From Polyangiaceae bacterium (GTDB lineage Bacteria > Myxococcota_A > Polyangia > Polyangiales > Polyangiaceae), in the NCBI GenBank assembly GCA_019637295.1, contig JAHBVX010000006.1:124001-188000 (forward strand): a DNA stretch of 64,000 nt. Direction: 5' to 3'. The notes beneath the pieces are model-generated. The model was not told the origin of the DNA, did no database searches, and was given only the letters and a program-made list of their open reading frames with translations. The position numbers and the translations under genes are program-made. Positions 1 to 64,000 of the stretch are shown one piece after another. Every line of letters begins with the position of its first letter. The stretch's first letter is position 1.

Positions 1-1
1 C

Positions 2-349
2 GCCGGGGAGCTGCGCGAGTTCCATGAGGGCCTTCGCTTCACGCACGGCACCCTCACCTGCGCATCGTGCCACGTACCCGGGCGAGTGGATCAGCTGAGT
101 ATGGCCGACGGTCGCACCATCGAGATGCTCGATGTGATCGAGCTGTGCTCACAGTGTCACGGACAGAAGCGCAGAGCCTTCGACCGCGGCGCGCACGGCG
201 GGATGATGGGCTACTGGGACTCCTCTCGCGGTCCCAAATTGCGACACAACTGCGTGGACTGCCACGACCCCCACACCCCCGCCTTCGCCGGCGGCCAGCC
301 GGTCCTGAGACCCAACGACCGCGGCCTACGACAGGGAGGAGGGCACTGA
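2..349 (+). CDS. Multihaem cytochrome c, C-terminal part (DsrJ-like position), 5' end outside window
   Basis: Reading frame 2 is open from the first base and ends at the TGA at 347-349. Three CxxCH haem c attachment motifs are visible (CASCH at 59-73, CSQCH at 146-160, CVDCH at 251-265), so this is a periplasmic multihaem cytochrome c. The stop overlaps the start of the ferredoxin gene by one base, showing translational coupling. With the following Fe-S and NrfD-type genes it matches the J-O-P gene order of DsrMKJOP-like complexes, where a triheme cytochrome passes electrons between periplasm and quinone pool. The upstream part is missing, so haem number and exact family are unknown. Confidence 0.85.
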   Translation, partial: AGELREFHEGLRFTHGTLTCASCHVPGRVDQLSMADGRTIEMLDVIELCSQCHGQKRRAFDRGAHGGMMGYWDSSRGPKLRHNCVDCHDPHTPAFAGGQPVLRPNDRGLRQGGGH

Positions 350-1248
350 TGGACCCCAAGCGACGAGTCACCCTCAAGGTCCTCGGTGCGACGCTCGGCG
401 CTGGCGCGTTCGCGCGCGCCTTGGCACCCATCTGGGACTGGGGCAAGGAGCAGTCCCTCGACGAGTTCCTGCAGAAGCACTACCAGGAGCTGTCCAAGGC
501 GGACCTGGAGCAGATCCTGCGGCGTCTCGAGGCCAAAACCGAGAAGGAGTACGGCAAGAAGGTCTCCATCCGCGACGTGCGCCCACAGGAAGGGGTGGAG
601 TTCGGGTACGCCCTCAACTTGAGCGTGTGCATCGGCTGCCGCCGCTGCGCCGAGGCCTGTCACATCGAGAACAACCACGACCGCAGCACCAACAACTCCT
701 ACATTCGGGTGCTCGAGATGAAGCAGGGCAGCCTGGACCTCGAGCACGGAAACGCGGACTACGATCACGCGGTGCCCGCCGAGGGCAAGTTCTACCTGCC
801 GGTGCAGTGCCAACAGTGCGACAACGCCCCCTGCGTCGATGTCTGCCCCGTGCAAGCGACCTGGAAGGAGTCGGACGGCATCGTCGTCGTGGACTACAAC
901 TGGTGCATCGGCTGCCGCTACTGCGAAGCGGCTTGTCCCTACCACGCGCGCCGATTCAACTGGAAGAAGCCCGAGATCCCGGCCGACGAAGTCAACCCGG
1001 ATCAGGCCTACCTGTCCAACCGCATCCGCCCCCAGGGCGTGGTGGAGAAGTGCACGTTCTGTCTGCACCGCACGCGCGAGGGCAAGCTCCCGGCGTGTCT
1101 CGAGGCGTGTCCGACCGGGGCGCGAGTGTTCGGCAACTTGCTCGATCCAGACAGCGACATCCGCTGGGTGCTGGAGAACAAGCGGGTGTTCATCTTGAAG
1201 GAGGAGCTCGGCACGAGGCCACGCTTCTTCTACTTCTTCGACGGCTGA
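349..1248 (+). CDS. Four-cluster ferredoxin subunit of a quinone-linked redox complex (DsrO/HmcB/PsrB-like)
   Basis: 299 aa. Sixteen cysteines form four 4Fe-4S sites: C94/97/100/104, C154/157/162/166, C186/189/192/196 and C235/238/250/254; this pairing is the DMSO-reductase-type ferredoxin subunit plan. The N-terminus (MDPKRRVTLKVLGATLGAGAF) has a twin arginine followed by a hydrophobic stretch, so export by Tat is likely, as for DsrO. The ATG at 349 overlaps the cytochrome stop, and the NrfD-type gene starts 10 bases after its stop. Role inferred: carries electrons between the haem protein and the quinone-reactive membrane subunit. No molybdopterin subunit or dsrAB lies in the window, so the physiological donor or acceptor is unknown. 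Confidence 0.9.
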   Translation: MDPKRRVTLKVLGATLGAGAFARALAPIWDWGKEQSLDEFLQKHYQELSKADLEQILRRLEAKTEKEYGKKVSIRDVRPQEGVEFGYALNLSVCIGCRRCAEACHIENNHDRSTNNSYIRVLEMKQGSLDLEHGNADYDHAVPAEGKFYLPVQCQQCDNAPCVDVCPVQATWKESDGIVVVDYNWCIGCRYCEAACPYHARRFNWKKPEIPADEVNPDQAYLSNRIRPQGVVEKCTFCLHRTREGKLPACLEACPTGARVFGNLLDPDSDIRWVLENKRVFILKEELGTRPRFFYFFDG

Positions 1249-1258
1249 GAGCACGACC

Positions 1259-2515
1259 ATGAACCGCCACACGCAGAGCTATCCCCGGTTTCTCTGGACT
1301 GCCCTACGGCTCTCCACGGACGGCAGTGCGCGCTTCTACGTCTGGATGTTCCTGCTCACCGCCGTCGCGTTGGTCGGTGTCAACGCCTGGGCGCATCAGG
1401 TCGCCCAAGGCATGGAGTTGACCGGCATGACGGACCACGTCAGCTGGGGCCTGTACATCGCCAACTTCACCTTCATCGTGGGTCTGGCGGCGGGCGCCGT
1501 GATGATGGTCATCCCGGCCTATCTGTACGACGACCGCGAGATGCACGACGTGGTGATCGTGGGCGAACTGCTCGCGATTGCGTCCATCATCATGTGCCTC
1601 TTGTTCGTGACGGTGGACATGGGCCGTCCGGATCGCTTCTGGCACATCATGCCAGGCATCGGCCGCTTCAACTGGCCCATCTCCATGCTGACCTGGGACG
1701 TGCTGGTGCTCAACGGCTACCTGCTCATCAACCTGCACGTCGTTGGCTATCTGATCTACATGCGCTTCCTGGGCCGCACCCCGGACAAACGCTGGTACCT
1801 GCCGTTCGTGTTTCTCTCCATCGTGTGGGCCGTGTCGATCCACACCGTGACGGCATTCCTGTACAGCGGCTTGGGCGGGCGGCCGTTCTGGAACTCCGCG
1901 CTGCTCGCGCCGCGCTTCATCGTGTCGGCCTTCATCGCTGGCCCAGCCTTCGTGATCGTCCTCTTGCAGCTGGTGAGTCGGCTGATGCGCTTGCCCGCGA
2001 CCCCCGGGGCCATCCGCACCCTGAGCCGAGTGCTCCGCATCACTGTGCTGGTCAACCTGTTCATGCTGGCGTCCGAGCTGTTCACGATCTTCTATGGCGG
2101 AGGCTCCCACGCGGCCTCGGGGACCTACCTGCTGTTCGGCTTGCACGGCAAGAACGGACTGGTCGGTTGGATCTGGGCGGCCATCGCGCTGAACGTCCTG
2201 AGCGCGGTGTTGCTACACTTGCCAGCGTCGCGCTCGAGCTACCGGCTGCTGAACCTGGGCTGCGCTCTGGCCTTCGTCGGCGTGTGGATCGAGAAGGGCA
2301 TGGGGCTCATCGTCCCCGGCTTCATTCCGAGCACGCTGCACGAAGTGGTCGAGTATGTCCCCTCCCTGGCCGAGTGGAAGATCACCGCCGGCATCTGGGC
2401 CTTCGGGCTGATGGTGCTGACCGTGGGGCTCAAGCTCGCGCTTCCGGTGCTCAAAGGTGAGCTGTCCGCGTCCAAGACTGGCTCGCACGCCGACGCGGGC
2501 TCAGCGGCGGAGTGA
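1259..2515 (+). CDS. NrfD/PsrC-family quinone-interacting membrane subunit (DsrP-like)
   Basis: 418 aa, very hydrophobic, with about ten predicted transmembrane segments. The central stretch around residues 95-165, with VDMGRPDRFWHIMPG and WDVLVLNGYLLINL, is characteristic of NrfD-like proteins, closest in wording to the DsrP/HmcC type. Family role: oxidises or reduces menaquinol in the cytoplasmic membrane and couples it to the periplasmic Fe-S and haem partners encoded just upstream. The C-terminal ~20 residues are hydrophilic. It is the last gene of the cytochrome-ferredoxin-NrfD unit. A GACGCC/GGCGTC 6-bp inverted repeat lies at the stop (2514-2529) but has no T-run, so termination there is uncertain. 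Confidence 0.88.
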   Translation: MNRHTQSYPRFLWTALRLSTDGSARFYVWMFLLTAVALVGVNAWAHQVAQGMELTGMTDHVSWGLYIANFTFIVGLAAGAVMMVIPAYLYDDREMHDVVIVGELLAIASIIMCLLFVTVDMGRPDRFWHIMPGIGRFNWPISMLTWDVLVLNGYLLINLHVVGYLIYMRFLGRTPDKRWYLPFVFLSIVWAVSIHTVTAFLYSGLGGRPFWNSALLAPRFIVSAFIAGPAFVIVLLQLVSRLMRLPATPGAIRTLSRVLRITVLVNLFMLASELFTIFYGGGSHAASGTYLLFGLHGKNGLVGWIWAAIALNVLSAVLLHLPASRSSYRLLNLGCALAFVGVWIEKGMGLIVPGFIPSTLHEVVEYVPSLAEWKITAGIWAFGLMVLTVGLKLALPVLKGELSASKTGSHADAGSAAE

Positions 2516-2575
2516 CGCCTCGCGGCGTCGATGCGCGCTTGACGGGCGTCTCCGTCCCCCGGATCCTGTTCTGAC

Positions 2576-2947
2576 ATGAGCCGCATGAGCTGGAGTGAGC
2601 CCGGTGGGATCCTGGCTGCCGCCTGCTGGCTCCTGGGGTGCAGCTCGACTGCCGTCCACAGCACTGACAAGTCGGACGACTGCGTCGACATGGACGGGCA
2701 ATGGGTCATCGGTGAGTGCCTGATACAAGACTGCAAGATCAAGCAAGCCGGCTGCAGCGTCGTACTCACGTGCAACACCACGCTGCTCGGTAGCGGCACC
2801 GCGACGGGCGTCATCGAGAAAGACCAGTTCACCTTCGAGTCCGATGACTCCAAGTGTAGTGGGGTGATCAACGGCGACACGGCGTTCGGCAACTGCGTCG
2901 GCACCGAGGGCGGCGGTCAGTGCAGCTTCACCGCGGAGCGGCAGTGA
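2576..2947 (+). CDS. Small secreted lipoprotein, function unknown
   Basis: 123 aa. A hydrophobic segment ends in LLGCSS, a lipobox (Cys at about residue 22), so it is probably a lipoprotein. The mature part has eight or so further cysteines in short acidic and polar segments, suggesting a small disulfide-bonded periplasmic or surface domain. Its TGA overlaps the GTG start of the beta-helix protein that follows (GTGA), so the two are probably co-translated. No family recognised. Confidence 0.65.
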   Translation: MSRMSWSEPGGILAAACWLLGCSSTAVHSTDKSDDCVDMDGQWVIGECLIQDCKIKQAGCSVVLTCNTTLLGSGTATGVIEKDQFTFESDDSKCSGVINGDTAFGNCVGTEGGGQCSFTAERQ

Positions 2948-4515
2948 GGCGCAGGCCGAAGCTCGGACTCCTCGGCTTCGTCTTGCTGCTGACCGCTCGC
3001 GCAGTCGCGGCCGACTGCGGCTGCGATCACAGCATCGCGCTGGCCCAGACCAGCGTGAACGGCAGCGACCTCGGTGTCGTGCCGGGGGACACGGTCTGCG
3101 TCGAGGCGGGCGAACGGCCGTTCCTGGTGCTCGAGCAGTTCGTCGGCAGCGCCAGCGCCCCGGTGACCATCAAGAACTGCGGCGGGCTCGTGAAGATCGC
3201 CAACTCCGACAAGGGCTACGGCATCGCCATCGGCGCCAGCAGCTACTTCCGGCTGACGGGCACCGGCGAGCCCAACCTGACCTACGGGTTCGACGTCAGC
3301 GCATCGCGGACGGGCCCTGGCTACGCAGGCATGGGCGTCGCCGTCGGGGACCTGAGCACGGACTACGAGATCGACCACGTCGAGGTCCATCACACCGGCT
3401 TCGCCGGCTTCATCCTCAAGACGGAGTCTCGCTGCGACGGGTCGGCGAACCTGGGTGCCTTCGTGCAGAAGAACACCCGCGTCCACCACACCTACGTCCA
3501 CGACACCGGCGGCGAGGGGTTCTACGTCGGCAGCACGGGCTACGGTGGTCGCGAGTTCGACTGTAACGGCACACCCACCGTGCTCTACCCTCACGAACAC
3601 GACGGCGTGTATCTGTACGCCAATCGCATCGAGAGCACCGGCTGGGACGGCCTCCAGGTCGGCGTCACCCCGAGGAACTGCGAGATCTACGACAACCTCA
3701 TCCTCGGCGTGGGTAAGACGGCGAGCGATTCGGTACAGACCCGCGGGATCCAAATCGGCGGCGCCTCCGCATGCAAGGTGTATGGCAACACGCTGATCGG
3801 GGGACCGACCATCGGCATCTTCGTCCTCGGCGCGGCGGACACCTGGGTCGTCAACAATGTCGTCGCGGACTTCGACTCGGACGGCATCTACGGCAACGAC
3901 CAGCAGCTCGACGCGGCTTCCGGAGCGAGCTACGTGTTTGCTCACAACACGGTGGTGCGCGCCGGCGGCGCGGGGCTGAGGCTGTTCGGAGACCGAATCG
4001 CAGGTAGCGCGGTGTTCAACAACCTGTTCGTCGCCTCGGTCAACCCGATGGGCATCGGCGGCAGCGTCGACGCCGCGACTGCCGCGAACCTGGAGCTGGC
4101 GAGCGTCCCGGAGGCCGGCTTCGAGGCACCCGCACAGCACGGTTATCGCCTGAGAGCAGACTCCGTCGCGCGGGACGCGGGCGAGAAGCTGGCGGGCTTC
4201 GCGGTGCCCCTCGATCACGATGGGGTCGCCCGGGATGATCCGCCGGACGTCGGCGCCTATGAGTACACGAGCGCGCCGCCGCCCTCGGGTGGAGCCCCGG
4301 GCAGCGGCGGGTTCCCTGGGTCCGGCGGCTTTGGCAACGCCGCTGCCGCCGACGCTGGAGACGAAGGAGGCTGCGGCTGCCGCAGCGTGGGCTCGTCGCG
4401 GGGTGGCGCCGCGTGGCTGCTGCTCGCCGTCGCCCTCGGCGCCGCGCGCCTCAGCCAGCGAAGGAGTCTTCGTCGTAGTAGTCGAGCTTGTGCAGCGGCA
4501 TCACCACGCTGCTGA
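2944..4515 (+). CDS. Secreted right-handed beta-helix protein with MYXO-CTERM-like sorting tail
   Basis: 523 aa from the GTG at 2944, which overlaps the previous stop (GTGA) and gives a clean signal peptide (RRRPKLGLLGFVLLLTARAVAA); an upstream in-frame GTG at 2920 is less likely. The body has repeated parallel beta-helix rungs with N-x-I/V/L and H-N-T patterns (residues ~60-400), as in NosD or pectate-lyase-like proteins. A Gly/Ser/Pro linker is followed by GCGCRSVGSSRGG, a hydrophobic stretch and an Arg-rich tail. This is the myxobacterial MYXO-CTERM architecture, in which a Cys next to a TM segment and basic tail is processed for surface attachment. The last 65 bases overlap the convergent PhoU-like gene. 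No catalytic residues were identified. Confidence 0.8.
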   Translation: MRRRPKLGLLGFVLLLTARAVAADCGCDHSIALAQTSVNGSDLGVVPGDTVCVEAGERPFLVLEQFVGSASAPVTIKNCGGLVKIANSDKGYGIAIGASSYFRLTGTGEPNLTYGFDVSASRTGPGYAGMGVAVGDLSTDYEIDHVEVHHTGFAGFILKTESRCDGSANLGAFVQKNTRVHHTYVHDTGGEGFYVGSTGYGGREFDCNGTPTVLYPHEHDGVYLYANRIESTGWDGLQVGVTPRNCEIYDNLILGVGKTASDSVQTRGIQIGGASACKVYGNTLIGGPTIGIFVLGAADTWVVNNVVADFDSDGIYGNDQQLDAASGASYVFAHNTVVRAGGAGLRLFGDRIAGSAVFNNLFVASVNPMGIGGSVDAATAANLELASVPEAGFEAPAQHGYRLRADSVARDAGEKLAGFAVPLDHDGVARDDPPDVGAYEYTSAPPPSGGAPGSGGFPGSGGFGNAAAADAGDEGGCGCRSVGSSRGGAAWLLLAVALGAARLSQRRSLRRSSRACAAASPRC

Positions 4516-5128
4516 GCAGGTTGAGGAGGTGCCCCTCCACGCGCTTGAAGAACCGGGCGCCGACCGCCAGCTTCACCGCTGCTTCAGCGCCATACTCGCC
4601 ACGGGCCACCAAGCGCACCAGCTCATCACACCGCTTCGCGATGGACCGCCCCTCCACCATCAGCTCACGAGCCCGGGCCACATCGGACCGCTGAAAGACG
4701 TCCGCCGCCTCGCGAGTGAGCGCGGTCACGGCACGCGTGATCTCGTGTAGCTCTTTCACGTTCTCGTCCGACTCGGGCAGCGCGGCGGGGCACCACTGGG
4801 CCAGCTCGGTCAGGTTCTTGGCGTAGTCCCCCAGGCGCTCGACGTCCTTCACGAGACTCATGAGCAACAGGCCGTAGGGGACATCGCTCGGCTCGGGACC
4901 GGACAACATGGCCACCACGAGCTTCCGCACGCTGCGCTGCAGCCGGTTGATCTGCACGTCCTTCTCGTACAGCACCGTGCGCTCCTCCGCGCTCATGGGT
5001 CGTCCCCAGAAGATCTCCGTGGCGTCGAGCACCATCTCTCGCGCCAAGTCGAGCATCTTCGTGAAGTCCTTGGATGCCGCCTGCAGCGGATGATCCCCGC
5101 GAAAGACACTGAGCAGTTCCTTGAGCAT
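4451..5128 (-). CDS. PhoU-domain protein, partner of the adjacent Na/phosphate cotransporter
   Basis: 225 aa, all-helical, with PhoU-like heptad features: a DVERLGDYAKNL signature (around residues 95-106) and a second helical bundle ending in VEGHLLNLLSSVV. PhoU-type proteins regulate phosphate transporters and bind metal clusters through E/DxxxD motifs. It lies 13 bases downstream of the Na/Pi cotransporter gene on the same strand. PhoU domains are also commonly fused to, or encoded with, NptA/YjbB-type transporters, so it probably controls that transporter rather than a Pst ABC system. Its 3' end overlaps the convergent beta-helix gene by 65 bp. Confidence 0.85.
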   Translation of the reverse strand: MLKELLSVFRGDHPLQAASKDFTKMLDLAREMVLDATEIFWGRPMSAEERTVLYEKDVQINRLQRSVRKLVVAMLSGPEPSDVPYGLLLMSLVKDVERLGDYAKNLTELAQWCPAALPESDENVKELHEITRAVTALTREAADVFQRSDVARARELMVEGRSIAKRCDELVRLVARGEYGAEAAVKLAVGARFFKRVEGHLLNLLSSVVMPLHKLDYYDEDSFAG

Positions 5129-5141
5129 GCGGACCTCAAAC

Positions 5142-6320
5142 CTATCGCGAAATCACGACCAGCGCCGCCGGGAGCCCGTAAAACAGCACGAGCACGTAGC
5201 CGAGCGCCACCTTGCGCGAGCGGACGGCTACCGCCGCGAGCCAGGTCGCGAGGCGTAGCGGGACCTCGCGAACCCGAGCCACGGGATAGACGAGGAGGAT
5301 CCCGACGGCGTTGAACAGCAGGTGCACCAAGGCGATCTGCACACCGAAGTGCGCCGTCTGGGGCTCGGACGCCATGCTCGCGAGCAGAGCGGTGAACGTC
5401 GTGCCGATGTTGCTCCCCAGCGTGATGGGGAACGCTTGCCGAAGGGTCAGGATCCCGGCGCCCGCCAGCGGCACCAGGACGCTCGTGGTGATGCTGCTCG
5501 ACTGCACCATGAACGTGACCGCTATGCCGGTCAGAAAACCGACCCAGGGGCTCGCGTCCAGGGATCGTGCGACGTAAATCTGCAGCTTGCCGGACGCCAA
5601 GCTGCGGAGCGCGCGCACCAAGAGCGACAGGGAGGCCAGGATCACCACGCCGGAGACGACGATCAGCCCGACCGCCGCCAATCGCGGCGTGGGTATCACC
5701 CAGCTGATCAGCTCGGTCACCGGCCGCAGGGCTGCCGAGGTGATGGTCTTGACCGGGTTCGGGAAGTCTCCTCCACCGCCGCGGATGCCGACGAACTCGG
5801 TCAAACCCAAGGCAGCTTTGCTCAACCCACCGGTGAGCAGCTCCACGGGGAGCAAGATCGCGACTGCGATGAAGTTGAAGAAGTCGTGACAGGTGGCGGT
5901 CGCGAACGCGCGACGGAACTCGTCCGGCCGAGAGACGTGCCCCAGCGCAACGATGGTGTTCGTCACCGTCGTCCCGATGTTGGCCCCCATGATGATGGGC
6001 ACGGCGCTCTGGATGGGCAGCGGGTGCTCGGGTGCGGCGACCATCGCCACCACCATCGAGGTCGTGACGGAGGAGCTCTGGGCTAGAGTGGTGCCCAGGA
6101 TCCCGATCACCAGACCGACGAACGGGTTGCTGGTCGCCTCGAAGAAGTGATCGAGCAGATCCCCGCCGAGCCCGTTGAAGCCCTTACCCAGCCCGTTGAT
6201 TCCGGTCAGGAACAGGAGCAACAGGGCGAGCACGCGCAGCACCGTCAGCCACAAGGGCGGGCTGTGCGCAACGAGCGACGCAGGACGCGGCGGCGGAACG
6301 GTTCTCGGCTCGGACTTCAC
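5142..6320 (-). CDS. Na+/phosphate cotransporter family protein (PF02690 type)
   Basis: About 392 aa from a GTG at 6320; the frame is open further upstream but overlaps the acyl-CoA dehydrogenase gene, so the longer form is unlikely. The start is uncertain because no strong ribosome site was seen. It has two inverted-repeat halves with the family's QSSS motifs (LAQSSSVTTS and MVQSSSITTS), each with a G-A/S-NIGTT motif (GANIGTT, GSNIGTT), and eight or more hydrophobic segments. Expected role: sodium-coupled phosphate uptake or efflux at the inner membrane. A PhoU-like gene follows after 13 bases and probably regulates it. Confidence 0.87.
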   Translation of the reverse strand: MKSEPRTVPPPRPASLVAHSPPLWLTVLRVLALLLLFLTGINGLGKGFNGLGGDLLDHFFEATSNPFVGLVIGILGTTLAQSSSVTTSMVVAMVAAPEHPLPIQSAVPIIMGANIGTTVTNTIVALGHVSRPDEFRRAFATATCHDFFNFIAVAILLPVELLTGGLSKAALGLTEFVGIRGGGGDFPNPVKTITSAALRPVTELISWVIPTPRLAAVGLIVVSGVVILASLSLLVRALRSLASGKLQIYVARSLDASPWVGFLTGIAVTFMVQSSSITTSVLVPLAGAGILTLRQAFPITLGSNIGTTFTALLASMASEPQTAHFGVQIALVHLLFNAVGILLVYPVARVREVPLRLATWLAAVAVRSRKVALGYVLVLFYGLPAALVVISR

Positions 6321-6427
6321 TCGCGACCCGCTTGTGCAAAGCGTCGAACGTGCTGGCCAGCGTGTACCACGGCCGCTCCGGGATAGAAGTGGTTTCGCGA
6401 CTCGGAGCCGCGCAACCTTTGCCGGAT

Positions 6428-7588
6428 CTACTTGGAGGCGCCCGTTCGAAGCAACTTGGCGATGGTCCCGAGCTGCATGTTGCTGGTCCCCTCGTAGATC
6501 TTGCCGATCTTGGCGTCGCGGAAGAACTTTTCGACGGGGTACTCGCGCGTGAAGCCCACGCCCCCGAGGAACTCCACGCATAGGGAAGCGGCCCGCTCGG
6601 CGACCTGCGAGGAGAACAGCTTGGCCATGGCCGCCTCTTTCACGAACGGCTGGCCCGCGTCCTTGAGGCGGGCCGCGTTGTAGACCATCAGCCGCGCCGC
6701 CTCGATCTCGGTCGCCACCTGCGCGTACTGAAACTCCATGCCCTGAAACTCGATGATGGGTTTCCCAAACTGCTTGCGCTCGGCCATGTACCCCATGGCG
6801 AAGTCGAAGGCGCCCTGCGCCAGGCCGAGCATCTGGGCGCCGATGCCGATGCGCCCCTCGTTCAGGGTCTCGATCGCGATCTTGTAGCCCCGACCGACCT
6901 CACCCAGTACGTTCGCCGCGGGGACACGGCAATCCTCGAGCACCAGCTCGCAGGTGCTCGACGCACGGATGCCGAGCTTGTCTTCCTTCTTGCCTACGCT
7001 GAAGCCGGGAGAGTCGCGCTCCACCAGGAAGGCGGTTATCCCCCGGTAGCCTTGCTCCGGGGCGACGTTCGCGAACACGATGAACAGGGAGCTCTCGGCC
7101 GCGTTCGTGATCCAGAGCTTGCGCCCGTTCAAGACCCACTCGTTGCCCTGTTGCTCACCTCGGGTGGCCAGCGCGAAGGCGTCCGAGCCGGAGCCCGCCT
7201 CGCTGAGCGCGTAGGAGCCCACCCACTCGCGGGTCATCTTGGGTAGGTAGCGCTGCTTCTGTTCGGCGCTGCCCCAACGCAAGATGCAGTTGTTCACCAG
7301 CGTGTTCTGTACGTCGATGAAGACACTGATACTGGGATCGACCTCGGCCATGGCCTCCACGGCCAGGATGGCGTTCATGAAGGAGCTCTCGGCGCCGCCG
7401 TACTCGGCGGGTACCTCCACGCCCATCACCCCCAGCTCGAAGAGCGGTGCCAATAGCGACGTATCGATGGCACCGGCGTGATCCATGGCGCCGACCTTGG
7501 GGGCCACCTGGCTCTTGGCGAACGCGAGCACGGAGTCACGGAACAGTCGTTCTTCTTCGGCGAGATGAGTGAGAGCGGGGTGAGTCAT
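6428..7588 (-). CDS. Acyl-CoA dehydrogenase, short/branched-chain type
   Basis: 386 aa, full family length: N-terminal helical domain, middle beta domain with the signature YALSEAGSGSDAFAL (~residues 130-144), and C-terminal helical bundle. The catalytic base is at the usual MCAD/SCAD place: E366 in KIYEGTSNMQ. FAD-dependent alpha,beta-dehydrogenation of acyl-CoA in fatty-acid or branched-chain amino-acid breakdown, with electrons to ETF. The end-window paralogue (58578-59747) places its catalytic Glu differently. The gene stands alone between the transporter and divergent aroC, whose start is 29 bases away from this start. Confidence 0.93.
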   Translation of the reverse strand: MTHPALTHLAEEERLFRDSVLAFAKSQVAPKVGAMDHAGAIDTSLLAPLFELGVMGVEVPAEYGGAESSFMNAILAVEAMAEVDPSISVFIDVQNTLVNNCILRWGSAEQKQRYLPKMTREWVGSYALSEAGSGSDAFALATRGEQQGNEWVLNGRKLWITNAAESSLFIVFANVAPEQGYRGITAFLVERDSPGFSVGKKEDKLGIRASSTCELVLEDCRVPAANVLGEVGRGYKIAIETLNEGRIGIGAQMLGLAQGAFDFAMGYMAERKQFGKPIIEFQGMEFQYAQVATEIEAARLMVYNAARLKDAGQPFVKEAAMAKLFSSQVAERAASLCVEFLGGVGFTREYPVEKFFRDAKIGKIYEGTSNMQLGTIAKLLRTGASK

Positions 7589-7617
7589 GGCGCGGGGCAG
7601 GTGTAGTATCCTCGGCC

Positions 7618-8745
7618 ATGGCCGGCAACAGCTTCGGACAGGCGTTCGTGGTCACCACCGCGGGGGAGAGCCACGGGCCAGCAAACGTCGTGATCGTGGA
7701 CGGCTGCCCGCCAGGTTTGCCGCTGTCGACCGACGATCTGCGGCGGGAGCTCGCGCGGCGCCGACCGGGCCAGAGTCGCCTGGTCAGCCAACGGCAGGAG
7801 GCCGACGAACCCGAGCTCCTCAGCGGCGTGTTCGAGGGGCGCACGACTGGGACCAGCATCGCCATTCTGGTCCGCAACGCGGACGCGAAGGGTCGGGACT
7901 ACGAGGACATCAGGGACAAGTACCGCCCGGGGCACGCGGACTTCACCTACGACCGCAAGTACGGCTTTCGCGACTACCGCGGAGGCGGACGGGCCAGCGC
8001 CCGCGAGACCGTGGCCCGGGTGGCCGCAGGCGCCATCGCGAAGAAGCTGCTGTCCGAGGCGTTTGGCGGCCGCATCGTCGGTTACGTCACGCGGGTCGGC
8101 GACGTCATCGCCGAGGTGCCGAACCCGGCAGGGGTGACCCTCGACCACGTGGAACGACTCCCGGACGGTTCGCCGAACCTGGTTCGCTGCCCCGACCCGG
8201 AGGCAGCCCGGCGCATGGTCGAGCTGATCGAACGCGTCCGAAAGGAGCAGGACTCGGTCGGAGGCGCGGCGGAGATCGTGGCGACGTTCGTGCCCGCGGG
8301 GCTCGGCGAGCCCGTGTTCGACAAGCTCAAGGCCGATCTCGCCAAGGCTCTCTTCAGCTTACCGGCGGTCATGGGGGTCGAGTACGGCGCGGGCTTCGCG
8401 GTGGCCGGCCTGCGCGGCAGCGAGCACAACGATCCGTTCATCGCCGACACGGTGTCGCAGACGCCGCGCATCTCGACGACGAAGAACGAGCACGGCGGGA
8501 TGCTCGGCGGGATCTCCAGCGGGATGCCGATCGTGCTGCGGGCGGCGGTGAAGCCGACCAGCAGTCTGCCGCGCGAGCAGCCGACGGTGACGCGGGACGG
8601 ACGTTCCACCACCATCGCGACGCGGGGGCGACACGACCCCTGTCTGCTGCCTCGGTTCGTGCCCATCGCGGAAGCGATGGTGGCCATCGTGCTCGCCGAT
8701 CACTGGCTCCGATGGCAGTCCACGCGTCGCGGCCTTTCGGAGTGA
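7618..8745 (+). CDS. aroC: Chorismate synthase
   Basis: 375 aa. It converts 5-enolpyruvylshikimate-3-phosphate to chorismate, the last shared step of aromatic amino acid synthesis, with reduced FMN as cofactor. All three family signatures are present: GESHG (residues 16-20), RPGHAD (103-108) with GGGRASAR (122-129), and TRGRHDPC near the C-terminus. The ATG at 7618 gives the canonical MAGNSFG N-terminus. It is monocistronic in appearance, divergent from the acyl-CoA dehydrogenase and convergent with a lipoprotein gene 7 bases beyond its stop. No other shikimate gene lies nearby. Confidence 0.97.
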   Translation: MAGNSFGQAFVVTTAGESHGPANVVIVDGCPPGLPLSTDDLRRELARRRPGQSRLVSQRQEADEPELLSGVFEGRTTGTSIAILVRNADAKGRDYEDIRDKYRPGHADFTYDRKYGFRDYRGGGRASARETVARVAAGAIAKKLLSEAFGGRIVGYVTRVGDVIAEVPNPAGVTLDHVERLPDGSPNLVRCPDPEAARRMVELIERVRKEQDSVGGAAEIVATFVPAGLGEPVFDKLKADLAKALFSLPAVMGVEYGAGFAVAGLRGSEHNDPFIADTVSQTPRISTTKNEHGGMLGGISSGMPIVLRAAVKPTSSLPREQPTVTRDGRSTTIATRGRHDPCLLPRFVPIAEAMVAIVLADHWLRWQSTRRGLSE

Positions 8746-8752
8746 GGCCGGC

Positions 8753-9328
8753 TCACAGCACGAGGATCGGGATCGAGATCGCGTGCCCAGGCTCGCAGCT
8801 CTCGCCCAACGTACCGGCGTGCGCCGTCACGAACGCCTTGGTCCCGGGCGCGACGCCCTCTGCGACGGTGATGGTGAGCGGCATGTCGTAGTCCTCGCAG
8901 CCGAAGATGCCGTAGAGCCACCAAGCCTCCGTCACGCTGACGCCCGGCGCCGTGGAGGTGCCGAGCACCCCGGGGTAGTACATGTAGGACAGCCCCGAAG
9001 TCTCGCTCAGCGTGACCGTGATATCCACGCTCTGGCCAGCTGCGACCAGGATCGGCGCGGTGTCCTTCAGCGTCACCCGAAGCGCGGAGATGTCGTAGCA
9101 CTCCTGCATCTCGAACGGGGGGTCGGGCAGCGGCGTGCAGGTCTCGCGCTCGCCGGGCGCGCCACCAGCCGACGGCCGAATACCCGCGCCCGCGCCCCCG
9201 CCGGCTCCCGCTGCCGGGGCACCCGCGGCGCCCGCACCAGGCTCCGAGAGATCATCGGTCGTCGCGTGCCCGCCGCAGGCGGCGAGAGTTCCAAGCAGCA
9301 GGGTCCACGAGAGGCTGGCGTGTCGCAT
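8753..9328 (-). CDS. Lipoprotein with Gly/Ala-rich linker, function unknown
   Basis: 191 aa from the ATG at 9328, chosen because it gives a compact signal peptide (MRHASLSWTLLLGTLAAC) with lipobox LAAC; an in-frame ATG at 9364 would add 12 residues. A Gly/Ala/Pro-rich linker (~residues 25-55) leads to a C-terminal beta-rich domain of ~130 residues with four cysteines and repeated V-x-I-T-V patterns. No catalytic motif was seen. The design (lipobox, flexible linker, small beta domain) matches several other lipoproteins in this window. Confidence 0.7.
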   Translation of the reverse strand: MRHASLSWTLLLGTLAACGGHATTDDLSEPGAGAAGAPAAGAGGGAGAGIRPSAGGAPGERETCTPLPDPPFEMQECYDISALRVTLKDTAPILVAAGQSVDITVTLSETSGLSYMYYPGVLGTSTAPGVSVTEAWWLYGIFGCEDYDMPLTITVAEGVAPGTKAFVTAHAGTLGESCEPGHAISIPILVL

Positions 9329-9379
9329 GCCCTGAACATGGCAGTCCCCGACAATCGACGCCATCTGAATGATCTAAAC

Positions 9380-9406
9380 GAATCATTGCGCCAAACGCAA
9401 TGATTC
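9380..9406 (-). terminator. 11-bp perfect inverted repeat between GST and lipoprotein genes (terminator or operator)
   Basis: The arms GAATCATTGCG (9380-9390) and CGCAATGATTC (9396-9406) are perfectly complementary around a 5-base loop. It lies 6 bases past the stop of the minus-strand GST gene and 51 bases before the next minus-strand start. There is no long T-run after it, so it may instead be a protein-binding palindrome; a third ATCATT/AATGAT element at 9369-9374 lies beside it. It is AT-rich compared with its surroundings. Confidence 0.5.
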
Positions 9407-9412
9407 CCGAGG

Positions 9413-10180
9413 TCAGGACGCAGCCGTCTCCAACACGCGATGGCGTTCCTCGCGGTAGAGCCGCAGCACGAACTGACCCGCGGTCGTCTCTCGGTAGTGC
9501 AAGCACAGTTCACGCAGCGCGTCGGGCACTTCGTCAACACTGGGCAGCGGCGCTCCGTAGGTCAAGGGGAGCAGGATGGGCGCGGCCAAGGTGGCGAACG
9601 TGAGATCTGCCGCGGTGAGCTGCTCACCGACCAGGTACCGGCGACCGCCCTCGAGGCGCCTGCTGACATCCGCGAACACTCCCTCGATTCGCATCAGCGA
9701 GCGCTCGGTGGCGGCGTCGTTGATGCGCATGCTCCGTCGCATCAGCCCGCGGGTGAGGGGGAACAACGCGCGCGCGCTGAGCCGCTCGGGGAGCGAGACG
9801 CCCACGCCGAACACATCGAGCACCTTCGACCCGTCGTCCAGCACGTGGAAGTAGATGGCACGACGCGTGTCCGCGCCAAAGCGCTCGAAGCCCGCTTCGA
9901 GCTGCTTCGCCTCCTTGCGGGTGGCGCCAGTTCCGTACAGGCGCCCCCCGCAGTGCCGGTCCGCGAGCTCGAGGATCTCCGTGCTGTCCGTGAGCACACC
10001 GCTGTCGGTCACGAGCGCCGGCACCGAGCGCTTGGCGCGCACTCGATAGGTCGCCAGCATGTGAAACACCGGCATGTGGCGCTCTTCGACGAACGGAACC
10101 CGGGCTCGCTGCAGAGCCCAGCGCGCCTTCTCGCAGAAGTGGCTCGGCCCCATGGTGATCAAGCGGTAGGCCGTGGTCAT
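9413..10180 (-). CDS. Glutathione S-transferase family protein
   Basis: 255 aa from the ATG at 10180; a longer open frame to 10369 has no family match and reaches the divergent ABC operon start. The N-terminal thioredoxin-like domain has SHFCEKARWAL (residues ~13-23), a cis-Pro motif SVPAL and the glutathione-binding DSTEIL (~residues 63-68). The C-terminal helical domain carries LTAADLTFATLAAPIL, the usual GST N-capping/hydrophobic-staple region. Likely role: glutathione conjugation or peroxide/xenobiotic defence in the cytoplasm. A glutamate-cysteine ligase gene occurs elsewhere in the window (56737-58095), consistent with glutathione synthesis. Confidence 0.82.
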   Translation of the reverse strand: MTTAYRLITMGPSHFCEKARWALQRARVPFVEERHMPVFHMLATYRVRAKRSVPALVTDSGVLTDSTEILELADRHCGGRLYGTGATRKEAKQLEAGFERFGADTRRAIYFHVLDDGSKVLDVFGVGVSLPERLSARALFPLTRGLMRRSMRINDAATERSLMRIEGVFADVSRRLEGGRRYLVGEQLTAADLTFATLAAPILLPLTYGAPLPSVDEVPDALRELCLHYRETTAGQFVLRLYREERHRVLETAAS

Positions 10181-10362
10181 TCTCTGGCTCCTTGCTGCCT
10201 TCGCGGTGTGGCCGCCCAGCCCGCTGCGCCTGCAGCGCGAGCCGCCCCGACTCTTAGCCGACAACGTCGGCTCCGGGCTAGGCGAAAAGCCAGGCGGCTC
10301 CCCGCGCGCGGGGGGCAAATATCGCGCTACTGGCCGGAAGCTCCGACTATGCTCCAGGGTCG
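10181..10362. promoter_or_regulatory. Divergent intergenic region between the GST and ABC transporter genes
   Basis: The 182 bases between the two divergent starts must carry both promoters. It is GC-rich with a run of CCGCGCGCGGGGGG at about 10301. No convincing -35/-10 pair or operator could be assigned by eye. Confidence 0.4.
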
Positions 10363-11442
10363 GTGGCAAGAGTCACGCTGCGAGGCATCGAGAAGCGCTT
10401 TGGCGACACGGTCGTGCTCCAAGGCGTGGACATCGACGTGCCCGACGGCGGCTTCGCGGTGCTGGTGGGACCGAGCGGCTGCGGCAAGTCGACGCTGCTG
10501 CGCGTGATCGCCGGGCTGGAGCGGTGCGACTCGGGCGCGCTTCGCTTCGGCGACCGCGACGTCACCGATCTCGAGCCTCGGGATCGCGACATCGCGATGG
10601 TGTTCCAATCCTACGCCCTCTACCCGCACCTGACGGTGCGCAAGAACCTCGCCTTCGGCTTGGAGCTCAAGAAGACGCCTCGGAGCGAGATCGACTCGCG
10701 GATCGCGGAGGTGAGCCTGATGCTCGGGCTCGAGCCCCTGCTCGACCGCTTGCCACGACAGCTGTCCGGTGGGCAGCGGCAGCGCGTGGCCATGGGCCGG
10801 GCCATCGCTCGACGGCCTGCGCTGTTCCTGTTCGACGAGCCGCTATCCAACCTGGACGCGGCCCTGCGCGCGCAGGTCCGGGTGGATATTCGCAAGCTGC
10901 ACGACCGCCTCGCAGCCACGAGCATCTACGTCACACACGACCAAGTCGAAGCCATGACTCTCGCCGACGTGCTGTTCGTGCTCAATCGCGGCCGCGTCGA
11001 GCAGGCCGGCCCACCCCTCGAGGTGTTCGCGCGACCCCGCACGCGCTTCGTGGCAGCCTTCCTGGGCAGCCCGGCCATGAACTTCTTGCCGGCTCGCCTG
11101 GAGCGCGCCGAGCGCGGAGCGCGGGTGGTGCGCGACGGACTGGCGCTGGACGTGGCACCAACGAACGTCGATGACGGCACCGGCGGCGAGGTCGTGGTCG
11201 GCATTCGGCCGCACGATGTGGTCCCCGCCGAATCCGGCGGCATCGCCGCTCGGATCGAGGTGCTCGAGGCGCTCGGAACCGAGTCCTTCGCCCACGCCAG
11301 GGTTGGCGCGGAACCATTCGTCGCCCGGCTCGACGGGCAGCTGCGCCCAGCGGCGGGCGACGTGCTGCGCCTCGACGTCGCTCCGGAGCACGTCCACGTA
11401 TTCGATGTCGCGACGGGCCGAGCGCTGTGGGCGGGCGAGTGA
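10363..11442 (+). CDS. ABC transporter ATP-binding protein, MalK/UgpC family
   Basis: 359 aa from a GTG at 10363. Walker A GPSGCGKST (36-44), Q-loop Q82, signature LSGGQ (134-138), Walker B ALFLFDEP (153-160) and switch H192 are all intact. The C-terminal ~120 residues are a TOBE/OB-type regulatory domain (VVGIRPHDV and the final EHVHVFD), as in MalK and UgpC. It energises the importer encoded by the next two genes; its TGA overlaps their GTG start (GTGA). The family takes up oligosaccharides, polyols or glycerol-3-phosphate; the substrate cannot be told from sequence. Confidence 0.93.
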   Translation: MARVTLRGIEKRFGDTVVLQGVDIDVPDGGFAVLVGPSGCGKSTLLRVIAGLERCDSGALRFGDRDVTDLEPRDRDIAMVFQSYALYPHLTVRKNLAFGLELKKTPRSEIDSRIAEVSLMLGLEPLLDRLPRQLSGGQRQRVAMGRAIARRPALFLFDEPLSNLDAALRAQVRVDIRKLHDRLAATSIYVTHDQVEAMTLADVLFVLNRGRVEQAGPPLEVFARPRTRFVAAFLGSPAMNFLPARLERAERGARVVRDGLALDVAPTNVDDGTGGEVVVGIRPHDVVPAESGGIAARIEVLEALGTESFAHARVGAEPFVARLDGQLRPAAGDVLRLDVAPEHVHVFDVATGRALWAGE

Positions 11443-13583
11443 TTCCTCGCTTCGCGGCATCACTCACGGTGCTCGCGCTGGCGCTGTTCGCGTCCTGGGC
11501 GCAGGCCGAACCCATCTTCGTGTGGCACGCCTATCGAGGCGACGAGAAGCGCGCGCTCGACGAGGTGCTCGCGCGCTTCGCGCGGGAGCGCGGCATCCCG
11601 GTCGAGGCCCTGCAGGTGCCCCACGATGCGTATGCATCGAAGCTGACGGCGGCTGCCCCGCGAGGGCACGGACCCCACGTGTTCATCGACTCCCACGAGC
11701 GCCTGGGAGACCTCGCGCAGCGAGGGGTCGTCGCGCCGCTCGATCCGGGACCGCGAGCCGCGGAGTTTCCGGTGCGCGCGCTGCAGGCGCTCACGGCGGG
11801 GGACCAACTGCTCGGGCTGCCACTCTCGCTCAAGTGCCTGGCGCTGTACGTGAACGTCGAGCTCGCCCCCGAGCCGCCCTCGCGCTGGGAGGACTATGCG
11901 GCGCTGCGCCGGCGTCTGCCCTCGAACGTCTACCCGCTGGCCTACGAAGCGCAGAACTTCTACTTCCACGCCGCGCTGCTGCACGCCACCGGGGGAAGAC
12001 AGCTCAGCCGCGAAGGCAAGCTGGGTTTCACCGGCCCCGAAGCGGTGCGGTCCATCGAGCTGGTTCGCACGGCCGTGGCCGAGCGCTGGATCCCCGAGGA
12101 GGCATCCGGAGCGCTCGTCAGCGAGCTGTTCCGCGCTGGCCGCGCTGCTACGGTGGTCAGCGGTCCGTGGTTCGCCAGCGACCTCGGAGCTTCGGTCCGC
12201 TTCCGCGTGACACGACTGCCGTCCGTCGGCGGCGAGGCGATGCGCCCGTATCTCACCGTCGAAGCGGCAGCGCTCACTCCACGCGGTCGCGACAGCAAGT
12301 CCGCACGCGAGCTGCTCGCCTACCTCGCGGGCGCCGAGAGCGCTGAGATCCGTGCGCGGGTCGGGCGCCAAGTCGTCGCGCGCAGCTCGCTCCCGCCATC
12401 GGCGGAGGCGGATCCGTTCCTGTCGGCGTTCGCCGCGCAGGCGGTGGACGCAGAGGTGATGCCATCCTCACCGCTGATGCGCTCGACCTGGGAGCCCGCC
12501 GAGCGCGCCTTGAAGAAGGCCCTGGGCGGCAGCGTGTCGCCCGACGCCGCCCTGGCGGAGGCCACGCGTCGCTTCGACGACGTGGTGCGCCCAGCCCCTC
12601 CCCGCGCCTCACCAACGCCCGCTCTCTTGCTGCTCGGTGCGCTGTGCCTGCTCGGTGCCTTCAGCCTCTTTCGACGCCGCGACGAGCTAGTCCCAGCGCT
12701 GCGAGGCTCGTTGCCCGCGTATCGCTGGGTTGCTCACGCCGTCCTTGCCGTGGGCGTGCTCGTGATTCTCCCGATCGTGGTCGGCGCGGGCGCTTCGCTG
12801 TTCGCCGGGCGCTTCGGCGAGATGCACTACGTCGGGTTCGCCAACTTCTGGGCCATCCTCACGGCACGCGGTGGACCCTTGCTCACCAGCGGCTCGTTCT
12901 ATCTGGTGCTGCTCGTGACCCTGCTGTGGACGGTCGCCAACGTCGCGCTGCACGTCGGGATCGGCCTTGGGCTCGGGCTGTTGCTCTCGCGTCCCAAGCT
13001 ACGTCTGAAGCCGCTGTATCGGGTGCTGCTCATCGTGCCTTGGGCCGTGCCGTCCTATGTCACGGCGCTCGCGTGGCGGGGCATGTTCAGCCGGCAGTTC
13101 GGCGCTGTGAGTGCGCTGCTCGAGGCCCTCGGGGTCGAGCCCTTCTCCTGGTGGGCGCGCTTCTCGACGGCGTTCACCGCCAACCTCGCGACGAATGTCT
13201 GGCTCGGCTTCCCCTTCATGATGGTGGTCACGCTGGGCGCGCTCACCGCCGTGCCAAGAGAGGTACTCGAGGCCGCCGAGGTCGATGGCGCGACGCGCTG
13301 GCAGCGATTGTGGCGCGTGACGCTGCCCATGGTGTTGCCCGCGATGCTGCCCGCCGTGCTGCTGGGCGCCATCTGGACGTTCAACATGTTCAACGTGGTG
13401 TTCCTGGTCTCCGGCGGAGAGCCCGACGGCACCACGGACATCTTGGTCAGCGAGGCGTACCGCTGGGCATTCACGAGGCAGGCCCAGTACGGCTACGCAG
13501 CGGCGTACTCCGTCCTCATCTTCTTGCTGCTCGCGCTCGGTTCGCGGCTGATGGCTCGCGCAGCCACTCGGGAGGCCACGTGA
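11439..13583 (+). CDS. Fused extracellular sugar-binding protein and ABC permease (MalE-MalF fusion)
   Basis: 714 aa from a GTG at 11439 overlapping the previous stop; an in-frame GTG at 11427 is an alternative. Residues ~1-23 form a signal/anchor (VLALALFASWAQA). Residues ~24-390 are a type-1 solute-binding protein (AYRGDEKRALDEVLARFARE near the N-terminus, hinge region VVSGPWF). A TM segment at ~393-412 (ALLLLGALCLLGAF) joins it to a MalF/UgpA-like permease with about six more TM segments and the EAA loop (EAAEVDGATRWQRLWRVTLP, ~611-630) that docks on the ATPase. MalE, MalF and MalG are usually three genes, so here the receptor is tethered to its own channel. It overlaps the next permease by 4 bases. 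Confidence 0.9.
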   Translation: MIPRFAASLTVLALALFASWAQAEPIFVWHAYRGDEKRALDEVLARFARERGIPVEALQVPHDAYASKLTAAAPRGHGPHVFIDSHERLGDLAQRGVVAPLDPGPRAAEFPVRALQALTAGDQLLGLPLSLKCLALYVNVELAPEPPSRWEDYAALRRRLPSNVYPLAYEAQNFYFHAALLHATGGRQLSREGKLGFTGPEAVRSIELVRTAVAERWIPEEASGALVSELFRAGRAATVVSGPWFASDLGASVRFRVTRLPSVGGEAMRPYLTVEAAALTPRGRDSKSARELLAYLAGAESAEIRARVGRQVVARSSLPPSAEADPFLSAFAAQAVDAEVMPSSPLMRSTWEPAERALKKALGGSVSPDAALAEATRRFDDVVRPAPPRASPTPALLLLGALCLLGAFSLFRRRDELVPALRGSLPAYRWVAHAVLAVGVLVILPIVVGAGASLFAGRFGEMHYVGFANFWAILTARGGPLLTSGSFYLVLLVTLLWTVANVALHVGIGLGLGLLLSRPKLRLKPLYRVLLIVPWAVPSYVTALAWRGMFSRQFGAVSALLEALGVEPFSWWARFSTAFTANLATNVWLGFPFMMVVTLGALTAVPREVLEAAEVDGATRWQRLWRVTLPMVLPAMLPAVLLGAIWTFNMFNVVFLVSGGEPDGTTDILVSEAYRWAFTRQAQYGYAAAYSVLIFLLLALGSRLMARAATREAT

Positions 13584-14422
13584 CCAGACGCGGGCGCCCC
13601 TCGGACACGCTCGAAGCGGTGTTGGTGCACGCCTGCATCATCCTGGCGGTCTGCTTCTCTCTGTATCCGGTGCTGTGGGTGCTCTCCACGGCCTTCTCCG
13701 CAGGTACCGCGCCAGAGCGCAGCATCCTTCCGCTGCCGTCGACGCCCACCACCGCTCACCTCGTCGAGGTGGTAGGCGCACCGAGCTTCTGGCGTCAAGC
13801 GCTCAACTCCGTGTCTGTCGCGCTGGCGACGGCGCTGGTCGGGATCGCCATCGCGTTGCCCACCGCCTACGCGCTGTCGCGCTTCTCGTTCGTAGGCAGG
13901 CAGGCCGGAGTCCGCGTGCTGCTGGCGACGCAGATGTTCCCAATGGTCGCCTCGGCCGTGCCGCTCTACATCGTGCTCGAGACGCTGAATCTCCTCGATA
14001 CGCGCACTGGTCTCGTCGTGTGCTACGCGACCACCAGCGTACCCTTCGCCATCTTCCAGCTCCGCGGTGCGTTCGACACCATCCCGAAGGACCTGGAGGA
14101 AGCCGCCATGGTCGATGGCGCGACGCGCCTTCAGGCCTTCGTTCGCGTGGTGCTCCCAGCCGCACGCCCCGCCATCGCGGTGACGGCGCTGTTCGCGTTC
14201 ATGAGCGCCTACAACGAGTTTATCCTGGCCGCGACCATCCTCGGCAAGGAGGAGGCGCTCACGCTGCCCGTCGTGCTGCAGCGCTTCGTGGGTGAGCACG
14301 ACGCCGCCTGGGGCAAGTTCGCAGCCGGGTCCATCGTCGTGTCCCTGCCGGTGATGGCGCTGTTCTACGTGGCCCAGCGGCACCTCGTCTCCGGGCTGAC
14401 CGCGGGGGGCGTGAAGGGCTGA
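13580..14422 (+). CDS. ABC sugar permease, MalG/UgpE family
   Basis: 280 aa from the GTG at 13580, which overlaps the preceding stop (GTGA); the frame is open far upstream but that part lies antiphase over the fusion gene. Six TM segments are predicted, with the EAA loop EEAAMVDGATRLQAFVRVVLP at about residues 173-193 and the MalG-type C-terminus LVSGLTAGGVKG. It pairs with the permease half of the fusion protein to form the channel. It is the last gene of the three-gene importer unit. Confidence 0.93.
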   Translation: MTRRGRPSDTLEAVLVHACIILAVCFSLYPVLWVLSTAFSAGTAPERSILPLPSTPTTAHLVEVVGAPSFWRQALNSVSVALATALVGIAIALPTAYALSRFSFVGRQAGVRVLLATQMFPMVASAVPLYIVLETLNLLDTRTGLVVCYATTSVPFAIFQLRGAFDTIPKDLEEAAMVDGATRLQAFVRVVLPAARPAIAVTALFAFMSAYNEFILAATILGKEEALTLPVVLQRFVGEHDAAWGKFAAGSIVVSLPVMALFYVAQRHLVSGLTAGGVKG

Positions 14423-14594
14423 GGGCCCGGGCAGGTGTGAAGCGGGTGCCTCGGGGCGCGATCTCCGGATCAGGGGTGCCTGGGGCTCCGCTCGCCTAGC
14501 CTTCAATGAATTCCAGCACTTGACTGCTCGTGGGGATGTCTGGTGCGGCCCTTGCGTATAGCGTGTAAGGCTTCTCGGTTGGGAAAGGATCACC

Positions 14595-15302
14595 ATGACT
14601 CGAATCTTCACTTCAATCGCACTGTTGGCTTCCCTGGGCGCGGTCGCGGGCTGCTCCTCGGAGACCATCGACTCAGCCGACATCAAGACCCGCGGCATCG
14701 CCGCGCTGATCGAGGTCAAGGCCGAGAACGAGAGCAGCTCACGAGTCTACGTGAAGCTCCTCGCCGGCGGGTCGAGCAGCAACACCAGCGTCATCCTGGG
14801 CAACGGTGACCAGCTGACCGCGACGGCCAATGGCGAAACGAAGAAGCTGAGCGCAGACGGCGAGGGCGAGTACCTCGCGAACTTCGCCACCGGCGCCGCG
14901 GACACCGAGTTCGTGGTCGCGTTCGAGCGCGACGACGGGGACAACGCGCCGAACAGCGTGGGCAAGTTGCCGCCGCCGTTCACGGTCGGAGCCATCGACC
15001 CGAAGTCTCGCGCGGCTGACGACGTGCTGATCACCTGGGACCCCTCGGGCAGCGACTCGATCACCATCAAGGTCGATGGGGACTGCATCAAGAGTGTCAG
15101 CGACATCAAGACCTCCGACACCGGCAGCTACAACCTGACCAAGGACAAGCTCGAGGCCTGGGAGAGCCAGAAGGAGGACACCTGCGACGTGCGCGTCCAG
15201 ATCTGGCGCACCCGCAGCGGCGCCGCAGACACGGCGTGGGACAACGAGAGCCGCATGACCATGGTGCAGGTCCGCGCGGTCAAGTTCCAGTCGGCTCCCT
15301 GA
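14595..15302 (+). CDS. Lipoprotein, function unknown
   Basis: 235 aa with a clear Shine-Dalgarno-like AAAGGA 7 bases before the ATG. The signal peptide MTRIFTSIALLASLGAVAGC ends in lipobox VAGC. The mature part is acidic and beta-rich, with a possible Ig-like or fibronectin-like second half (residues ~125-235) holding two cysteines likely to pair. No family recognised. It follows the ABC operon after 172 bases and was probably transcribed from its own promoter. Confidence 0.75.
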   Translation: MTRIFTSIALLASLGAVAGCSSETIDSADIKTRGIAALIEVKAENESSSRVYVKLLAGGSSSNTSVILGNGDQLTATANGETKKLSADGEGEYLANFATGAADTEFVVAFERDDGDNAPNSVGKLPPPFTVGAIDPKSRAADDVLITWDPSGSDSITIKVDGDCIKSVSDIKTSDTGSYNLTKDKLEAWESQKEDTCDVRVQIWRTRSGAADTAWDNESRMTMVQVRAVKFQSAP

Positions 15303-15440
15303 GCCTGACCTAGCCCGAAGCCTTTCGAGGAGTCGTCGACGCGTCGCGCCCACCCCTGGGCCCGGCGCGTCGGCGCCTCTTCGCTTCGAGTCGCCCACGC
15401 TTGACGTCACCAGGCGTCGAGGTTTGATTGCACGCGTCGA

Positions 15441-16070
15441 ATGCACCACCTTCCGCGCGACACGGGTTGGCTCGAGGTCATCACGGGCTGCATGTTCAGC
15501 GGTAAGACGGAAGAGCTCATCCGTCGCCTGAATCGCGCGCGGTATGCCCGGCAGAAGGTGCTGATCTTCAAGCCGCGCATCGACGCGCGGTACTCCGAGT
15601 CGAGCGTGGTCAGCCACTCGAAGCAAGAGCTAGTCGCGATCGCCATCGATGACGCCAGTGAGATGCTCTCGCATGCGCTCGACGCCGAGGTCATCGGCGT
15701 GGACGAAGCTCAGTTCTTCGGCGACAAGCTGGTGAGCGTGGTCGAGCGCCTCGCCAACGCCGGCAAGCGCGTGGTGATCGCAGGTCTCGATCAGGACTAT
15801 CTGGGCCGCCCCTTCGCGCCGATCCCGCACCTGATGGCCGTGGCCGAGTACGTCACGAAGAACCTCGCCATCTGCGTACGCTGCGGCAATCCGGCGGATC
15901 GCTCACAGCGTCTGGTCGCGCGGGACGCCACCGTGGTGGTGGGCGGCACCGAGACCTACGAGGCCCGCTGCAGGCGGTGCTTCGATCCGTCGAGCGCCAC
16001 CGCGGGGCAGCGCGATCTGTTCGCGCCCTCGGAGCCGCCCCCCGCGGCGATCGCCGATCAACGGATCTGA
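15441..16070 (+). CDS. tdk: Thymidine kinase
   Basis: 209 aa, class II (bacterial/human TK1-like) thymidine kinase, which phosphorylates thymidine for the salvage pathway. The P-loop is GCMFSGKT (residues 16-23), the Walker B region is VDEAQFF with E89 as the catalytic base, and the structural zinc site is formed by C145, C148, C177 and C180 (CVRC and CRRC). The nucleoside-binding lasso region lies in between. The C-terminal ~25 residues are a non-conserved extension. Its 3' end overlaps the convergent Cys-rich gene by 13 bases. Confidence 0.96.
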   Translation: MHHLPRDTGWLEVITGCMFSGKTEELIRRLNRARYARQKVLIFKPRIDARYSESSVVSHSKQELVAIAIDDASEMLSHALDAEVIGVDEAQFFGDKLVSVVERLANAGKRVVIAGLDQDYLGRPFAPIPHLMAVAEYVTKNLAICVRCGNPADRSQRLVARDATVVVGGTETYEARCRRCFDPSSATAGQRDLFAPSEPPPAAIADQRI

Positions 16071-17584
16071 CAGACCATCTGCCCGTCGGTGCAGCACGAG
16101 CCGCCGGGGTACTCGTGGCACAGGGGTGCCTGCCAAGGGCAATCGCCGCAGGTGACCCAGCCGCCACAACCGTCCGGCGCCCCGCCACACTGATAGCTGC
16201 CGTACAGGCACGGGTCGTCCGGTTGGCAGCAAGCACCCAGATGGCAGGTGGCGCCGCCGCCGCACCCGCAGTCCGCCGGGCAGCTCTGGCAGGATTCACT
16301 GCCGCTGCAGGTGCCGTCGCCGCAGCCGACGCACTGGCCACTGGCGTTGCAGGTCAGTCCCCCGGTGCAGCTGCCGCAGCTGCCTCCACACCCGTCCGGG
16401 CCGCATGCCTTGCCCGCGCATTGCTTGGTGCAGCACGCTCCGCTGTTGCAGGTCTGGCCCGAACCGCACGGGCAGTCTGCCGGACAGCTCGAGCAGTTCT
16501 CGCCGGACTGGCAGCTCGAGTTGCCGCACTCGACGTTCTGAACGCACTGTCCCGAGCTGCAGGAGTACCCTTGCTGGCAGCTGCCGCAGCTGCCGCCGCA
16601 GCCGTTGGGGCCGCACTGCTTGCCAGCGCAAGACGGCGCGCAGCACTGACCGGCGGACGTGCAGACCTGGCCGCTCGGGCAGCCGCAATCAGCCGCGCAG
16701 GTGCTGCAATCTTCACCGCTCTGGCACGACGCGTTGCCGCACACGATGTTCTGGACGCACTGGCCACCCTGGCAGCTGAAGCCCGACTGACACGTGCCGC
16801 AGCTACCGCCGCACCCGTTCGAGCCGCACTGCTTGCCGCCGCAGGAGGGGCTGCAGCACTGACCGTTGTAGCAGGTGGCGCTGCCGCTGCAGGCGCAGTC
16901 GACGCACGTCGCGCAGTTCTCGCCCAGGCCCGGCTCGCAGGTCGAGTTACCGCAGCTCGACGCGGCGATGCAGCTGCCCGCGCTGCAGAGCTGTCCGCTC
17001 GGACAGCTGCCACAGGTGCCGCCGCAGCCATTCGCGCCGCAGGCCTTGCCATCGCAAGCCGGCGTACAGCAGCTTCCCTGTTGGCACACGCCCGAACACG
17101 CGCAGTCCGACGGGCAGCTCTCGCAGTTTTCGTCGCTGTGGCAGGTTCCGTCGCCACAGCTCTGCTGCGCCATGCACGAGCCGTTGGCGCACACGCTACC
17201 GGCAAGGCAACCGCCGCAGTCCAGGGCGAAGCCGCAGCCGTCGTTGGCCACGCCGCACTCCACCCCGAGATCGACGCACGAGGAGGACACGCAGCCGGTG
17301 CCGCAACGGTTGGGTCCAGCGCCGCCGCACTCACCCGCCAAGCAGCTTCCGCACTCCAGCGTCTTGCCGCAGCCATCGAGGATCTTGCCGCACTCGGCGA
17401 GCGCGTCAGCGCAAGTGCGGGGGACACACGGTCCCGCTTCCTGCCCACCGTCCGAAGGCGCGGCCCCGACCCCCGAATCGCCGCCCCCCTTGAGCGTGTC
17501 GAGCGAGGAACCAAAGGTGCAGGAGGACGAGACCAACAGTGTAGTCAGCGCGACAGCGAAGCCGACGAGCACGAGCCTGCGCAT
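16058..17584 (-). CDS. Cysteine-rich tandem-repeat lipoprotein
   Basis: About 508 aa from the ATG at 17584 (an ATG 18 bases upstream adds six residues). A signal segment (MRRLVLVGFAVALTTLLVSSSC) ends in a probable lipobox. The rest is a chain of ~65-residue repeats, about five copies, each of the form CC-x-P-x-C-x-GK-x-CG-x-NGCGG-x-CG-x-C followed by C-x-S-x-E-x-C-x-x-C-x-x-DC-x-C. Cysteine is near one residue in six. Disulfide-knitted, extended, surface or spore/biofilm protein is the best guess; the module resembles metazoan and myxobacterial Cys-rich repeats but I do not assign a named domain. Its DNA is repetitive with similar units. Confidence 0.8.
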   Translation of the reverse strand: MRRLVLVGFAVALTTLLVSSSCTFGSSLDTLKGGGDSGVGAAPSDGGQEAGPCVPRTCADALAECGKILDGCGKTLECGSCLAGECGGAGPNRCGTGCVSSSCVDLGVECGVANDGCGFALDCGGCLAGSVCANGSCMAQQSCGDGTCHSDENCESCPSDCACSGVCQQGSCCTPACDGKACGANGCGGTCGSCPSGQLCSAGSCIAASSCGNSTCEPGLGENCATCVDCACSGSATCYNGQCCSPSCGGKQCGSNGCGGSCGTCQSGFSCQGGQCVQNIVCGNASCQSGEDCSTCAADCGCPSGQVCTSAGQCCAPSCAGKQCGPNGCGGSCGSCQQGYSCSSGQCVQNVECGNSSCQSGENCSSCPADCPCGSGQTCNSGACCTKQCAGKACGPDGCGGSCGSCTGGLTCNASGQCVGCGDGTCSGSESCQSCPADCGCGGGATCHLGACCQPDDPCLYGSYQCGGAPDGCGGWVTCGDCPWQAPLCHEYPGGSCCTDGQMVCQIR

Positions 17585-17660
17585 CACCGAACATGCTGCC
17601 ACGTCTACGCGCCAACGTCAGGTTCTAGCTGCACTCACCTACACCCTCCCACCCGCGCCT

Positions 17661-20600
17661 CTAGCTCGCCGAGCGCTCCGCTGTCGCGAGCTCGCTCAGC
17701 ATCTTCTCGAGGGCGCCGAGGCCATCGGCGACCCCCTCTCCGGCCCCGGTGCGGCGAGAGAGGCGACCATCCGGGGCGATGCGGTACGCGGTCCCCTTGC
17801 GGCCCACCAGCGCGCCGACCCGCGCGGGATCGAGCGGAGTGTCGTCGCGGAGGTGGAGCGTCACGCTCTGGCGGCTTGCCTCACAGGCCAGCACCCGCAG
17901 CCGTCGCAGCTCGGTCTTCAGTCGCATCAGCTCGATGAAACGCCGCGCCTCCGCGGGTGGCGGACCGAAGCGATCCTCCATCTCGACGGCAAGGTCCTGA
18001 ACGCCCGACTCGTCGTGGGCGCTAGCCAGGCGCTTGTACAAACTGAGTCGCACGCCGACGTCCTCTACATAGTCCGCCGGGAGCAGGGCCTCGACATCCA
18101 CGGTCAGATCCGGATCGACCGCGTGCTCGACCGTCTCGCCTCGCAGCTCTTGCGCCGCCTCTTCCAGCATTTGGCAGAACATCTCGAAGCCAACGCTGGC
18201 GACGAACCCGCTCTGATCCGCGCCGAGCAAATCCCCGGCGCCGCGCAGCTCCATGTCCAGGGTCGCGACGTGGAAACCCGAGCCGAGCTCCGTGTGACGC
18301 TCGAGCGCCTCGATGCGGCTGCGCGACTCTTCGGACATCTGACTCGGCGCCGGTACGAGCAGGTAGCAGTAGGCTCGCTCGCTCGAGCGACCCACCCGGC
18401 CGCGGAGCTGGTAGAGCTGCGAGAGCCCGAACAGATCCGCACGATCGATGAGGATCGTGTTGGCCCGCGGAATGTCTATGCCGCTCTCGACGATGGCGGT
18501 GGACACCAGCACGTCGTAGCGACCCTCGACGAAGTCGAGCATCGTACGCTCGAGCGCGGCTTCGCTCAGCTGACCGTGCCCGATGGCAACCCGTGCGTTG
18601 GGACAGAGCTCCGCGAGCCGCGCGGCGCGCTCGTAGAGGCCCTCGACCCGATTGTAGACGTAGAAGACCTGTCCGCCGCGGGACAGCTCCCGGTCGATGG
18701 CCTCGCGCACGACTTGCTCGTCCCAGCGCGAGGTGATGGTCCGGATCGCGCGGCGGTCCTCGGGCGGCGTGGTGATGAGCGACATCTCCCGCAGTCCCCC
18801 GACGGCCAACTGCAAGGTGCGCGGAATGGGGGTGGCGGTGAGGGTGAGCACGTCCACCGAGGCACGCAGCTGCTTGATGCGCTCCTTGTGGGTCACACCA
18901 AAGCGCTGTTCTTCGTCGACCACCAAGAGCCCGAGGTTGGCAAAGTGAACGTCCTTGGACAGGAGCCGGTGAGTGCCGATCACGATGTCCACCGTGCCAT
19001 CGCGAAGCCCCGCGGAGGTCTCCACCTGAATCTGCTTCGACGCGAAGCGCGACAGCACCCGCACCTCGATGGGATAGCCCGACAGGCGCGCGGTGAAGGT
19101 GGCGAAGTGCTGCTGGGCGAGGACCGTGGTGGGACACAAGAGCGCCACTTGCCGACCGGACATGGCCACTCGGAACGCTGCGCGCAGCGCGACCTCGGTC
19201 TTGCCGAAGCCGACGTCTCCGCACACGAGCCGGTCCATCACCCGGCTCGACTCCAGGTCCGCCAGCACCTCCTTGATTGCCGCGGCCTGGTCGCGGGTCT
19301 CTTCGTACGGGAAGGTGGCCTCGAAGGCGTGATACTCTTCATCCACCGGGTCGATCGGTACCTTCACGAGCGCGGCGCGCTCGGCGTAGAGTTCCAACAG
19401 CTGGTCCGCCATCTGCCGGACGCGACGCGCCACCTTGGACTTGGTCTTGGCGAAGCTCGCTCCGCCAAGCCGATCGAGCTTCGGCGCGCCCTCACCGCCG
19501 CTGTACTTCTGGATCTGATTCAGTCGGTACACGGGCAAGAACAGCTTGCCGCCGGCGTACTCGACCACCAGCAGTTCGACCGACGCTCCGGCGACCTCTT
19601 GGCGCTGCAGCCCAACGTAGCGGCCGATCCCATGCTCGACGTGAACGACGTAGTCACCGGGCTCGAGCGCGCGCAGATCCTCGAGCACCGAGCGCGCCGT
19701 CTTCTTGCGCTCCACGCGACGGTGCGCGCGCTGCCCAAACACCTCTTCCTCGGTGACGAGCGCGAAGCCGAGCGTGGGGGCGACGACGCCGCGCGCGAGG
19801 GCGCCAACCAGCAGACGGATGCCATCGGCGTCGCGCTCCGACACGCGAACACCGCGATGACGAAGCAGAGATGCCAGTCGCTCGGCCTGGGTCTGGGATC
19901 GCGCCGCGATGGCCGTCACCAGGCCGGCCTCGCGCCAGGCCTCGAGGCGGACGAGCAGCGGCTCGAGCGCGCCGGCTTTCCCACGGTTCGTGCGCGCCAG
20001 GTGTACCGCTCGCTGGAGCCCGGCGTGGTCACTGGTGACCAGCGAGGGTGCATCCGCAGGGACAGACTCCCACGCGTCGAGCGGGCCCTGCAGGCCATCG
20101 CTACCCAAGACGCCAGCACGCTGACAGAGCACCACGCTGCGCTCGGAGAACGCCTCGAACACTTCACGCTCCGTGGCGTACAGCGACGCGAAGGAGAAGT
20201 GGGGTTTGCCGCGCATGGACGTCTCGGCCTCCGCCGCTTCGCCGAGCTCGGCACGCAGGGCCTTCACGACACGCGCCGGCTCCTCCACCACGACCTTGGT
20301 GTGCTCCGGGAGCAAGGACCAGAGCGCCTCGAGCTCGTAGTAAGCGGGCAGGTAGCCCTCCATGCCGAAGAACACTCGCCCCTCCGCCACGTCTTCGACG
20401 AGACCACGCGCCTTGCTGCTCGGATGGTCCACGGCGTCGCACAGGGAACGAACGACGTCTCTCGCTCGCCGGACGTGCTCGGCGCCGAGAATGGCCTCCG
20501 AGACCGGCGGTATCCACAGGGACTCGGTGGTGCCCACGGTCTGCTGGTCGTCTGGATCGAAGACCTTGAGCGAGGCGACCAGGTCACCGTACAGCTCGAT

Positions 20601-21260
20601 GCGCGTCGGCTGCTCGCTGCTCGGTGGCCACACGTCCAGCAGCCCACCGCGGACCGCGAAGGTTCCCGGGTCTTCCACGATGGGTACGCGCAGGTACCCC
20701 CCTCGAGTCAGCGTGGTCACGAGGCTCGTCAGATCGATCTCCCCCTCGGTGACCACTCGAGTGCAGTTCCCTGCGAGCACGCTCTTGGGAACGACCCGGC
20801 GAACGAGGCCGGCCGCGGTCGTGACGAGAAAACGCCAGGGTTGGCCATCGGCGAGGTGCGCCAGCGCAGCGACGCGCATCGCGGCGGCTCGACGATCGCT
20901 GTGAACCTCGGACCAGGGCGACGACTCGGACGGCACGACCAGCAGGGGCCGCTGCCCGTCGGGCACTGGCGGACCGAGCGGTGGGATTCCCGGAGCCCCC
21001 TGGGCGAAGAAGCTCAGATCCGCCACCATCCGACGCGCGTCGTCCAGGTCGGCAACGATGACCAGGAGGTGTTCGGCCCCGCTCAGCGCCATGAAGCGTG
21101 CGACCAGCGCCGCGCTCGACCCCTCCGCGCCCACGATGGGCTGCAGCCGAGCGGCTTGGCGCCCGAGCGCCGACAGCGCCGGCGCGCCGAGCAGCGCGCG
21201 GTCCTCGGGCAGAGACGGGACGAACGCCTCCGTGATGGGCAAGGCCGCCGACGCGCTCAT
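17661..21260 (-). CDS. mfd: Transcription-repair coupling factor Mfd
   Basis: 1199 aa from the ATG at 21260 (MSASAALPITEAFVP), the usual family length; an open extension upstream overlaps the next gene and is ignored. Order: UvrB-like N-terminal domains, RNA polymerase-interacting domain (LEPGDYVVHVEHGIGRY), and the two-lobed SF2 translocase with Walker A GDVGFGKT (681-688), DEEQ (782-785) and motif VI QLRGRVGRSSERAYCYLL. The C-terminal TRCF regulatory domain follows. It removes stalled RNA polymerase at DNA lesions and recruits UvrA. The next gene upstream starts beyond its own start by only 10 bases, so the two may be an operon. Confidence 0.97.
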   Translation of the reverse strand: MSASAALPITEAFVPSLPEDRALLGAPALSALGRQAARLQPIVGAEGSSAALVARFMALSGAEHLLVIVADLDDARRMVADLSFFAQGAPGIPPLGPPVPDGQRPLLVVPSESSPWSEVHSDRRAAAMRVAALAHLADGQPWRFLVTTAAGLVRRVVPKSVLAGNCTRVVTEGEIDLTSLVTTLTRGGYLRVPIVEDPGTFAVRGGLLDVWPPSSEQPTRIELYGDLVASLKVFDPDDQQTVGTTESLWIPPVSEAILGAEHVRRARDVVRSLCDAVDHPSSKARGLVEDVAEGRVFFGMEGYLPAYYELEALWSLLPEHTKVVVEEPARVVKALRAELGEAAEAETSMRGKPHFSFASLYATEREVFEAFSERSVVLCQRAGVLGSDGLQGPLDAWESVPADAPSLVTSDHAGLQRAVHLARTNRGKAGALEPLLVRLEAWREAGLVTAIAARSQTQAERLASLLRHRGVRVSERDADGIRLLVGALARGVVAPTLGFALVTEEEVFGQRAHRRVERKKTARSVLEDLRALEPGDYVVHVEHGIGRYVGLQRQEVAGASVELLVVEYAGGKLFLPVYRLNQIQKYSGGEGAPKLDRLGGASFAKTKSKVARRVRQMADQLLELYAERAALVKVPIDPVDEEYHAFEATFPYEETRDQAAAIKEVLADLESSRVMDRLVCGDVGFGKTEVALRAAFRVAMSGRQVALLCPTTVLAQQHFATFTARLSGYPIEVRVLSRFASKQIQVETSAGLRDGTVDIVIGTHRLLSKDVHFANLGLLVVDEEQRFGVTHKERIKQLRASVDVLTLTATPIPRTLQLAVGGLREMSLITTPPEDRRAIRTITSRWDEQVVREAIDRELSRGGQVFYVYNRVEGLYERAARLAELCPNARVAIGHGQLSEAALERTMLDFVEGRYDVLVSTAIVESGIDIPRANTILIDRADLFGLSQLYQLRGRVGRSSERAYCYLLVPAPSQMSEESRSRIEALERHTELGSGFHVATLDMELRGAGDLLGADQSGFVASVGFEMFCQMLEEAAQELRGETVEHAVDPDLTVDVEALLPADYVEDVGVRLSLYKRLASAHDESGVQDLAVEMEDRFGPPPAEARRFIELMRLKTELRRLRVLACEASRQSVTLHLRDDTPLDPARVGALVGRKGTAYRIAPDGRLSRRTGAGEGVADGLGALEKMLSELATAERSAS

Positions 21261-21270
21261 GGGCGCGCGG

Positions 21271-22197
21271 CTATAGCATATCGGCGCTGGCTCGCTGCAC
21301 CTCCAGCACGCAAGCTGCCAGGTGATTCTGCGCGCGCAGCCGCCAGGCCCCCGTCGGATGCTGCTCGAGGTGTGCGCGAAACGCATGCTCCGCGGCGGAA
21401 TGGCGTCCGAGCCGATACAGCAGCACTCCCCGCGCAAACGCGCCGGGATAGCGGAGGTCCACCCGCTCGATGGGCTCGATCAGGGCCAGCTGCTTGGCCG
21501 CGACCTCCCCTCCAGGCTCTGGATGCTCGAGCAGGAAGCGGTAGTAGGTGCGCCACTCTTCGGCGCTGAGCGCGAAGGGGGAGGCCGTCTCGAGCTTCAG
21601 CACGCTCGAGTATCGGACGCGAAACAGCACGAAGCGCTCCGCCTCGGTGAGCAAGAAGCGACCATCGCGCAGCCACTGGGCCTCCTGCGCCTTGGCCACG
21701 AAGCGATCGCCGAGCTCCGTCAGCTCCGCGCTCGCTACGCCGGAGCCCTCGAACTCCCGCAGCGCTCCGAGAAACTTGTCCGTCTGTACGGCGCGCAGGG
21801 TGAGCAGCGCTTCGGTCCCGTTGGCATCGAGCTCGGCTTTGGTTCGGCCGAGCAGCTCGCGCAGACTCCGGTCCGCTCGATGCAAGTCGCGGTCGGCCAT
21901 CGCCTTTCCGTAGCTACGGAAGGTCTCGCCGATCAGGCGCACCTCGTACGACAGTGGCTGGGCGTGTGCGCGGGCCACCCGCGCGGCGTCCTCGGACATG
22001 ATGCGCGTCATGAGAGGGGCATCGAGGGTTGGCACGGGCAGCACGCTCGGCGGAACCGGACGAGGAACGCCGAATACCACCCCCACGAGCGCGATCCCGA
22101 CGGACAAGGCTCCGAGCTGCCAGCCCTCGAGGTGGCGTCGCGCGCCTTGCCTACGCGAGCCCCCGGATGCGATTGCTTTGCTCTCGTGTTCCGGCAC
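21271..22197 (-). CDS. Membrane-anchored helical (TPR-like) protein, function unknown
   Basis: 308 aa from a GTG at 22197, chosen because the open frame beyond it lies over the divergent PilZ gene. A single TM anchor (LGALSVGIALVGVVFG, residues ~23-38) is followed by an alpha-helical soluble domain. The last part (GAFARGVLLYRLGRHSAAEHAFRAHLEQHP) reads as a tetratricopeptide repeat. No catalytic motif. Ends 10 bases before the mfd start on the same strand; the first base of its start is 40 bases from the divergent PilZ start. Confidence 0.7.
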   Translation of the reverse strand: MPEHESKAIASGGSRRQGARRHLEGWQLGALSVGIALVGVVFGVPRPVPPSVLPVPTLDAPLMTRIMSEDAARVARAHAQPLSYEVRLIGETFRSYGKAMADRDLHRADRSLRELLGRTKAELDANGTEALLTLRAVQTDKFLGALREFEGSGVASAELTELGDRFVAKAQEAQWLRDGRFLLTEAERFVLFRVRYSSVLKLETASPFALSAEEWRTYYRFLLEHPEPGGEVAAKQLALIEPIERVDLRYPGAFARGVLLYRLGRHSAAEHAFRAHLEQHPTGAWRLRAQNHLAACVLEVQRASADML

Positions 22198-22237
22198 GCC
22201 GACAGTCGGGGTGTACCACAGGGGCAGACGTGCGATA

Positions 22238-22564
22238 ATGCTCGGACGAGGAAGCGTGCACGAGAAGCGACAACATCCCCGCGTCGTGGTCGATCTCCCG
22301 GCCAGCATGGAGGTTGACGGGTCGGAGGCGTTCCCCGTCTTCCTGCGGGACGCCTCGGTGGGCGGGGCGTTCCTCGAGACACCCGAGGCGCTCGCCTTCG
22401 GCGCTCGCGTCACGGTCATCGTCAGTCTGCCAGGGCTGGCCGACGCGCGCCTACCTGGCATCGTGCGTTGGAACAAGCCGACTGGGCTCGGAGTGCAGTT
22501 CGATCTGCTCGGCGCCCGTGAGACGCACGCGCTCACCACGCTGATGCGCGGCAACCCCCGCTGA
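22238..22564 (+). CDS. PilZ-domain protein (c-di-GMP receptor candidate)
   Basis: 108 aa, single PilZ domain. The RxxxR motif is present in KRQHPRVVVDLPA (residues ~9-14) and the D/NxSxxG motif as DASVGG (~residues 38-43), so cyclic-di-GMP binding is plausible. It starts at the ATG at 22238, 41 bases from the divergent anchored-protein start. Three consecutive hairpins (22622-22709) close the downstream side. Likely effector of motility, exopolysaccharide or development signalling; its target is not encoded beside it. Confidence 0.87.
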   Translation: MLGRGSVHEKRQHPRVVVDLPASMEVDGSEAFPVFLRDASVGGAFLETPEALAFGARVTVIVSLPGLADARLPGIVRWNKPTGLGVQFDLLGARETHALTTLMRGNPR

Positions 22565-22621
22565 AGGTCTGTCAAGAATCGACCCAGTTCATGCCGGCGA
22601 AGCTGGCCCGCGTGGGGTGGG

Positions 22622-22709
22622 GCCCCAACGAATTCACTTCGTTGGGGCGGGGAGGCGCGTGCCTCCCCGGCGACAGAATGAAAGAGCTGTCGATCTTTCG
22701 ACAGCTCTT
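22622..22709. terminator. Three consecutive hairpins between convergent genes (bidirectional terminator region)
   Basis: Hairpin 1: GCCCCAACGAA (22622-22632) and its complement at 22638-22648, 5-base loop. Hairpin 2: CGGGGAGGC (22648-22656) with GCCTCCCCG (22661-22669), 4-base loop. Hairpin 3: AAGAGCTGTCGA (22682-22693) with its complement at 22698-22709, 4-base loop. The arms are perfect. They lie between the PilZ stop (22564) and the convergent membrane-protein stop (22720), so factor-independent or mechanical termination in both directions is likely, although T-runs are short. Confidence 0.65.
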
Positions 22710-22719
22710 GAGCGCCGCT

Positions 22720-23199
22720 CTAGCCGCGGAGCACCCAGACCCAACTCGCGATCCCGCCCAGCAAGAGCACCAGGATGGTCGAGACCGTCAGCACGGTGAA
22801 GAGGCGATAGCCGCGGTCCACCGCGCCTCGCCCGGCCTCGGGCCTCTTCACTTGGCGAGCCGCCGCCACCGACCAGGGGAGGGACCAGAGGTGGACCAGG
22901 CCGAGGGTGACCAGCGCGGCCATGAAGCTGACCTCGAGCACGAGCTCGACCTGAGCGGCCTCGAGCGGGCTGAGGGCGAGCTCCCGCGCGGCGTCCGCGA
23001 TGAACCGGTTCTTCGCCCCGATGGCGCCCACGTCCATCAGTTGCTCGCGGCGAGACATCATCGCCAGCGGCATGGCCGCCACCGCGGTCAGAAACCCGAC
23101 CGGGTATGCGATCAGGTGCGCCAGCATGAATCTCCCCAGGAACGCCTTCGTCGGGGTCGTCGGGCGGCGCGGTCGCGGGGGGGCGTCGGCCGGGGGCAT
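22720..23199 (-). CDS. Membrane protein, function unknown
   Basis: 159 aa from the ATG at 23199. Three hydrophobic stretches are seen: FMLAHLIAYPVGFLTAVAAMPLAMM, VSFMAALVTLGLVHLWSLPW and LFTVLTVSTILVLLLGGIASWVWVL. They are connected by a cytoplasmic-looking segment with several charged residues. The N-terminal ~23 residues are proline/arginine-rich. A longer open frame upstream (to 23415) has no convincing start. It is divergent from the VWA lipoprotein gene (start 23277) and convergent with PilZ. Confidence 0.7.
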   Translation of the reverse strand: MPPADAPPRPRRPTTPTKAFLGRFMLAHLIAYPVGFLTAVAAMPLAMMSRREQLMDVGAIGAKNRFIADAARELALSPLEAAQVELVLEVSFMAALVTLGLVHLWSLPWSVAAARQVKRPEAGRGAVDRGYRLFTVLTVSTILVLLLGGIASWVWVLRG

Positions 23200-23276
23200 C
23201 GGCCGCCGTGGTACACTGGCTGCGCTCGGACCGAAACGATCGAACCTCGTCCGGCCATCGGGCATCGGAGGACACC

Positions 23277-24587
23277 ATGCTTGGCTCGCGTGCTTTGTCG
23301 TCGACGCTCCTGTCGGCGTCCTTGTTTGGGTTTGGGGTGTTCGCGGCGTGCAGCGGCACGAGCGGCGGCGCGGGGGGCGGCGGCGGCAGCGGCGCGACCG
23401 GCGGCAGCGGCGCAACCGGCGGCAACGGTGCCACCGCGGGCGACTCGGGCGTGGTCGACGCCACGTTGCCGGACGGCAACCTCACGCCCGACACCAGCTG
23501 CGCCGAGTTCACCGCGGAAGCGAAGCAAGCCCCAGGGGCAGTCCTGCTCGTCATCGACCGCTCGCTGAGTATGGGTCAGAACAATCTCTGGTCGGCGGCT
23601 CAGCTCGCCGCTGTCCAGGCCATCGACACGGACGCCTTCGACAATCTCGCGGTCGGGCTCTACTCGTTCCCGAGCTCCAACGTGGCGGGTCCGGCCTGTG
23701 TGTTCGGCTTTCAGGTCTCGTGCGGCGTGTCCGGCCTCCCCCAGGTGGCGCTGGCGAACTCCGGGACCGCCAAGAGCAATCAGCCCGGCGTGCGCAAGCA
23801 GGTCTACGACTGGCTCGCCAGCAACAACCCCATCGGCACGGCCACCCCGGGCTACGACGCGCTCGACGCGGCGATCAAGGCGCTGCAAGCCTACTCGCTG
23901 CAGGGCACGCGCGCGGTGATCCTGCTCAGCGACGGCGGCTTCGGCTGTACCTCGCTGTCCAATCCCTTGCGTCCGAACTACCCGGACGGGCTGGGCTGCC
24001 CGGACTGGGAGAACCCGAACAACGTCGTGAATCTGCTGGACGCGGCCTACAAGCACGGGACCGCGCCGGTACACACCTTCGTCATCGGCCTCCCGGGCAC
24101 GGATACCAAGCCCACGGACACGGACGCACCGCCCTACTACATGCGGCGCGCCATGAGCGCCTTCGCGCAGGCCGGCTCGCCGGACACGGTCCCCGCCGGG
24201 TGCGACGGAACCTACTCGCAAGCGGGCGGTGACCCGGCGGTCTCCTGTCACTTCGACCTGACGCAGGGCAACTTCAACACCGCGGCGCTGGCCAAGGCGA
24301 TCAGCGACGCCCGCGGCAAGGCGCTGGGGTGCGTCTACGAGCTGCCGGAGGCGAGCGGCGGTGGGCAGGTGGACAAGAACAAGGTCAACGTCATCATCAC
24401 GGTGGGCGGCAACGCCGTGCAGTTGACCAAGCGCCTGGACCCGACCAACCCGTGTACCTCCGAGGGTTGCTGGGACTACGACGAGGACGGCAAGGTCGTC
24501 TTGGTCGGCAAAGCGTGCGCAGACGTCACCGCGGCGGAGAGCGCCAAGGTACAGATCCTCGTTGGCTGCGAGACGGTCGTGAAATGA
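23277..24587 (+). CDS. VWA-domain lipoprotein
   Basis: 436 aa; a strong GGAGGA ribosome site precedes the ATG at 23277. The signal peptide has lipobox VFAAC, followed by a Gly/Ser/Ala-rich linker (repeated GATGGSGATGGNGAT). The von Willebrand A domain begins at VLLVIDRSLSMG, an intact MIDAS DxSxS motif, and runs to about residue 300. A C-terminal ~110-residue beta domain with cysteines follows (KVNVIITVGGNAVQL, EGCWDYDEDG). The same plan recurs in the lipoprotein at 51625-52854. Probable surface metal-dependent adhesion or protein-binding role. Confidence 0.83.
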   Translation: MLGSRALSSTLLSASLFGFGVFAACSGTSGGAGGGGGSGATGGSGATGGNGATAGDSGVVDATLPDGNLTPDTSCAEFTAEAKQAPGAVLLVIDRSLSMGQNNLWSAAQLAAVQAIDTDAFDNLAVGLYSFPSSNVAGPACVFGFQVSCGVSGLPQVALANSGTAKSNQPGVRKQVYDWLASNNPIGTATPGYDALDAAIKALQAYSLQGTRAVILLSDGGFGCTSLSNPLRPNYPDGLGCPDWENPNNVVNLLDAAYKHGTAPVHTFVIGLPGTDTKPTDTDAPPYYMRRAMSAFAQAGSPDTVPAGCDGTYSQAGGDPAVSCHFDLTQGNFNTAALAKAISDARGKALGCVYELPEASGGGQVDKNKVNVIITVGGNAVQLTKRLDPTNPCTSEGCWDYDEDGKVVLVGKACADVTAAESAKVQILVGCETVVK

Positions 24588-24627
24588 GGGCGTTGACAGC
24601 CGCGAGCCATCGTGGAATCTGCCCGTC

Positions 24628-25215
24628 ATGAGCGACGTACCGGAGACGCCCCAGGAGTTCTTCACTCAATACATCCCCCAGCGCTTCGACCTCGTGAAGT
24701 CGCCGCTGGCGGGTAAGTCGTCGAGCGGCTGCATGACCTTTCGCGTCTCCGGCGCGGGCGAGTGGAGCCTGCGTTTGATCGACGGCAACCTGGTGGTCGA
24801 GAACGGGATGGCGGACGACGTCGTGCTGCAGGTCACGACGTCGAGCGAGGACTTCGCGCCGATCTTCGTCCAGGGCGCAGTCGCCCAGGAGGGGGACCCG
24901 ATAAAGCCCGAGCAACAGGTGTTGGCCTTCAAGGTGCTGACCGTCGACGCGGAGCGGCTCGCGCTGGTCAAGGGCATCGCCGGCAGCGTGGCCTTCGTGA
25001 TCGCCGACGGTGACCGGACCTATCGGCTTGCGGTGACGCCAGGGGCGCAGATCCCAAAGCTCGACGCGCCGGAGTGCCGACTGGAGGTCAAGATGAGCGA
25101 CTTCATGGACATGCAGACGGGCAAGCAGAACCCGATGCAGCTGGCGATGAGCGGCAAGATCAAGATCGTGGGCAACGCCCAGATCCCGATGGCTCTCTCC
25201 GGCGTGTTCGTCTGA
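24628..25215 (+). CDS. SCP2-like sterol/lipid carrier protein
   Basis: 195 aa, cytoplasmic, without signal. The C-terminal half (LVVENGMADDVVLQVTTSSEDF... SDFMDMQTGKQNPMQLAMSGKIKIVGN) fits the SCP2 sterol-binding domain, whose hydrophobic pocket carries lipids or acyl-CoA; QTGKQNPMQLAMSGK is the characteristic end. It may move lipid substrates for acyl-CoA or steroid metabolism. It stands between the VWA lipoprotein and convergent tolB, without a partner gene. Confidence 0.72.
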   Translation: MSDVPETPQEFFTQYIPQRFDLVKSPLAGKSSSGCMTFRVSGAGEWSLRLIDGNLVVENGMADDVVLQVTTSSEDFAPIFVQGAVAQEGDPIKPEQQVLAFKVLTVDAERLALVKGIAGSVAFVIADGDRTYRLAVTPGAQIPKLDAPECRLEVKMSDFMDMQTGKQNPMQLAMSGKIKIVGNAQIPMALSGVFV

Positions 25216-25229
25216 CCGCGAGCTCGTCG

Positions 25230-26576
25230 TTACGGCGCGGCGGACGGCGGCGGCGGCGGCAGCGCCTCCCAGCGAAGTGACTCTCCGAACTGGGAGTTGA
25301 GCTTGATGGTGCGCCAACGCTTCAGACTCAAGAAGTAGGTGCCCGGGCTCTTCTGGCGATCCGAGAAGAACGCGATCAGGCGACCGTCCGGGCTGCACGC
25401 CGGGTATCGATTCGTCCCCATGCTGTGGGTCAGCCGCACGTTGCCGCGCCCCTGCTCGTCGCTCATCACCAAGTCCTGGCGGTTGCCGCCGACCGCGACG
25501 GAGTAGACCAGCCGGATACCATCCTCCGTGTCGCAGAACGTGGGCGCTGCGGCCACGAACCCGCCCGGCGACACGGGCTTGCCGTCCACATACACACGCT
25601 GGCTGCCGTCCCTCTTGGGATCCCCACCGATCCAAGCCAGCTTGCCAGACGGGCTGAAGGACGGCGAGGTCGACAGGATGGTCTTGGAGACGCGAGCCAT
25701 GCCGGACCCGTCGGCGTTGCCGACGTAGATGGAGCTGCCAGCGTTCTCGGCGACGGCCACCGCCATGCGCGTGCGGTCCTTGTTGAAGCTCACGCTGTAG
25801 ATGCTGGTCTTGAAGGGCAGGTTCACCCGCGTGCTCTGCTTGCCATCCCAGGTCAGCACACGAAACGGCGAGTAGTTCTTGCTCTCCACGTAGAACACCG
25901 TCTGACGCGGACCCCAGGTGGGCGCGATGGACGTCGTGTTGGCATCGCTGAAGGGCCTGAGATCGTGTCCATCCGAGTCCATCGTGAAGATGCGCCGGTT
26001 CTTGCCCCACTTACCCGCGAAGGTGAAGTGGCTGGCGAATCCGCCCGGCCTGCCCGTGAGGGCGCCGAGCAGTGCGTCCGTGATGCGGTGCGCAGTGACG
26101 CGAATGTCCTTCTTGTCCACGAGCAGCGACTTCTCGTACACCGGCTCTTTGCCCACCTGCGGGAAGTAGGCGATGCCAAAGACTTGAATCTTGCCCGACG
26201 GGTGGCTGCGCGCGGCGACCTTGACGATCGCCTCGGCGCCGAGCTTCCTCCACTCGTCCACAGCCACCGGGTCCTCGAAGCCATAGGTGCCGGTGGGAGC
26301 CTTGGAGTCGGGGATGATGTCGTACATCCCGGACAGCTCGAAGTCGCGTCGCACGATGCCACGGAGCAAGACGTCTTCGAGGTCAGGGGCGAAGGACGGC
26401 AAGATCGCGAGCTTCGGGATGTGCTCCTGAACGGTGCCCGTGACGACGTACTCCCCGAGCAAGCTCTCGTCGGCGGAAGCAGCGGGCTGCTGCGCGAGTG
26501 CCGGCGCGGTGGCCACGAGGGCGGCGATGAGTGAAGCCACCGCCGCTGGGCCAAGAGAGAATCGGAAGCTCTTCAT
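25230..26576 (-). CDS. tolB: Tol-Pal system beta-propeller protein TolB
   Basis: About 448 aa from the ATG at 26576, which overlaps the tolA-like stop as ATGA; an ATG two codons earlier is possible. The signal peptide is MKSFRFSLGPAAVASLIAALVATAPALA. An N-terminal TolB domain (PKLAILPSFAPD) is followed by WD-like propeller blades with repeated SPSG/SPDG-type motifs (SFSPSGKLAWIGGD, ACSPDGRLIAFFSD). The periplasmic protein links Pal to the inner-membrane TolQRA motor. The proline-rich tail (PPPPPSAAP) is unusual. Last gene of the pal-tolQ-tolR-tolA-tolB run. Confidence 0.92.
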   Translation of the reverse strand: MKSFRFSLGPAAVASLIAALVATAPALAQQPAASADESLLGEYVVTGTVQEHIPKLAILPSFAPDLEDVLLRGIVRRDFELSGMYDIIPDSKAPTGTYGFEDPVAVDEWRKLGAEAIVKVAARSHPSGKIQVFGIAYFPQVGKEPVYEKSLLVDKKDIRVTAHRITDALLGALTGRPGGFASHFTFAGKWGKNRRIFTMDSDGHDLRPFSDANTTSIAPTWGPRQTVFYVESKNYSPFRVLTWDGKQSTRVNLPFKTSIYSVSFNKDRTRMAVAVAENAGSSIYVGNADGSGMARVSKTILSTSPSFSPSGKLAWIGGDPKRDGSQRVYVDGKPVSPGGFVAAAPTFCDTEDGIRLVYSVAVGGNRQDLVMSDEQGRGNVRLTHSMGTNRYPACSPDGRLIAFFSDRQKSPGTYFLSLKRWRTIKLNSQFGESLRWEALPPPPPSAAP

Positions 26577-27409
26577 TTGCATTGATTGGTTCGCCCCGAG
26601 AAGGTCACGCTCACCGCCGCGGGGACGTTGCAGTCCGTGCACAGTGGCGGGGGCGGCGGGAGCTGCTGCCCCACCATGCCATCCATCGCGGAACGCACGC
26701 GCTGGTCGAACACGGCGTTGCCGCTGGCCTTACCCATGCTGTAGCCGGTCACGGTTCTGTCCGGTGAGACGTTCGCGGTGACCCCGGCAGTCAGATTTTT
26801 CAGTTCTTCGCAGGGTACCTCCGCCACCGGCGGGCGAAATCTCGCGTTGAACCAGCTCAGGATCCGCACATGGTAGGTCTTCTTCCAGTTCGCCTGCAGC
26901 GGGTCCGTCGTCGTCCCTTCCTTGACGCCGCTCGGATCACCCTCGCCTACGACCTCCGACTCGGCGGGCGCACCGGACGAGTCGGGCACGGCCGCCGCAT
27001 CCGCGACCACCGCCTGCGCGTCGGTGACCTGCGCGTCCGGCGGCGGGGCTTGGGCGTCCCCGGTCGCGACCGCGCTGGTGGGGATGGCGGCGGGATCGTC
27101 CTTCGCCTTGGGCGTGGGCGCGCTCAGCTCGGCGGACTCGGGCACCAGCACCGGCGCCTGCTTCGTCCACATGTCGGGCAGCTTGGCGCGCACCTTCTTC
27201 TTGCCGCCGAGCTTCATCAGAGGCGCGTCGTCGAGCACGGGCTGGACGGCGATGGGTACCTCTCGCTCGGCCTTCTCCTGGACGGCGTCGATCTTCGTCC
27301 GACCAGCGCCGGCCACCACCAGCAAGGTCAAGAACCCCGCCTGGATCAGCGCCGCGCCCGTCAGCGCAGAGCCGATCTCGAACGGCGAGTAGGTGGCGAT
27401 AGCGGACAT
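26573..27409 (-). CDS. tolA: TolA-like energy-transducing protein
   Basis: 278 aa. N-terminal TM anchor (ALTGAALIQAGFLTLLVVAGAG), a long Pro/Ala/Asp-rich linker, and a C-terminal TonB/TolA-like domain (NWKKTYHVRILSWFNARFRPP ... VTANVSPDRTVTGYSMGKASGNAVFDQRVRSAMDG). It transmits motor force from TolQR to TolB-Pal across the periplasm. The call rests on position between tolR and tolB and on the domain plan, because TolA linkers are poorly conserved. Four cysteines near the end (CTDC and QCK) are unusual and could form a disulfide pair. Confidence 0.82.
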   Translation of the reverse strand: MSAIATYSPFEIGSALTGAALIQAGFLTLLVVAGAGRTKIDAVQEKAEREVPIAVQPVLDDAPLMKLGGKKKVRAKLPDMWTKQAPVLVPESAELSAPTPKAKDDPAAIPTSAVATGDAQAPPPDAQVTDAQAVVADAAAVPDSSGAPAESEVVGEGDPSGVKEGTTTDPLQANWKKTYHVRILSWFNARFRPPVAEVPCEELKNLTAGVTANVSPDRTVTGYSMGKASGNAVFDQRVRSAMDGMVGQQLPPPPPLCTDCNVPAAVSVTFSGRTNQCK

Positions 27410-27421
27410 GAGCGAAAGAGG

Positions 27422-27895
27422 TCAGGGTTTCTTGACGGGCTTGGTGCCCTTGGCGGGCGGCGGAGGCGGCTCCTCCACCTCTTCGAGCTCCGGCTGCACG
27501 AGCAGGTTGAGGCTCTCCACGCCGCTGTTGCGCGCGGCGGCGACGACGGACGCGACGATTCCGTAGCGCGCCTCCTTGTCGGCCCGAATGTAGAGCTCTC
27601 GTTCGGTCTGCACGCGCTGGCTCTCCTTCAGCGCCTGGTCGATGCGACCGGTCACGTCCTTCTCGCCGAAGAGGATGCGCCCGTCCCCGGTCACGGTAAC
27701 CAGCAGACGCGCGTCCTTCACCGGCGTCTGCGCGGCCTTGACCTCCGGCAGATCGATGCGGAGCCCAGTCGTGAGCAACGGCGCGGTGACCATGAACACC
27801 ACGAGCAGCACCAGCATCACGTCGACGAGGGGGGTGACGTTGATGTCCGTGAAGCCAGCGCGTCGCCCGCGCGCGGAGGTCAGCTTTGCGCCCAC
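27422..27895 (-). CDS. tolR: TolR/ExbD biopolymer transport protein
   Basis: 157 aa. One N-terminal TM helix (TPLVDVMLVLLVVFMVTAPLL) holding the essential proton-channel Asp (D25), then a periplasmic ExbD domain with DKEARYGIVASVVAAARNSGV. With TolQ it forms the proton-motive-force motor. A Pro/Lys-rich tail (PPPPPAKGTKPVKKP) follows. One base separates its start from the tolQ stop, so it is coupled to tolQ. Confidence 0.92.
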   Translation of the reverse strand: MGAKLTSARGRRAGFTDINVTPLVDVMLVLLVVFMVTAPLLTTGLRIDLPEVKAAQTPVKDARLLVTVTGDGRILFGEKDVTGRIDQALKESQRVQTERELYIRADKEARYGIVASVVAAARNSGVESLNLLVQPELEEVEEPPPPPAKGTKPVKKP

Positions 27896-27896
27896 G

Positions 27897-28628
27897 CTAC
27901 CTCGCGAAACCTGGCTGGGGGTGTGGAGGTGGCCGACCGGACTCCTTCACCAGAGGCACGGCCGACGTGGGGCCACCCGGGTCCGCCGCGAGGGTCTCGA
28001 CCCACGACTCCGCCGAGGCTCCGAGCTCCTCGAGCAGGTCCCCGATGCGGCGATCCACGTAGTTGAAGCCGATGGTCGCGGGGATGGCCGCCACGAGCCC
28101 GAAGGCCGTCGCGATCAGCGCCTCGCCGATGGCAGGCGCGACGACCGGCAGCGAGGCGCTCTTCTCCACGCCAATGCGGAGGAACGCATCCATGATCCCC
28201 CACACGGTTCCGAACAGTCCGATGAACGGTGACGCCGACGCGATGCTCGACAGGGTGGGCATCAACGTGCTCGCGCGCTGCTGCTCGCTGGCCATGGCGC
28301 GCTTGGCAACCGCGAGCAGCATGTCGGAGGAGAGGTTGGCCTGATGGTGTCGCTTGGCGAGCTCGAGCACGACGCGCCCGCCCGGTGAAGCTCGATGCTT
28401 GAGCGCGATCGAAATCAACTCGGACGCCGAGGTCACGCTCTCGGCCTCCTTCTCGAACGCGTGGTGAGCCGCGCGAAGGCGGCGCAGCTGCAGCGACTTG
28501 AGCACCCAGATGATCCACACGGCGGTCGACGCGATGATCAAGATGATCAACACGACCGCCACGACCCCGGTGGCCCCGAGCATCAGGTGCACGGGGTCGA
28601 GCATTTCCGCCTTGGGCCGATCCGTCAT
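27897..28628 (-). CDS. tolQ: TolQ/ExbB proton-channel motor protein
   Basis: 243 aa. Three TM segments in the TolQ/ExbB/MotA arrangement: HLMLGATGVVAVVLIILIIASTAVWII, then a cytoplasmic loop, and FIGLFGTVWGIMDAF and IGEALIATAFGLVAAIPATIGFNY. The GLFGTVWGI and IGEALIATAFGL signatures are classic. It forms the channel of the Tol motor, which drives outer-membrane invagination at division and maintains envelope integrity. Upstream is pal (start of that gene 73 bases away). Confidence 0.94.
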   Translation of the reverse strand: MTDRPKAEMLDPVHLMLGATGVVAVVLIILIIASTAVWIIWVLKSLQLRRLRAAHHAFEKEAESVTSASELISIALKHRASPGGRVVLELAKRHHQANLSSDMLLAVAKRAMASEQQRASTLMPTLSSIASASPFIGLFGTVWGIMDAFLRIGVEKSASLPVVAPAIGEALIATAFGLVAAIPATIGFNYVDRRIGDLLEELGASAESWVETLAADPGGPTSAVPLVKESGRPPPHPQPGFAR

Positions 28629-28700
28629 TCGGGTCTCTTAACGCGGCCGGTCCGGGGCGACCAAGCCCCAAAAGGGGTCCAGGGCGCGCGCCAGCTCGGC

Positions 28701-29243
28701 TCAGTCGCCGAGGACGATGTCTACCCGGCGGTCGCGAGCCCAGCTGGCTTCATCCGTGCCGGTGGCATCCATCTCGCCGCGGGAGGTCGTCTCGGCGCGA
28801 GCGTCGTCGAGGCCCTTCTTGACGATGAAACCCTTGACGTTGTCCGCGCGGCGGCCGCCGAGCACCAGGTTGTAGTCTTCGTCGCCGCGAGGGTCGGCGT
28901 GGCCGACCAGGCGCATCTGCCGCCCGGCCAGGGGACCGCTCGTGAAGCAGGTCGCCAGCTGGCCCAGGACCTTGTGATCTTGAGCGCGGATGTTGGCGGA
29001 GTCGAACGCGAAAAAGGCATCTGCGTCAGAAATCCCGCAGGCCTTCTTAATCTCCTCGGAGATGTTGATCTGACTCTGGCTCGGGTCGTCCCCTGGCTTC
29101 TTGTTGTCGGTCTGGCCGACCAAGGCGGACGCGTTGGGGTCGTCCGTTCCGCCCGTGGGGCCCGTGGGCGGAGGCTTGGGATCCGATCCGCAGGCCAGCG
29201 CGAGCGAGGAAATCAGCAGCGGCAAGTACGTAGCTCGTTTCAT
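28701..29243 (-). CDS. pal: Peptidoglycan-associated lipoprotein Pal (OmpA-like)
   Basis: 180 aa. Lipobox in MKRATYLPLLISSLALACGS, then a disordered linker and an OmpA C-terminal domain with the peptidoglycan-binding region GHADPRGDEDYNLVLGGRRADNVKGFI. It tethers the outer membrane to the cell wall and binds TolB. Here pal precedes tolQ, whereas in enterobacteria it follows tolB. The separation from tolQ is about 70 bases with only a weak 5-bp hairpin. Confidence 0.9.
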   Translation of the reverse strand: MKRATYLPLLISSLALACGSDPKPPPTGPTGGTDDPNASALVGQTDNKKPGDDPSQSQINISEEIKKACGISDADAFFAFDSANIRAQDHKVLGQLATCFTSGPLAGRQMRLVGHADPRGDEDYNLVLGGRRADNVKGFIVKKGLDDARAETTSRGEMDATGTDEASWARDRRVDIVLGD

Positions 29244-29366
29244 GAGGCTTCTCCTGGTGGCGTCTCGGGAGAGCGAGCAACGGTGACAGTCGCTCAGCTA
29301 TCCCCTGGGAAGTCGACCAATCCGAGCGAGAACACCCGCACGGCGCGGTCTGTTCCTACCTAACGA

Positions 29367-29382
29367 CGTCGGGTTCCCGACG
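29367..29382. terminator. Small hairpin downstream of the 29400-30780 gene cluster
   Basis: CGTCGG (29367-29372) and CCGACG (29377-29382) flank a GTTC loop, 17 bases past the minus-strand stop at 29400. No T-run follows. Weak candidate terminator before pal. Confidence 0.3.
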
Positions 29383-29399
29383 CAACTCGAGCGCGTGGC

Positions 29400-29735
29400 T
29401 CAGCCGCCGCGAGCGCCGAGATAGGCCAATACCGCCAGGATCCCCGAGACAAAGAGCAGAATCCAGAGCAGCCCCCGGCCCGACGTCCGCTGCGGCTCGC
29501 TCGAGCGGAGGGTCTCCAGCTGCGCGAGCGCCAGCGCGAGCACCGCCGACAGTCGCTTGTCCGCGGTCGGACCGCGCTCGCGGTCCCCCGCCATGCCTCG
29601 ATAGCGGGCCGCCGCCTCGGCCAGCGCGCCCGTGGCGCGGCAGTGCTCGAGAAAGAGCGCGTGAGCCTTGTCGTTGTCCCAGTCGTCCACGACCTTCTTC
29701 CAGAGCTGCTCCAGAGTCGGATCGGTGCGCGCCAT
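29400..29735 (-). CDS. Small tail-anchored membrane protein, function unknown
   Basis: 111 aa from the ATG at 29735 (MARTDPTLEQLWKKV). The soluble helical N-terminal part (~85 residues) is followed by a single C-terminal TM helix (LLWILLFVSGILAVLAYLGA) and RGG, a tail-anchor layout. It is the last of three tightly spaced minus-strand genes (spacing 13 and 6 bases) with a CxxC-rich protein and a charged helical protein, so the three are probably one operon. Confidence 0.65.
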   Translation of the reverse strand: MARTDPTLEQLWKKVVDDWDNDKAHALFLEHCRATGALAEAAARYRGMAGDRERGPTADKRLSAVLALALAQLETLRSSEPQRTSGRGLLWILLFVSGILAVLAYLGARGG

Positions 29736-29748
29736 GGGCCGGTGACGG

Positions 29749-30174
29749 TCAGAGTCCGAGCTCGCCAGCCAGCCGCCGGGTAGTCGCGAAGTACTCCTGA
29801 CGCGACAACGGCTGGTTGAGCACGTGAAAGTCCTTGTTGGAGAGCCCGACACAGCCGAAGCAGTACGTGCACCCAATGCAGCCAATCGAGCGCACCAGGT
29901 AGGAGCTGGACATGCAGTCCTCGCACTCGGCGCAGTGGTGACAAGCCGTCAGATTCTTGCCGTCCGTGCAGTGTGAACAGTCTGCCGAGTTCATCAGCCG
30001 TACGCAGTAGTGGCAGCGCAGGAGCCGCTCGGACTCGCGACAGAAGGTGCACGACGAACAGCTACTGCAGTCGCTGCAGTGCACCGAGCCGACGTTGTCC
30101 GTCTGACTCCGCTGGCGAGCGACGAGCTCGCGAAACTGCGCCTCGAACTCCCGAACGCTGAGCTCGCCGTTCAT
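29749..30174 (-). CDS. CxxC-rich small protein, possible zinc-cluster or redox protein
   Basis: 141 aa, without signal peptide. Residues ~33-105 contain a dense series of CxxC-type pairs (CSDCSSCSSCTFC, CHYC, CSHC, CHHC, CEDC, CIGCTYCFGC), about 20 cysteines plus several histidines. That suggests several bound zinc ions or iron-sulfur/disulfide chemistry in the cytoplasm. N-terminal ~28 residues are helical and charged; C-terminal ~30 residues are ordinary. I do not recognise a named family with confidence. It is the middle gene of the three-gene cluster. Confidence 0.72.
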   Translation of the reverse strand: MNGELSVREFEAQFRELVARQRSQTDNVGSVHCSDCSSCSSCTFCRESERLLRCHYCVRLMNSADCSHCTDGKNLTACHHCAECEDCMSSSYLVRSIGCIGCTYCFGCVGLSNKDFHVLNQPLSRQEYFATTRRLAGELGL

Positions 30175-30180
30175 CAGGCC

Positions 30181-30780
30181 TCAGCGCAGCGAACGCCTGA
30201 GCTCTGCCGCCGCGTCGCGGGTGGGAGCCTCGTCGCCGTGCTCCTCCAGACGCCGAAGCCGCTGCAATAGCACCGGCAGCTTGTGGGCGTCCTGCTCGTC
30301 GAGCAGTCGCGCGAGCACCGTGATGGCCTCTCGGGCGCGCTCCTCGTCGAAGTGCTCGAGCAGCTGCAGCTGCACCGGTTGCTCCTCGGGAAAGAGAAAG
30401 CCCGCCTGCAGGTAGTCGTTGGCAGCGCGGCTGATCGAACCGCGCGTCTCGCTGAGCATGAGGCGCTCGAGGAGGCGCAGGCGACTTCGCTCACTGTCGT
30501 CGACCTCCGTGCGACCTGCAGTGACGATGCGCGCGACCCGTCGCGGCGGGCTCGGCGACTCGGCGGGGGCAGGGGCAGGCGCAACGGCGTCGCTCACCAA
30601 GGCCGCCTTGCCGTTCGACGGCGCCACCGAGGCGGCCAGCGCTCTACGGCCCGGGCGCGTCAGCAGGGGAGAATTCGGGCGGCGCGCCGCGATCATGACC
30701 GGCTCGGCGGCTGTCGGCTCGGCGCGGGACCGGCGGCGGCGTCTGCGCCCACCGCCGGACCTCTGGCGTTGTCCATCCAT
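30181..30780 (-). CDS. Basic/disordered N-terminus with helical repeat domain, function unknown
   Basis: 199 aa. The first ~90 residues are arginine- and proline-rich and probably disordered (a run of six arginines at ~12-17). The C-terminal ~105 residues are helical with a HEAT/ARM-like feel (AREAITVLARLLDEQDAHKLPVLLQRLRRLEEH). An Arg-rich N-terminus could bind nucleic acid. First gene of the three-gene cluster, ending 6 bases before the CxxC-rich gene. Confidence 0.6.
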   Translation of the reverse strand: MDGQRQRSGGGRRRRRRSRAEPTAAEPVMIAARRPNSPLLTRPGRRALAASVAPSNGKAALVSDAVAPAPAPAESPSPPRRVARIVTAGRTEVDDSERSRLRLLERLMLSETRGSISRAANDYLQAGFLFPEEQPVQLQLLEHFDEERAREAITVLARLLDEQDAHKLPVLLQRLRRLEEHGDEAPTRDAAAELRRSLR

Positions 30781-31069
30781 CGTGATTTCCTCTGTCGCGG
30801 AGCTCGCGGCCGGGCTTCCGGAGTCGGCTCATGGGCCGTCTATCCCCACTTCGGTGACGTCGCTCGCGGCACCCTCGGACCCCACGAGCTGTCTGTGGAT
30901 GGCGCATAGCACAGGAATTTGGGCCTCGCCGTAGAAAAATCGACCCGGACATTCCTTTCGGGTCGGCGCGGCGCGGTGACGGGTGGACGTTGGCTCATGG
31001 ATGCTATGGTCCCGCGGCGCGCCTCGGGGCGTGCGTGGCGAGAACCCGACGATCCGCGAGGGCAGCGCG
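30781..31069. promoter_or_regulatory. Divergent intergenic region upstream of ilvE
   Basis: 289 bases between a minus-strand start and the ilvE start. It holds one clear inverted repeat, CGACCCG (30941-30947) and CGGGTCG (30959-30965) around an 11-base loop, next to the AT-rich stretch GTAGAAAAATC. No T-box, leader peptide or known riboswitch was recognised. It must contain promoters for both directions. Confidence 0.45.
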
Positions 31070-31993
31070 ATGACCGAACACGGGGACAAGATTTGGAAGA
31101 ACGGCGAGATCGTCGACTGGAAGGTCGCCGGCTCGACCTCCTTGTTGACGCACACACTCCACTACGGCGTTGGCGCCTTCGAGGGGATCCGCGCCTACCG
31201 GCGCGGCGACGGCAACACCTCGATCTTCCGGCTGCAGGATCACATCGTGCGGCTCGCAGAGTCCTGCCACCTGGTGATGATGAAGCCCCGCGTGACGGTC
31301 GAGCAGATCGTCGACGGCTGCCTGCAAGTCCTGCGCGAAAACTCGATGTCCGAGGGTTACCTGAGGCCGCTGGTCACCATCGGTGCCGGCGCCATGGGCG
31401 TGTACGCGCCCAACAACCCGATCGAGACCTACATCATCGCGTGGAAGTGGGGCGCCTACCTGGGGGCCGAGGCGCTCGACCGGGGTATCCGCTGCAAGGT
31501 GTCCTCCTTCTCGCGTCACCACATCAATGTCGCGTTCGCGAAGGGCAAGCTGGTCGGTCAGTACATCAACAGCGTGATGGCCAAGCAGGAAGCCAAGCTC
31601 GACGGCTTCGACGAGGCCATCTTGACGGACGTGAACGGCTACGTCAGCGAAGGCTCCGGCGAGAACGTGTTCATCGTCAAGAAGGGTGTCCTGACCACAC
31701 CCCCGCTGTCCGCCAGCATCCTCGCCGGGATCACCCGCGAGACGATCATCACGCTGGCGCGTGAGGAGGGGCTCACGGTGAAGGAGGAGTACATCACCCG
31801 AGACGAGCTGTATCTCGCGGACGAGGTGTTCCTCACCGGCACCGCGGCGGAGGTGACGCCGGTCGTCGAGGTCGACCATCGGGTGATCGGAACCGGCCAG
31901 CGCGGCGAGGTGACGCGGCGTCTCCAAGCTCGCTACTTCGACATCGTCAAGGGTAAGGACGACTCGCACCCCGAGTGGCTCACGCGCGTCTGA
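31070..31993 (+). CDS. ilvE: Branched-chain amino acid aminotransferase
   Basis: 307 aa from the ATG at 31070 (MTEHGDKIWKNGE); open frame upstream has no match. PLP fold-type IV aminotransferase that makes or degrades valine, leucine and isoleucine. Features: HYGVGAFEGIRAY near residues 31-43, the PLP lysine (K160 by alignment to GKLVGQY), and EGSGENVFIVKKGVLTTPP. It is full length. The following lipoprotein gene starts inside its last 19 bases, so translation may be coupled. Confidence 0.95.
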   Translation: MTEHGDKIWKNGEIVDWKVAGSTSLLTHTLHYGVGAFEGIRAYRRGDGNTSIFRLQDHIVRLAESCHLVMMKPRVTVEQIVDGCLQVLRENSMSEGYLRPLVTIGAGAMGVYAPNNPIETYIIAWKWGAYLGAEALDRGIRCKVSSFSRHHINVAFAKGKLVGQYINSVMAKQEAKLDGFDEAILTDVNGYVSEGSGENVFIVKKGVLTTPPLSASILAGITRETIITLAREEGLTVKEEYITRDELYLADEVFLTGTAAEVTPVVEVDHRVIGTGQRGEVTRRLQARYFDIVKGKDDSHPEWLTRV

Positions 31994-32604
31994 CCTGGGC
32001 CCTCGCCGCGCTGTGGAGTGCGCTCGCGTGTGGAGCTCCACCGGCGACCCCACCGGCGACGCCGCCACCGCCGCCCGCAGCCGCGCAGCCGCTGTTGCCG
32101 GCTGGATCGGCGGAGCGGGTGGCGTCCGCGCGCACGGGTCTGTCGGTGACGCTCCCGAGCGCTGGCTCGTGGCGCATCGACGACGGCGCGCGCTGGCTGG
32201 TCGCTTCCCACGCCGAGTCGCGCTCGGAGCTGTCGCTTCGAGTCTGGCGCGCGCACCGCCGCGTCCGCATCGAGGAGTGCCGCGCGCAGGTCGCGCTCTG
32301 GCGCCCGGAGTTCCCAACCTGGAGTGAGACGGAGGTCTTGGACCAGCGGGACCTGCAGGCACCGAAGGACTTCGCCGGCACGGTCACCGTGCTCGTCCGA
32401 CCCGTCGTGGGCTCGAGCGAGCTCGAGGGCTGGGTGGTCGCGTTCGGAGCGTCCATCGACAAGTGCTTCGCTGGCTTGTTCCGCACGCGGGCGAGCGGCT
32501 CCGGGGCTGAGGCTGCGCTCGGGGATCGCCTCGCCCAGGCCGTCGATCAGCTGCTGCCCAGCGCTGCCGAGCTGGGCGTGGACGCGCGCGTTCCCAGCCG
32601 TTGA
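31975..32604 (+). CDS. Proline-rich lipoprotein, function unknown
   Basis: 209 aa from a GTG at 31975, overlapping the ilvE end by 19 bases. The signal segment (MAHARLTWALAALWSALAC) ends in a lipobox. A Pro/Ala-rich linker (~residues 20-40) leads to a domain with a Trp-rich beta pattern (LPSAGSWRIDDGARWLVASHAESRSELSLRVWRAHRR). No catalytic motif or family recognised. Overlap with ilvE may reflect annotation of a late start, but later start codons would lose the signal peptide. Confidence 0.62.
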   Translation: MAHARLTWALAALWSALACGAPPATPPATPPPPPAAAQPLLPAGSAERVASARTGLSVTLPSAGSWRIDDGARWLVASHAESRSELSLRVWRAHRRVRIEECRAQVALWRPEFPTWSETEVLDQRDLQAPKDFAGTVTVLVRPVVGSSELEGWVVAFGASIDKCFAGLFRTRASGSGAEAALGDRLAQAVDQLLPSAAELGVDARVPSR

Positions 32605-32650
32605 GGCCACCAGCGTGGCGGCTGGGGGCCGGCTCGGCTATCCTCGTGGG

Positions 32651-33730
32651 ATGCGGTGGAGCGATCTCGGGGCGTGCGTCTTTCTGCTGGTGGGCTGCGG
32701 CGGGGACGACTTCTCGTCGGCCGGCACGGGCGGCTCGTCGACCGGCGGCAGCGGCGCGTCCGACGCGTCCGCGGGCAGCGGCGGCACCCCGGGTGGCTCG
32801 GGTGGCGCCTTCGGTGGCAACGGGGGTTCCCCCGGCGGCGCCGGCGGCGCGACCGCCGGCGCTGGCGGTGCTACCGGCGGCAGCGGTGGTGCTACCGGCG
32901 GCAGCGGCGGCGGCTCCGGCGGCAGCGGCGGCGGCTCCGGCGGCAGCGGTGGTGCTACCGGCGGCAGCGGCGGCGGCTCCGGCGGCTCCGGAGGCAGCGG
33001 CGGCGGCTCCGGTGGAGCCGTGTCGACCGGCGGAACCGGCGGGGTGAGCACCGCCTGGGCGGACTGTGGGCTACCCATTGCCACGCTGCCGACGCTGTAC
33101 ACGAAGCTCGGCTCGAGCGCCGAGGTCACCTCCCCCTCGAACGGAAACGGCACCGACTCGGCCCACCACCCGAGCCCGACCTTCCAGGAAGGCAAGTGTG
33201 GCCACGCCATGCTGTTCACTCCGGCGAGCGCCTTCGTTCGCTACAAGCTCCCGTCGAACCTCATCATCGCGCAGGGCTCCCTCGACTTCTGGATCAGGCC
33301 AAACTTCAACCCAGGGGACAACCTGGAGCGCAACCTGTTCGCCACCGCCAGCAGCGCCGAAGGCAACCTCCGCCTCGTGAAGACGTCCGGCAACCTCGGC
33401 AACGCGCTCGAGGTCACCCTGATCGAGCAGAACGGCACGCCTCACGCCACTCGAGTCTCGCCTCCACACTTGCAGCAGGACACCTGGACGCGCGTGACCA
33501 TCGCGTGGAAGTTCGACACGCCCGGACCCAACGTGAGCGTCTGGCTGAACACCGCGGCGGTGCCGCCAGGGGGCTATTCGCTGCGACCCGCCGGGGCGAA
33601 GGACCCGGGGACCGCAAACCTGGTCAACGGCGTGTTCTTCATCGGAGCGGCGAGCCAAGCTGATCAGAGCTCCGCCAACGCATGGCTGGACGACTTCAAG
33701 ATCTATGGCTTCGTCCTGAACCCCCAGTAG
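32651..33730 (+). CDS. Lipoprotein with Gly/Ser repeat linker and LamG-like domain
   Basis: 359 aa from the ATG at 32651. Lipobox in MRWSDLGACVFLLVGC, then a ~90-residue low-complexity Gly/Ser/Ala/Thr linker (units of GGSGG and GGATGGSGG, residues ~28-125). The C-terminal ~220 residues resemble a LamG/concanavalin-type jelly-roll (SLDFWIRPNFNPGD, WTRVTIAWKF, WLDDFKIYGF). Such domains bind carbohydrates or mediate adhesion. The DNA of the linker is a near-perfect GGCAGCGGC-type repeat and may vary in length between strains. Confidence 0.8.
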   Translation: MRWSDLGACVFLLVGCGGDDFSSAGTGGSSTGGSGASDASAGSGGTPGGSGGAFGGNGGSPGGAGGATAGAGGATGGSGGATGGSGGGSGGSGGGSGGSGGATGGSGGGSGGSGGSGGGSGGAVSTGGTGGVSTAWADCGLPIATLPTLYTKLGSSAEVTSPSNGNGTDSAHHPSPTFQEGKCGHAMLFTPASAFVRYKLPSNLIIAQGSLDFWIRPNFNPGDNLERNLFATASSAEGNLRLVKTSGNLGNALEVTLIEQNGTPHATRVSPPHLQQDTWTRVTIAWKFDTPGPNVSVWLNTAAVPPGGYSLRPAGAKDPGTANLVNGVFFIGAASQADQSSANAWLDDFKIYGFVLNPQ

Positions 33731-33738
33731 CGCGCCCC

Positions 33739-34998
33739 TTAGCGCCCGAAACCAGCGACTCGCCGCTCGAGCGCGGCGCGCGCCTGCTTCTTTGCCGCCC
33801 CGACGGCCACCACCACCAGGTTCTCGGGCCGAAACACGGTCTCCGCGGCCCGGCGCGCGTCCTCCCGCTCGACCGCGAGGAGCGACTCGAGGCGCTCCTC
33901 GGGCGTGCGCAGCACACCCGTCAGGTAGCCGAGGCCGAAGAAGGACGCCGTCTCGGCGGGGTCGTCGCGCATCTCCGTGAGCTGCCAGCGCGCGCGTGCC
34001 TTGGCCTTGTCGAGCTCGGCGCTCGTGGGCCCATGCTCGGCGAGAGTCGCGAGCAGCGACAGTATTTCGCTCAACACCTCGGGCGCCCGCGCGTGCTCGC
34101 TGCTGGCCGCGACGTCGAACAGTCCGCTGTCGGCGTACGCCTCGTAGGCCGCCGAGACGTCGTAGCACAGGCCGAGCTCGTCGCAGATGCGATGGTAGAG
34201 CCGCGTGGACATGCCATCGTCGATGACACGCAGGAGCATGTCGGTGGCAGCTTCGAGCGCGTCGTGCTCCGACGGCGCGCGGAAGGTCACGCGCAGCTCG
34301 GTCTGACTCGCGCTGTGTCGGGTGAAACGGAACAGCGGGCCCGTCGCCGGCGGCGGAGGTGGGCTGGTCGGTATTTCACCAGGCACGAGCCGTCCGAGCA
34401 CGCGCGCCACATCCGCGGCTACGGCGCTCGGGTCGACGGGCCCCGCGACCGTCACCACCATGTTGCGTGCCGTGTAGTGCCGGCGATGATGGTCGCGCAG
34501 TTGCTCGACCGTCATGCGCTCGAGATGGGCCAGGGTCCCGGTGATGGGGAAGCCGAGGGGATGGCCCGGGAACGACAGCTCACGCGCCAGGTTGTCCGGA
34601 TCGACGTCGGTCCCGTCCTCTTCGAGCCCCTCCAAGATCTCCTCGCGCACGATGCCCTTCTCGACCTCGATGCCGGTGAAGATCGGCTCGCACACGACCT
34701 CCGCGAAGCGCTCCAGGGTCGCCGGGTAAGACTCCCCCGGCACGGAGATACCGAGCGTGCCGTGGTCCACGTAGGTGGCTGCGCCCAGGGTGCCGCCCAG
34801 GGTCTCGAAGGCGAGCGCCTGCTCGTGCGCCGACGGCAGCGACGGCGTGCCACGATACAGCATGTGCTCGAGGAAGTGGCTCACTCCGTTGTCGAGCTCG
34901 CGCTCGAAGCGCGGCCCGATTCGCACGTGCGCTTCGATCACCACGCGATGGACGGAGGGCAGAGGCACCACCACGACGGTGAGACCATTGGGCTGCAC
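33739..34998 (-). CDS. M16-family zinc metallopeptidase
   Basis: 419 aa from a GTG at 34998. The inverted zinc motif HFLEH is at residues 41-45 (H41, E44, H45), followed by a third ligand in REEILEG (E119 or E120). The second, inactive-type M16 half runs from about residue 215 (RHSASQTELRVTF). It resembles processing peptidase-like secreted or periplasmic peptidases but shows no signal peptide, so cytoplasmic action is possible. It is convergent with the LamG lipoprotein (9 bases apart) and follows the PpiD-like gene. Confidence 0.88.
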   Translation of the reverse strand: MQPNGLTVVVVPLPSVHRVVIEAHVRIGPRFERELDNGVSHFLEHMLYRGTPSLPSAHEQALAFETLGGTLGAATYVDHGTLGISVPGESYPATLERFAEVVCEPIFTGIEVEKGIVREEILEGLEEDGTDVDPDNLARELSFPGHPLGFPITGTLAHLERMTVEQLRDHHRRHYTARNMVVTVAGPVDPSAVAADVARVLGRLVPGEIPTSPPPPPATGPLFRFTRHSASQTELRVTFRAPSEHDALEAATDMLLRVIDDGMSTRLYHRICDELGLCYDVSAAYEAYADSGLFDVAASSEHARAPEVLSEILSLLATLAEHGPTSAELDKAKARARWQLTEMRDDPAETASFFGLGYLTGVLRTPEERLESLLAVEREDARRAAETVFRPENLVVVAVGAAKKQARAALERRVAGFGR

Positions 34999-35042
34999 TT
35001 CGTGCGCGTACAGCAGCGGCGCTAGCGGAGGCCGAGCGGACG

Positions 35043-36746
35043 TCAGCTGTCGCCCTCGGTGTCCGTCGTCGATTCCTCAAGCAGCCTCGAGTCCATCTTG
35101 ACCTGGTCCTTGGCGGCCTTGCGCAGCGCTTCCACGTAGCGCGCCACGGCGTCACGGCCCTTGTCGTCTTGGAGCGTGCGCAGGATCTCGTGACGGTCCT
35201 TCTCAAAATCTTCGCGCTTCGCCAGCGTCTTCTCCTTGAGCTGCAGCACGACGAGACCCTTGTTGGTAGCAACTGGCTTGCTGAGCACCGCGTCGGGCTC
35301 CAACGCAAAAAGCTCCGCGGCCGGGTGCTCACCGGGGCGCGCGTCGAGCGACGGGCCGACGATGCGGTTGAAGGACGAAGAGATCTCGACGCGAGGCTTG
35401 CTCGCGTGCGCCATCGCCGGCGGCTCCTCGCCACTCTTCGCGGGGCGCAGGGCGGGCACGCGGTCTGCCGCCCGAAGCGCGTAGCGCGCGCCGAGCTCAC
35501 GGGCGACGTCCTCCAGCTTCTCGCCCTTCTGGGCGCGCTCGACGCTCTCGTTGGCGAACTCCCGCAACGACAGGTCCGCCTGCAGCGGCACGCTCAGCCG
35601 GCGCGCCACCAGCCGCTTGCCGTAGGCTTCGAGGTCCTTGGCCGCGAGCTTACCGTGCAGCAAGAGCACGTGGAATCCGCGGGGTGTCTCCAGGACCGGC
35701 GAGATCTCGCCAACCTTCATGGTGGCGGCGACCTTCACCAGATCGTCCGCGCCAACGCCGTAGCTCTCGGCCAAGCAGCCGATTTCGCCGCCCCAAGGGG
35801 CAGTGGCGGCCTCGCTCACCTGACGGGCGATCAGGGCGAAGGGCTCCTTCGCCTTCAACCGCTTGTGGGCCTCGTCGATCCGACTGCGGATGTCGACCTT
35901 CGCCTCGTCGCTCACGTCGGGACCCGCTGCGACGAACACCTCGCTCACGAGCGAACAGCCCGCCACCACCCGCGCGCTCTCCGCCTTCCAGGCCTCGTCG
36001 ATCTGCTGGCTGTTGTCCTTGGCCCAAGCGTCCACCGCGGCGTCCGAGGAGTCGACGCCGAAGCGCTGAAACCAGTCCTGGTCCAGCCGCAGCACCCGCG
36101 CCACCGCCGAGGACTTCTCGCGCTCCCACTGCGCAAAGGCCTCCTCGACGCTCACGCGGACGCGGCTCCTGACCAGCTCGCGCATGCGATGCGCGACCAG
36201 CTCCCGCCGCTGCATCTCCTTGAACTCTTTGGGCGAGCGGTTGGTCGTGTTCTTGACGATCCGCTCGTAGATCTTGTAGTCGAACGCGCCACTCTGCACG
36301 CTCTTGACCGGCAGGGGGCGCACGCCATCCGCCGACAGACCGAGGTTGTAGGACAAGAAAGACGCTTGCGCCGCGGGCAGCGAGACTCGTGCGCGACCGG
36401 ACGCCAGCTCCTCGTCGATCTCTTGCTCGCTGATGGAAATCCCCAGGCGCTTGGCCTCCGAGAGCAGCAGCTCGCGCTCGACGAGGCCCTCGAGCACCTG
36501 GCGGCGCAGCCCCATCTCGCGCACCCGCTTGGGCTGCAGCCCGCGGGGAACGATCAGGCCGTAGGCCGCGAAGTACTCTTTGCGGTCGATGCATCGACCG
36601 TGAAGTTCGACGGCACACTCCCGGGAGAGCCCGGCACCAGGCCCACGACCCGTGCGGAACTCCAGCACGAACACGACGATGATGGCGAAGACGATGGCGC
36701 CGACGACGATTTGCCCGGCACCACCGCGTCGAAATGCGCTCAGCAT
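35043..36746 (-). CDS. PpiD/SurA-like periplasmic peptidyl-prolyl isomerase
   Basis: 567 aa from the ATG at 36746 (MLSAFRRGGAGQIVVGAIVFAIIVVFVLEF): a TM anchor at ~residues 12-30. SurA/PpiD-type chaperone helices follow (LRRQVLEGLVERELLLSEAKRLGIS). A parvulin-type rotamase is near residues 260-370 (AKEPFALIARQVSEAATAPWGGEIGCLAE). The large size and membrane tether match PpiD, which helps outer-membrane protein folding at the Sec exit. Two tandem SurA/PpiD-like halves may be present. It precedes an M16 peptidase on the same strand, 45 bases away. Confidence 0.82.
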   Translation of the reverse strand: MLSAFRRGGAGQIVVGAIVFAIIVVFVLEFRTGRGPGAGLSRECAVELHGRCIDRKEYFAAYGLIVPRGLQPKRVREMGLRRQVLEGLVERELLLSEAKRLGISISEQEIDEELASGRARVSLPAAQASFLSYNLGLSADGVRPLPVKSVQSGAFDYKIYERIVKNTTNRSPKEFKEMQRRELVAHRMRELVRSRVRVSVEEAFAQWEREKSSAVARVLRLDQDWFQRFGVDSSDAAVDAWAKDNSQQIDEAWKAESARVVAGCSLVSEVFVAAGPDVSDEAKVDIRSRIDEAHKRLKAKEPFALIARQVSEAATAPWGGEIGCLAESYGVGADDLVKVAATMKVGEISPVLETPRGFHVLLLHGKLAAKDLEAYGKRLVARRLSVPLQADLSLREFANESVERAQKGEKLEDVARELGARYALRAADRVPALRPAKSGEEPPAMAHASKPRVEISSSFNRIVGPSLDARPGEHPAAELFALEPDAVLSKPVATNKGLVVLQLKEKTLAKREDFEKDRHEILRTLQDDKGRDAVARYVEALRKAAKDQVKMDSRLLEESTTDTEGDS

Positions 36747-36837
36747 GACAACCTTGACTGACGTGGCGGGCCGAATCGGACCGGCCCAGAAGGGGCGGCC
36801 ACATAGCACGGCGCACGGGTCGTAACAATCCGCAGGC

Positions 36838-37269
36838 TCAGCGCACGGCGACCTTCGGGTAGCGCAGGGCTTCGGTCAGCACGCCCTGCAACTCTGCCTG
36901 CGAAACGCTGCGAGAAAGCGTCACTTCGTGCCATGTGTCGATGGTCCGCTTCGGATCTCCAGGGTCTTTCACCGGGGTCTCGTGCACGGCCTCCTCGACG
37001 TACCCGGCGCCGCGGGCATCGTCCGCCGCGGCCCGCGCCCGGACGACCAGCTGTGCCGCTGATTCCCCTGGAAACTCCGTGGTTTGAGCGCGGAACACCG
37101 TCCTGATCACGAACTCCTCGCCCGAGGACTCCACGCTCACGCCGCTGTCCATGATGAGGTTGTCGCGCACGCGATCCGCCAGCACCACCCGTGGACCGAG
37201 CGTGCGATAGACCTCGAATCCCAGCTCGAAGAGGCGCTTCTTGAGGTCGGAGGGGGACAGCTCGGGCAT
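36838..37269 (-). CDS. Conserved small protein, function unknown
   Basis: 143 aa from the ATG at 37269 (MPELSPSDLKKRLFELGFEVYR). Soluble, alpha/beta, with no signal or TM. Regular hydrophobic pattern (YRTLGPRVVLADRVRDNLIMDSGVSV, FVIRTVFRAQT) suggests a single folded domain. Ends 91 bases before the PpiD-like start. No family recognised. It is divergent from the PilZ gene at 37457. Confidence 0.68.
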   Translation of the reverse strand: MPELSPSDLKKRLFELGFEVYRTLGPRVVLADRVRDNLIMDSGVSVESSGEEFVIRTVFRAQTTEFPGESAAQLVVRARAAADDARGAGYVEEAVHETPVKDPGDPKRTIDTWHEVTLSRSVSQAELQGVLTEALRYPKVAVR

Positions 37270-37456
37270 TGCGGGGTGCGGCATCCGAGGAGGCCGACGC
37301 AAGGTGATAACGGCAGGGCTCTTCGAAAGTGAAGCGATTGGCCCCCGCCGAGACCCGGATCGCAGCGCGCAGGTTTGCAGAGCAGGTGTGGGCCGTCAAG
37401 GCCGGAGACGAACTCGCAGGACGGGGCATTTGTCTTTTGCTATCGTTTCGCGCGCG

Positions 37457-37816
37457 GTGAGTGAGAAGGACGAAGACAAGGCGGAGCCCCAGCGGGTCCA
37501 CGACACTCGCCGGCAGGTGGGCGGCGCGAGGCGCGAAGCGTCCGAGCGAGTGCTCCTGCGCGCTCCGGGATTCGAAGCTACGGGCTGGACCCTGAACCTG
37601 AGCCGAGGCGGCGTTCGGATCGTCGTGGAGGACGCGATCGAGCAGGGCGCGGAGTACGACGTCCTGTTCGGCGACGAGGAGGCCCCCTCGCGACGTGGTC
37701 GCGTGGTCTGGCTGCAGCAGGAGGCCGACGGACAGATCGCCGGACTGCAGTTCCTGCTCGCGGACGGAACGCCCATGGGTGGGACGCCCCCGCCCGAGCG
37801 CCCGCCCGAGGGTTGA
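37457..37816 (+). CDS. PilZ-domain protein
   Basis: 119 aa from a GTG at 37457. The N-terminal DTRRQVGGARREASERVLLR segment can supply the RxxxR arginines, and NLSRGGVRI (around residue 51) is the N/DxSxxG motif, so c-di-GMP binding is plausible. The C-terminus is proline-rich. Stops 6 bases before the helicase gene, which suggests co-transcription; whether the PilZ protein regulates the helicase is only a guess. Confidence 0.78.
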   Translation: MSEKDEDKAEPQRVHDTRRQVGGARREASERVLLRAPGFEATGWTLNLSRGGVRIVVEDAIEQGAEYDVLFGDEEAPSRRGRVVWLQQEADGQIAGLQFLLADGTPMGGTPPPERPPEG

Positions 37817-37822
37817 GTCGCC

Positions 37823-39817
37823 GTGTCGGAGCCCTGCGAGCGCGGCAGTGCGGCTCGACGACTGTTGGCCGAAGATGGCCCCCTGGCGCGCCACTTCGAG
37901 GGCTACGAGGCGCGCCCCGGACAGCTCGAGCTGACCTCCGCCGTCGAGCGGGCGCTGGCCGAGGACGGTATCCTTTTGTGCGAGGCGGGAACGGGTACCG
38001 GCAAGACGCTCGCGTACCTGGTCCCGGCCTTGCTCTCGGGACGCAAGGTGGTCGTCTCCACCGCGACCCGCGCGCTGCAGGAGCAGATCGCGACCCGAGA
38101 CATCCCGCTGATCCGGCGCGCGCTGGGGCTACCCGCAGAGGTGGCGGTGATGAAGGGCCTGGGCAACTACCTCTGTCTTCGCCGCTTCGGTGAGGCGCGT
38201 CAGTCGCTGGAGGCCACCGCGCCTGGCCGACGGCGTTCACTCGAGTTGGTGGAGCGCTGGCGCCGGGGCACCGAGACCGGAGATGTGGCAGAGCTCGACG
38301 CGCTGTCGGAGGACGATCCGATCTGGCGCGAGGTTACGTCATCGAGCGAGACCCGCGTCGGCGGAGGCTGCAGCTACTTTCGTGATTGCTTCGTGACGCG
38401 CATGAAGCTCGAGGCGGAGGCCGCCCGGGTCGTGGTCGTCAATCACCACTTGTTCTTCGCCGACTTGGCGCTCCGGGGCGCCCACCCAGGTCGTGTGCTC
38501 CCCAACTATGACGCCGTGATCTTCGACGAAGCTCACCAGCTCGAGTCAATCGCCACGGACTTCTTCGGCTCGCGCGTCAGCACGCGGAGCCTACACGCGC
38601 TGGCGCGCGACGCCGAGCGGGCGTTGTTGCTCGGCGCGCGCGCGGGCGCCGGTGCCGTCGCGCTGCGCGCGAGGGGAGCAACCGACGACTACTTCCGGGA
38701 GCTCAGGCGCGCCGCAGGGGCTTCGAGCGAGGGGCGTGTGCTCCTGGACCGCGAGGTGTTCGCCGGCGGCGTCGCGGACCGCTGGCATCGGCTCGACGAG
38801 ACGCTCGAAGAGATCGAGTCTTCGGCGCGCGGCGACTCGGCGAATGCGCCGGCAGCGAGCAGGGCGGGCGCCGACGATGCCTTGGAGGTAGTCGCCAGGC
38901 GCGCGGCCCAAGCCCGGGAGAGCCTGCGCGTCATCACTGCCGGGGAGCCAGGCTTCGTCACTTTCCTGGAGTCATCCGCGCGCAGCGTGGCGGTGGTCTG
39001 TAGCCCCGTGGATCTCGCGCCCATGCTCCGAGTCCGCGTGTTCGAGTCCGTCCCGTGCGTGGTGCTGACGAGCGCGACCCTGTCCACCTCGGACGCGCAG
39101 GACCAGGGCTTCCGCTACGTTCGGCGCAGGCTCGGCCTCGACGAGCGCTTCGCCGTCAGCGAGCTCACCGTCCCTTCCCCCTTCGATCTGCAGCGACAGG
39201 CGTTGCTGTACACGCCGCGGGATCTGCCGTCCCCGCGCGACGCGCAGTTCGTCGACGCGGCGGCCGCTCGCAGCGCGGAGTTGGTCGAGATCGTCGATGG
39301 CGGCGCGTTCGTGCTCACCACCTCTCTGCGGTCGATGCACGACCTGGCCACACGACTTCGCGACCTATTGCCCACGCGGGAGGTGCTGCTCCAGGGCGAC
39401 ATGCCCAAGACCGCGCTGCTCGAGCGCTTTCGCGCCAGCGGTCACGCGGTCCTCGTCGCCACCCTCGGGTTCTGGGAAGGTGTGGACGTGCCCGGTCGCG
39501 CGCTCAGGCTCGTGATCTTGGAGAAGGTCCCGTTCTCGGTGCCTACGGATCCCGTGTTGCGTGCTCGCGCCGTGGCGCTGGAGTCCGAGGGCGGCAACCC
39601 GTTCATGGACCTCGTGGTTCCGCAGGCCGCCATCACCCTCAAGCAAGGTTTCGGACGGCTGATCCGCAGCACCGCCGACACCGGGATCGTCGCGCTGCTC
39701 GACGAGCGCGTTCACCGCCACGGCTACGGCAAGAAGCTCTTGCGAGCTCTGCCACCGGTCGCTCGAACCGACTCGCTCGACGAGGTTCGGCGCTTCGCCG
39801 CGTCGCTGGCGCCGTAG
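37823..39817 (+). CDS. DinG/XPD-like ATP-dependent helicase
   Basis: 664 aa from a GTG at 37823. Walker A EAGTGTGKT (54-62), DEAH (236-239), and C-terminal motifs GFWEGVDVPG and KQGFGRLIRSTADTG are intact. The XPD/DinG Fe-S cluster normally uses four cysteines. Here C119, C184 and C190 are clear, but the position that is usually Cys in the (C)LGxxC pattern reads R179. Family role: 5'-3' unwinding of R-loops, D-loops or damaged DNA. Convergent with the receiver-histone gene 6 bases away. Confidence 0.88.
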   Translation: MSEPCERGSAARRLLAEDGPLARHFEGYEARPGQLELTSAVERALAEDGILLCEAGTGTGKTLAYLVPALLSGRKVVVSTATRALQEQIATRDIPLIRRALGLPAEVAVMKGLGNYLCLRRFGEARQSLEATAPGRRRSLELVERWRRGTETGDVAELDALSEDDPIWREVTSSSETRVGGGCSYFRDCFVTRMKLEAEAARVVVVNHHLFFADLALRGAHPGRVLPNYDAVIFDEAHQLESIATDFFGSRVSTRSLHALARDAERALLLGARAGAGAVALRARGATDDYFRELRRAAGASSEGRVLLDREVFAGGVADRWHRLDETLEEIESSARGDSANAPAASRAGADDALEVVARRAAQARESLRVITAGEPGFVTFLESSARSVAVVCSPVDLAPMLRVRVFESVPCVVLTSATLSTSDAQDQGFRYVRRRLGLDERFAVSELTVPSPFDLQRQALLYTPRDLPSPRDAQFVDAAAARSAELVEIVDGGAFVLTTSLRSMHDLATRLRDLLPTREVLLQGDMPKTALLERFRASGHAVLVATLGFWEGVDVPGRALRLVILEKVPFSVPTDPVLRARAVALESEGGNPFMDLVVPQAAITLKQGFGRLIRSTADTGIVALLDERVHRHGYGKKLLRALPPVARTDSLDEVRRFAASLAP

Positions 39818-39823
39818 GCGCCG

Positions 39824-40591
39824 CTACCGGCGACGGGCCTGCTTCTTGGCTCGCTTCTTGGCGGGCTTGGCGGGCTTGGCGGGCGCCTTCTTCTTGGCGG
39901 GCGCCTTCTTCTTGGCGGGCGCCTTCTTCTTGGCGGGCGCCTTCTTCTTGGCGGGCTTGGCGGGCGCCTTCTTCTTGGCGGGCGCCTTCTTCTTGGCGGG
40001 CGCCTTCTTCTTGGCGGGCGCCTTCTTCTTGGCGGGCGCCTTCTTCTTGGCGGGCGCCTTCTTCTTGGCGGGCGCCTTCTTCTTGGCGGGCTTCGGCTCG
40101 ATCGGCACCGCGGCCTTGGCCTTCGTCGTGGCGAGCGCTTCCCTCTTCGCGGGTGCCGCCTTCACCGGCACGGGCGGGGCGCTCGTCACGACGGGCTCCG
40201 CTGGACGCCGGCGGGCGAGAGCTTCCTGGACGCGACGATCGAGCATCGCGAACTCGAAGGGCTTGTCGAGGTACGTGTCCGCGCCGTGCAGCGGAGAGGT
40301 CAGCTCGTTCAAGTTCTCGCCAATGCCCGTCAGCATGACCACGCCCGTGTGCGACAAAGAGACGGCTTCGCGGATCTTGCGGCAGACCTCCCATCCGCTC
40401 ATGCCCGGCATCATGACGTCGAGCACGACGCAGTCCGGAAGGTGCTCGTGGGCCATGGCCCACGCCTCATCGCCGTCGGATGCTTCGATGACGCGATAGC
40501 CGCGTGTGCGCAGGTGACCTGCGACCAGGGCTCGTGTACTAGGTTCGTCGTCGGCGACGAGGACGACAGTCTTGGCAAGGCTCTTGGTCAT
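39824..40591 (-). CDS. Receiver-domain protein with histone H1-like AKKKAP repeat tail
   Basis: 255 aa. Residues ~1-122 are a CheY-like receiver with D14/D15, phospho-acceptor D58 (LDVMMPGMSG), T88 and K110, so phosphorylation by a histidine kinase is likely. After a short Pro/Val linker, residues ~165-255 are almost only Lys, Ala and Pro. They include eleven AKKKAP hexapeptides in two blocks of seven and four, separated by AKP, and end AKKRAKKQARRR. This is a histone H1/AlgP-type DNA-compacting tail. The likely result is phosphorylation-controlled, non-specific DNA binding or chromosome condensation. No partner kinase is adjacent. Confidence 0.9.
   Translation of the reverse strand: MTKSLAKTVVLVADDEPSTRALVAGHLRTRGYRVIEASDGDEAWAMAHEHLPDCVVLDVMMPGMSGWEVCRKIREAVSLSHTGVVMLTGIGENLNELTSPLHGADTYLDKPFEFAMLDRRVQEALARRRPAEPVVTSAPPVPVKAAPAKREALATTKAKAAVPIEPKPAKKKAPAKKKAPAKKKAPAKKKAPAKKKAPAKKKAPAKKKAPAKPAKKKAPAKKKAPAKKKAPAKKKAPAKPAKPAKKRAKKQARRR
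39882..40088. repeat. In-frame 18-bp minisatellite encoding AKKKAP
   Basis: On the + strand the unit reads GGCGCCTTCTTCTTGGCG. Four copies, a 9-base spacer and seven copies follow one another with no base change that I can see. Because the unit is a multiple of three, copy-number changes would lengthen or shorten the basic tail of the receiver protein without a frameshift. Confidence 0.9.
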
Positions 40592-40894
40592 GGCGTTCCC
40601 TGGGCATTCGAGTCTTTCGCCTTGGAGGGGTCAAGGTGGTCCCGCCCCTCGACCCGCCCTGCCCGAGGTCGGGCCGGCGGCCGGCCGGGCGCGTCCTGGC
40701 ACTCGCCCGGCCGAAGGCGCGCAACGGACCGAGAGATGTGGGGAAGTTTCCGACACTTGGCGCGGTAGTGGCCTCGTGGAATCCGTCCCGCACGGACGCC
40801 CTGGTCGCGCTACGATCCCCAAGCCTCGCGCCCAAACCGAAAGCGAACGGAACTTTCCGGCGTTACAAACGTCAACCGACACTAGATCCCGACC
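40592..40894. promoter_or_regulatory. Divergent 303-base region upstream of the MoxR-VWA operon
   Basis: No convincing gene is present. It separates the start of the receiver-histone gene (40591) from that of the coiled-coil gene (40895). It holds a GC-palindromic tract (CCGGCGGCCGGCCGGG, ~40674-40689) and, close to the plus-strand gene, the candidate ECF promoter listed separately. The first ~50 bases carry the leader of the divergent receiver gene. Confidence 0.5.
40849..40875 (+). promoter_or_regulatory. Candidate ECF/RpoE-type promoter of the MoxR-VWA operon
   Basis: GGAACTT (40849-40855) is the classic RpoE-type -35 element; GTCAA (40871-40875) follows after 15 bases as a -10 element. 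The GTG start of the first gene lies 19 bases after the -10 element, so the 5' leader would be very short. If real, the operon answers an extracytoplasmic stress sigma factor. Confidence 0.45.
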
Positions 40895-42835
40895 GTGAGC
40901 CCCCCCCAACGCCAGTCGTCCCTCGAGCGCATCGCACGCGCTGCGCGCTTCACGGAGCTGCGCCTGCGCCTCGACGCGGCCGTGGCCCGCTTCGTCCTGC
41001 TGCTGTCCGTCCCGCTCGTGTTCGCGGTCGGCGCCCTCACCTACGTCAAGGTCGCTCGCCCGGGCTGGGAGGCAGAGGGCCGGCTGCTCGCGATCGCGGC
41101 CGCCCTGTTGTTGCTGCCCGTAGTCGCGGCAGCCGTCGCGTTCCTCCGCCGCCGACCGCCCCACCTCGGCGCCATCACGCTCGACCGCCACCACCAGTTG
41201 GCCGATCGGCTCGCCAGCGCGCTGCAGTTCCGCGAGCTGCCCGCATCCGACCGCACCCCCCTGATGGACGCCGCCATCGAGGACGCCCTCGACCGCGCCC
41301 GCAAGCTCGAACCGCGCCGCGCCGCTCCCCTGCACTTGCCGCGTGAAGTTCCGCTGGTGGTTTTGCTCGTCGCGGCGCTCGCCGGGCTCTCGCTGCTGGA
41401 GGTGCGAACCGTCCGCGAGCTGCCGCCCGAGCGCCTGTTTCAGCCCATGGTCATGACGGGGGACGACCTGGACTTGTTCCGCGACGTGGTCAAGGACTTG
41501 GACGAGAAGAGCCAAGACCCGGAAGTGCAGGCCGCGGTCCGTCGCTTCAACCAGTTGATCGAGGACATCGCAGCACAGCGCCTGGATCGCACCGAAGTGT
41601 TCAAGCGACTCGAGGCGCTCGAACGCGAGCTGCAGAAGAGCGCCGAGGCCGACAAGGACGCCCTGAACGAAGGGCTCAAGAACCTGGCGAAGGAGCTGGA
41701 GAAGAGCGACCTGACCAAGCCCATCGCCCAGGCGATGCAGCAGCAGAACCTGCCGGATGCCGAGAAGGCCATGCGAGAGCTGGCCGAGAAGCTCAAGAGC
41801 AAGAAGGACAAGCCGAGCGCGCAGCAGCTCGAGAAGCTACGCGAAGCCCTGAAGAAGGCGAGTGAGCAGACCAGCGAGCGCCTGAAGCGCATCGAAGAGC
41901 AGCGCAAGAAGCTGGAAGAAGAGAAGAAGCGGCTACTCGAGAAGAAGCGGGAGCAGGATGGTGGCCTGAACCAGAATGACAAGCGGCTACTCGACAAGAA
42001 GGAACGCCAGCTCGAGCGCTTGGATCGGGAGAAGGACCAAGCGCAGCGAGCACAGCGTCAGCTGTCTCGGTTGGATCGCGAACTGGCCCAAGCCGCCGAG
42101 GACCTGCTCAAGGAGCTCGGGATGTCCGCCAAGGATCTCGAGAACGCGGCCGAAGATCTCAACCGCATGGCGCAGGAAGAGATGACCGAGCAAGAGAAGG
42201 AAGAGCTACGCCGCCGGCTGCAGGAGATGCGCGAACTTCTCCGCCAGCAAGGCAAGGGTGGCAAGGAACGGATGCAGCGGCTCATGCGCTTCGGTCAGCG
42301 CGCGCGCGGCAAGCAAGGACAAGGGCAGGAGGGCCAAGAGGGGCAGGACGGCCAGCGCGGTCAGGGCAAGGGTCAGAAGCCAGGCAGCGGGCAAGGGGAC
42401 GACATGCTGGTGATGGGCCCGGGGCAGGGAGGCAAGACCATGCCCATGCCGGGCAGCGGCAAGGGCCAGGGCGGCGGCGAGATGCCGGGCAGCGGCCAGG
42501 GACAGGGCAGCGGCGACAAACCCGGCGGCCAGGGCGCCGGCCAGGGCGGAGAGCAGTGGGGAACGGGCCACGACGGCAACCTGCGAGGGGAAGAGAGCAG
42601 CCTCAAGGGTCAGACCAAGAGCGTGACAGCCGCCGCAGCCGATACCGGCGAGGGTGGCGCGTCGAGCCAGGTCATCTACGGGGCAGCCGAGCGGGGCTTC
42701 ACGGGCCGGCAGTACAAGCAGGTCTACACGGACTACAAGACGGTGGCCGAGCGGGTCATGAACGAGGAACAAATCCCTCCGGGGTATCGCTTCTACGTGC
42801 AGCGCTACTTTCAGCTCATTCGTCCGCGCGAGTAG
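40895..42835 (+). CDS. Membrane-anchored coiled-coil protein, first gene of the MoxR-VWA operon
   Basis: 646 aa from a GTG at 40895. Residues ~25-75 and ~150-165 hold three hydrophobic segments (VARFVLLLSVPLVFAVGALTY, LLAIAAALLLLPVVAAAVAF, LVVLLVAALAGLSLL). The middle region (~190-465) is a long charged coiled coil. A Gly/Gln-rich low-complexity stretch follows (~470-555), then a conserved-looking C-terminal ~70 residues (ERGFTGRQYKQVYTDYKTVAERVMNEEQIPPGYRFYVQRYFQLIRP). That last part resembles the BatE/DUF4175-associated end of proteins linked to MoxR systems. Probably an envelope scaffold or client-binding arm for the ATPase downstream (32 bases). Confidence 0.8.
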   Translation: MSPPQRQSSLERIARAARFTELRLRLDAAVARFVLLLSVPLVFAVGALTYVKVARPGWEAEGRLLAIAAALLLLPVVAAAVAFLRRRPPHLGAITLDRHHQLADRLASALQFRELPASDRTPLMDAAIEDALDRARKLEPRRAAPLHLPREVPLVVLLVAALAGLSLLEVRTVRELPPERLFQPMVMTGDDLDLFRDVVKDLDEKSQDPEVQAAVRRFNQLIEDIAAQRLDRTEVFKRLEALERELQKSAEADKDALNEGLKNLAKELEKSDLTKPIAQAMQQQNLPDAEKAMRELAEKLKSKKDKPSAQQLEKLREALKKASEQTSERLKRIEEQRKKLEEEKKRLLEKKREQDGGLNQNDKRLLDKKERQLERLDREKDQAQRAQRQLSRLDRELAQAAEDLLKELGMSAKDLENAAEDLNRMAQEEMTEQEKEELRRRLQEMRELLRQQGKGGKERMQRLMRFGQRARGKQGQGQEGQEGQDGQRGQGKGQKPGSGQGDDMLVMGPGQGGKTMPMPGSGKGQGGGEMPGSGQGQGSGDKPGGQGAGQGGEQWGTGHDGNLRGEESSLKGQTKSVTAAAADTGEGGASSQVIYGAAERGFTGRQYKQVYTDYKTVAERVMNEEQIPPGYRFYVQRYFQLIRPRE

Positions 42836-42866
42836 CCTACCGCCCAACCAACCAGCCCGAGGACAC

Positions 42867-43862
<996 letters not shown>

Positions 43863-43867
43863 CCCTC

Positions 43868-44818
43868 ATGGGAGTGCTCGACGTCTTCAAGAAGGCCACG
43901 GCTCCCGTGTCTCGGCGCTTCGGCCTGACACGACCCGAGCGCGCGGAGCTGTTCGACGAGGACTTCCAGAAGAAGCTCGAGACCCTCGCCATCGTCAGTC
44001 GCCGGGTGTTCGCCGGGCGCATGCGCGCAGAGCGTCGCACCAAGAAGAAGGGCAGCGGCATCGAGTTCGCGGATCACCGGGACTATGCACCTGGGGACGA
44101 CTTTCGCTACGTGGACTGGAACGTGTATCAGCGGTTCGGCCGCCTGCTCGTGCGACTGTACGAGGAAGAGGAGGACCTGAGCGTCTACTTCATCGTGGAC
44201 TGCTCGACGAGCATGGGCTTCGGGGACGGCCGCAAGTTCGACCAAGCCCGCAGGCTGTGCGCCGCGCTGGCCTACGTGGCGCTGGCCAACCTGGACCGCG
44301 TGACCATCGTATCTGCGACGGACTCCATCGTGGCGCGCATGCCGACCACCCGGGGCAAAGGACGCATCTTCAAGGTGTTCGACTTCTTGCGCCGCGCCGA
44401 GCCGAGCGGCGTCACGGACCTACAGGACAGTCTCAAGACCTTCGTCGCGCAGCACAAGCGGCGGGGGCTGGCCGTGCTCATCAGCGACTTGTACGACCCT
44501 GCCGGCTTCGAGCAGGGCATCAACGTGCTTCGGTACAACAAGTTCGAGCCCTATGTGCTGCACATCGTCGATCCGCAGGAGGCGAAGCCGGCGCTGCGGG
44601 GAGACGTTCGCATCTACGACTGCGAGACCGGTGATGAACGCGAAGTGACCGTGACGCCCAAGCTGCTCGAACGCATGGAGCGCGCCTGGAACGAGTACTT
44701 GCTCGACGTGGAGCGCTTCTGCACCAGCCGGCAGGTCCCCTACTTCGTCGCGGATGTCGACACGCCCTTCGACGAGCTGGTCCTGTCGGTCTTTCGCCGC
44801 GGAGGGTTCCTGCGCTGA
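43868..44818 (+). CDS. DUF58 protein with VWA-like fold
   Basis: 316 aa, 5 bases after moxR. The DUF58 signature is GIEFADHRDYAPGDDFRYVDWNVYQRF (residues ~64-90). It runs into a VWA-like domain with an intact MIDAS DxSxS at D111, S113 and S115 (VDCSTSMG). DUF58 proteins are the most regular MoxR partner; they are thought to be its substrate or adapter. Its stop overlaps the BatA-like start by one base (TGATG). Confidence 0.93.
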   Translation: MGVLDVFKKATAPVSRRFGLTRPERAELFDEDFQKKLETLAIVSRRVFAGRMRAERRTKKKGSGIEFADHRDYAPGDDFRYVDWNVYQRFGRLLVRLYEEEEDLSVYFIVDCSTSMGFGDGRKFDQARRLCAALAYVALANLDRVTIVSATDSIVARMPTTRGKGRIFKVFDFLRRAEPSGVTDLQDSLKTFVAQHKRRGLAVLISDLYDPAGFEQGINVLRYNKFEPYVLHIVDPQEAKPALRGDVRIYDCETGDEREVTVTPKLLERMERAWNEYLLDVERFCTSRQVPYFVADVDTPFDELVLSVFRRGGFLR

Positions 44819-46704
44819 TGATCTTCGCGGGCTTGCCTCTGTCGACGCTGCTCGCCATCGCCGGAGCCGCGGGTGGGCTCACGGTGCTGTTCTACATCCT
44901 GAAGCTGCGCCGGCGGCCCGTACCGGTGCCGTTTTCCCGCATCTGGGAGCGCGTCTTGCGCGACAAGGAGGCCACCTCCTGGTGGTCCCGGCTCAAGCGG
45001 CTGTTGTCACTGCTGCTGCAGCTCGCGCTGCTCTCGCTGTTGCTGATTTCGCTTGGCGACCCCCGTCTCGCCGGCGCGCTCGTCGAGGGTCGCAACGTGG
45101 TCGTGCTGGTGGACGGCAGCGCTTCCATGAAGGCGACGGACGTGGACCCGAGCCGAATGGGGGTCGCCCAGCAGCAGGTCAAGAAGTTGGTCGAGGGGTT
45201 GTCCGGGTCGGATCGGATGCTCATCGCTCAAATGGACGCGTCCGTCACTCCTTTGTCCACGATGACCGGCGAGACCAGCGAGCTCAAGCCCGCCGTCGAT
45301 GCCCTGCGCGCGACGGACACTCGCACGGACTTTCGGCGCGCGCTGGCCTTCGCCCTGGACAGCCTCAGCGGGCTGTCCAAGCCCGAGATCGTGGTGGTGA
45401 GCGACGGTGCGCTCGGCGACGTCGCCGACGCGGAGCGGGGTCTGGATCTGAGCGGTGTGAACCTGTCGTTCATTCCGGTGGGGCGCGGCAAGAAGAACGC
45501 CGCCATCACTGGGTTTTCCGTGCGTCGCTATCCGCTGGACAAGGCGCGCTACGAGGTGATGATCGAGGTCACCAACACGAACGAAGAACCCGTGGACGTG
45601 GAGCTCTCTCTGCTCGGCGACGGCGACGTGGTGGACATCACGCGACTCGCGCTCGGACCAAACGAGCGACTGGCTCGCTTCTACAAGGATCTGGCGGGCG
45701 CGAGCCGGACTCTCGAGGCGAAGCTGGCCCTGGCGGGCGGCGGACGCGACGATCTCCCGGCTGACGACCATGCCTTCGCGCTGATGCCGGAGCGGCGCCG
45801 GGCACGCGTGCTGGTCGTCACCGCGGGCAACACCTACCTCGAAGCGGCGCTGCTGCTGGACGAGTACCTCGAGGTCACCACCGTCGCGCCCAGCCAGTAC
45901 CCGCCGTCGGGCAATTTCGACGTGACCATCTTCGACGGAGTGGCGCCGCCGCCGGCGCAGGGCAGCGGCGGACTCCTGTACTTCGACGTCCCCGAAGAGG
46001 GTGGTCCGGTCAAGCGCAAGCGCCGCATCGAGATGTTCGGCTTCGACACCTGGGACAAGAAGAGCCCCCTCTTGCGCTGGATGGCGCTGGGGGACGTCCA
46101 GGCGCTGTACGGCCACGCCTTGGAACCGGAGAAGGAGGACCGCATCGTCGGCGCGAGCGCCCTTGGCCCCATCTTGGTGGCGGGGCGGCGCGCGGGCAAA
46201 CGCTTCGTGGCGCTCGGCTTCGACCCCCGCAACAGCGACATGGTGCTGCGCGTCGCGTGGCCACTCCTGGTGCTCAACGTGATCAACGATTTCGTCGAGG
46301 AAGACACGAGCTACGTGTCCTCCTTCGCTACCGGGGACGTGTGGATGATCCCGGCGCCGAGCGGCGCCGAGTCAGCGACGCTGAAGACTCCCGAGGCGCG
46401 CACGCTCACCGTTCCCGTGAAGGAGGGTCGGGCGGTGTACTTCGGTACGCAAGCGGGCTTCTACGAGCTGACGGTGGAGACGGATCAGCAGCCTGTCACC
46501 TCGGCGTTCGCCGCCAACCTGGTCAGCCTCGAAGAGAGCCGTATCGAGCCCGTGACCGAGCTGACTCTAGCGGGCAAGGCCCTGGGCCCACCCTCGGGCT
46601 TCAACCCAGGTGTACGGCGCGAGCTGTGGCTGTACCTGCTCCTCGCCGCGCTGCTGGTGAGCGGCATCGAGTGGTTCACCTATCACCGGAGGCTCACGGT
46701 GTGA
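44818..46704 (+). CDS. BatA-like membrane protein with VWA domain
   Basis: 628 aa. The N-terminal BatA domain has two TM segments (residues ~7-27 and ~62-79) and FSRIWERVLRDKEATSWWSRLKR between them. The VWA domain has MIDAS D99, S101, S103 (VDGSASM). A beta-rich periplasmic region follows, and one C-terminal TM helix (LWLYLLLAALLVSGIEWF). ATG overlaps the previous stop and its own stop overlaps the next GTG, so translation is coupled throughout. Confidence 0.9.
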   Translation: MIFAGLPLSTLLAIAGAAGGLTVLFYILKLRRRPVPVPFSRIWERVLRDKEATSWWSRLKRLLSLLLQLALLSLLLISLGDPRLAGALVEGRNVVVLVDGSASMKATDVDPSRMGVAQQQVKKLVEGLSGSDRMLIAQMDASVTPLSTMTGETSELKPAVDALRATDTRTDFRRALAFALDSLSGLSKPEIVVVSDGALGDVADAERGLDLSGVNLSFIPVGRGKKNAAITGFSVRRYPLDKARYEVMIEVTNTNEEPVDVELSLLGDGDVVDITRLALGPNERLARFYKDLAGASRTLEAKLALAGGGRDDLPADDHAFALMPERRRARVLVVTAGNTYLEAALLLDEYLEVTTVAPSQYPPSGNFDVTIFDGVAPPPAQGSGGLLYFDVPEEGGPVKRKRRIEMFGFDTWDKKSPLLRWMALGDVQALYGHALEPEKEDRIVGASALGPILVAGRRAGKRFVALGFDPRNSDMVLRVAWPLLVLNVINDFVEEDTSYVSSFATGDVWMIPAPSGAESATLKTPEARTLTVPVKEGRAVYFGTQAGFYELTVETDQQPVTSAFAANLVSLEESRIEPVTELTLAGKALGPPSGFNPGVRRELWLYLLLAALLVSGIEWFTYHRRLTV

Positions 46705-49484
46705 CGGACCGAGTGAAGACGGCCCTGTGGTACGCGCTCATCGCGCTCGTCGGCGTCGGCCTTGGCTGGCTCTACCTGAAGCACGTCATCGATGCGCCGG
46801 TGGACGGCTTCAAGTGGGTGCGGGACGATCAGACCTACGAGCTGCTGCAGCCGCGGACTCTGGGCGTACTGCTCGCCGTGCCGCTCTTGATGGTGATCCT
46901 GGGTTGGTCCCTGGCCGACCTTCCCTGGCAGCAGCGCGTCCTGTCCTTGTTGCTGCGCGCGACGTTCATCGCGCTGCTTGGCCTCGGCCTGGCTCGCCTG
47001 GCTCGCACCGCGGAGACTCAGAAGGTCGCGACCGTGTTCGTGATGGACGTCAGCGACTCCGTCGAGGACGAATCACTGGAGGAAGCGCGGGCGTGGCTCG
47101 AGAGCGCCGCCCGCGCGCGGGGCAGCGAGGGAGTGGTGAGGCTCGTCACCTTCGCCAAACGGCCCCGGTTGGTGGAGCTGGGGCCCGACGGCGAGGAGCC
47201 CAAGGTCCCGCCCGCGGCGGAGCTGCGCCACGGCGGAGGGTCGGCCCGGGATCTGGGCGTCGACAAGCCAGGAGCCGGAACGGACATCTCGTCGGCCATG
47301 CAGCTCGCGTACGGCGTGTTCCCTCCCGGGTATCTCAAGCGCCTGGTGCTGCTGACGGACGGCGTAGAGACGAGCGGGGACGTGCTGGCCGAGGCCAATC
47401 GGGCTCGCTCCTTCGACGTGCTGGTGTTCAGCGTGCCCTATCGCCGCCCTGCCCCCGGGGAGGTCGCCCTACGAGGCGTGCGAGTCCCGGACAAGGTCGA
47501 CATCGGGCAGACCTTCGAGATCGTCGCGGACATCTATTCCAGCCGCAAGACCAAGGCGCGAGCGAGGCTGTACCAGGGCGAGACGTTGAACGGGATGGAC
47601 GGCGTGCGCGAGCTCACGCTCGAGCCCGGCAGCAACGAGGTCGCGTTCAAGAGCGTGGTGCGAGTCGGCGGCGAGGTGACCTACGCGCTCAAGCTCGATC
47701 AGCTCGAGCACGACAAGTTCGCGGAGAACAACGCCTACTCGGTGACGATGGACGTGCCGGGTCGACCCACCGTGCTCTACGTCGAGGGCCAACCTCACCG
47801 GGCCAGCTATCTGACCTCGGCGCTCAGCGCGCAGCAGTTCGACGTGGACGTCCGGGCGCCCAACGCCTTCCCGGGTTCGGTCAAGGAGATCGAGCGGTTC
47901 GACTTCGTGGTCGTCTCGGACGTGCCGAAGGAGCGTCTCTCGATCGGGGCGCAAGATCTGATCGAGAAGTACGTGCGCGATCTCGGCGGCGGATTCCTGT
48001 TCGCCGGAGGCGAGTCCGGGTACGGCCTGGGGGGCTGGGCGCACACCACCATCGAGCGCATCCTGCCGGTACGGATGGACGCCGAAAGGCGCAAAGACAT
48101 GCCCAGCGTGGCCATGAGCCTGGTGATCGACCGCTCCGGCTCGATGACCGGCCTGCCCATGGAGATGGCGAAGGCCGCGTGCAAGGCTACGGTGAGCACG
48201 CTGCAAGGCGACGACCTGATCGAGGTGATCGCGTTCGACTCGGTCCCGCTCCGCTACGTGAAGATGCAGCCAGCTCGCTACCGCGCTCGCATTCAGAACG
48301 AGATCTCACGCATCCAGCCCGGGGGCGGCACGGAGATCTTCCCGGCCCTGGACATGGCCTACCAGGACATGAGCGTGGTGCAGGCCCGCAAGAAGCACGT
48401 CATCCTGCTGTCGGACGGACAGGCGCCATCGCAGGGGATCCGGGATCTGGTGCAGGCCATGCTCGCGGAGAACATCACCGTCACCACGGTGGGGCTCGGC
48501 ACCGGAGCCGACCAGGAGCTCTTGCGCTTGATCGCGGACAACGGCGGCGGGCGCTTTCACGCGGTGCCCGACCCCAACAGCCTGCCCAAGATCTTCACGC
48601 GGGAGACCGAGCTCATCGCGCGGCAGGCAGCGGTGGAGGAGTGGTTTCCGGTCCAAGTCGTCCAGAACGCGGACTTCCTCAAGGGCATCGCGATTCAGAG
48701 CGCTCCGCTGCTGCACGGCTACGTGGCCACCCAGATGAAGGCCGCGCCGGCGCAGCTCATCCTGGCCAGCGACCGCGGCGAGCCCATCCTCGCCCGCTGG
48801 CGGGTGGGGCTCGGGCACTCGCTGGCGTGGACCAGCGACGTGAAGAACCTGTGGGCGGTGGACTGGCTGCGTTGGTCCGGCTTCTCGAAATTCTGGGGGC
48901 AGCTGGTGCGGGAGCACATGCGCACCAAGCACCGCCGCGAGCTGGACATGAAGACCGAGGTCGTGGGCGGCAAGGTTCACGCGGTCGTCGATGCCTTCAC
49001 GCTGGATGAGCGCTTCGACAACGACATGCAATCCAAGCTGCTGGTCACGGGGCCCGAGCCGGGCGGCAAGCGGCGCGAGGTGCCCATGCGCCAGACCGCA
49101 CCTGGGCGCTACGAAGCGAGCTTCGAGCTCGACGACTACGGCTCGTTCCTCCTGCGCGCGGATCACTCGCGCGTCGGGGAGAAGGGTGAGTTGGCGAACG
49201 TGGGCGTGTCTTATGGCCACGTGACGAACCCCTATCCTCGCGAGTACGCGAGCTTCGAGCCCGACATCGAGCGACTCGAGCGCGCCGCCCTCGCGGGCGG
49301 CGGCAAGCTCGATCCACCCGCAGCCGAGGTGTGGGATCCCGGAGAGGAGAAGATCACGTACTACGAGCAGCTGTGGAACCGCTTCGTGCTCGCGGCCATC
49401 CTGGTGTTCCTGCTCGATCTGCTCGTGCGCCGGGTGCGCTTCTTCGACCGCAAGTTCTTGCCCAAGAAGCGGCGAGCGACCTGA
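46701..49484 (+). CDS. Giant membrane protein with two VWA domains and a glutamine-amidotransferase-like domain
   Basis: 927 aa from a GTG at 46701 overlapping the previous stop. Two N-terminal TM segments (~7-25, ~55-70) plus one near 85-100. VWA domain 1 has MIDAS D116, S118, S120 (MDVSDS). A beta-sandwich and a GAT1-like Rossmann region (VLYVEGQPHRASYLTSAL, GGGFLFAGGESGYG, residues ~355-455) follow. VWA domain 2 begins at IDRSGSMTGLP (around 476). A C-terminal beta region ends in a TM helix (FVLAAILVFLLDLLV) and basic tail. It fits the BatB/DUF1355-like large subunits of MoxR systems, but with a second active-looking MIDAS. Confidence 0.88.
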   Translation: MTDRVKTALWYALIALVGVGLGWLYLKHVIDAPVDGFKWVRDDQTYELLQPRTLGVLLAVPLLMVILGWSLADLPWQQRVLSLLLRATFIALLGLGLARLARTAETQKVATVFVMDVSDSVEDESLEEARAWLESAARARGSEGVVRLVTFAKRPRLVELGPDGEEPKVPPAAELRHGGGSARDLGVDKPGAGTDISSAMQLAYGVFPPGYLKRLVLLTDGVETSGDVLAEANRARSFDVLVFSVPYRRPAPGEVALRGVRVPDKVDIGQTFEIVADIYSSRKTKARARLYQGETLNGMDGVRELTLEPGSNEVAFKSVVRVGGEVTYALKLDQLEHDKFAENNAYSVTMDVPGRPTVLYVEGQPHRASYLTSALSAQQFDVDVRAPNAFPGSVKEIERFDFVVVSDVPKERLSIGAQDLIEKYVRDLGGGFLFAGGESGYGLGGWAHTTIERILPVRMDAERRKDMPSVAMSLVIDRSGSMTGLPMEMAKAACKATVSTLQGDDLIEVIAFDSVPLRYVKMQPARYRARIQNEISRIQPGGGTEIFPALDMAYQDMSVVQARKKHVILLSDGQAPSQGIRDLVQAMLAENITVTTVGLGTGADQELLRLIADNGGGRFHAVPDPNSLPKIFTRETELIARQAAVEEWFPVQVVQNADFLKGIAIQSAPLLHGYVATQMKAAPAQLILASDRGEPILARWRVGLGHSLAWTSDVKNLWAVDWLRWSGFSKFWGQLVREHMRTKHRRELDMKTEVVGGKVHAVVDAFTLDERFDNDMQSKLLVTGPEPGGKRREVPMRQTAPGRYEASFELDDYGSFLLRADHSRVGEKGELANVGVSYGHVTNPYPREYASFEPDIERLERAALAGGGKLDPPAAEVWDPGEEKITYYEQLWNRFVLAAILVFLLDLLVRRVRFFDRKFLPKKRRAT

Positions 49485-49485
49485 C

Positions 49486-49752
49486 TCAGCCGCCCGCGTC
49501 CCCGGTGGCGAGCAGGCACTGCTCGATGCACTGCTCGACGAGTTGCGGGGCAGCGCTGCACTGACAGAAGCTCTGGCAGTCGACGCAGCTCGCGCAGTTG
49601 CCCGGCTCGCAGGGCGTTGGCGCGGCCTCCTGCGCATCTCCGCCGGCGTCCCCCAGGGTCCGGTCGAGGTCGTGCGTCAACGAACACCCGCACTGTGCCC
49701 ACAGCAGCGGCAACGAGAGCGCTCGCAGGAGGTACGCCAGCATGAGTGGCAA
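49486..49752 (-). CDS. Small Cys-rich lipoprotein
   Basis: 88 aa. A signal segment (MLAYLLRALSLPLLWAQCGCS) ends in a plausible lipobox WAQC. The mature part has ten cysteines in a short C-x2-C / C-x3-C pattern (CASCVDCQSFCQCS ... CIEQC), so it should be disulfide-bonded. Two ATGs nine bases apart are possible starts. The stop is one base past the stop of the convergent giant VWA gene. No family recognised. Confidence 0.6.
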   Translation of the reverse strand: MPLMLAYLLRALSLPLLWAQCGCSLTHDLDRTLGDAGGDAQEAAPTPCEPGNCASCVDCQSFCQCSAAPQLVEQCIEQCLLATGDAGG

Positions 49753-49801
49753 TGGTCTAGCTTAGATCAAGACCCCTGAACTGGCGACCCATCCCCTGCC
49801 G

Positions 49802-51628
49802 TCACCAGAGGCCTGTCGGTCCAACGTCCGCCAGCGCGCGCTCACTGACGCGTGCCCACAGCTCGAGAGAGCCGTCCGGGTCGACGGTGAGCTTCCAGGG
49901 AACGCGCTCGCGTCCCCGCCCGGGCAGCGCGTCGAAGCGCTGCCGGCGCAGGCGCCACACATCCTCTTGCGTCACGTTGCGCAGCAGCGAGGCGACCCCT
50001 CGGGACGTGACGAAGCCACCGCTCACCGCGCGCGGGTCTCGTAACTCGGCGAGGGACGCGTCCTCGGCGAGCGTGCCCGGGGCCTTCTGCATGCGCGCCA
50101 GCAGTGACTTCTGGTCGGCGGAGACGCCGATCCACGCTCGCTGTCCGTCAGGCATGAGCAGTACGACCAGCTCGGCGCCTGCGGCGGCGCGCGCGGCCGG
50201 CGTGCGGTCGCCTCGACTCCAGCAGTCGTCGAACAACTTGCCCGACATCCTCATCGCGAACCGCTCGTGACCGTTCGCTAGTCCGGGGATGGGTGGCCCC
50301 ATCGTGATCGGTGGCAGCCCGTCGCACAAGCGCGGCAGCTCGCGGTACACGAGTCGGCGCAGCTCTCCATCGTTGTACGCTCGCATTCCGTCGATCAGCT
50401 CGGGCAGGTAGCTCTCGGCGGGCTCGTCATAGACGAGGACATGCCAGCCCCACACGCTGTGCATCAGGTCCCGCAGTCGCTCGCCTCCGAGCAGTTTGTC
50501 GTTCGCGTCCCGGCCGAGGGTGTCTCCGTGGGCGTAGCTCATGGGCGCGTCGGGCCCGGCGACCTTCGCCATCAGCTCGGCCGACTTGCGAAATGGCGCG
50601 CCGAGTACCGCACGCAGCCACTGCTCGAGACCCGCCTGCAGCTCGCGCGCGCGCGCGTCGGGCACTCGCGCGCTGAACGTCGCGAGCTCGGCGTCTGCGG
50701 GAAGCGCGAAGAAGCTCGCCGGGGTGCCCGACGCGGTGGCAACGTCGCGGGACAGCTGGGCCACGAAGCCCCCATGCGACCGCAGCGTCACGCTGAGCTT
50801 GGGCTCCCAGTCGTCCGCGCGCTTGGCGAGCCGCAAGGTGATGCTTCTCACGTCATGCAACAGCGCCAAGCCCTCGTCGGACAGGGTGCTCGCCAGCGGG
50901 GTCAGCAGCCGCGCGACCACGCCGCCGCGTCGATCGAGCTCGGTCTTGAGCAGGACCGGGAGCAGCGGTCGCGCCCGGTCGAGCAGCGCACCGAATCGAG
51001 CGTCGAGCGCCTCGACGGGGACATGCGCCCAGAGCCTGAGCTCCGGGGTGGTGAGCATCGACGGACGCGACAGGAGGTAGCCGGCCGCCTTGGAGAACGA
51101 CGGCTCCGCGCCGCAGGCCAGGCGACTGACGCCAGACGCAGGCGGCGGCGCGAGGATACAGCGCTGCCCATCGCTGCGGGCCAGCAGCACCTGCCCCCCG
51201 CTGAGCGCCGTCAGCTCGCCGCCGGTGCGCCGGGCGGCCTCCGCGAGCCACTGCTTGGTCGAGGCGAAGTCGCGCACTCCGACAGCGGCGACGACTTGCT
51301 CCCGGGGGAGCACCCGCAGACCGCTCACGTCGAGCACCAACGCAACGGCGACGCGCCCAGAGGTGTCCGCGAGTCCGGCAGCGAAGGCCTCCGCCAGTGG
51401 CGCGCGTCCCGCGACGACCGAGCGACCCAGCAGCCGACCGAGCAGCGCCGCGTCCTCGGCCTCGGCTTCGAGCAGCAGCTCGGCGGGAGGTCCGGACGCT
51501 TCTGACGTCGGCCGGGCGACGTCAGGGGCCGCTGGCAGAGCCGTGGGGGCAGGCGGCGGGGAAGACGCGCAGGCGAGTGCTGCAGCGCACGCGGCTAGCA
51601 CGCGCCATCGCTTCGCGTGGCCGCTCAT
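49802..51628 (-). CDS. Large lipoprotein, function unknown
   Basis: 608 aa from the ATG at 51628, which overlaps the VWA lipoprotein stop (ATGA). Lipobox in RVLAACAAALACAS, then a Pro/Ala linker. The body of ~540 residues is helical/beta without recognisable catalytic motifs; it shows a repeated pattern of short AELATFSARV and LWAHVPVEAL-type strands. Two parallel halves may exist (residues ~50-300 and ~300-600), which is the layout of some DUF3352-like lipoproteins. Its coupling to the upstream VWA lipoprotein suggests the two work together. Confidence 0.75.
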   Translation of the reverse strand: MSGHAKRWRVLAACAAALACASSPPPAPTALPAAPDVARPTSEASGPPAELLLEAEAEDAALLGRLLGRSVVAGRAPLAEAFAAGLADTSGRVAVALVLDVSGLRVLPREQVVAAVGVRDFASTKQWLAEAARRTGGELTALSGGQVLLARSDGQRCILAPPPASGVSRLACGAEPSFSKAAGYLLSRPSMLTTPELRLWAHVPVEALDARFGALLDRARPLLPVLLKTELDRRGGVVARLLTPLASTLSDEGLALLHDVRSITLRLAKRADDWEPKLSVTLRSHGGFVAQLSRDVATASGTPASFFALPADAELATFSARVPDARARELQAGLEQWLRAVLGAPFRKSAELMAKVAGPDAPMSYAHGDTLGRDANDKLLGGERLRDLMHSVWGWHVLVYDEPAESYLPELIDGMRAYNDGELRRLVYRELPRLCDGLPPITMGPPIPGLANGHERFAMRMSGKLFDDCWSRGDRTPAARAAAGAELVVLLMPDGQRAWIGVSADQKSLLARMQKAPGTLAEDASLAELRDPRAVSGGFVTSRGVASLLRNVTQEDVWRLRRQRFDALPGRGRERVPWKLTVDPDGSLELWARVSERALADVGPTGLW

Positions 51629-52854
51629 CGCGGCGGCGGAGCCGTCTTGGTCGCGCAGCCGAACTCGATGTCGATCTGGCCGTTCTCGTCGGCCTTCACC
51701 TTGTCGCAGGTCGCGCCGCAGAGCAGGATCTTGGTCTTGTCGGCGTTCCACTGCCAGCCGTTGGCGCCCTGCTCACAACCCGCGTTGTTGTCCTGCAGCA
51801 CGTCCTCCGCCGAGCCGCCATCCGGCGTGAACACCACGTTGACCTTGGCCGGGTCGAACTCCTTACCGCTCGGCGGGGGCGGGGGTACGTACTCGCAAGA
51901 CAGCTTGTTGACGATGCCCGAAGCGATGGTGGTGAAGATGTTGGACCAGTCGTCCTCGCAGATGCTGCGCACGATGCCTCCGGTGAGCGTCGCGAGCTTC
52001 TGATACTCGACCCCCGGAGCCACGGCGCTGTTGGTCGCGCTCGTGCAGGGCGCAGTCGGATTGGCTACGTCCATGCCAATGATGCCATGCAGGACGTACT
52101 TGCGGCTCTGCTTGGTGCCGAACATGCCCGCGGGCTGGGCGGTCTGCGTCGCCCAGTTGTCGAACTGATCGCCGTTCATGAACAGCGAGAACGGCGGCGG
52201 CATCCCCGCCTCGTCATCGGTCACGATCACGAACACCTTGGTCGCGTCGAAGCGTGCGAGGGTGTTCCACGCTTTGGTGCCGGCCTTGCACGCGATGCCC
52301 GGGGCGGCGTACGCGTTGGTCATGACGGTGAAGGCGTCGTTGCTGCCCACGGTGCAGTCCAGCTGATGAAAGCCTGGCGGGTTGTCGGCGCAGTTGCTGC
52401 CCGCCAGGGGTGGGTCCACGCACACGCCATAGCTGCTGGTCCCGCGCTGACTCAGCATCATCACCCGCCAGTCGATGATGCTCTGGGTGAGCGTGGGCAC
52501 GAAGGAGGTGTTGATGTTGGTGCGCACCTTGGCGATCTCGTCCGCCATGGAGCACGAGTTGTCGATGACCCAGATGACGTCGACAGCGGGCTTGTTCGCC
52601 TTTTGGGTGAGGACCTCGCAGGCCGCGTCGCTCTCGTTGGCGTCAGGGATGCCGGCGTCGATGGTGCCCGACCCACCCGTGGCGATGCCGCCGCCCGTGC
52701 CGATGCCGCCGCCGCCGCCGGTGCCGCCTGCGGCGCTGCCGCCGCCCGCCCCACCGGGCGACCCTTTGTTGTCGGAGGAGGTAGCCGAACACGCGAAGGC
52801 CAACAGCGCGCCGGCAGCCGCAAAGAGTCCTTGCTTACACAAATGCCCAAGCAT
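51625..52854 (-). CDS. VWA-domain lipoprotein with Gly-rich linker
   Basis: 409 aa. Lipobox in LFAAAGALLAFAC, then a Gly/Ala-rich linker (residues ~30-65) and a VWA domain starting at VIWVIDNSCSMAD (MIDAS DxSxS present) through about residue 300. A C-terminal beta domain with cysteines follows (KVNVVFTPDGGSAEDVLQDN). The same architecture is found at 23277-24587. It is the first gene of a two-gene unit with the 608-aa lipoprotein (4-base overlap). Confidence 0.83.
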   Translation of the reverse strand: MLGHLCKQGLFAAAGALLAFACSATSSDNKGSPGGAGGGSAAGGTGGGGGIGTGGGIATGGSGTIDAGIPDANESDAACEVLTQKANKPAVDVIWVIDNSCSMADEIAKVRTNINTSFVPTLTQSIIDWRVMMLSQRGTSSYGVCVDPPLAGSNCADNPPGFHQLDCTVGSNDAFTVMTNAYAAPGIACKAGTKAWNTLARFDATKVFVIVTDDEAGMPPPFSLFMNGDQFDNWATQTAQPAGMFGTKQSRKYVLHGIIGMDVANPTAPCTSATNSAVAPGVEYQKLATLTGGIVRSICEDDWSNIFTTIASGIVNKLSCEYVPPPPPSGKEFDPAKVNVVFTPDGGSAEDVLQDNNAGCEQGANGWQWNADKTKILLCGATCDKVKADENGQIDIEFGCATKTAPPPR

Positions 52855-52989
52855 CGCGCCTCCGAGGCGTGAAGACTAACCCGGACCGGCCGTCCGTCCA
52901 AGGCCGCGCTGTCTTCCCTTCACGCTCTCGCGCCGCACAGGCATAGTCCGAAAGTGTGACGCGGTGCGACGACGCATCGCACCAACGAC

Positions 52990-53760
52990 ATGGACCCGAC
53001 GCGTCTTGGCTTGGTCGTGGTCGCCGCGTTCCTGGCGGGGGGCATCAATGCGGTCGCGGGCGGCGGCTCGCTGCTCACCTTCCCCGCCTTGCTCGCCGCG
53101 GGGCTCCCGCCGGTCACCGCGAGCGCCACCAACACCGTCGCGCTGGCGCCTGGCTCCTTGGCAGCGGCCGCCGGCTACCGCGCGGAGCTCAGACCACACT
53201 GGACGTCTGCCGCCCTCTTGGCGGCGGCCGCCATCGTCGGCTCCCTCGCGGGAGCGTCGTTACTCCTCAGCCTCGATCCGCGCGTGTTCGCCCGGGCCGT
53301 GCCGGTGCTGGTGCTGGGAGCGACCGTGCTGCTCTTTGCACAGGAGCGCGTCGCCGCCTGGGCTCGTACGCCTGAGGGTGTGCCGACGCGGAATCGACTG
53401 CTGCTCGTCTCGAGCGCGGTCGCGGTGGTCTCGGTCTACGGAGGCTATTTCGGAGCGGGCATCGGCATCGTCACGTTGGGACTGCTGGCGCTGCTGAGCC
53501 GGATCGACATCCATGGCATGAACGCCATCAAGACCGTGGTCGTCGGCGCCATCAACGGCAGCGCAGCCCTGTTCTTCCTCGCCCGTTCGGCGGTCGATCT
53601 CCCCTACGCCTCGCTCATGGCGGCTTCGGCGCTCGGGGGCGGCTACTTGGGCGCGCGCCTCGCCCGCCGGCTGCCACCGCGAGTGGTGTCCCGGGGCGTC
53701 GTGGCCTTCGGCGCGCTGCTGAGCCTGGCGCTCGCGCTACGCTACTGGCGAAGCCTGTGA
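52990..53760 (+). CDS. TSUP-family (TauE/SafE) membrane permease
   Basis: 256 aa with about eight hydrophobic segments and the family's two halves: the N-terminal AGGINAVAGGGSLLTFPALLAAGLPPVTASATNTVAL and the C-terminal GYLGARLARRLPPRVV. TauE/SafE-like proteins carry sulfite, sulfoacetate, taurine or other organic anions out of the cell. Here a sulfur-related context (glutathione synthesis, methyltransferase-like gene) is nearby but not conclusive. Divergent from the VWA lipoprotein (135 bases). Confidence 0.85.
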   Translation: MDPTRLGLVVVAAFLAGGINAVAGGGSLLTFPALLAAGLPPVTASATNTVALAPGSLAAAAGYRAELRPHWTSAALLAAAAIVGSLAGASLLLSLDPRVFARAVPVLVLGATVLLFAQERVAAWARTPEGVPTRNRLLLVSSAVAVVSVYGGYFGAGIGIVTLGLLALLSRIDIHGMNAIKTVVVGAINGSAALFFLARSAVDLPYASLMAASALGGGYLGARLARRLPPRVVSRGVVAFGALLSLALALRYWRSL

Positions 53761-53808
53761 CGGAGCTGGGCGATTGATCTCCCCCGCGAGCACGGTTACG
53801 CCGCGCCC

Positions 53809-55716
53809 ATGAAGTGGTCGCTGCGGCGCCTGGGCGCCTTGTCGTGTCTCGCGCCGATCTGGGCGGCGGCCTGTGGCTCGCCGTCCGTCGTCGGCGGCCC
53901 GCCGCCCCCCGCGCCTGTTTCGCCCGGGGAGCCCGCGCTGGCGAGCGACCAAGGGGCCACCGCCGCGGAGGCCGACGCCTTCATCGAGCAAACGAACACC
54001 GAGCTGAAGGAGCTGTGGACCCACTCGGCGCGGGCGGCTTGGGTGAAGGCCAACTTCATCACTCACGACACCGAGCTGCTCGAGGCCCGCGAGAACGAGA
54101 AGCTGCTCGAGTACTCGGCACGCCGCATCAAGGAGGCTCAGCGGTTCGCGGGGCTGGAGGGCCTGCGCCCGGACACCGCGCGCATGCTCTACCTGCTCAA
54201 GTACTCGTCCGGAATGCCCGCGCCGACGGATGCAGCGAAGCGCCGGCGGTTGGCCGAGCTCGGCACCCAGCTCGAGAGCCTGTACGGCAAGGGGCGCGCC
54301 TGCTCGCCCAAGCTCAAAGGCCACGGCGACGACAAGAGCGCGGAGTGCTTGACGCTCGGCGAGCTCAGCAAGCTCCTGACCAAGAGCCGTGACTACGACG
54401 TGCTGCTCGAGGCCTGGAACCAGTGGCACGCCATCTCGCTGCCCATGCGACCCATGTACACGGAGATGGTGGGCCTAGCCAACGAGGGCGCTCGGGAGCT
54501 CGGCTTCCGGGACGTGTCGGACATCTGGAAGGGTGGGTACGACATGACCACGGACGAGTTCCATCGTGAGATGGACCGCCTGTGGACGGAGGTGAAGCCC
54601 CTGTACGATCGCTTGCATTGCTTCGCCCGCGCGCGGCTGCGCAAGAAGTACGGCAAGGACCGCATCCCCGAGCGCGCGCCCATCCCCGCGCACCTGCTCG
54701 GCAACATGTGGGCGCAGGAGTGGACGGGGCTGTACAAGGAGATGGAGCCCTTCCCCGGCAAGGGTGAGGCGGACATCACCAAGCTGCTCGTCGCCAAGAA
54801 GTACGACCCCATCAAGATGGTCAAGCTGGCGGAAGGCTTCTTCACTTCCTTGGGCATGGACCCGCTACCCCAGACCTTCTGGGAGCGGAGTCTCTTCACC
54901 AAGCCCAAAGACCGAGAGGTGGTCTGCCACGCCAGCGCATGGGACGTGACCTCGAGCGGCGACCTCCGCATCAAGATGTGCATCGAGGTCAACCACGAGG
55001 ACCTGGTGACCATCCACCACGAGCTCGGCCACAACTACTACTTCCACTACTACAACAACCTGCCAGTGCTGTTCCAGGCGGGCGCCAACGACGGCTTTCA
55101 CGAGGGCATCGGCGACACGCTGGCGCTGAGTGTCACGCCCGGGTACCTGGCGAAGATCGGGCTTTTGGCCAAGGCGCCCAGCGACGACAAGGCCGAGCTG
55201 AACGTGCTCATGCAGCGCGCGCTGGAGGGCATCGCCTTCTTGCCCTTCGGCAAGCTGATCGACGAGTGGCGCTGGGACGTGTTCAGCGGCAAGACAGCAC
55301 CGTCGCGGTACAACGCGTCCTGGTGGCAGTTGCGGCGGAAGTACCAGGGCGTCGCGGCTCCGGTCGAGCGCGGCGAGGACCACTTCGACCCTGGCGCCAA
55401 GTACCACATCCCCGGGAACGTGCCGTACACACGCTATTTCATCGCGCGCATCCTGCAGTATCAATTCCAGCGCGCCTTGTGCCGTACGGCCGGGCACACG
55501 GGCCCCCTCCACACCTGCAGCATCTACGGCAACACGGAGGCTGGCGCGAAGATGATCGCGATGCTGAAGCTCGGCGCGAGCAAGCCCTGGCCGGAGGCGC
55601 TGCACGCCATGACCGGGGAGCGCCGCATGGATGCCACCGCCATAATCGACTACTACGAGCCACTCATCACCTGGCTGGATCAACAGAACAAGGCCGAACA
55701 GTGCGGCTGGGAATGA
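53809..55716 (+). CDS. M2-family zinc peptidyl-dipeptidase (ACE-like), lipoprotein
   Basis: 635 aa. N-terminal signal with lipobox (LSCLAPIWAAAC). The zinc site HExxH is at H404-H408 with E405 catalytic (IHHELGHN), and the third ligand is E432 in GANDGFHEGIGD, the exact ACE arrangement. The whole protein is helical, as in angiotensin-converting enzyme. It should cleave C-terminal dipeptides from oligopeptides outside the cytoplasmic membrane. Such M2 enzymes are rare in bacteria but known in several proteobacterial groups. It stands upstream of the methyltransferase-like and gshA-type genes (15 bases). Confidence 0.9.
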   Translation: MKWSLRRLGALSCLAPIWAAACGSPSVVGGPPPPAPVSPGEPALASDQGATAAEADAFIEQTNTELKELWTHSARAAWVKANFITHDTELLEARENEKLLEYSARRIKEAQRFAGLEGLRPDTARMLYLLKYSSGMPAPTDAAKRRRLAELGTQLESLYGKGRACSPKLKGHGDDKSAECLTLGELSKLLTKSRDYDVLLEAWNQWHAISLPMRPMYTEMVGLANEGARELGFRDVSDIWKGGYDMTTDEFHREMDRLWTEVKPLYDRLHCFARARLRKKYGKDRIPERAPIPAHLLGNMWAQEWTGLYKEMEPFPGKGEADITKLLVAKKYDPIKMVKLAEGFFTSLGMDPLPQTFWERSLFTKPKDREVVCHASAWDVTSSGDLRIKMCIEVNHEDLVTIHHELGHNYYFHYYNNLPVLFQAGANDGFHEGIGDTLALSVTPGYLAKIGLLAKAPSDDKAELNVLMQRALEGIAFLPFGKLIDEWRWDVFSGKTAPSRYNASWWQLRRKYQGVAAPVERGEDHFDPGAKYHIPGNVPYTRYFIARILQYQFQRALCRTAGHTGPLHTCSIYGNTEAGAKMIAMLKLGASKPWPEALHAMTGERRMDATAIIDYYEPLITWLDQQNKAEQCGWE

Positions 55717-55731
55717 GCGCGCGAGCCTGAC

Positions 55732-56637
55732 ATGAGCTTCGACGCGCTGAAGCCTCGGCTCCATCAGGGTCGACCCATAGTGATCGACTCGGATACCTGC
55801 GCGTCGCTGCGCGGCCGTGGGCTGACCGTGGACTCGCCGGGTGCCATAGGCGAGCTCCTGCGCCAGGCGCCCAGCGTGATCCGCGCCCACTACGAGGCGG
55901 AGATCCAGAGCCTGGTCAATGTGCTCTGTGCGGTGACTGCCGACACCACGCCGCGCGCGCTGGCCGAGGTCGGCATGGAGCATCGCGCCGCGCTGCTCAC
56001 CGGACTGGCGGTCGAGCTGGCGCAGGAGGTCGCGGCCGGCTGCGGTCGCCCGGTGGCGGTCGCCGGCGTGGTGGGTAGCGAGCGGGTCGCGCCGGTGGCG
56101 CTGGATCGCCTGAGCGCGGAGCTCCACGAGCACGCCGCACGCGTCGCCTCGGCGGGCTCGGAGCTGATCCTCGCGCGGGGTCAGGGATCGGGCATCGAGC
56201 TCATGGCGGCGGTGAACGCCGCCCTGGCAACGGAGCTGCCGGTGTGGGCTGCAGTGGAGTGCGAGCCCGGCGCGCTGTTGTCGTCGGGAACTCCGGTCGT
56301 CACGCTGCTGGAGTCGCTGTGCAGCGTGGGAGTGGCCGCGGTGCTGTTCGAGGTCAGTCGCATCGAGGACGGGGTCGCGCTCACCGAGCGCGCGCGAGAG
56401 TTCGTGGAGGGCGGCGACCTGGTGGTCGGGGTGCTGCTGGCGGGAGGCACGAGCAGCGTCCGCGGATTCCCGGACGAGTCGAGTGACCCGTCGCGTTGGG
56501 CGGCGGGCGCGATGGCGCTCGACCGCGCGGGCGCGCGCATCATCGGTGGCGGCTCGGGCACTTCCGACGTGCACACGCGGGCGCTGGTCGACGAGCTGCG
56601 CGCCATCCACCCGACCGTCCACCCCGTCCGGAGCTGA
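55732..56637 (+). CDS. Homocysteine S-methyltransferase-like protein lacking the zinc cysteines
   Basis: 301 aa, TIM-barrel homocysteine methyltransferase fold (PF02574). N-terminal VIDSDTCASLRGRGL matches the family's DGAMGTxL region and the C-terminal IIGGGSGTSDVHTRAL the zinc-binding GGCCGTxPxHI. In active enzymes that site has two adjacent cysteines; here they are Gly-Ser. The middle Cys (usually GxNC) is not clear either. It therefore probably does not bind zinc or methylate homocysteine in the usual way, and may be a binding or a changed enzyme. It sits between the M2 peptidase and the glutamate-cysteine ligase. Confidence 0.7.
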   Translation: MSFDALKPRLHQGRPIVIDSDTCASLRGRGLTVDSPGAIGELLRQAPSVIRAHYEAEIQSLVNVLCAVTADTTPRALAEVGMEHRAALLTGLAVELAQEVAAGCGRPVAVAGVVGSERVAPVALDRLSAELHEHAARVASAGSELILARGQGSGIELMAAVNAALATELPVWAAVECEPGALLSSGTPVVTLLESLCSVGVAAVLFEVSRIEDGVALTERAREFVEGGDLVVGVLLAGGTSSVRGFPDESSDPSRWAAGAMALDRAGARIIGGGSGTSDVHTRALVDELRAIHPTVHPVRS

Positions 56638-56736
56638 GTCGCCAGCCGGTCCGCCGTCAGTTTCCGACTGTACGAAGCCGCTCCTCCGCGCAATGCTGGG
56701 CCGCAGCCTGCGTTTCCGCGTGGGCCCAAACCCAAC

Positions 56737-58095
56737 ATGAAGCCCGACACCGATCTGCCGCTCACCGACTACGACCAGCTGCTCTCTCCCTTTCGGGACG
56801 TCGAGAAACCACGGGAAGACTGGCGCATCGGCCCGGAGGCGGAGAAGTTCGGGGTCCACGCCAGCACTGGCGAGGCCCTGGCCTACGACGGGCCCCACGG
56901 CGTCCTGCGCGTGCTCGAGGCTCTAGCGCGGGAGCACGACTGGGCGCGTGAGCGCGAGGTCGCCGACGGGCCGATCATCTCGCTCAAGCGTGGGTTCTCG
57001 TCCATCACCCTCGAGCCTGGGGCCCAGCTCGAGCTCTCGGGCGCGCCGGCGGACACGGTGCACGAGATCTGCGGGGCAGCGCGCGGCCACATGGCGGAGC
57101 TGCGCAACATCTCGGACGAGATGAGCCTGGTGTGGCTGGGCGTCGGCTTTCATCCCCTGGCCACCCAGGAGTCGCTGCCCTGGGTGCCCAAGCTCCGGTA
57201 TGCGATCATGCGGGAGTACCTCCCGACTCGGGGCGGGCGCGCGCTCGACATGATGCGTCGCACCGCCACGGTGCAAGCGAACCTGGACTTCTCGGACGAG
57301 GAGGACGCCATGCGCAAGCTGCGCGTCGGCCTCGTGCTCGCTCCGCTGATCAACGCCATGACGGCGAACTCGCCCTTTCTCGAGGGTCGCATCAGCGGCA
57401 AGAAGAGCCTGCGCGGTGAGGTCTGGCTCGACATGGATCCGGATCGCTCCGGCCTCTTGCCGGAGCTGTGTCGACGCGAGCGGCTCGGCTATCGCGACTA
57501 CGCGGACTGGGCGCTCGACGTCCCCATGTTCCTGGTCAAGCGCGAGGGCCGCGTCATCCCGAACACGCGCCAGACCTTCCGCGAGTTCTGGCAGCACGGC
57601 TGTGAAGGCCACCGCGCGACCGTGGCCGACTGGAAGCTGCACCTGAACACGCTGTTCCCGGAGGCTCGCCTGAAGAACACCCTGGAGTTTCGCGCCTGCG
57701 ACTCGCTGCCCACGGACCTGGCCTGCTCCGTTCCGGCGCTCTTCGCCGGGCTCATGTACGACGAGACCGCGCTAGCCGAGGCCGAGCAACTCGCCCACGG
57801 CTTGGACCTCGACGCCATCTCTCGTGCGCGTCCGGCGCTCGTGACCCACGCGCTCTCCGCCGACATCGAAGGCCAGCCCGTGCGCGCACTCGCCGAGCGC
57901 ATCCTGGAGATCGCGATCGGCGGACTGCGGCGTCGCAGTCGCCTCGACGGCAGAGGTCAGGACGAGAGCATCCACCTGGCCGAGCTCGGCAAGCTCGTCG
58001 AGCGGGGCCTGTGTCCGGCGGATCGCTTGCTCGAGGGCCTCGACCCGGGTGACCGGGATCTGCGCTCCGAGATCTTGGCGCGAACGCGCATCTGA
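56737..58095 (+). CDS. Glutamate-cysteine ligase, plant/GCS2 type
   Basis: 452 aa. GCS2-family (PF04107) ligase, which makes gamma-glutamylcysteine, the first step of glutathione synthesis. Typical parts are IGPEAEKFGV near residues 31-40, ISLKRGFSSITLEPGAQLELSGAP, and RTATVQANLDFSDEEDAMRKLRV, plus ADWKLHLNTLFPEARLKNTLEFR. The plant-type form is usual in some alpha-, delta- and actinobacteria. No glutathione synthetase gene is visible next to it. It may supply glutathione for the GST at 9413-10180. Confidence 0.92.
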   Translation: MKPDTDLPLTDYDQLLSPFRDVEKPREDWRIGPEAEKFGVHASTGEALAYDGPHGVLRVLEALAREHDWAREREVADGPIISLKRGFSSITLEPGAQLELSGAPADTVHEICGAARGHMAELRNISDEMSLVWLGVGFHPLATQESLPWVPKLRYAIMREYLPTRGGRALDMMRRTATVQANLDFSDEEDAMRKLRVGLVLAPLINAMTANSPFLEGRISGKKSLRGEVWLDMDPDRSGLLPELCRRERLGYRDYADWALDVPMFLVKREGRVIPNTRQTFREFWQHGCEGHRATVADWKLHLNTLFPEARLKNTLEFRACDSLPTDLACSVPALFAGLMYDETALAEAEQLAHGLDLDAISRARPALVTHALSADIEGQPVRALAERILEIAIGGLRRRSRLDGRGQDESIHLAELGKLVERGLCPADRLLEGLDPGDRDLRSEILARTRI

Positions 58096-58097
58096 GA

Positions 58098-58556
58098 TCA
58101 GTTGCCGGTGCAGCGCTCGAGGTCGGCTGAGGTCTTCACCCGAGCGATGCAGCTCGCCTCCGCCGCCGTCGTCTCGCGACCGAGGCACTCCTCCGCACCG
58201 TGCTCCACGCGCTCGCGAAACGCGGCGCTCGAGCGCTCCGCGCGCGCTCTGGCTTCGAGCTTCTGCCGCTCCGCCGGATCCGCTTCTTCGGCGACCACCA
58301 GCTCGAGAGCCAGCTCCTCCACACGCTCGGCGGCGCGCCGACACGACGCTTGATCAGCGAGGGGCGCCCGAGCGGTGTCCGCCCCCTCGAAGTCGGAGAA
58401 CTCGCCGAAGATGTCGCTCGGGTCCCGCGCCTCTCCGCCCCCGCCGCAGGCCAGCAGCAGCAGCGCGCCCAGGAGGCTAGTCGCTCGAAATTGAACGCTA
58501 TTTTCCGCAGCCCGCGAGAACGATTCGCCCGACCGGATATTTCGTGTACGAATCAT
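58098..58556 (-). CDS. Lipoprotein, function unknown
   Basis: 152 aa from the ATG at 58556; an ATG at 58604 is possible but would reach into the next gene. Lipobox in TSLLGALLLLACGGGG. The mature part is helical and acidic (AERVEELALELVVAEEADPAERQKLEARARAERSS) with four cysteines. The signal peptide is preceded by ~28 residues of hydrophilic sequence, which is long for a lipoprotein; the true start may lie closer, but no other ATG/GTG/TTG exists between. Its start is only 21 bases from the divergent acyl-CoA dehydrogenase start. Confidence 0.55.
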   Translation of the reverse strand: MIRTRNIRSGESFSRAAENSVQFRATSLLGALLLLACGGGGEARDPSDIFGEFSDFEGADTARAPLADQASCRRAAERVEELALELVVAEEADPAERQKLEARARAERSSAAFRERVEHGAEECLGRETTAAEASCIARVKTSADLERCTGN

Positions 58557-58577
58557 TGCGTTCCCGCCGAGGCCACC
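58548..58577 (+). promoter_or_regulatory. Short divergent region; 13-mer shared with the 9380 palindrome region
   Basis: ACGAATCATTGCG (58548-58560) recurs exactly at 9378-9390. Here it covers the minus-strand start codon and lies 17 bases before the plus-strand start at 58578. Palindrome completion is absent here, so only one half-site of the 9380 element is present. A regulator common to both sites is possible but not shown. Confidence 0.3.
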
Positions 58578-59747
58578 ATGTTCAATCCGTATACCGAAGA
58601 GCACGAGCAGTTCCGCAAGACCGTCCGCCAGTTCGCGGAGAGAGACATCTCACCGTACGTCGAGGAGTGGGAGAAGGCGAAAGACTTTCCGAACGAGCTG
58701 TTCAAGAAGGCCGGTGACCTCGGCATCTTCGGCGCGCACTACCCGGAGGAGCACGGCGGCTCCGGCGGCGACTACTGGTTCAGCGTGGCCAAGGCACAGG
58801 AGCTGCCGCGCGGCCGCTGCGCCGGCGTCACCATGGCCCTGCTCGTGCAGAGCGACATGGCCACGCCGGTCATCAGCGATCTGGGAACCAAGGAGCAGAT
58901 CGAGGAGTTCCTGAAGCCGACCCTGGCCGGCGACAAGATCGTGTCGATCGGCGTCAGCGAGCCCGGCGCGGGCAGCGACGTGGCGGGCATCCGTACCTAC
59001 GCTCGGAAGGACGGCAGCGACTACGTGCTCAACGGCTCCAAGACGTTCATCACCAACGGCGCACGCGCAGACTACATCACCATGCTGGTCAAGACGCGTC
59101 CCGACTCCGGCTCCCACGGCTGCACGTTCTTCCTCGTTCCCACGAACACCAAGGGCTTCCGGGTCGGCAAGCGCCTCGAGAAGATCGGCAACCACGCGTC
59201 CGACACCGCGGAGCTGTTCCTGGAGGACGTCCGCATCCCCGAGCGCTACCGGCTCGGCGAAGAGGACATGGGCTTCATGTACCTGATGCAGAACTTCCAG
59301 AGCGAGCGGCTGATCGGCGCCGTCAGCGGCATCTCCGGCTCCAAGCTGATCGTGGCCGAGGCCCGCAAGTATGGCGAAGAGCGCGTGGCGTTCGGCAAGC
59401 CGATCATCAAGCGTGAGGTGTGGCAGCACCGCTTCGTCGACATGTACACCAAGCTCGAGATGGCTCAGGCCTTCATGGACCGGGTCACGGAGCAGTACAA
59501 CGAGGAGCGCTACGTCAGGAAGGAGAACGTCTCCTTCGAGACCGTGAAGCTCATCAGCATGGCGAAGATCGTCGCGGGAGAGCTCGTGATGGAGATCGCG
59601 GACACGTGCCTGCAGTTCCACGGTGGCTGGGGCTACATCGAGGACTACAGCATCGCGCGCGCCTGGCGCGACGCACGCTTGCTGAAGATCGGCGGCGGCA
59701 CCAGCGAGACCATGACGTACTACCTGGCCAAGCTGATGGGCCTATGA
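58578..59747 (+). CDS. Acyl-CoA dehydrogenase, long-chain/isovaleryl type
   Basis: 389 aa from the ATG at 58578. Full-length acyl-CoA dehydrogenase with IGVSEPGAGSDVAGIRT (~124-140) and the C-terminal LQFHGGWGYIEDYSIARAWRDAR. The catalytic base appears at E243 in FQSERLIG, the helix-G site used by isovaleryl-CoA and long-chain enzymes. The C-terminal position used in the paralogue at 6428-7588 reads GGGTSE, without the Glu. So the two dehydrogenases in this window use different active-site plans and probably different substrates. Confidence 0.92.
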   Translation: MFNPYTEEHEQFRKTVRQFAERDISPYVEEWEKAKDFPNELFKKAGDLGIFGAHYPEEHGGSGGDYWFSVAKAQELPRGRCAGVTMALLVQSDMATPVISDLGTKEQIEEFLKPTLAGDKIVSIGVSEPGAGSDVAGIRTYARKDGSDYVLNGSKTFITNGARADYITMLVKTRPDSGSHGCTFFLVPTNTKGFRVGKRLEKIGNHASDTAELFLEDVRIPERYRLGEEDMGFMYLMQNFQSERLIGAVSGISGSKLIVAEARKYGEERVAFGKPIIKREVWQHRFVDMYTKLEMAQAFMDRVTEQYNEERYVRKENVSFETVKLISMAKIVAGELVMEIADTCLQFHGGWGYIEDYSIARAWRDARLLKIGGGTSETMTYYLAKLMGL

Positions 59748-59796
59748 CGCGCCGCGGGGTGGACTCCCGCCAAAGCCGACTTACCTTGCTCGGGTC

Positions 59797-60066
59797 ATGG
59801 CTGGCGGAGACCTCAAGCGTACCCCTTGGCGATTCTTGCTCGACAATCGCGCGTCACCTTTCGCCAAGTTTTTCATGCTCTTCGCGGTGATCTACGTCAT
59901 CAGCCCCGTGGATCTGGTGCCCGACATCGCCCTGGTCATCGGCTGGCTCGATGACCTGGCCGTCGCGGCTACGGCCTGTACCTCACTGCTGCTGGCCATG
60001 CGGCGATACACGCGTGGCAAGCCCGCGCCCCGCGCGATCGAGACCTCCGGAGTCGAGGTCGGCTAG
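59797..60066 (+). CDS. DUF1232 small membrane protein
   Basis: 89 aa. The DUF1232/YkvA-like signature YVISPVDLVPDIALVIGWLDD occupies residues ~33-53, with hydrophobic flanking segments. Function unknown; often associated with membranes. It stands between the acyl-CoA dehydrogenase and the YceI lipoprotein. Confidence 0.83.
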   Translation: MAGGDLKRTPWRFLLDNRASPFAKFFMLFAVIYVISPVDLVPDIALVIGWLDDLAVAATACTSLLLAMRRYTRGKPAPRAIETSGVEVG

Positions 60067-60130
60067 TCGTTCCCCCAACGGAACGGTGAGTTTCACTCGT
60101 CGGGACTGATGCCGGGGGCGCCCCCGCACC

Positions 60131-60823
60131 ATGTCCCCAGGCATGAAGACGATCTCGATCCGAGTGGGAATGATGGGGCTCGCGTTGGCCGTGGGAGCGG
60201 GCGCGGCAGGCTGCGACAAGAAGGAGACTCCGCGGCAGGAGACCCCGACCGTGAAGGCGGACACTCCGCAGGCGGACACACCGAAGCCCGCTGGCAACGC
60301 CAAGCTGGCCGAGGCGAAGGGAACGTACACGATCGACACGGTCCACTCGGCGGTCGTGTTCTCCGCCAAGCACGCCGGGCTCGGCTGGACCTACGGCAGC
60401 TTCAATCAGCTCTCCGGCAAGCTCGTGGTCGACGAAGACCCGTCCAAGAGCTCCATCGAGCTCGAGATTGACGCCAACAGCGTCTTTACCGCCAACAAGA
60501 AGCGTGACGACCACCTGAAGAGCCCCGACTTCTTCAACACCGCTCAGTTTCCGAAGATCACGTTCAAGAGTCGGTCCATCAAGGCGTCCGGCGAGAGCAA
60601 GTTCGACGTCGAGGGCGACCTCACGCTGCACGGCGTGACCAAGCCGCTGACGGTGTCGATGGAGCACGTGGGACAGGGTGTATTTCCCATGGACAAGTCC
60701 TACCGCGTCGGCTTCGAGGGCTCGACGACCATCAAGCGCTCGGACTTCGGCATGAAGAGCATGCTCGAAGCCGCCGGTGACGACGTGAGGTTCACGGTCG
60801 CCATCGAAGCCGTTCGGGAGTGA
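60131..60823 (+). CDS. YceI-domain lipoprotein
   Basis: About 230 aa from the ATG at 60131; the ATG at 60143 (MKTISIRVGMMGLALAVGAGAAGC) is equally possible and gives a clean lipobox AAGC. The YceI domain begins at GTYTIDTVHSAVVFSAKHAGLGWTYG and has KRDDHLKSPDFFNTAQFPKITFKS. The fold binds isoprenoid-like lipids in the periplasm. The gene is followed by a membrane protein after 3 bases, so an operon is likely. Confidence 0.88.
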   Translation: MSPGMKTISIRVGMMGLALAVGAGAAGCDKKETPRQETPTVKADTPQADTPKPAGNAKLAEAKGTYTIDTVHSAVVFSAKHAGLGWTYGSFNQLSGKLVVDEDPSKSSIELEIDANSVFTANKKRDDHLKSPDFFNTAQFPKITFKSRSIKASGESKFDVEGDLTLHGVTKPLTVSMEHVGQGVFPMDKSYRVGFEGSTTIKRSDFGMKSMLEAAGDDVRFTVAIEAVRE

Positions 60824-60826
60824 GCC

Positions 60827-61702
60827 ATGGAGCCGAGCGCCCTCGGGTTCGTGGCGCTGCCCGGCGTGCTCGCGGGGCTCGGCTGGCTCGGCGTCGCCAG
60901 AGCGCTAAAGGACGCCGGTAGACGAGCGTCCGCCTTGCCTTGGCTCGTGGCGCTCGCGTACGTGGCTGGGCACGCGGGTCTGTCTGGGCTCTCGGCCTTG
61001 CCCCTCGGCGTGACCGACTACCTGCCGCACGTCGCGCTGCTCGCCGCCCTCGCGGCGACGCTGGAAGCGCGGCAGCGATCTCCGGTTCGCGGCGCGCTGG
61101 TGTGGGCACCGGTCGCGCTCGGTGCGGCCTGGCTGCTCGTCCGGCCAGTCGCCGCCCGGGAGCCCCTGGCGACGGGCGCTCTGATGGTCACGCTCCCAGC
61201 GCTCGCGCTCGGACTGTCCTTGTGGTCGGTCCGACGCGGAAACGCCGGTCGAGGGGCCTCGGCTCAGGGACTCGTCGGCTTTGCCGTCGCCTGCTCAGTG
61301 GTCGTCGCTTGCGCGCTGTCGGGCACGCTGGTCGTCGGCCAGCACGCGGGGATGGTGGCGGCCGGGGTGGCTGGCTTGGGCGTGGCGGCGGCGTTGTCCC
61401 GCTCGCCGCTCGACGCGGGCCCGGCGCTCACGGTGGCGACCACCCTGGGCTGGGCCTGCGTCACCCTGACCTGGTTCTACGCTGAAATGCACTGGCAAGT
61501 GCTGCTGCTGGTGGCGAGCGTGCCGCCCGTGGTCGCGCTGCTGGGCTGGCTCCTCCGCGCGAGAACCGCCCTGATGCAAGCGGCCGCCACCCTGGTGCTG
61601 ACCGGGCTCACCGGGTGGCGTGCGCTGGCGGTCTCCCCCCTGCAGACCCCGAGCGACGATGCCGGGGGCTACGACTACGGGTACGGATACCCCTCCGACT
61701 GA
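60827..61702 (+). CDS. Multi-pass membrane protein, function unknown
   Basis: 291 aa with about eight hydrophobic segments from residue ~5 to 270, and a short hydrophilic tail rich in Asp, Gly and Tyr (GGYDYGYGYPSD). No motif recognised. Starts 3 bases after the YceI lipoprotein stop. It is a possible inner-membrane partner of that lipid-binding protein. Confidence 0.7.
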   Translation: MEPSALGFVALPGVLAGLGWLGVARALKDAGRRASALPWLVALAYVAGHAGLSGLSALPLGVTDYLPHVALLAALAATLEARQRSPVRGALVWAPVALGAAWLLVRPVAAREPLATGALMVTLPALALGLSLWSVRRGNAGRGASAQGLVGFAVACSVVVACALSGTLVVGQHAGMVAAGVAGLGVAAALSRSPLDAGPALTVATTLGWACVTLTWFYAEMHWQVLLLVASVPPVVALLGWLLRARTALMQAAATLVLTGLTGWRALAVSPLQTPSDDAGGYDYGYGYPSD

Positions 61703-61729
61703 CGCCGCAGGTGTAAGCTCCGCCAGCAG

Positions 61730-62272
61730 ATGGCGTTCAACCTCCAAGTCATGACGCGTCTTGCTTTGGGCCTGGCGGGCGTCGCCGGGCTGTTGGTCGG
61801 CTGCGCCGGGGCGCGAGCGCCGGGCCAGACACCCGCCACGGAGCCCATCACCTCCGTCGCTGAGCCCGCAGCTCCGGATGACCTGGACGCGCTCGAAACG
61901 GCGCTGGGCGAGTCCGAGGCGACGTTGCTGGCCGAGCTCGGCCCAGCCCGCGCGGAGAAGCAGCCGGAAGGCGCGGGAGCGGAGGCTGTGGCGCCCGCCG
62001 CGCAGCCGCCGCGGGATGGCCCAGGCACAGCCCGACCCACCGCCGCACCCAAGAGCGCGCCGCGGTCGAGCGCAGCGGGCGGCGCGCCCGAGGAGGCCCG
62101 CACAAGCTGCGAGAACGCGTGCAAGGCGCTGAGCTCGATGCGCCGCAGCGCCGAGCGGATCTGCTCGCTCACCTCGAGCGAGGCCGAGCGTTGCACCCGA
62201 GCGCGCGGACGCGTCGAAGCCGCAGAGAAGCGCCTCGCGCAGGCCGAGTGCAGCTGTAGCACCGAGGAGTGA
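61730..62272 (+). CDS. Lipoprotein, function unknown
   Basis: 180 aa. Lipobox in MTRLALGLAGVAGLLVGC (ATG at 61730 gives seven extra N-terminal residues; an internal ATG at 61751 is equally likely). The mature part is Pro/Ala-rich (residues ~40-120) with a C-terminal ~60-residue helical segment that has five cysteines (CENACKALSSMRRSAERIC ... CSCSTEE). A hairpin terminator lies at the stop. Confidence 0.68.
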   Translation: MAFNLQVMTRLALGLAGVAGLLVGCAGARAPGQTPATEPITSVAEPAAPDDLDALETALGESEATLLAELGPARAEKQPEGAGAEAVAPAAQPPRDGPGTARPTAAPKSAPRSSAAGGAPEEARTSCENACKALSSMRRSAERICSLTSSEAERCTRARGRVEAAEKRLAQAECSCSTEE

Positions 62273-62294
62273 GCGCGCGCCTGGGCGCGCTCAC
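62269..62294. terminator. 10-bp hairpin between convergent genes
   Basis: GTGAGCGCGC (62269-62278) pairs perfectly with GCGCGCTCAC (62285-62294) around a 6-base loop. It starts at the stop codon of the lipoprotein and lies before the end (62304) of the convergent Cys-rich gene, so it may act in both directions. A T-run is missing. Confidence 0.6.
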
Positions 62295-62303
62295 CCCCGA
62301 GCC

Positions 62304-64000
62304 TCACGGAGCGACGCCAGTGGCGTGCGTCCGCTTGCCGTAGAAGCGCATGTAGCTCGAGTAGGCGTCCTTGTTGCCCGCGGTCTGGCTGGTTGGCACC
62401 TTGTTGTTGGCGCCGAGGGTCAACGTCTGCACGCTGCTCCCTGCCGGCACGTCCGGCTGCGTCTTGTTGATGGCCGTGATGCACAGGATGCTCGCGCGAC
62501 ACCCGCCGACCAGCGCGTCCAGCAGCGAGTTGCAGCCGGGACCCACGGGCTGGTTCGCGCCGCAGTAGGTGTACGCCTCGCTGTTGCTGCACTGGGCCCG
62601 GCACGGGGTGCTGCCCGACGTGAGCGACTCCGGGATCGGGATCTGGGACAGCGACTCGACCGTGATGTTGCCGCACAGCCCTTGACCGGTGCCGTCGCCC
62701 TTGATGTCCGGGAACACGACCAGGCCAGCCGCCAGCTGGTTCGGCGGCGGCGCCGGCGTGTTCGGTGTGCCCACGGTCGTGGCCGTGATGCGCGCGCTGC
62801 GCATCTCCAGTACCGCTGGCGAGCCGGCGAGCAGCAGGGTCAAGAGCACGTTGGCGGGACCTGCCGTCACGGTCTTGGCGGTTAGCGAAGCGCTCAGCTT
62901 GCCAGTGGGTAGGCGGTTGGCGTCGATGGTCGACGGCGCGATCAAGAACCACCAGTCGATGGGGTTACCCGCCGGGTAGGTGCCCTTGGCGGGGTCGAGG
63001 ACGCCGGTCATGATGCCCAGCTCGAGGCTCGGATCCGCGGTACCGGTCAGGTCGTCCAAGCCCAGGGCCTGCACGATCACGTTCGTCGTACCCTCGTTGA
63101 TGCCGTCCTGCAGGCTCGGGTTGATCTGGTTGCGCGCCGTGCTGGTCAGCGCCGTGTTCCCCAGTCGATTGGTGGTGGGCGTGCAGAAGGCGGGCGCCGT
63201 CCCGCCCATGATCTCCACCTTGCTGAGGCGGTGCATGACCTCGTACTTGCACTGCGAGTCGCAGCCATCGAGGTTCGTGGTGTTGCCGTCGTCGCACTGC
63301 TCGGTGCCTTCGATGGTCCCATTGCCACATGCCGCGGCGGCGATGGTCTGGCACTGCGCGCTGCAGGTCGCCGTGTTCGGCGGCTCGCATTGCTCACCGC
63401 CGCCAGTGTCCAGGTAGCCGTCTCCGCACAGGCTGAGCTTGCACTGGCCCGTGTCGCAGATGCTGCGGGGCGACGCCTGGCAAACCGTACCTTGAGCAGG
63501 CGGCGTGCCTGCCTGACACGTCTTTCCACCGGTCACGTCGATGCAGGTCTCGCTGCCGTTGCAGAGGTTGTTGTCGCTGCAGTTGGCGTTGGTGTTGCAC
63601 TGGAACTGACATGACGCGGTGCAGCCGCTGCCGGCGACGCCGTTCTGCGCGCCTTTGTCGCACTGCTCGCCGCTCTGGACCGTGCCGTTGCCGCAGTTGG
63701 CTGGGACGCAGGCGCCATTCTGGCAGGTGCCCGTGACGGAGCCCACGGTGCAGGCGTTGCCGTTCTGGCTGGTGTTGGCCGGGTAGGCGCACTTGTTCTG
63801 CGTGCAGTTGTTCTGGGTGCACGGGTTGTTGTCGTTGCACTGCGAGGCCGCGGTGCAGCTGAACTTGCACAGTGTGGTGCAGCCATCCGCGTCGTCCGTG
63901 TTGCCGTCGTCGCAGTCCTCCCCGGGCTCGGTCGTGGAGTTGCCGCACACGGCCGTCGTGCATACGCCCGCCTTGCAGTAGCCCGCGCCGCCATTGCAGG
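62304..64000 (-). CDS. Cysteine-rich repeat surface protein (DUF4215-type), 5' end outside window
   Basis: At least 565 residues, open to the window edge. Repeats of the form CGNGxxExGExCDDGNxxxxDGCxxxC occur (CGNSTTEPGEDCDDGNTDDADGCTTLC, CGNGTVQSGEQCD, CGNGTIEGTEQCDDGNTTNLDGCDSQC), the myxococcus cysteine-rich repeat/DUF4215. They lie in the N-terminal half. The C-terminal half (~240 residues) is a beta-rich, cysteine-poorer domain ending ...YSSYMRFYGKRTHATGVAP. Probable secreted, disulfide-rich, surface or matrix protein. The start codon is not in the window. Confidence 0.85.
   Translation of the reverse strand, partial: CNGGAGYCKAGVCTTAVCGNSTTEPGEDCDDGNTDDADGCTTLCKFSCTAASQCNDNNPCTQNNCTQNKCAYPANTSQNGNACTVGSVTGTCQNGACVPANCGNGTVQSGEQCDKGAQNGVAGSGCTASCQFQCNTNANCSDNNLCNGSETCIDVTGGKTCQAGTPPAQGTVCQASPRSICDTGQCKLSLCGDGYLDTGGGEQCEPPNTATCSAQCQTIAAAACGNGTIEGTEQCDDGNTTNLDGCDSQCKYEVMHRLSKVEIMGGTAPAFCTPTTNRLGNTALTSTARNQINPSLQDGINEGTTNVIVQALGLDDLTGTADPSLELGIMTGVLDPAKGTYPAGNPIDWWFLIAPSTIDANRLPTGKLSASLTAKTVTAGPANVLLTLLLAGSPAVLEMRSARITATTVGTPNTPAPPPNQLAAGLVVFPDIKGDGTGQGLCGNITVESLSQIPIPESLTSGSTPCRAQCSNSEAYTYCGANQPVGPGCNSLLDALVGGCRASILCITAINKTQPDVPAGSSVQTLTLGANNKVPTSQTAGNKDAYSSYMRFYGKRTHATGVAP

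Follow-up and report, generated by a model that had tools for sequence, protein, structure and literature searches.

Small solenoids whose inward-pointing residues recur at fixed spacing are known from pentapeptide-repeat proteins such as AlbG (2XT4), in which each side is five residues long and each coil comprises 20 residues. The antifreeze (thermal hysteresis) protein of Tenebrio molitor (1EZG, 1L1I) is built of 12-residue coils in which every third residue points inward, into a narrow Cys-rich core. According to a published account (PMC8038014), the inner residues of beetle antifreeze proteins are C2, S5, C8 and A11 of each 12-residue coil, and these proteins are made with a signal peptide, join C2 to C8 by disulfides and bind ice through a TCT face; the same source states that the 12-residue beetle solenoid has not been identified in antifreeze proteins from fish, plants, fungi or bacteria.

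We describe here a bacterial protein, the CxxC protein, encoded in a 64,000-nucleotide stretch of DNA from a Polyangiaceae bacterium (the window). Its predicted structure has in common with the beetle protein the 12-residue coil, the inward placement of every third residue and the narrow Cys-rich core, a likeness of fold for which common descent is unproven. Unlike the beetle proteins, it has no hydrophobic N-terminal stretch (judged by hydropathy only), no covariation of Cys pairs and no Thr ladder; its Cys occupy all four inward columns, and it further carries an aromatic/His column, a helix at its N-terminus and, at the other end, a conserved cap. With the pentapeptide-repeat proteins it shares the small size, the solenoid form and the regular spacing of inward residues, but its sides are only three residues long, giving a period of 3 within the 12-residue coils.

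The P3-CxxC-TA cluster

Three minus-strand ORFs follow one another in the window: P3 (30181..30780, 199 aa), with an Arg-rich N-terminal tail and a six-helix C-terminal domain; the CxxC protein (29749..30174, 141 aa), with an N-terminal helix, a predicted 12-residue beta-solenoid and a C-terminal cap bearing a CFGCVGLxxKDFHxLN motif; and TA (29400..29735, 111 aa), a tail-anchored protein. An earlier note on this DNA had described them as a three-gene cluster, and all three ORFs were confirmed, as were the gaps between them (6 bases for P3/CxxC and 13 bases for CxxC/TA). Its authors had recognised no named function, and indeed no Pfam or NCBIfam family fits: no match of any of these window proteins improves on E 0.12. 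The genome (7.65 Mb, 25 contigs) contains a single match to the CxxC protein.

Relatives of the CxxC protein were collected from pattern-matched stretches in GTDB contigs, 304 of 347 of which encode one; the best 80 of these 304 (L031-L110) and the window make up the set of 81 proteins and loci used below. The direct P3-CxxC-TA order, whose conservation had been proposed as a check, was found at 16/81 loci (the window and 15 of the 80 others), with P3 up to 288 bases upstream. Because the same direct order recurs in this way and the phase-3 Cys pattern holds almost without exception, the cluster is more than a chance arrangement, and the sequences support the view that P3-CxxC-TA is one conserved operon-like unit. 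A Pal-like lipoprotein ORF (28701..29243, minus strand; context from the ORF list, named from reading the sequence alone) starts 156 bases past the TA stop. The adjacency to Tol-Pal genes that had been remarked on is local, a Pal cluster occurring in 24/81 loci, a ground on which a Tol-Pal function for the cluster was rejected.

The P3 family is present at 39/81 loci, window included, within 60 bases at 35 of them and overlapping at 14. The basic tail of the window protein contains 11 Arg in its first 35 residues, and its C-terminal domain (30184..30528) is predicted to form six helices (AlphaFold2, pLDDT 95), in keeping with its earlier description as an Arg-rich helical protein; across the 38 members counted, Arg and Lys together number 4 to 15 in the first 40 residues. 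The C-terminal domain is perhaps Armadillo/HEAT-like. The evidence for this is weak: designed Armadillo proteins were matched (E 1.5e-4) with no single stretch passing, HEAT_2 was matched by 1/39 members (E 0.0015), many Armadillo/HEAT chains scored between Z 8.6 and Z 7.0 in VIA-align, a level that helical models reach by chance, and Foldseek with the P3 domain returned nothing at E <= 0.001. A KVWH[ND]P motif lies near the basic N-terminus in 14/39 P3 relatives (L048, L050, L052-L054, L056, L058-L060, L067, L071, L072, L080 and L094).

The TA family is found at 50/81 loci, window included, directly after CxxC at 19, after dtd (D-aminoacyl-tRNA deacylase) at 27 and further off at 4. The tail anchor claimed for the window protein extends to the whole family: all 50 members carry a 19-residue stretch with a Kyte-Doolittle mean of at least 1.6, followed by no more than 10 residues, and the strongest 19-residue hydrophobic stretch starts at residue 77 or later in 50/50. 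In the window the putative membrane anchor spans residues 89-107 (29415..29471, minus strand; mean Kyte-Doolittle 2.45), with 4 residues after it. Four residues of TA are invariant (H25, L38, Y45 and A69). The best PDB match of the TA profile has E 0.58, and Pfam yielded scattered single-member matches only, the best at E 0.007.

Cysteine pattern, predicted fold and distribution

The CxxC protein contains 17 Cys among its 141 residues, with 12 CxxC, somewhat fewer than the approximately 20 cysteines previously claimed, and every one of them stands at a position divisible by three, from 33 to 108. The remaining third residues of the solenoid core (C33-C108; 29851..30078, minus strand, delimited by phase counts and AlphaFold2 strands) are Ser, Leu or Gly, and in several coils Cys faces Leu or Ser (45/51, 57/63, 69/75). 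The 81 proteins have between 15 and 22 Cys (median 19). Counted over the ungapped solenoid block, 1456/1457 of their solenoid Cys are inward. The residues D, E, K, R, Q, N and H occupy 0/2106 inward positions, against shares of 34% and 53% in the two remaining phases. The same pattern was seen in a wider set, to which 38 of 40 loci from other families were added (119 in total) and which comprised 89 proteins after removal of redundancy at 80%: 1648/1649 Cys are inward and 0/2314 inward positions hold one of these seven charged or polar residues, the inward letters being C 1648, S 349, L 220, V 31, A 23, G 17, T 13, M 11 and I 2.

In the 81 proteins, eight Cys columns reach a conservation of 93% or more: C33, C36 and C108 (81/81), C105 (80), C39 and C57 (79), C87 (78) and C81 (76). 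Among the 89 non-redundant proteins C108 is kept in 89, C36 and C105 in 88, and C39, C57 and C87 in 85 each, while two columns weaken, C33 to 76/89 and C81 to 66/89. Superposed on the period of 3 is a period of 12, with F, Y or H preceding one inward residue per coil. The resulting outer column reads F44-Y56-H68-H80-Y92-Y104-F116 in the window, and its counts in the 81 proteins are F44 81, Y/F56 76, H68 76, H80 72, Y/F92 80, Y104 78 and F/Y116 81; it is not universal and varies more among distant relatives, Asn occupying position 80 in 7/29 rows of another set (L016, L018, L021-L024 and L027).

From the 81-row alignment, AlphaFold2 predicted a 12-residue beta-solenoid with pLDDT 93-97 over residues 41-100 and strands at 32-34, 44-46, 56-58, 68-70, 79-82, 91-94 and 103-106. 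The mean over the whole model is 80 (72 to 80 in five models), the C-terminal cap being poor and the N-terminal helix (residues 7-22; 30109..30156, minus strand; pLDDT about 65-77) less certain. With VIA-align, which compared 356 chains, all proposed by Foldseek, 1EZG ranked first (Z 9.1, 81 residues, 2.7 A; next entry Z 7.4); the NMR entry of the same beetle protein reached Z 5.9 and AlbG (2XT4) Z 4.3 (rmsd 5.2, 104 aligned). Foldseek itself found nothing in the PDB at E <= 0.001, the beetle NMR structure coming 33rd at E 0.83. A search of all PDB sequences with the family profile gave a single match at E 1 or better, that to the beetle protein (E 4.9e-4), in which the inward columns are in register; its score of 22.5 bits is smaller than the composition bias of 33.3. 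The CxxC protein alone matched just a PHD finger in the PDB (phmmer, E 0.4), and the best matches of the 81 members to curated families were at E 0.008 in Pfam (the PriA Zn ribbon, 2 members) and E 0.11 in NCBIfam. We consider it highly probable that the CxxC protein folds as a 12-residue solenoid. Because opposite sides of the coil resemble each other, a six-residue shift of the 1EZG alignment is possible, and no face of the model was matched to the beetle ice-binding face.

CxxC matches occur in 65/144 genomes of the class and in 95/377 genomes of the phylum. The matches are strong in 85 of these 95; the other 10 have partial matches only (E 5e-7 to 7e-4), which may be chance Cys-rich stretches. 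In the window's own family, 33 of the 35 genomes listed have a match. Plasmids gave none at E 0.01, and of 60 stretches of viral contigs that matched the bacterial-family patterns, none encodes a relative. The literature available to us, in part, contained no description of a dtd-linked bacterial Cys-solenoid family. The 12-residue fold type is known from beetles; as a conserved bacterial family with neither a Pfam nor an NCBIfam model it is not described in the literature found.

Among viral structures in BFVD, the best Foldseek match to the CxxC model is A0A5B8IEK9 of Mimiviridae sp. ChoanoV1 (E 3e-8), a protein of 138 residues labelled 'TNFR-Cys domain-containing'; H6SUK4 of phage IBB35 also matches (E 9e-6). 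Proteins of Campylobacter phages resemble the CxxC family in placing Cys at each third residue over many coils, and gp032 of CP220 ends in FGCYG. They differ from it in that nearly all of their inward positions are Cys and in their N-terminal part, and we do not claim common descent. These phage and giant-virus proteins, alike in pattern or predicted fold, hint at a broader class of Cys-triplet solenoids.

Several further observations concern the viral proteins. The name of H6SUK4 in BFVD, 'Caib/baif family protein', is probably a misnomer; a literature search returned no paper with the phrase 'caib baif family protein'. The genes for CP220 gp032 (L111:2411-2782) and CP21_166 (L112:1411-2265) lie between portal and DNA ligase genes, and their Cys triplets span roughly 80 and 230 residues, respectively, the latter with one short break; 17 Campylobacter phage records carry relatives. 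Viral sequences were also scanned for eight consecutive Cys triplets and the ORFs then filtered by phase score. Among the matches listed, 14/124 loci have ORFs that pass the phase score, some being Pro/Gly-rich frames that may not be genes. Contigs with such ORFs include L170, L180, L202, L209, L232, L239 and L255. A D-x-N-N-N-x-W-like motif precedes the Cys array in L155, L157, L170 and L202, and the C-terminus in L239, GLVGCSFxVGxVQFTEDEYRK, is reminiscent of the bacterial CxxC cap.

Linkage of the CxxC gene to dtd

The gene for D-aminoacyl-tRNA deacylase lies directly downstream of CxxC at 49/81 loci, a count that leaves out L041 and to which the window does not contribute. By the start chosen, dtd overlaps the CxxC stop in 22 of these 49 loci, and all four dtd proteins tested match PF02580 (E 1.7e-51 or better). 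The order P3-CxxC-dtd was found at 18/81 loci, and P3, TA and dtd are all missing at 8/81, one of which has only 11 bases downstream. A simple gene caller missed the CxxC gene at 12/81 loci, and the dtd, TA and P3 counts are by similarity. It should be borne in mind that some loci end near the gene, with 11 to 439 bases downstream in L040, L046, L091 and L094 and under 450 bases upstream in L044, L057 and L066, and that absences there mean little.

Outside the window's family, 40 of the 51 matches in the class were compared. At these loci dtd is directly downstream in 14/40 (1/1 in family f10, 10/11 in f13, 2/2 in f15 and 1/1 in f17). It is not directly downstream in f8 (0/3), f11 (0/19) or f6, f18 and f23 (0/1 each, with only 107 bases downstream in f6), and TA and P3 were found at 0/40. 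Nor is dtd adjacent at any of five Myxococcaceae-like loci ('Polyangiales-like' and 'Myxococcaceae-like' being our own clade labels for the relatives' loci), in the window or in its nearest relatives on the tree. The only dtd match in the window's genome lies on another contig (C8), so that linkage to dtd is invisible in the window; the ORF after this dtd reads like a HIT protein (name by reading). Mapped onto a tree of 121 CxxC proteins, the dtd label requires 10 changes, of which well supported branches force 8; shuffled labels require 40.5. The CxxC-dtd linkage, as read from these sequences, is old and has been lost or gained several times. The partly accessible literature contained no paper describing a CxxC-type gene partner of dtd.

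A somewhat unlikely explanation is that the function of the CxxC protein has nothing to do with dtd, that their linkage is inherited gene order and that the coupling aids expression only. In its favour, the linkage is missing in several clades, and two other kinds of neighbour, a lipoprotein-like gene (f10, f11, f15, f17) and metallo-hydrolase-like genes (f8, f15, f17), also persist, pointing to some old gene order. Nevertheless, when gene calls from both sets of loci were clustered, no neighbour other than dtd proved to be directly adjacent in five clades, and the overlap with the CxxC stop in nearly half of the linked loci also speaks against mere inheritance.

Other features of these neighbourhoods were also recorded. 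In two f13 loci, L127 and L142, CxxC has directly upstream of it a gene that matches PF00814, the tRNA-modification family of TsaD (E 2.8e-8 and 7.4e-11, respectively), which speaks for the tRNA-related reading given below. The lipoprotein-like gene is Cys-rich (name by reading) and lies near CxxC in L115, L118, L121, L126, L128, L137, L144 and L146, divergent in the f11 loci inspected and on the same strand in L118 and L121. Some f11 proteins that contain the CxxC domain are longer and have C-terminal extensions (518 residues in L128 and 364 in L137, by gene calls); L116, L131, L137, L144 and L146 have a proC-like gene (name by reading) in the neighbourhood.

Cysteine chemistry and proposed function

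The earlier note had held metal or Fe-S binding in the cytoplasm to be likelier than disulfides. The second half of this comparison stands, disulfides being disfavoured, and so does the lack of a signal peptide, the best 10-residue hydropathy mean in the first 32 residues being 0.22 (hydropathy only). The metal or Fe-S proposal is unsupported as it was put, with Ser, Leu, Val, Ala, Gly or Thr substituting for many of the Cys.

An unlikely reading is that Zn, Cu(I) or a cluster is bound within the solenoid by the inward Cys; cytosolic metal-storage proteins offer an analogy for such a metal-filled beta-solenoid. The abundance of Cys, the high conservation of eight of their columns and the lack of a signal peptide are all consistent with this, and in the 89 proteins Cys at neighbouring positions are positively coupled at 48/51 (phi 0.67) and 72/75 (phi 0.59), where CxxC is replaced as a unit and mostly alternates with SxxL. 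This swap is consistent with size compensation in a packed core, but also with shared descent or with a metal site of two Cys having been lost. Against metal binding, the other Cys columns tolerate Ser, Leu, Val or Ala, and even C33 and C81 weaken in the wider set. Five neighbour clusters are common to at least three clades and none resembles metal homeostasis (names by reading), and no member of the 81 matches a Zn-ribbon or Fe-S family better than the E 0.008 given above. The occurrence of Ser, Leu, Val, Ala, Gly or Thr at many Cys positions is no less compatible with core packing than with a role as metal ligands, and a reduced, packed core is the simplest reading of the cysteine chemistry.

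A disulfide ladder like that of the beetle antifreeze proteins, oxidised in the cell, or a redox sensor forming disulfides on stress, seems clearly improbable. Coil length and inward spacing are as in 1EZG, and both Cys are present at 33/39 in 74/89 proteins and at 81/87 in 63/89. However, Cys at opposite positions i and i+6 fail to covary in the 89 proteins (phi -0.38 to 0.22 where defined, some pairs varying little), which makes beetle-type disulfides unlikely, and the protein lacks a signal peptide. A match to a known secreted disulfide family, which the earlier note had said would count against its view, was found at the level of fold, the beetle protein being the nearest solved structure, but not at the level of Cys pairing. 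A secreted disulfide protein was rejected, the opposite Cys lacking covariation and the N-terminus a hydrophobic stretch. Ice binding, suggested by the beetle antifreeze fold, was rejected as so unlikely as to be nearly negligible, since none of 2025 inward positions is flanked by two Thr (the TCT face is absent), the outer column is aromatic/His and no signal peptide is present.

The reading that we prefer combines these elements, and we give it a probability of about 0.4: the CxxC protein would be a cytosolic solenoid with a packed and probably reduced core that serves, together with DTD, as a non-catalytic binding scaffold in tRNA proofreading. The cluster, the phase pattern, the conservation and the dtd linkage on which it draws come from sequence; the fold and the outward position of the column are predicted. 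According to the model, the protein would be a small beta-solenoid of about seven 12-residue coils, with every third residue, mostly Cys, Ser or Leu, pointing inward. The cysteines would mainly form a tightly packed core that fits a very narrow coil, and we infer that they are reduced. The aromatic/His column, predicted to face outward, is the likely binding face. The rigid scaffold may act in tRNA proofreading or a nearby translation step, where it would work with DTD and presumably bind DTD or tRNA. In the window's wider clade, P3, with its basic tail and helical domain, and TA, with its membrane anchor, would be added partners, and the anchor might provide membrane tethering. Set against this proposal is the fact that gene neighbourhood is not function, and that the adjacency to dtd is missing in the window and several clades.

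A bolder version, which we regard as quite unlikely, would make the family a new class of cytosolic thiol-filled solenoids and a dedicated partner of DTD. Here the aromatic/His column would grip DTD or the tRNA acceptor end, the Cys core would let proofreading respond to the redox or metal state, and phages and giant viruses would carry stripped-down versions.

If the proposed scaffold reading is true, it would place a solenoid of the beetle antifreeze type in the bacterial cytoplasm, as a conserved family without a name, and would raise the question of how a protein with up to 22 Cys stays folded there. The case also illustrates that richness in CxxC does not by itself mark a metal protein: a simple phase-3 test can separate a solenoid core from a zinc ribbon. 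Through its old link to dtd, the family may represent a new participant in clearing D-amino acids from tRNA.
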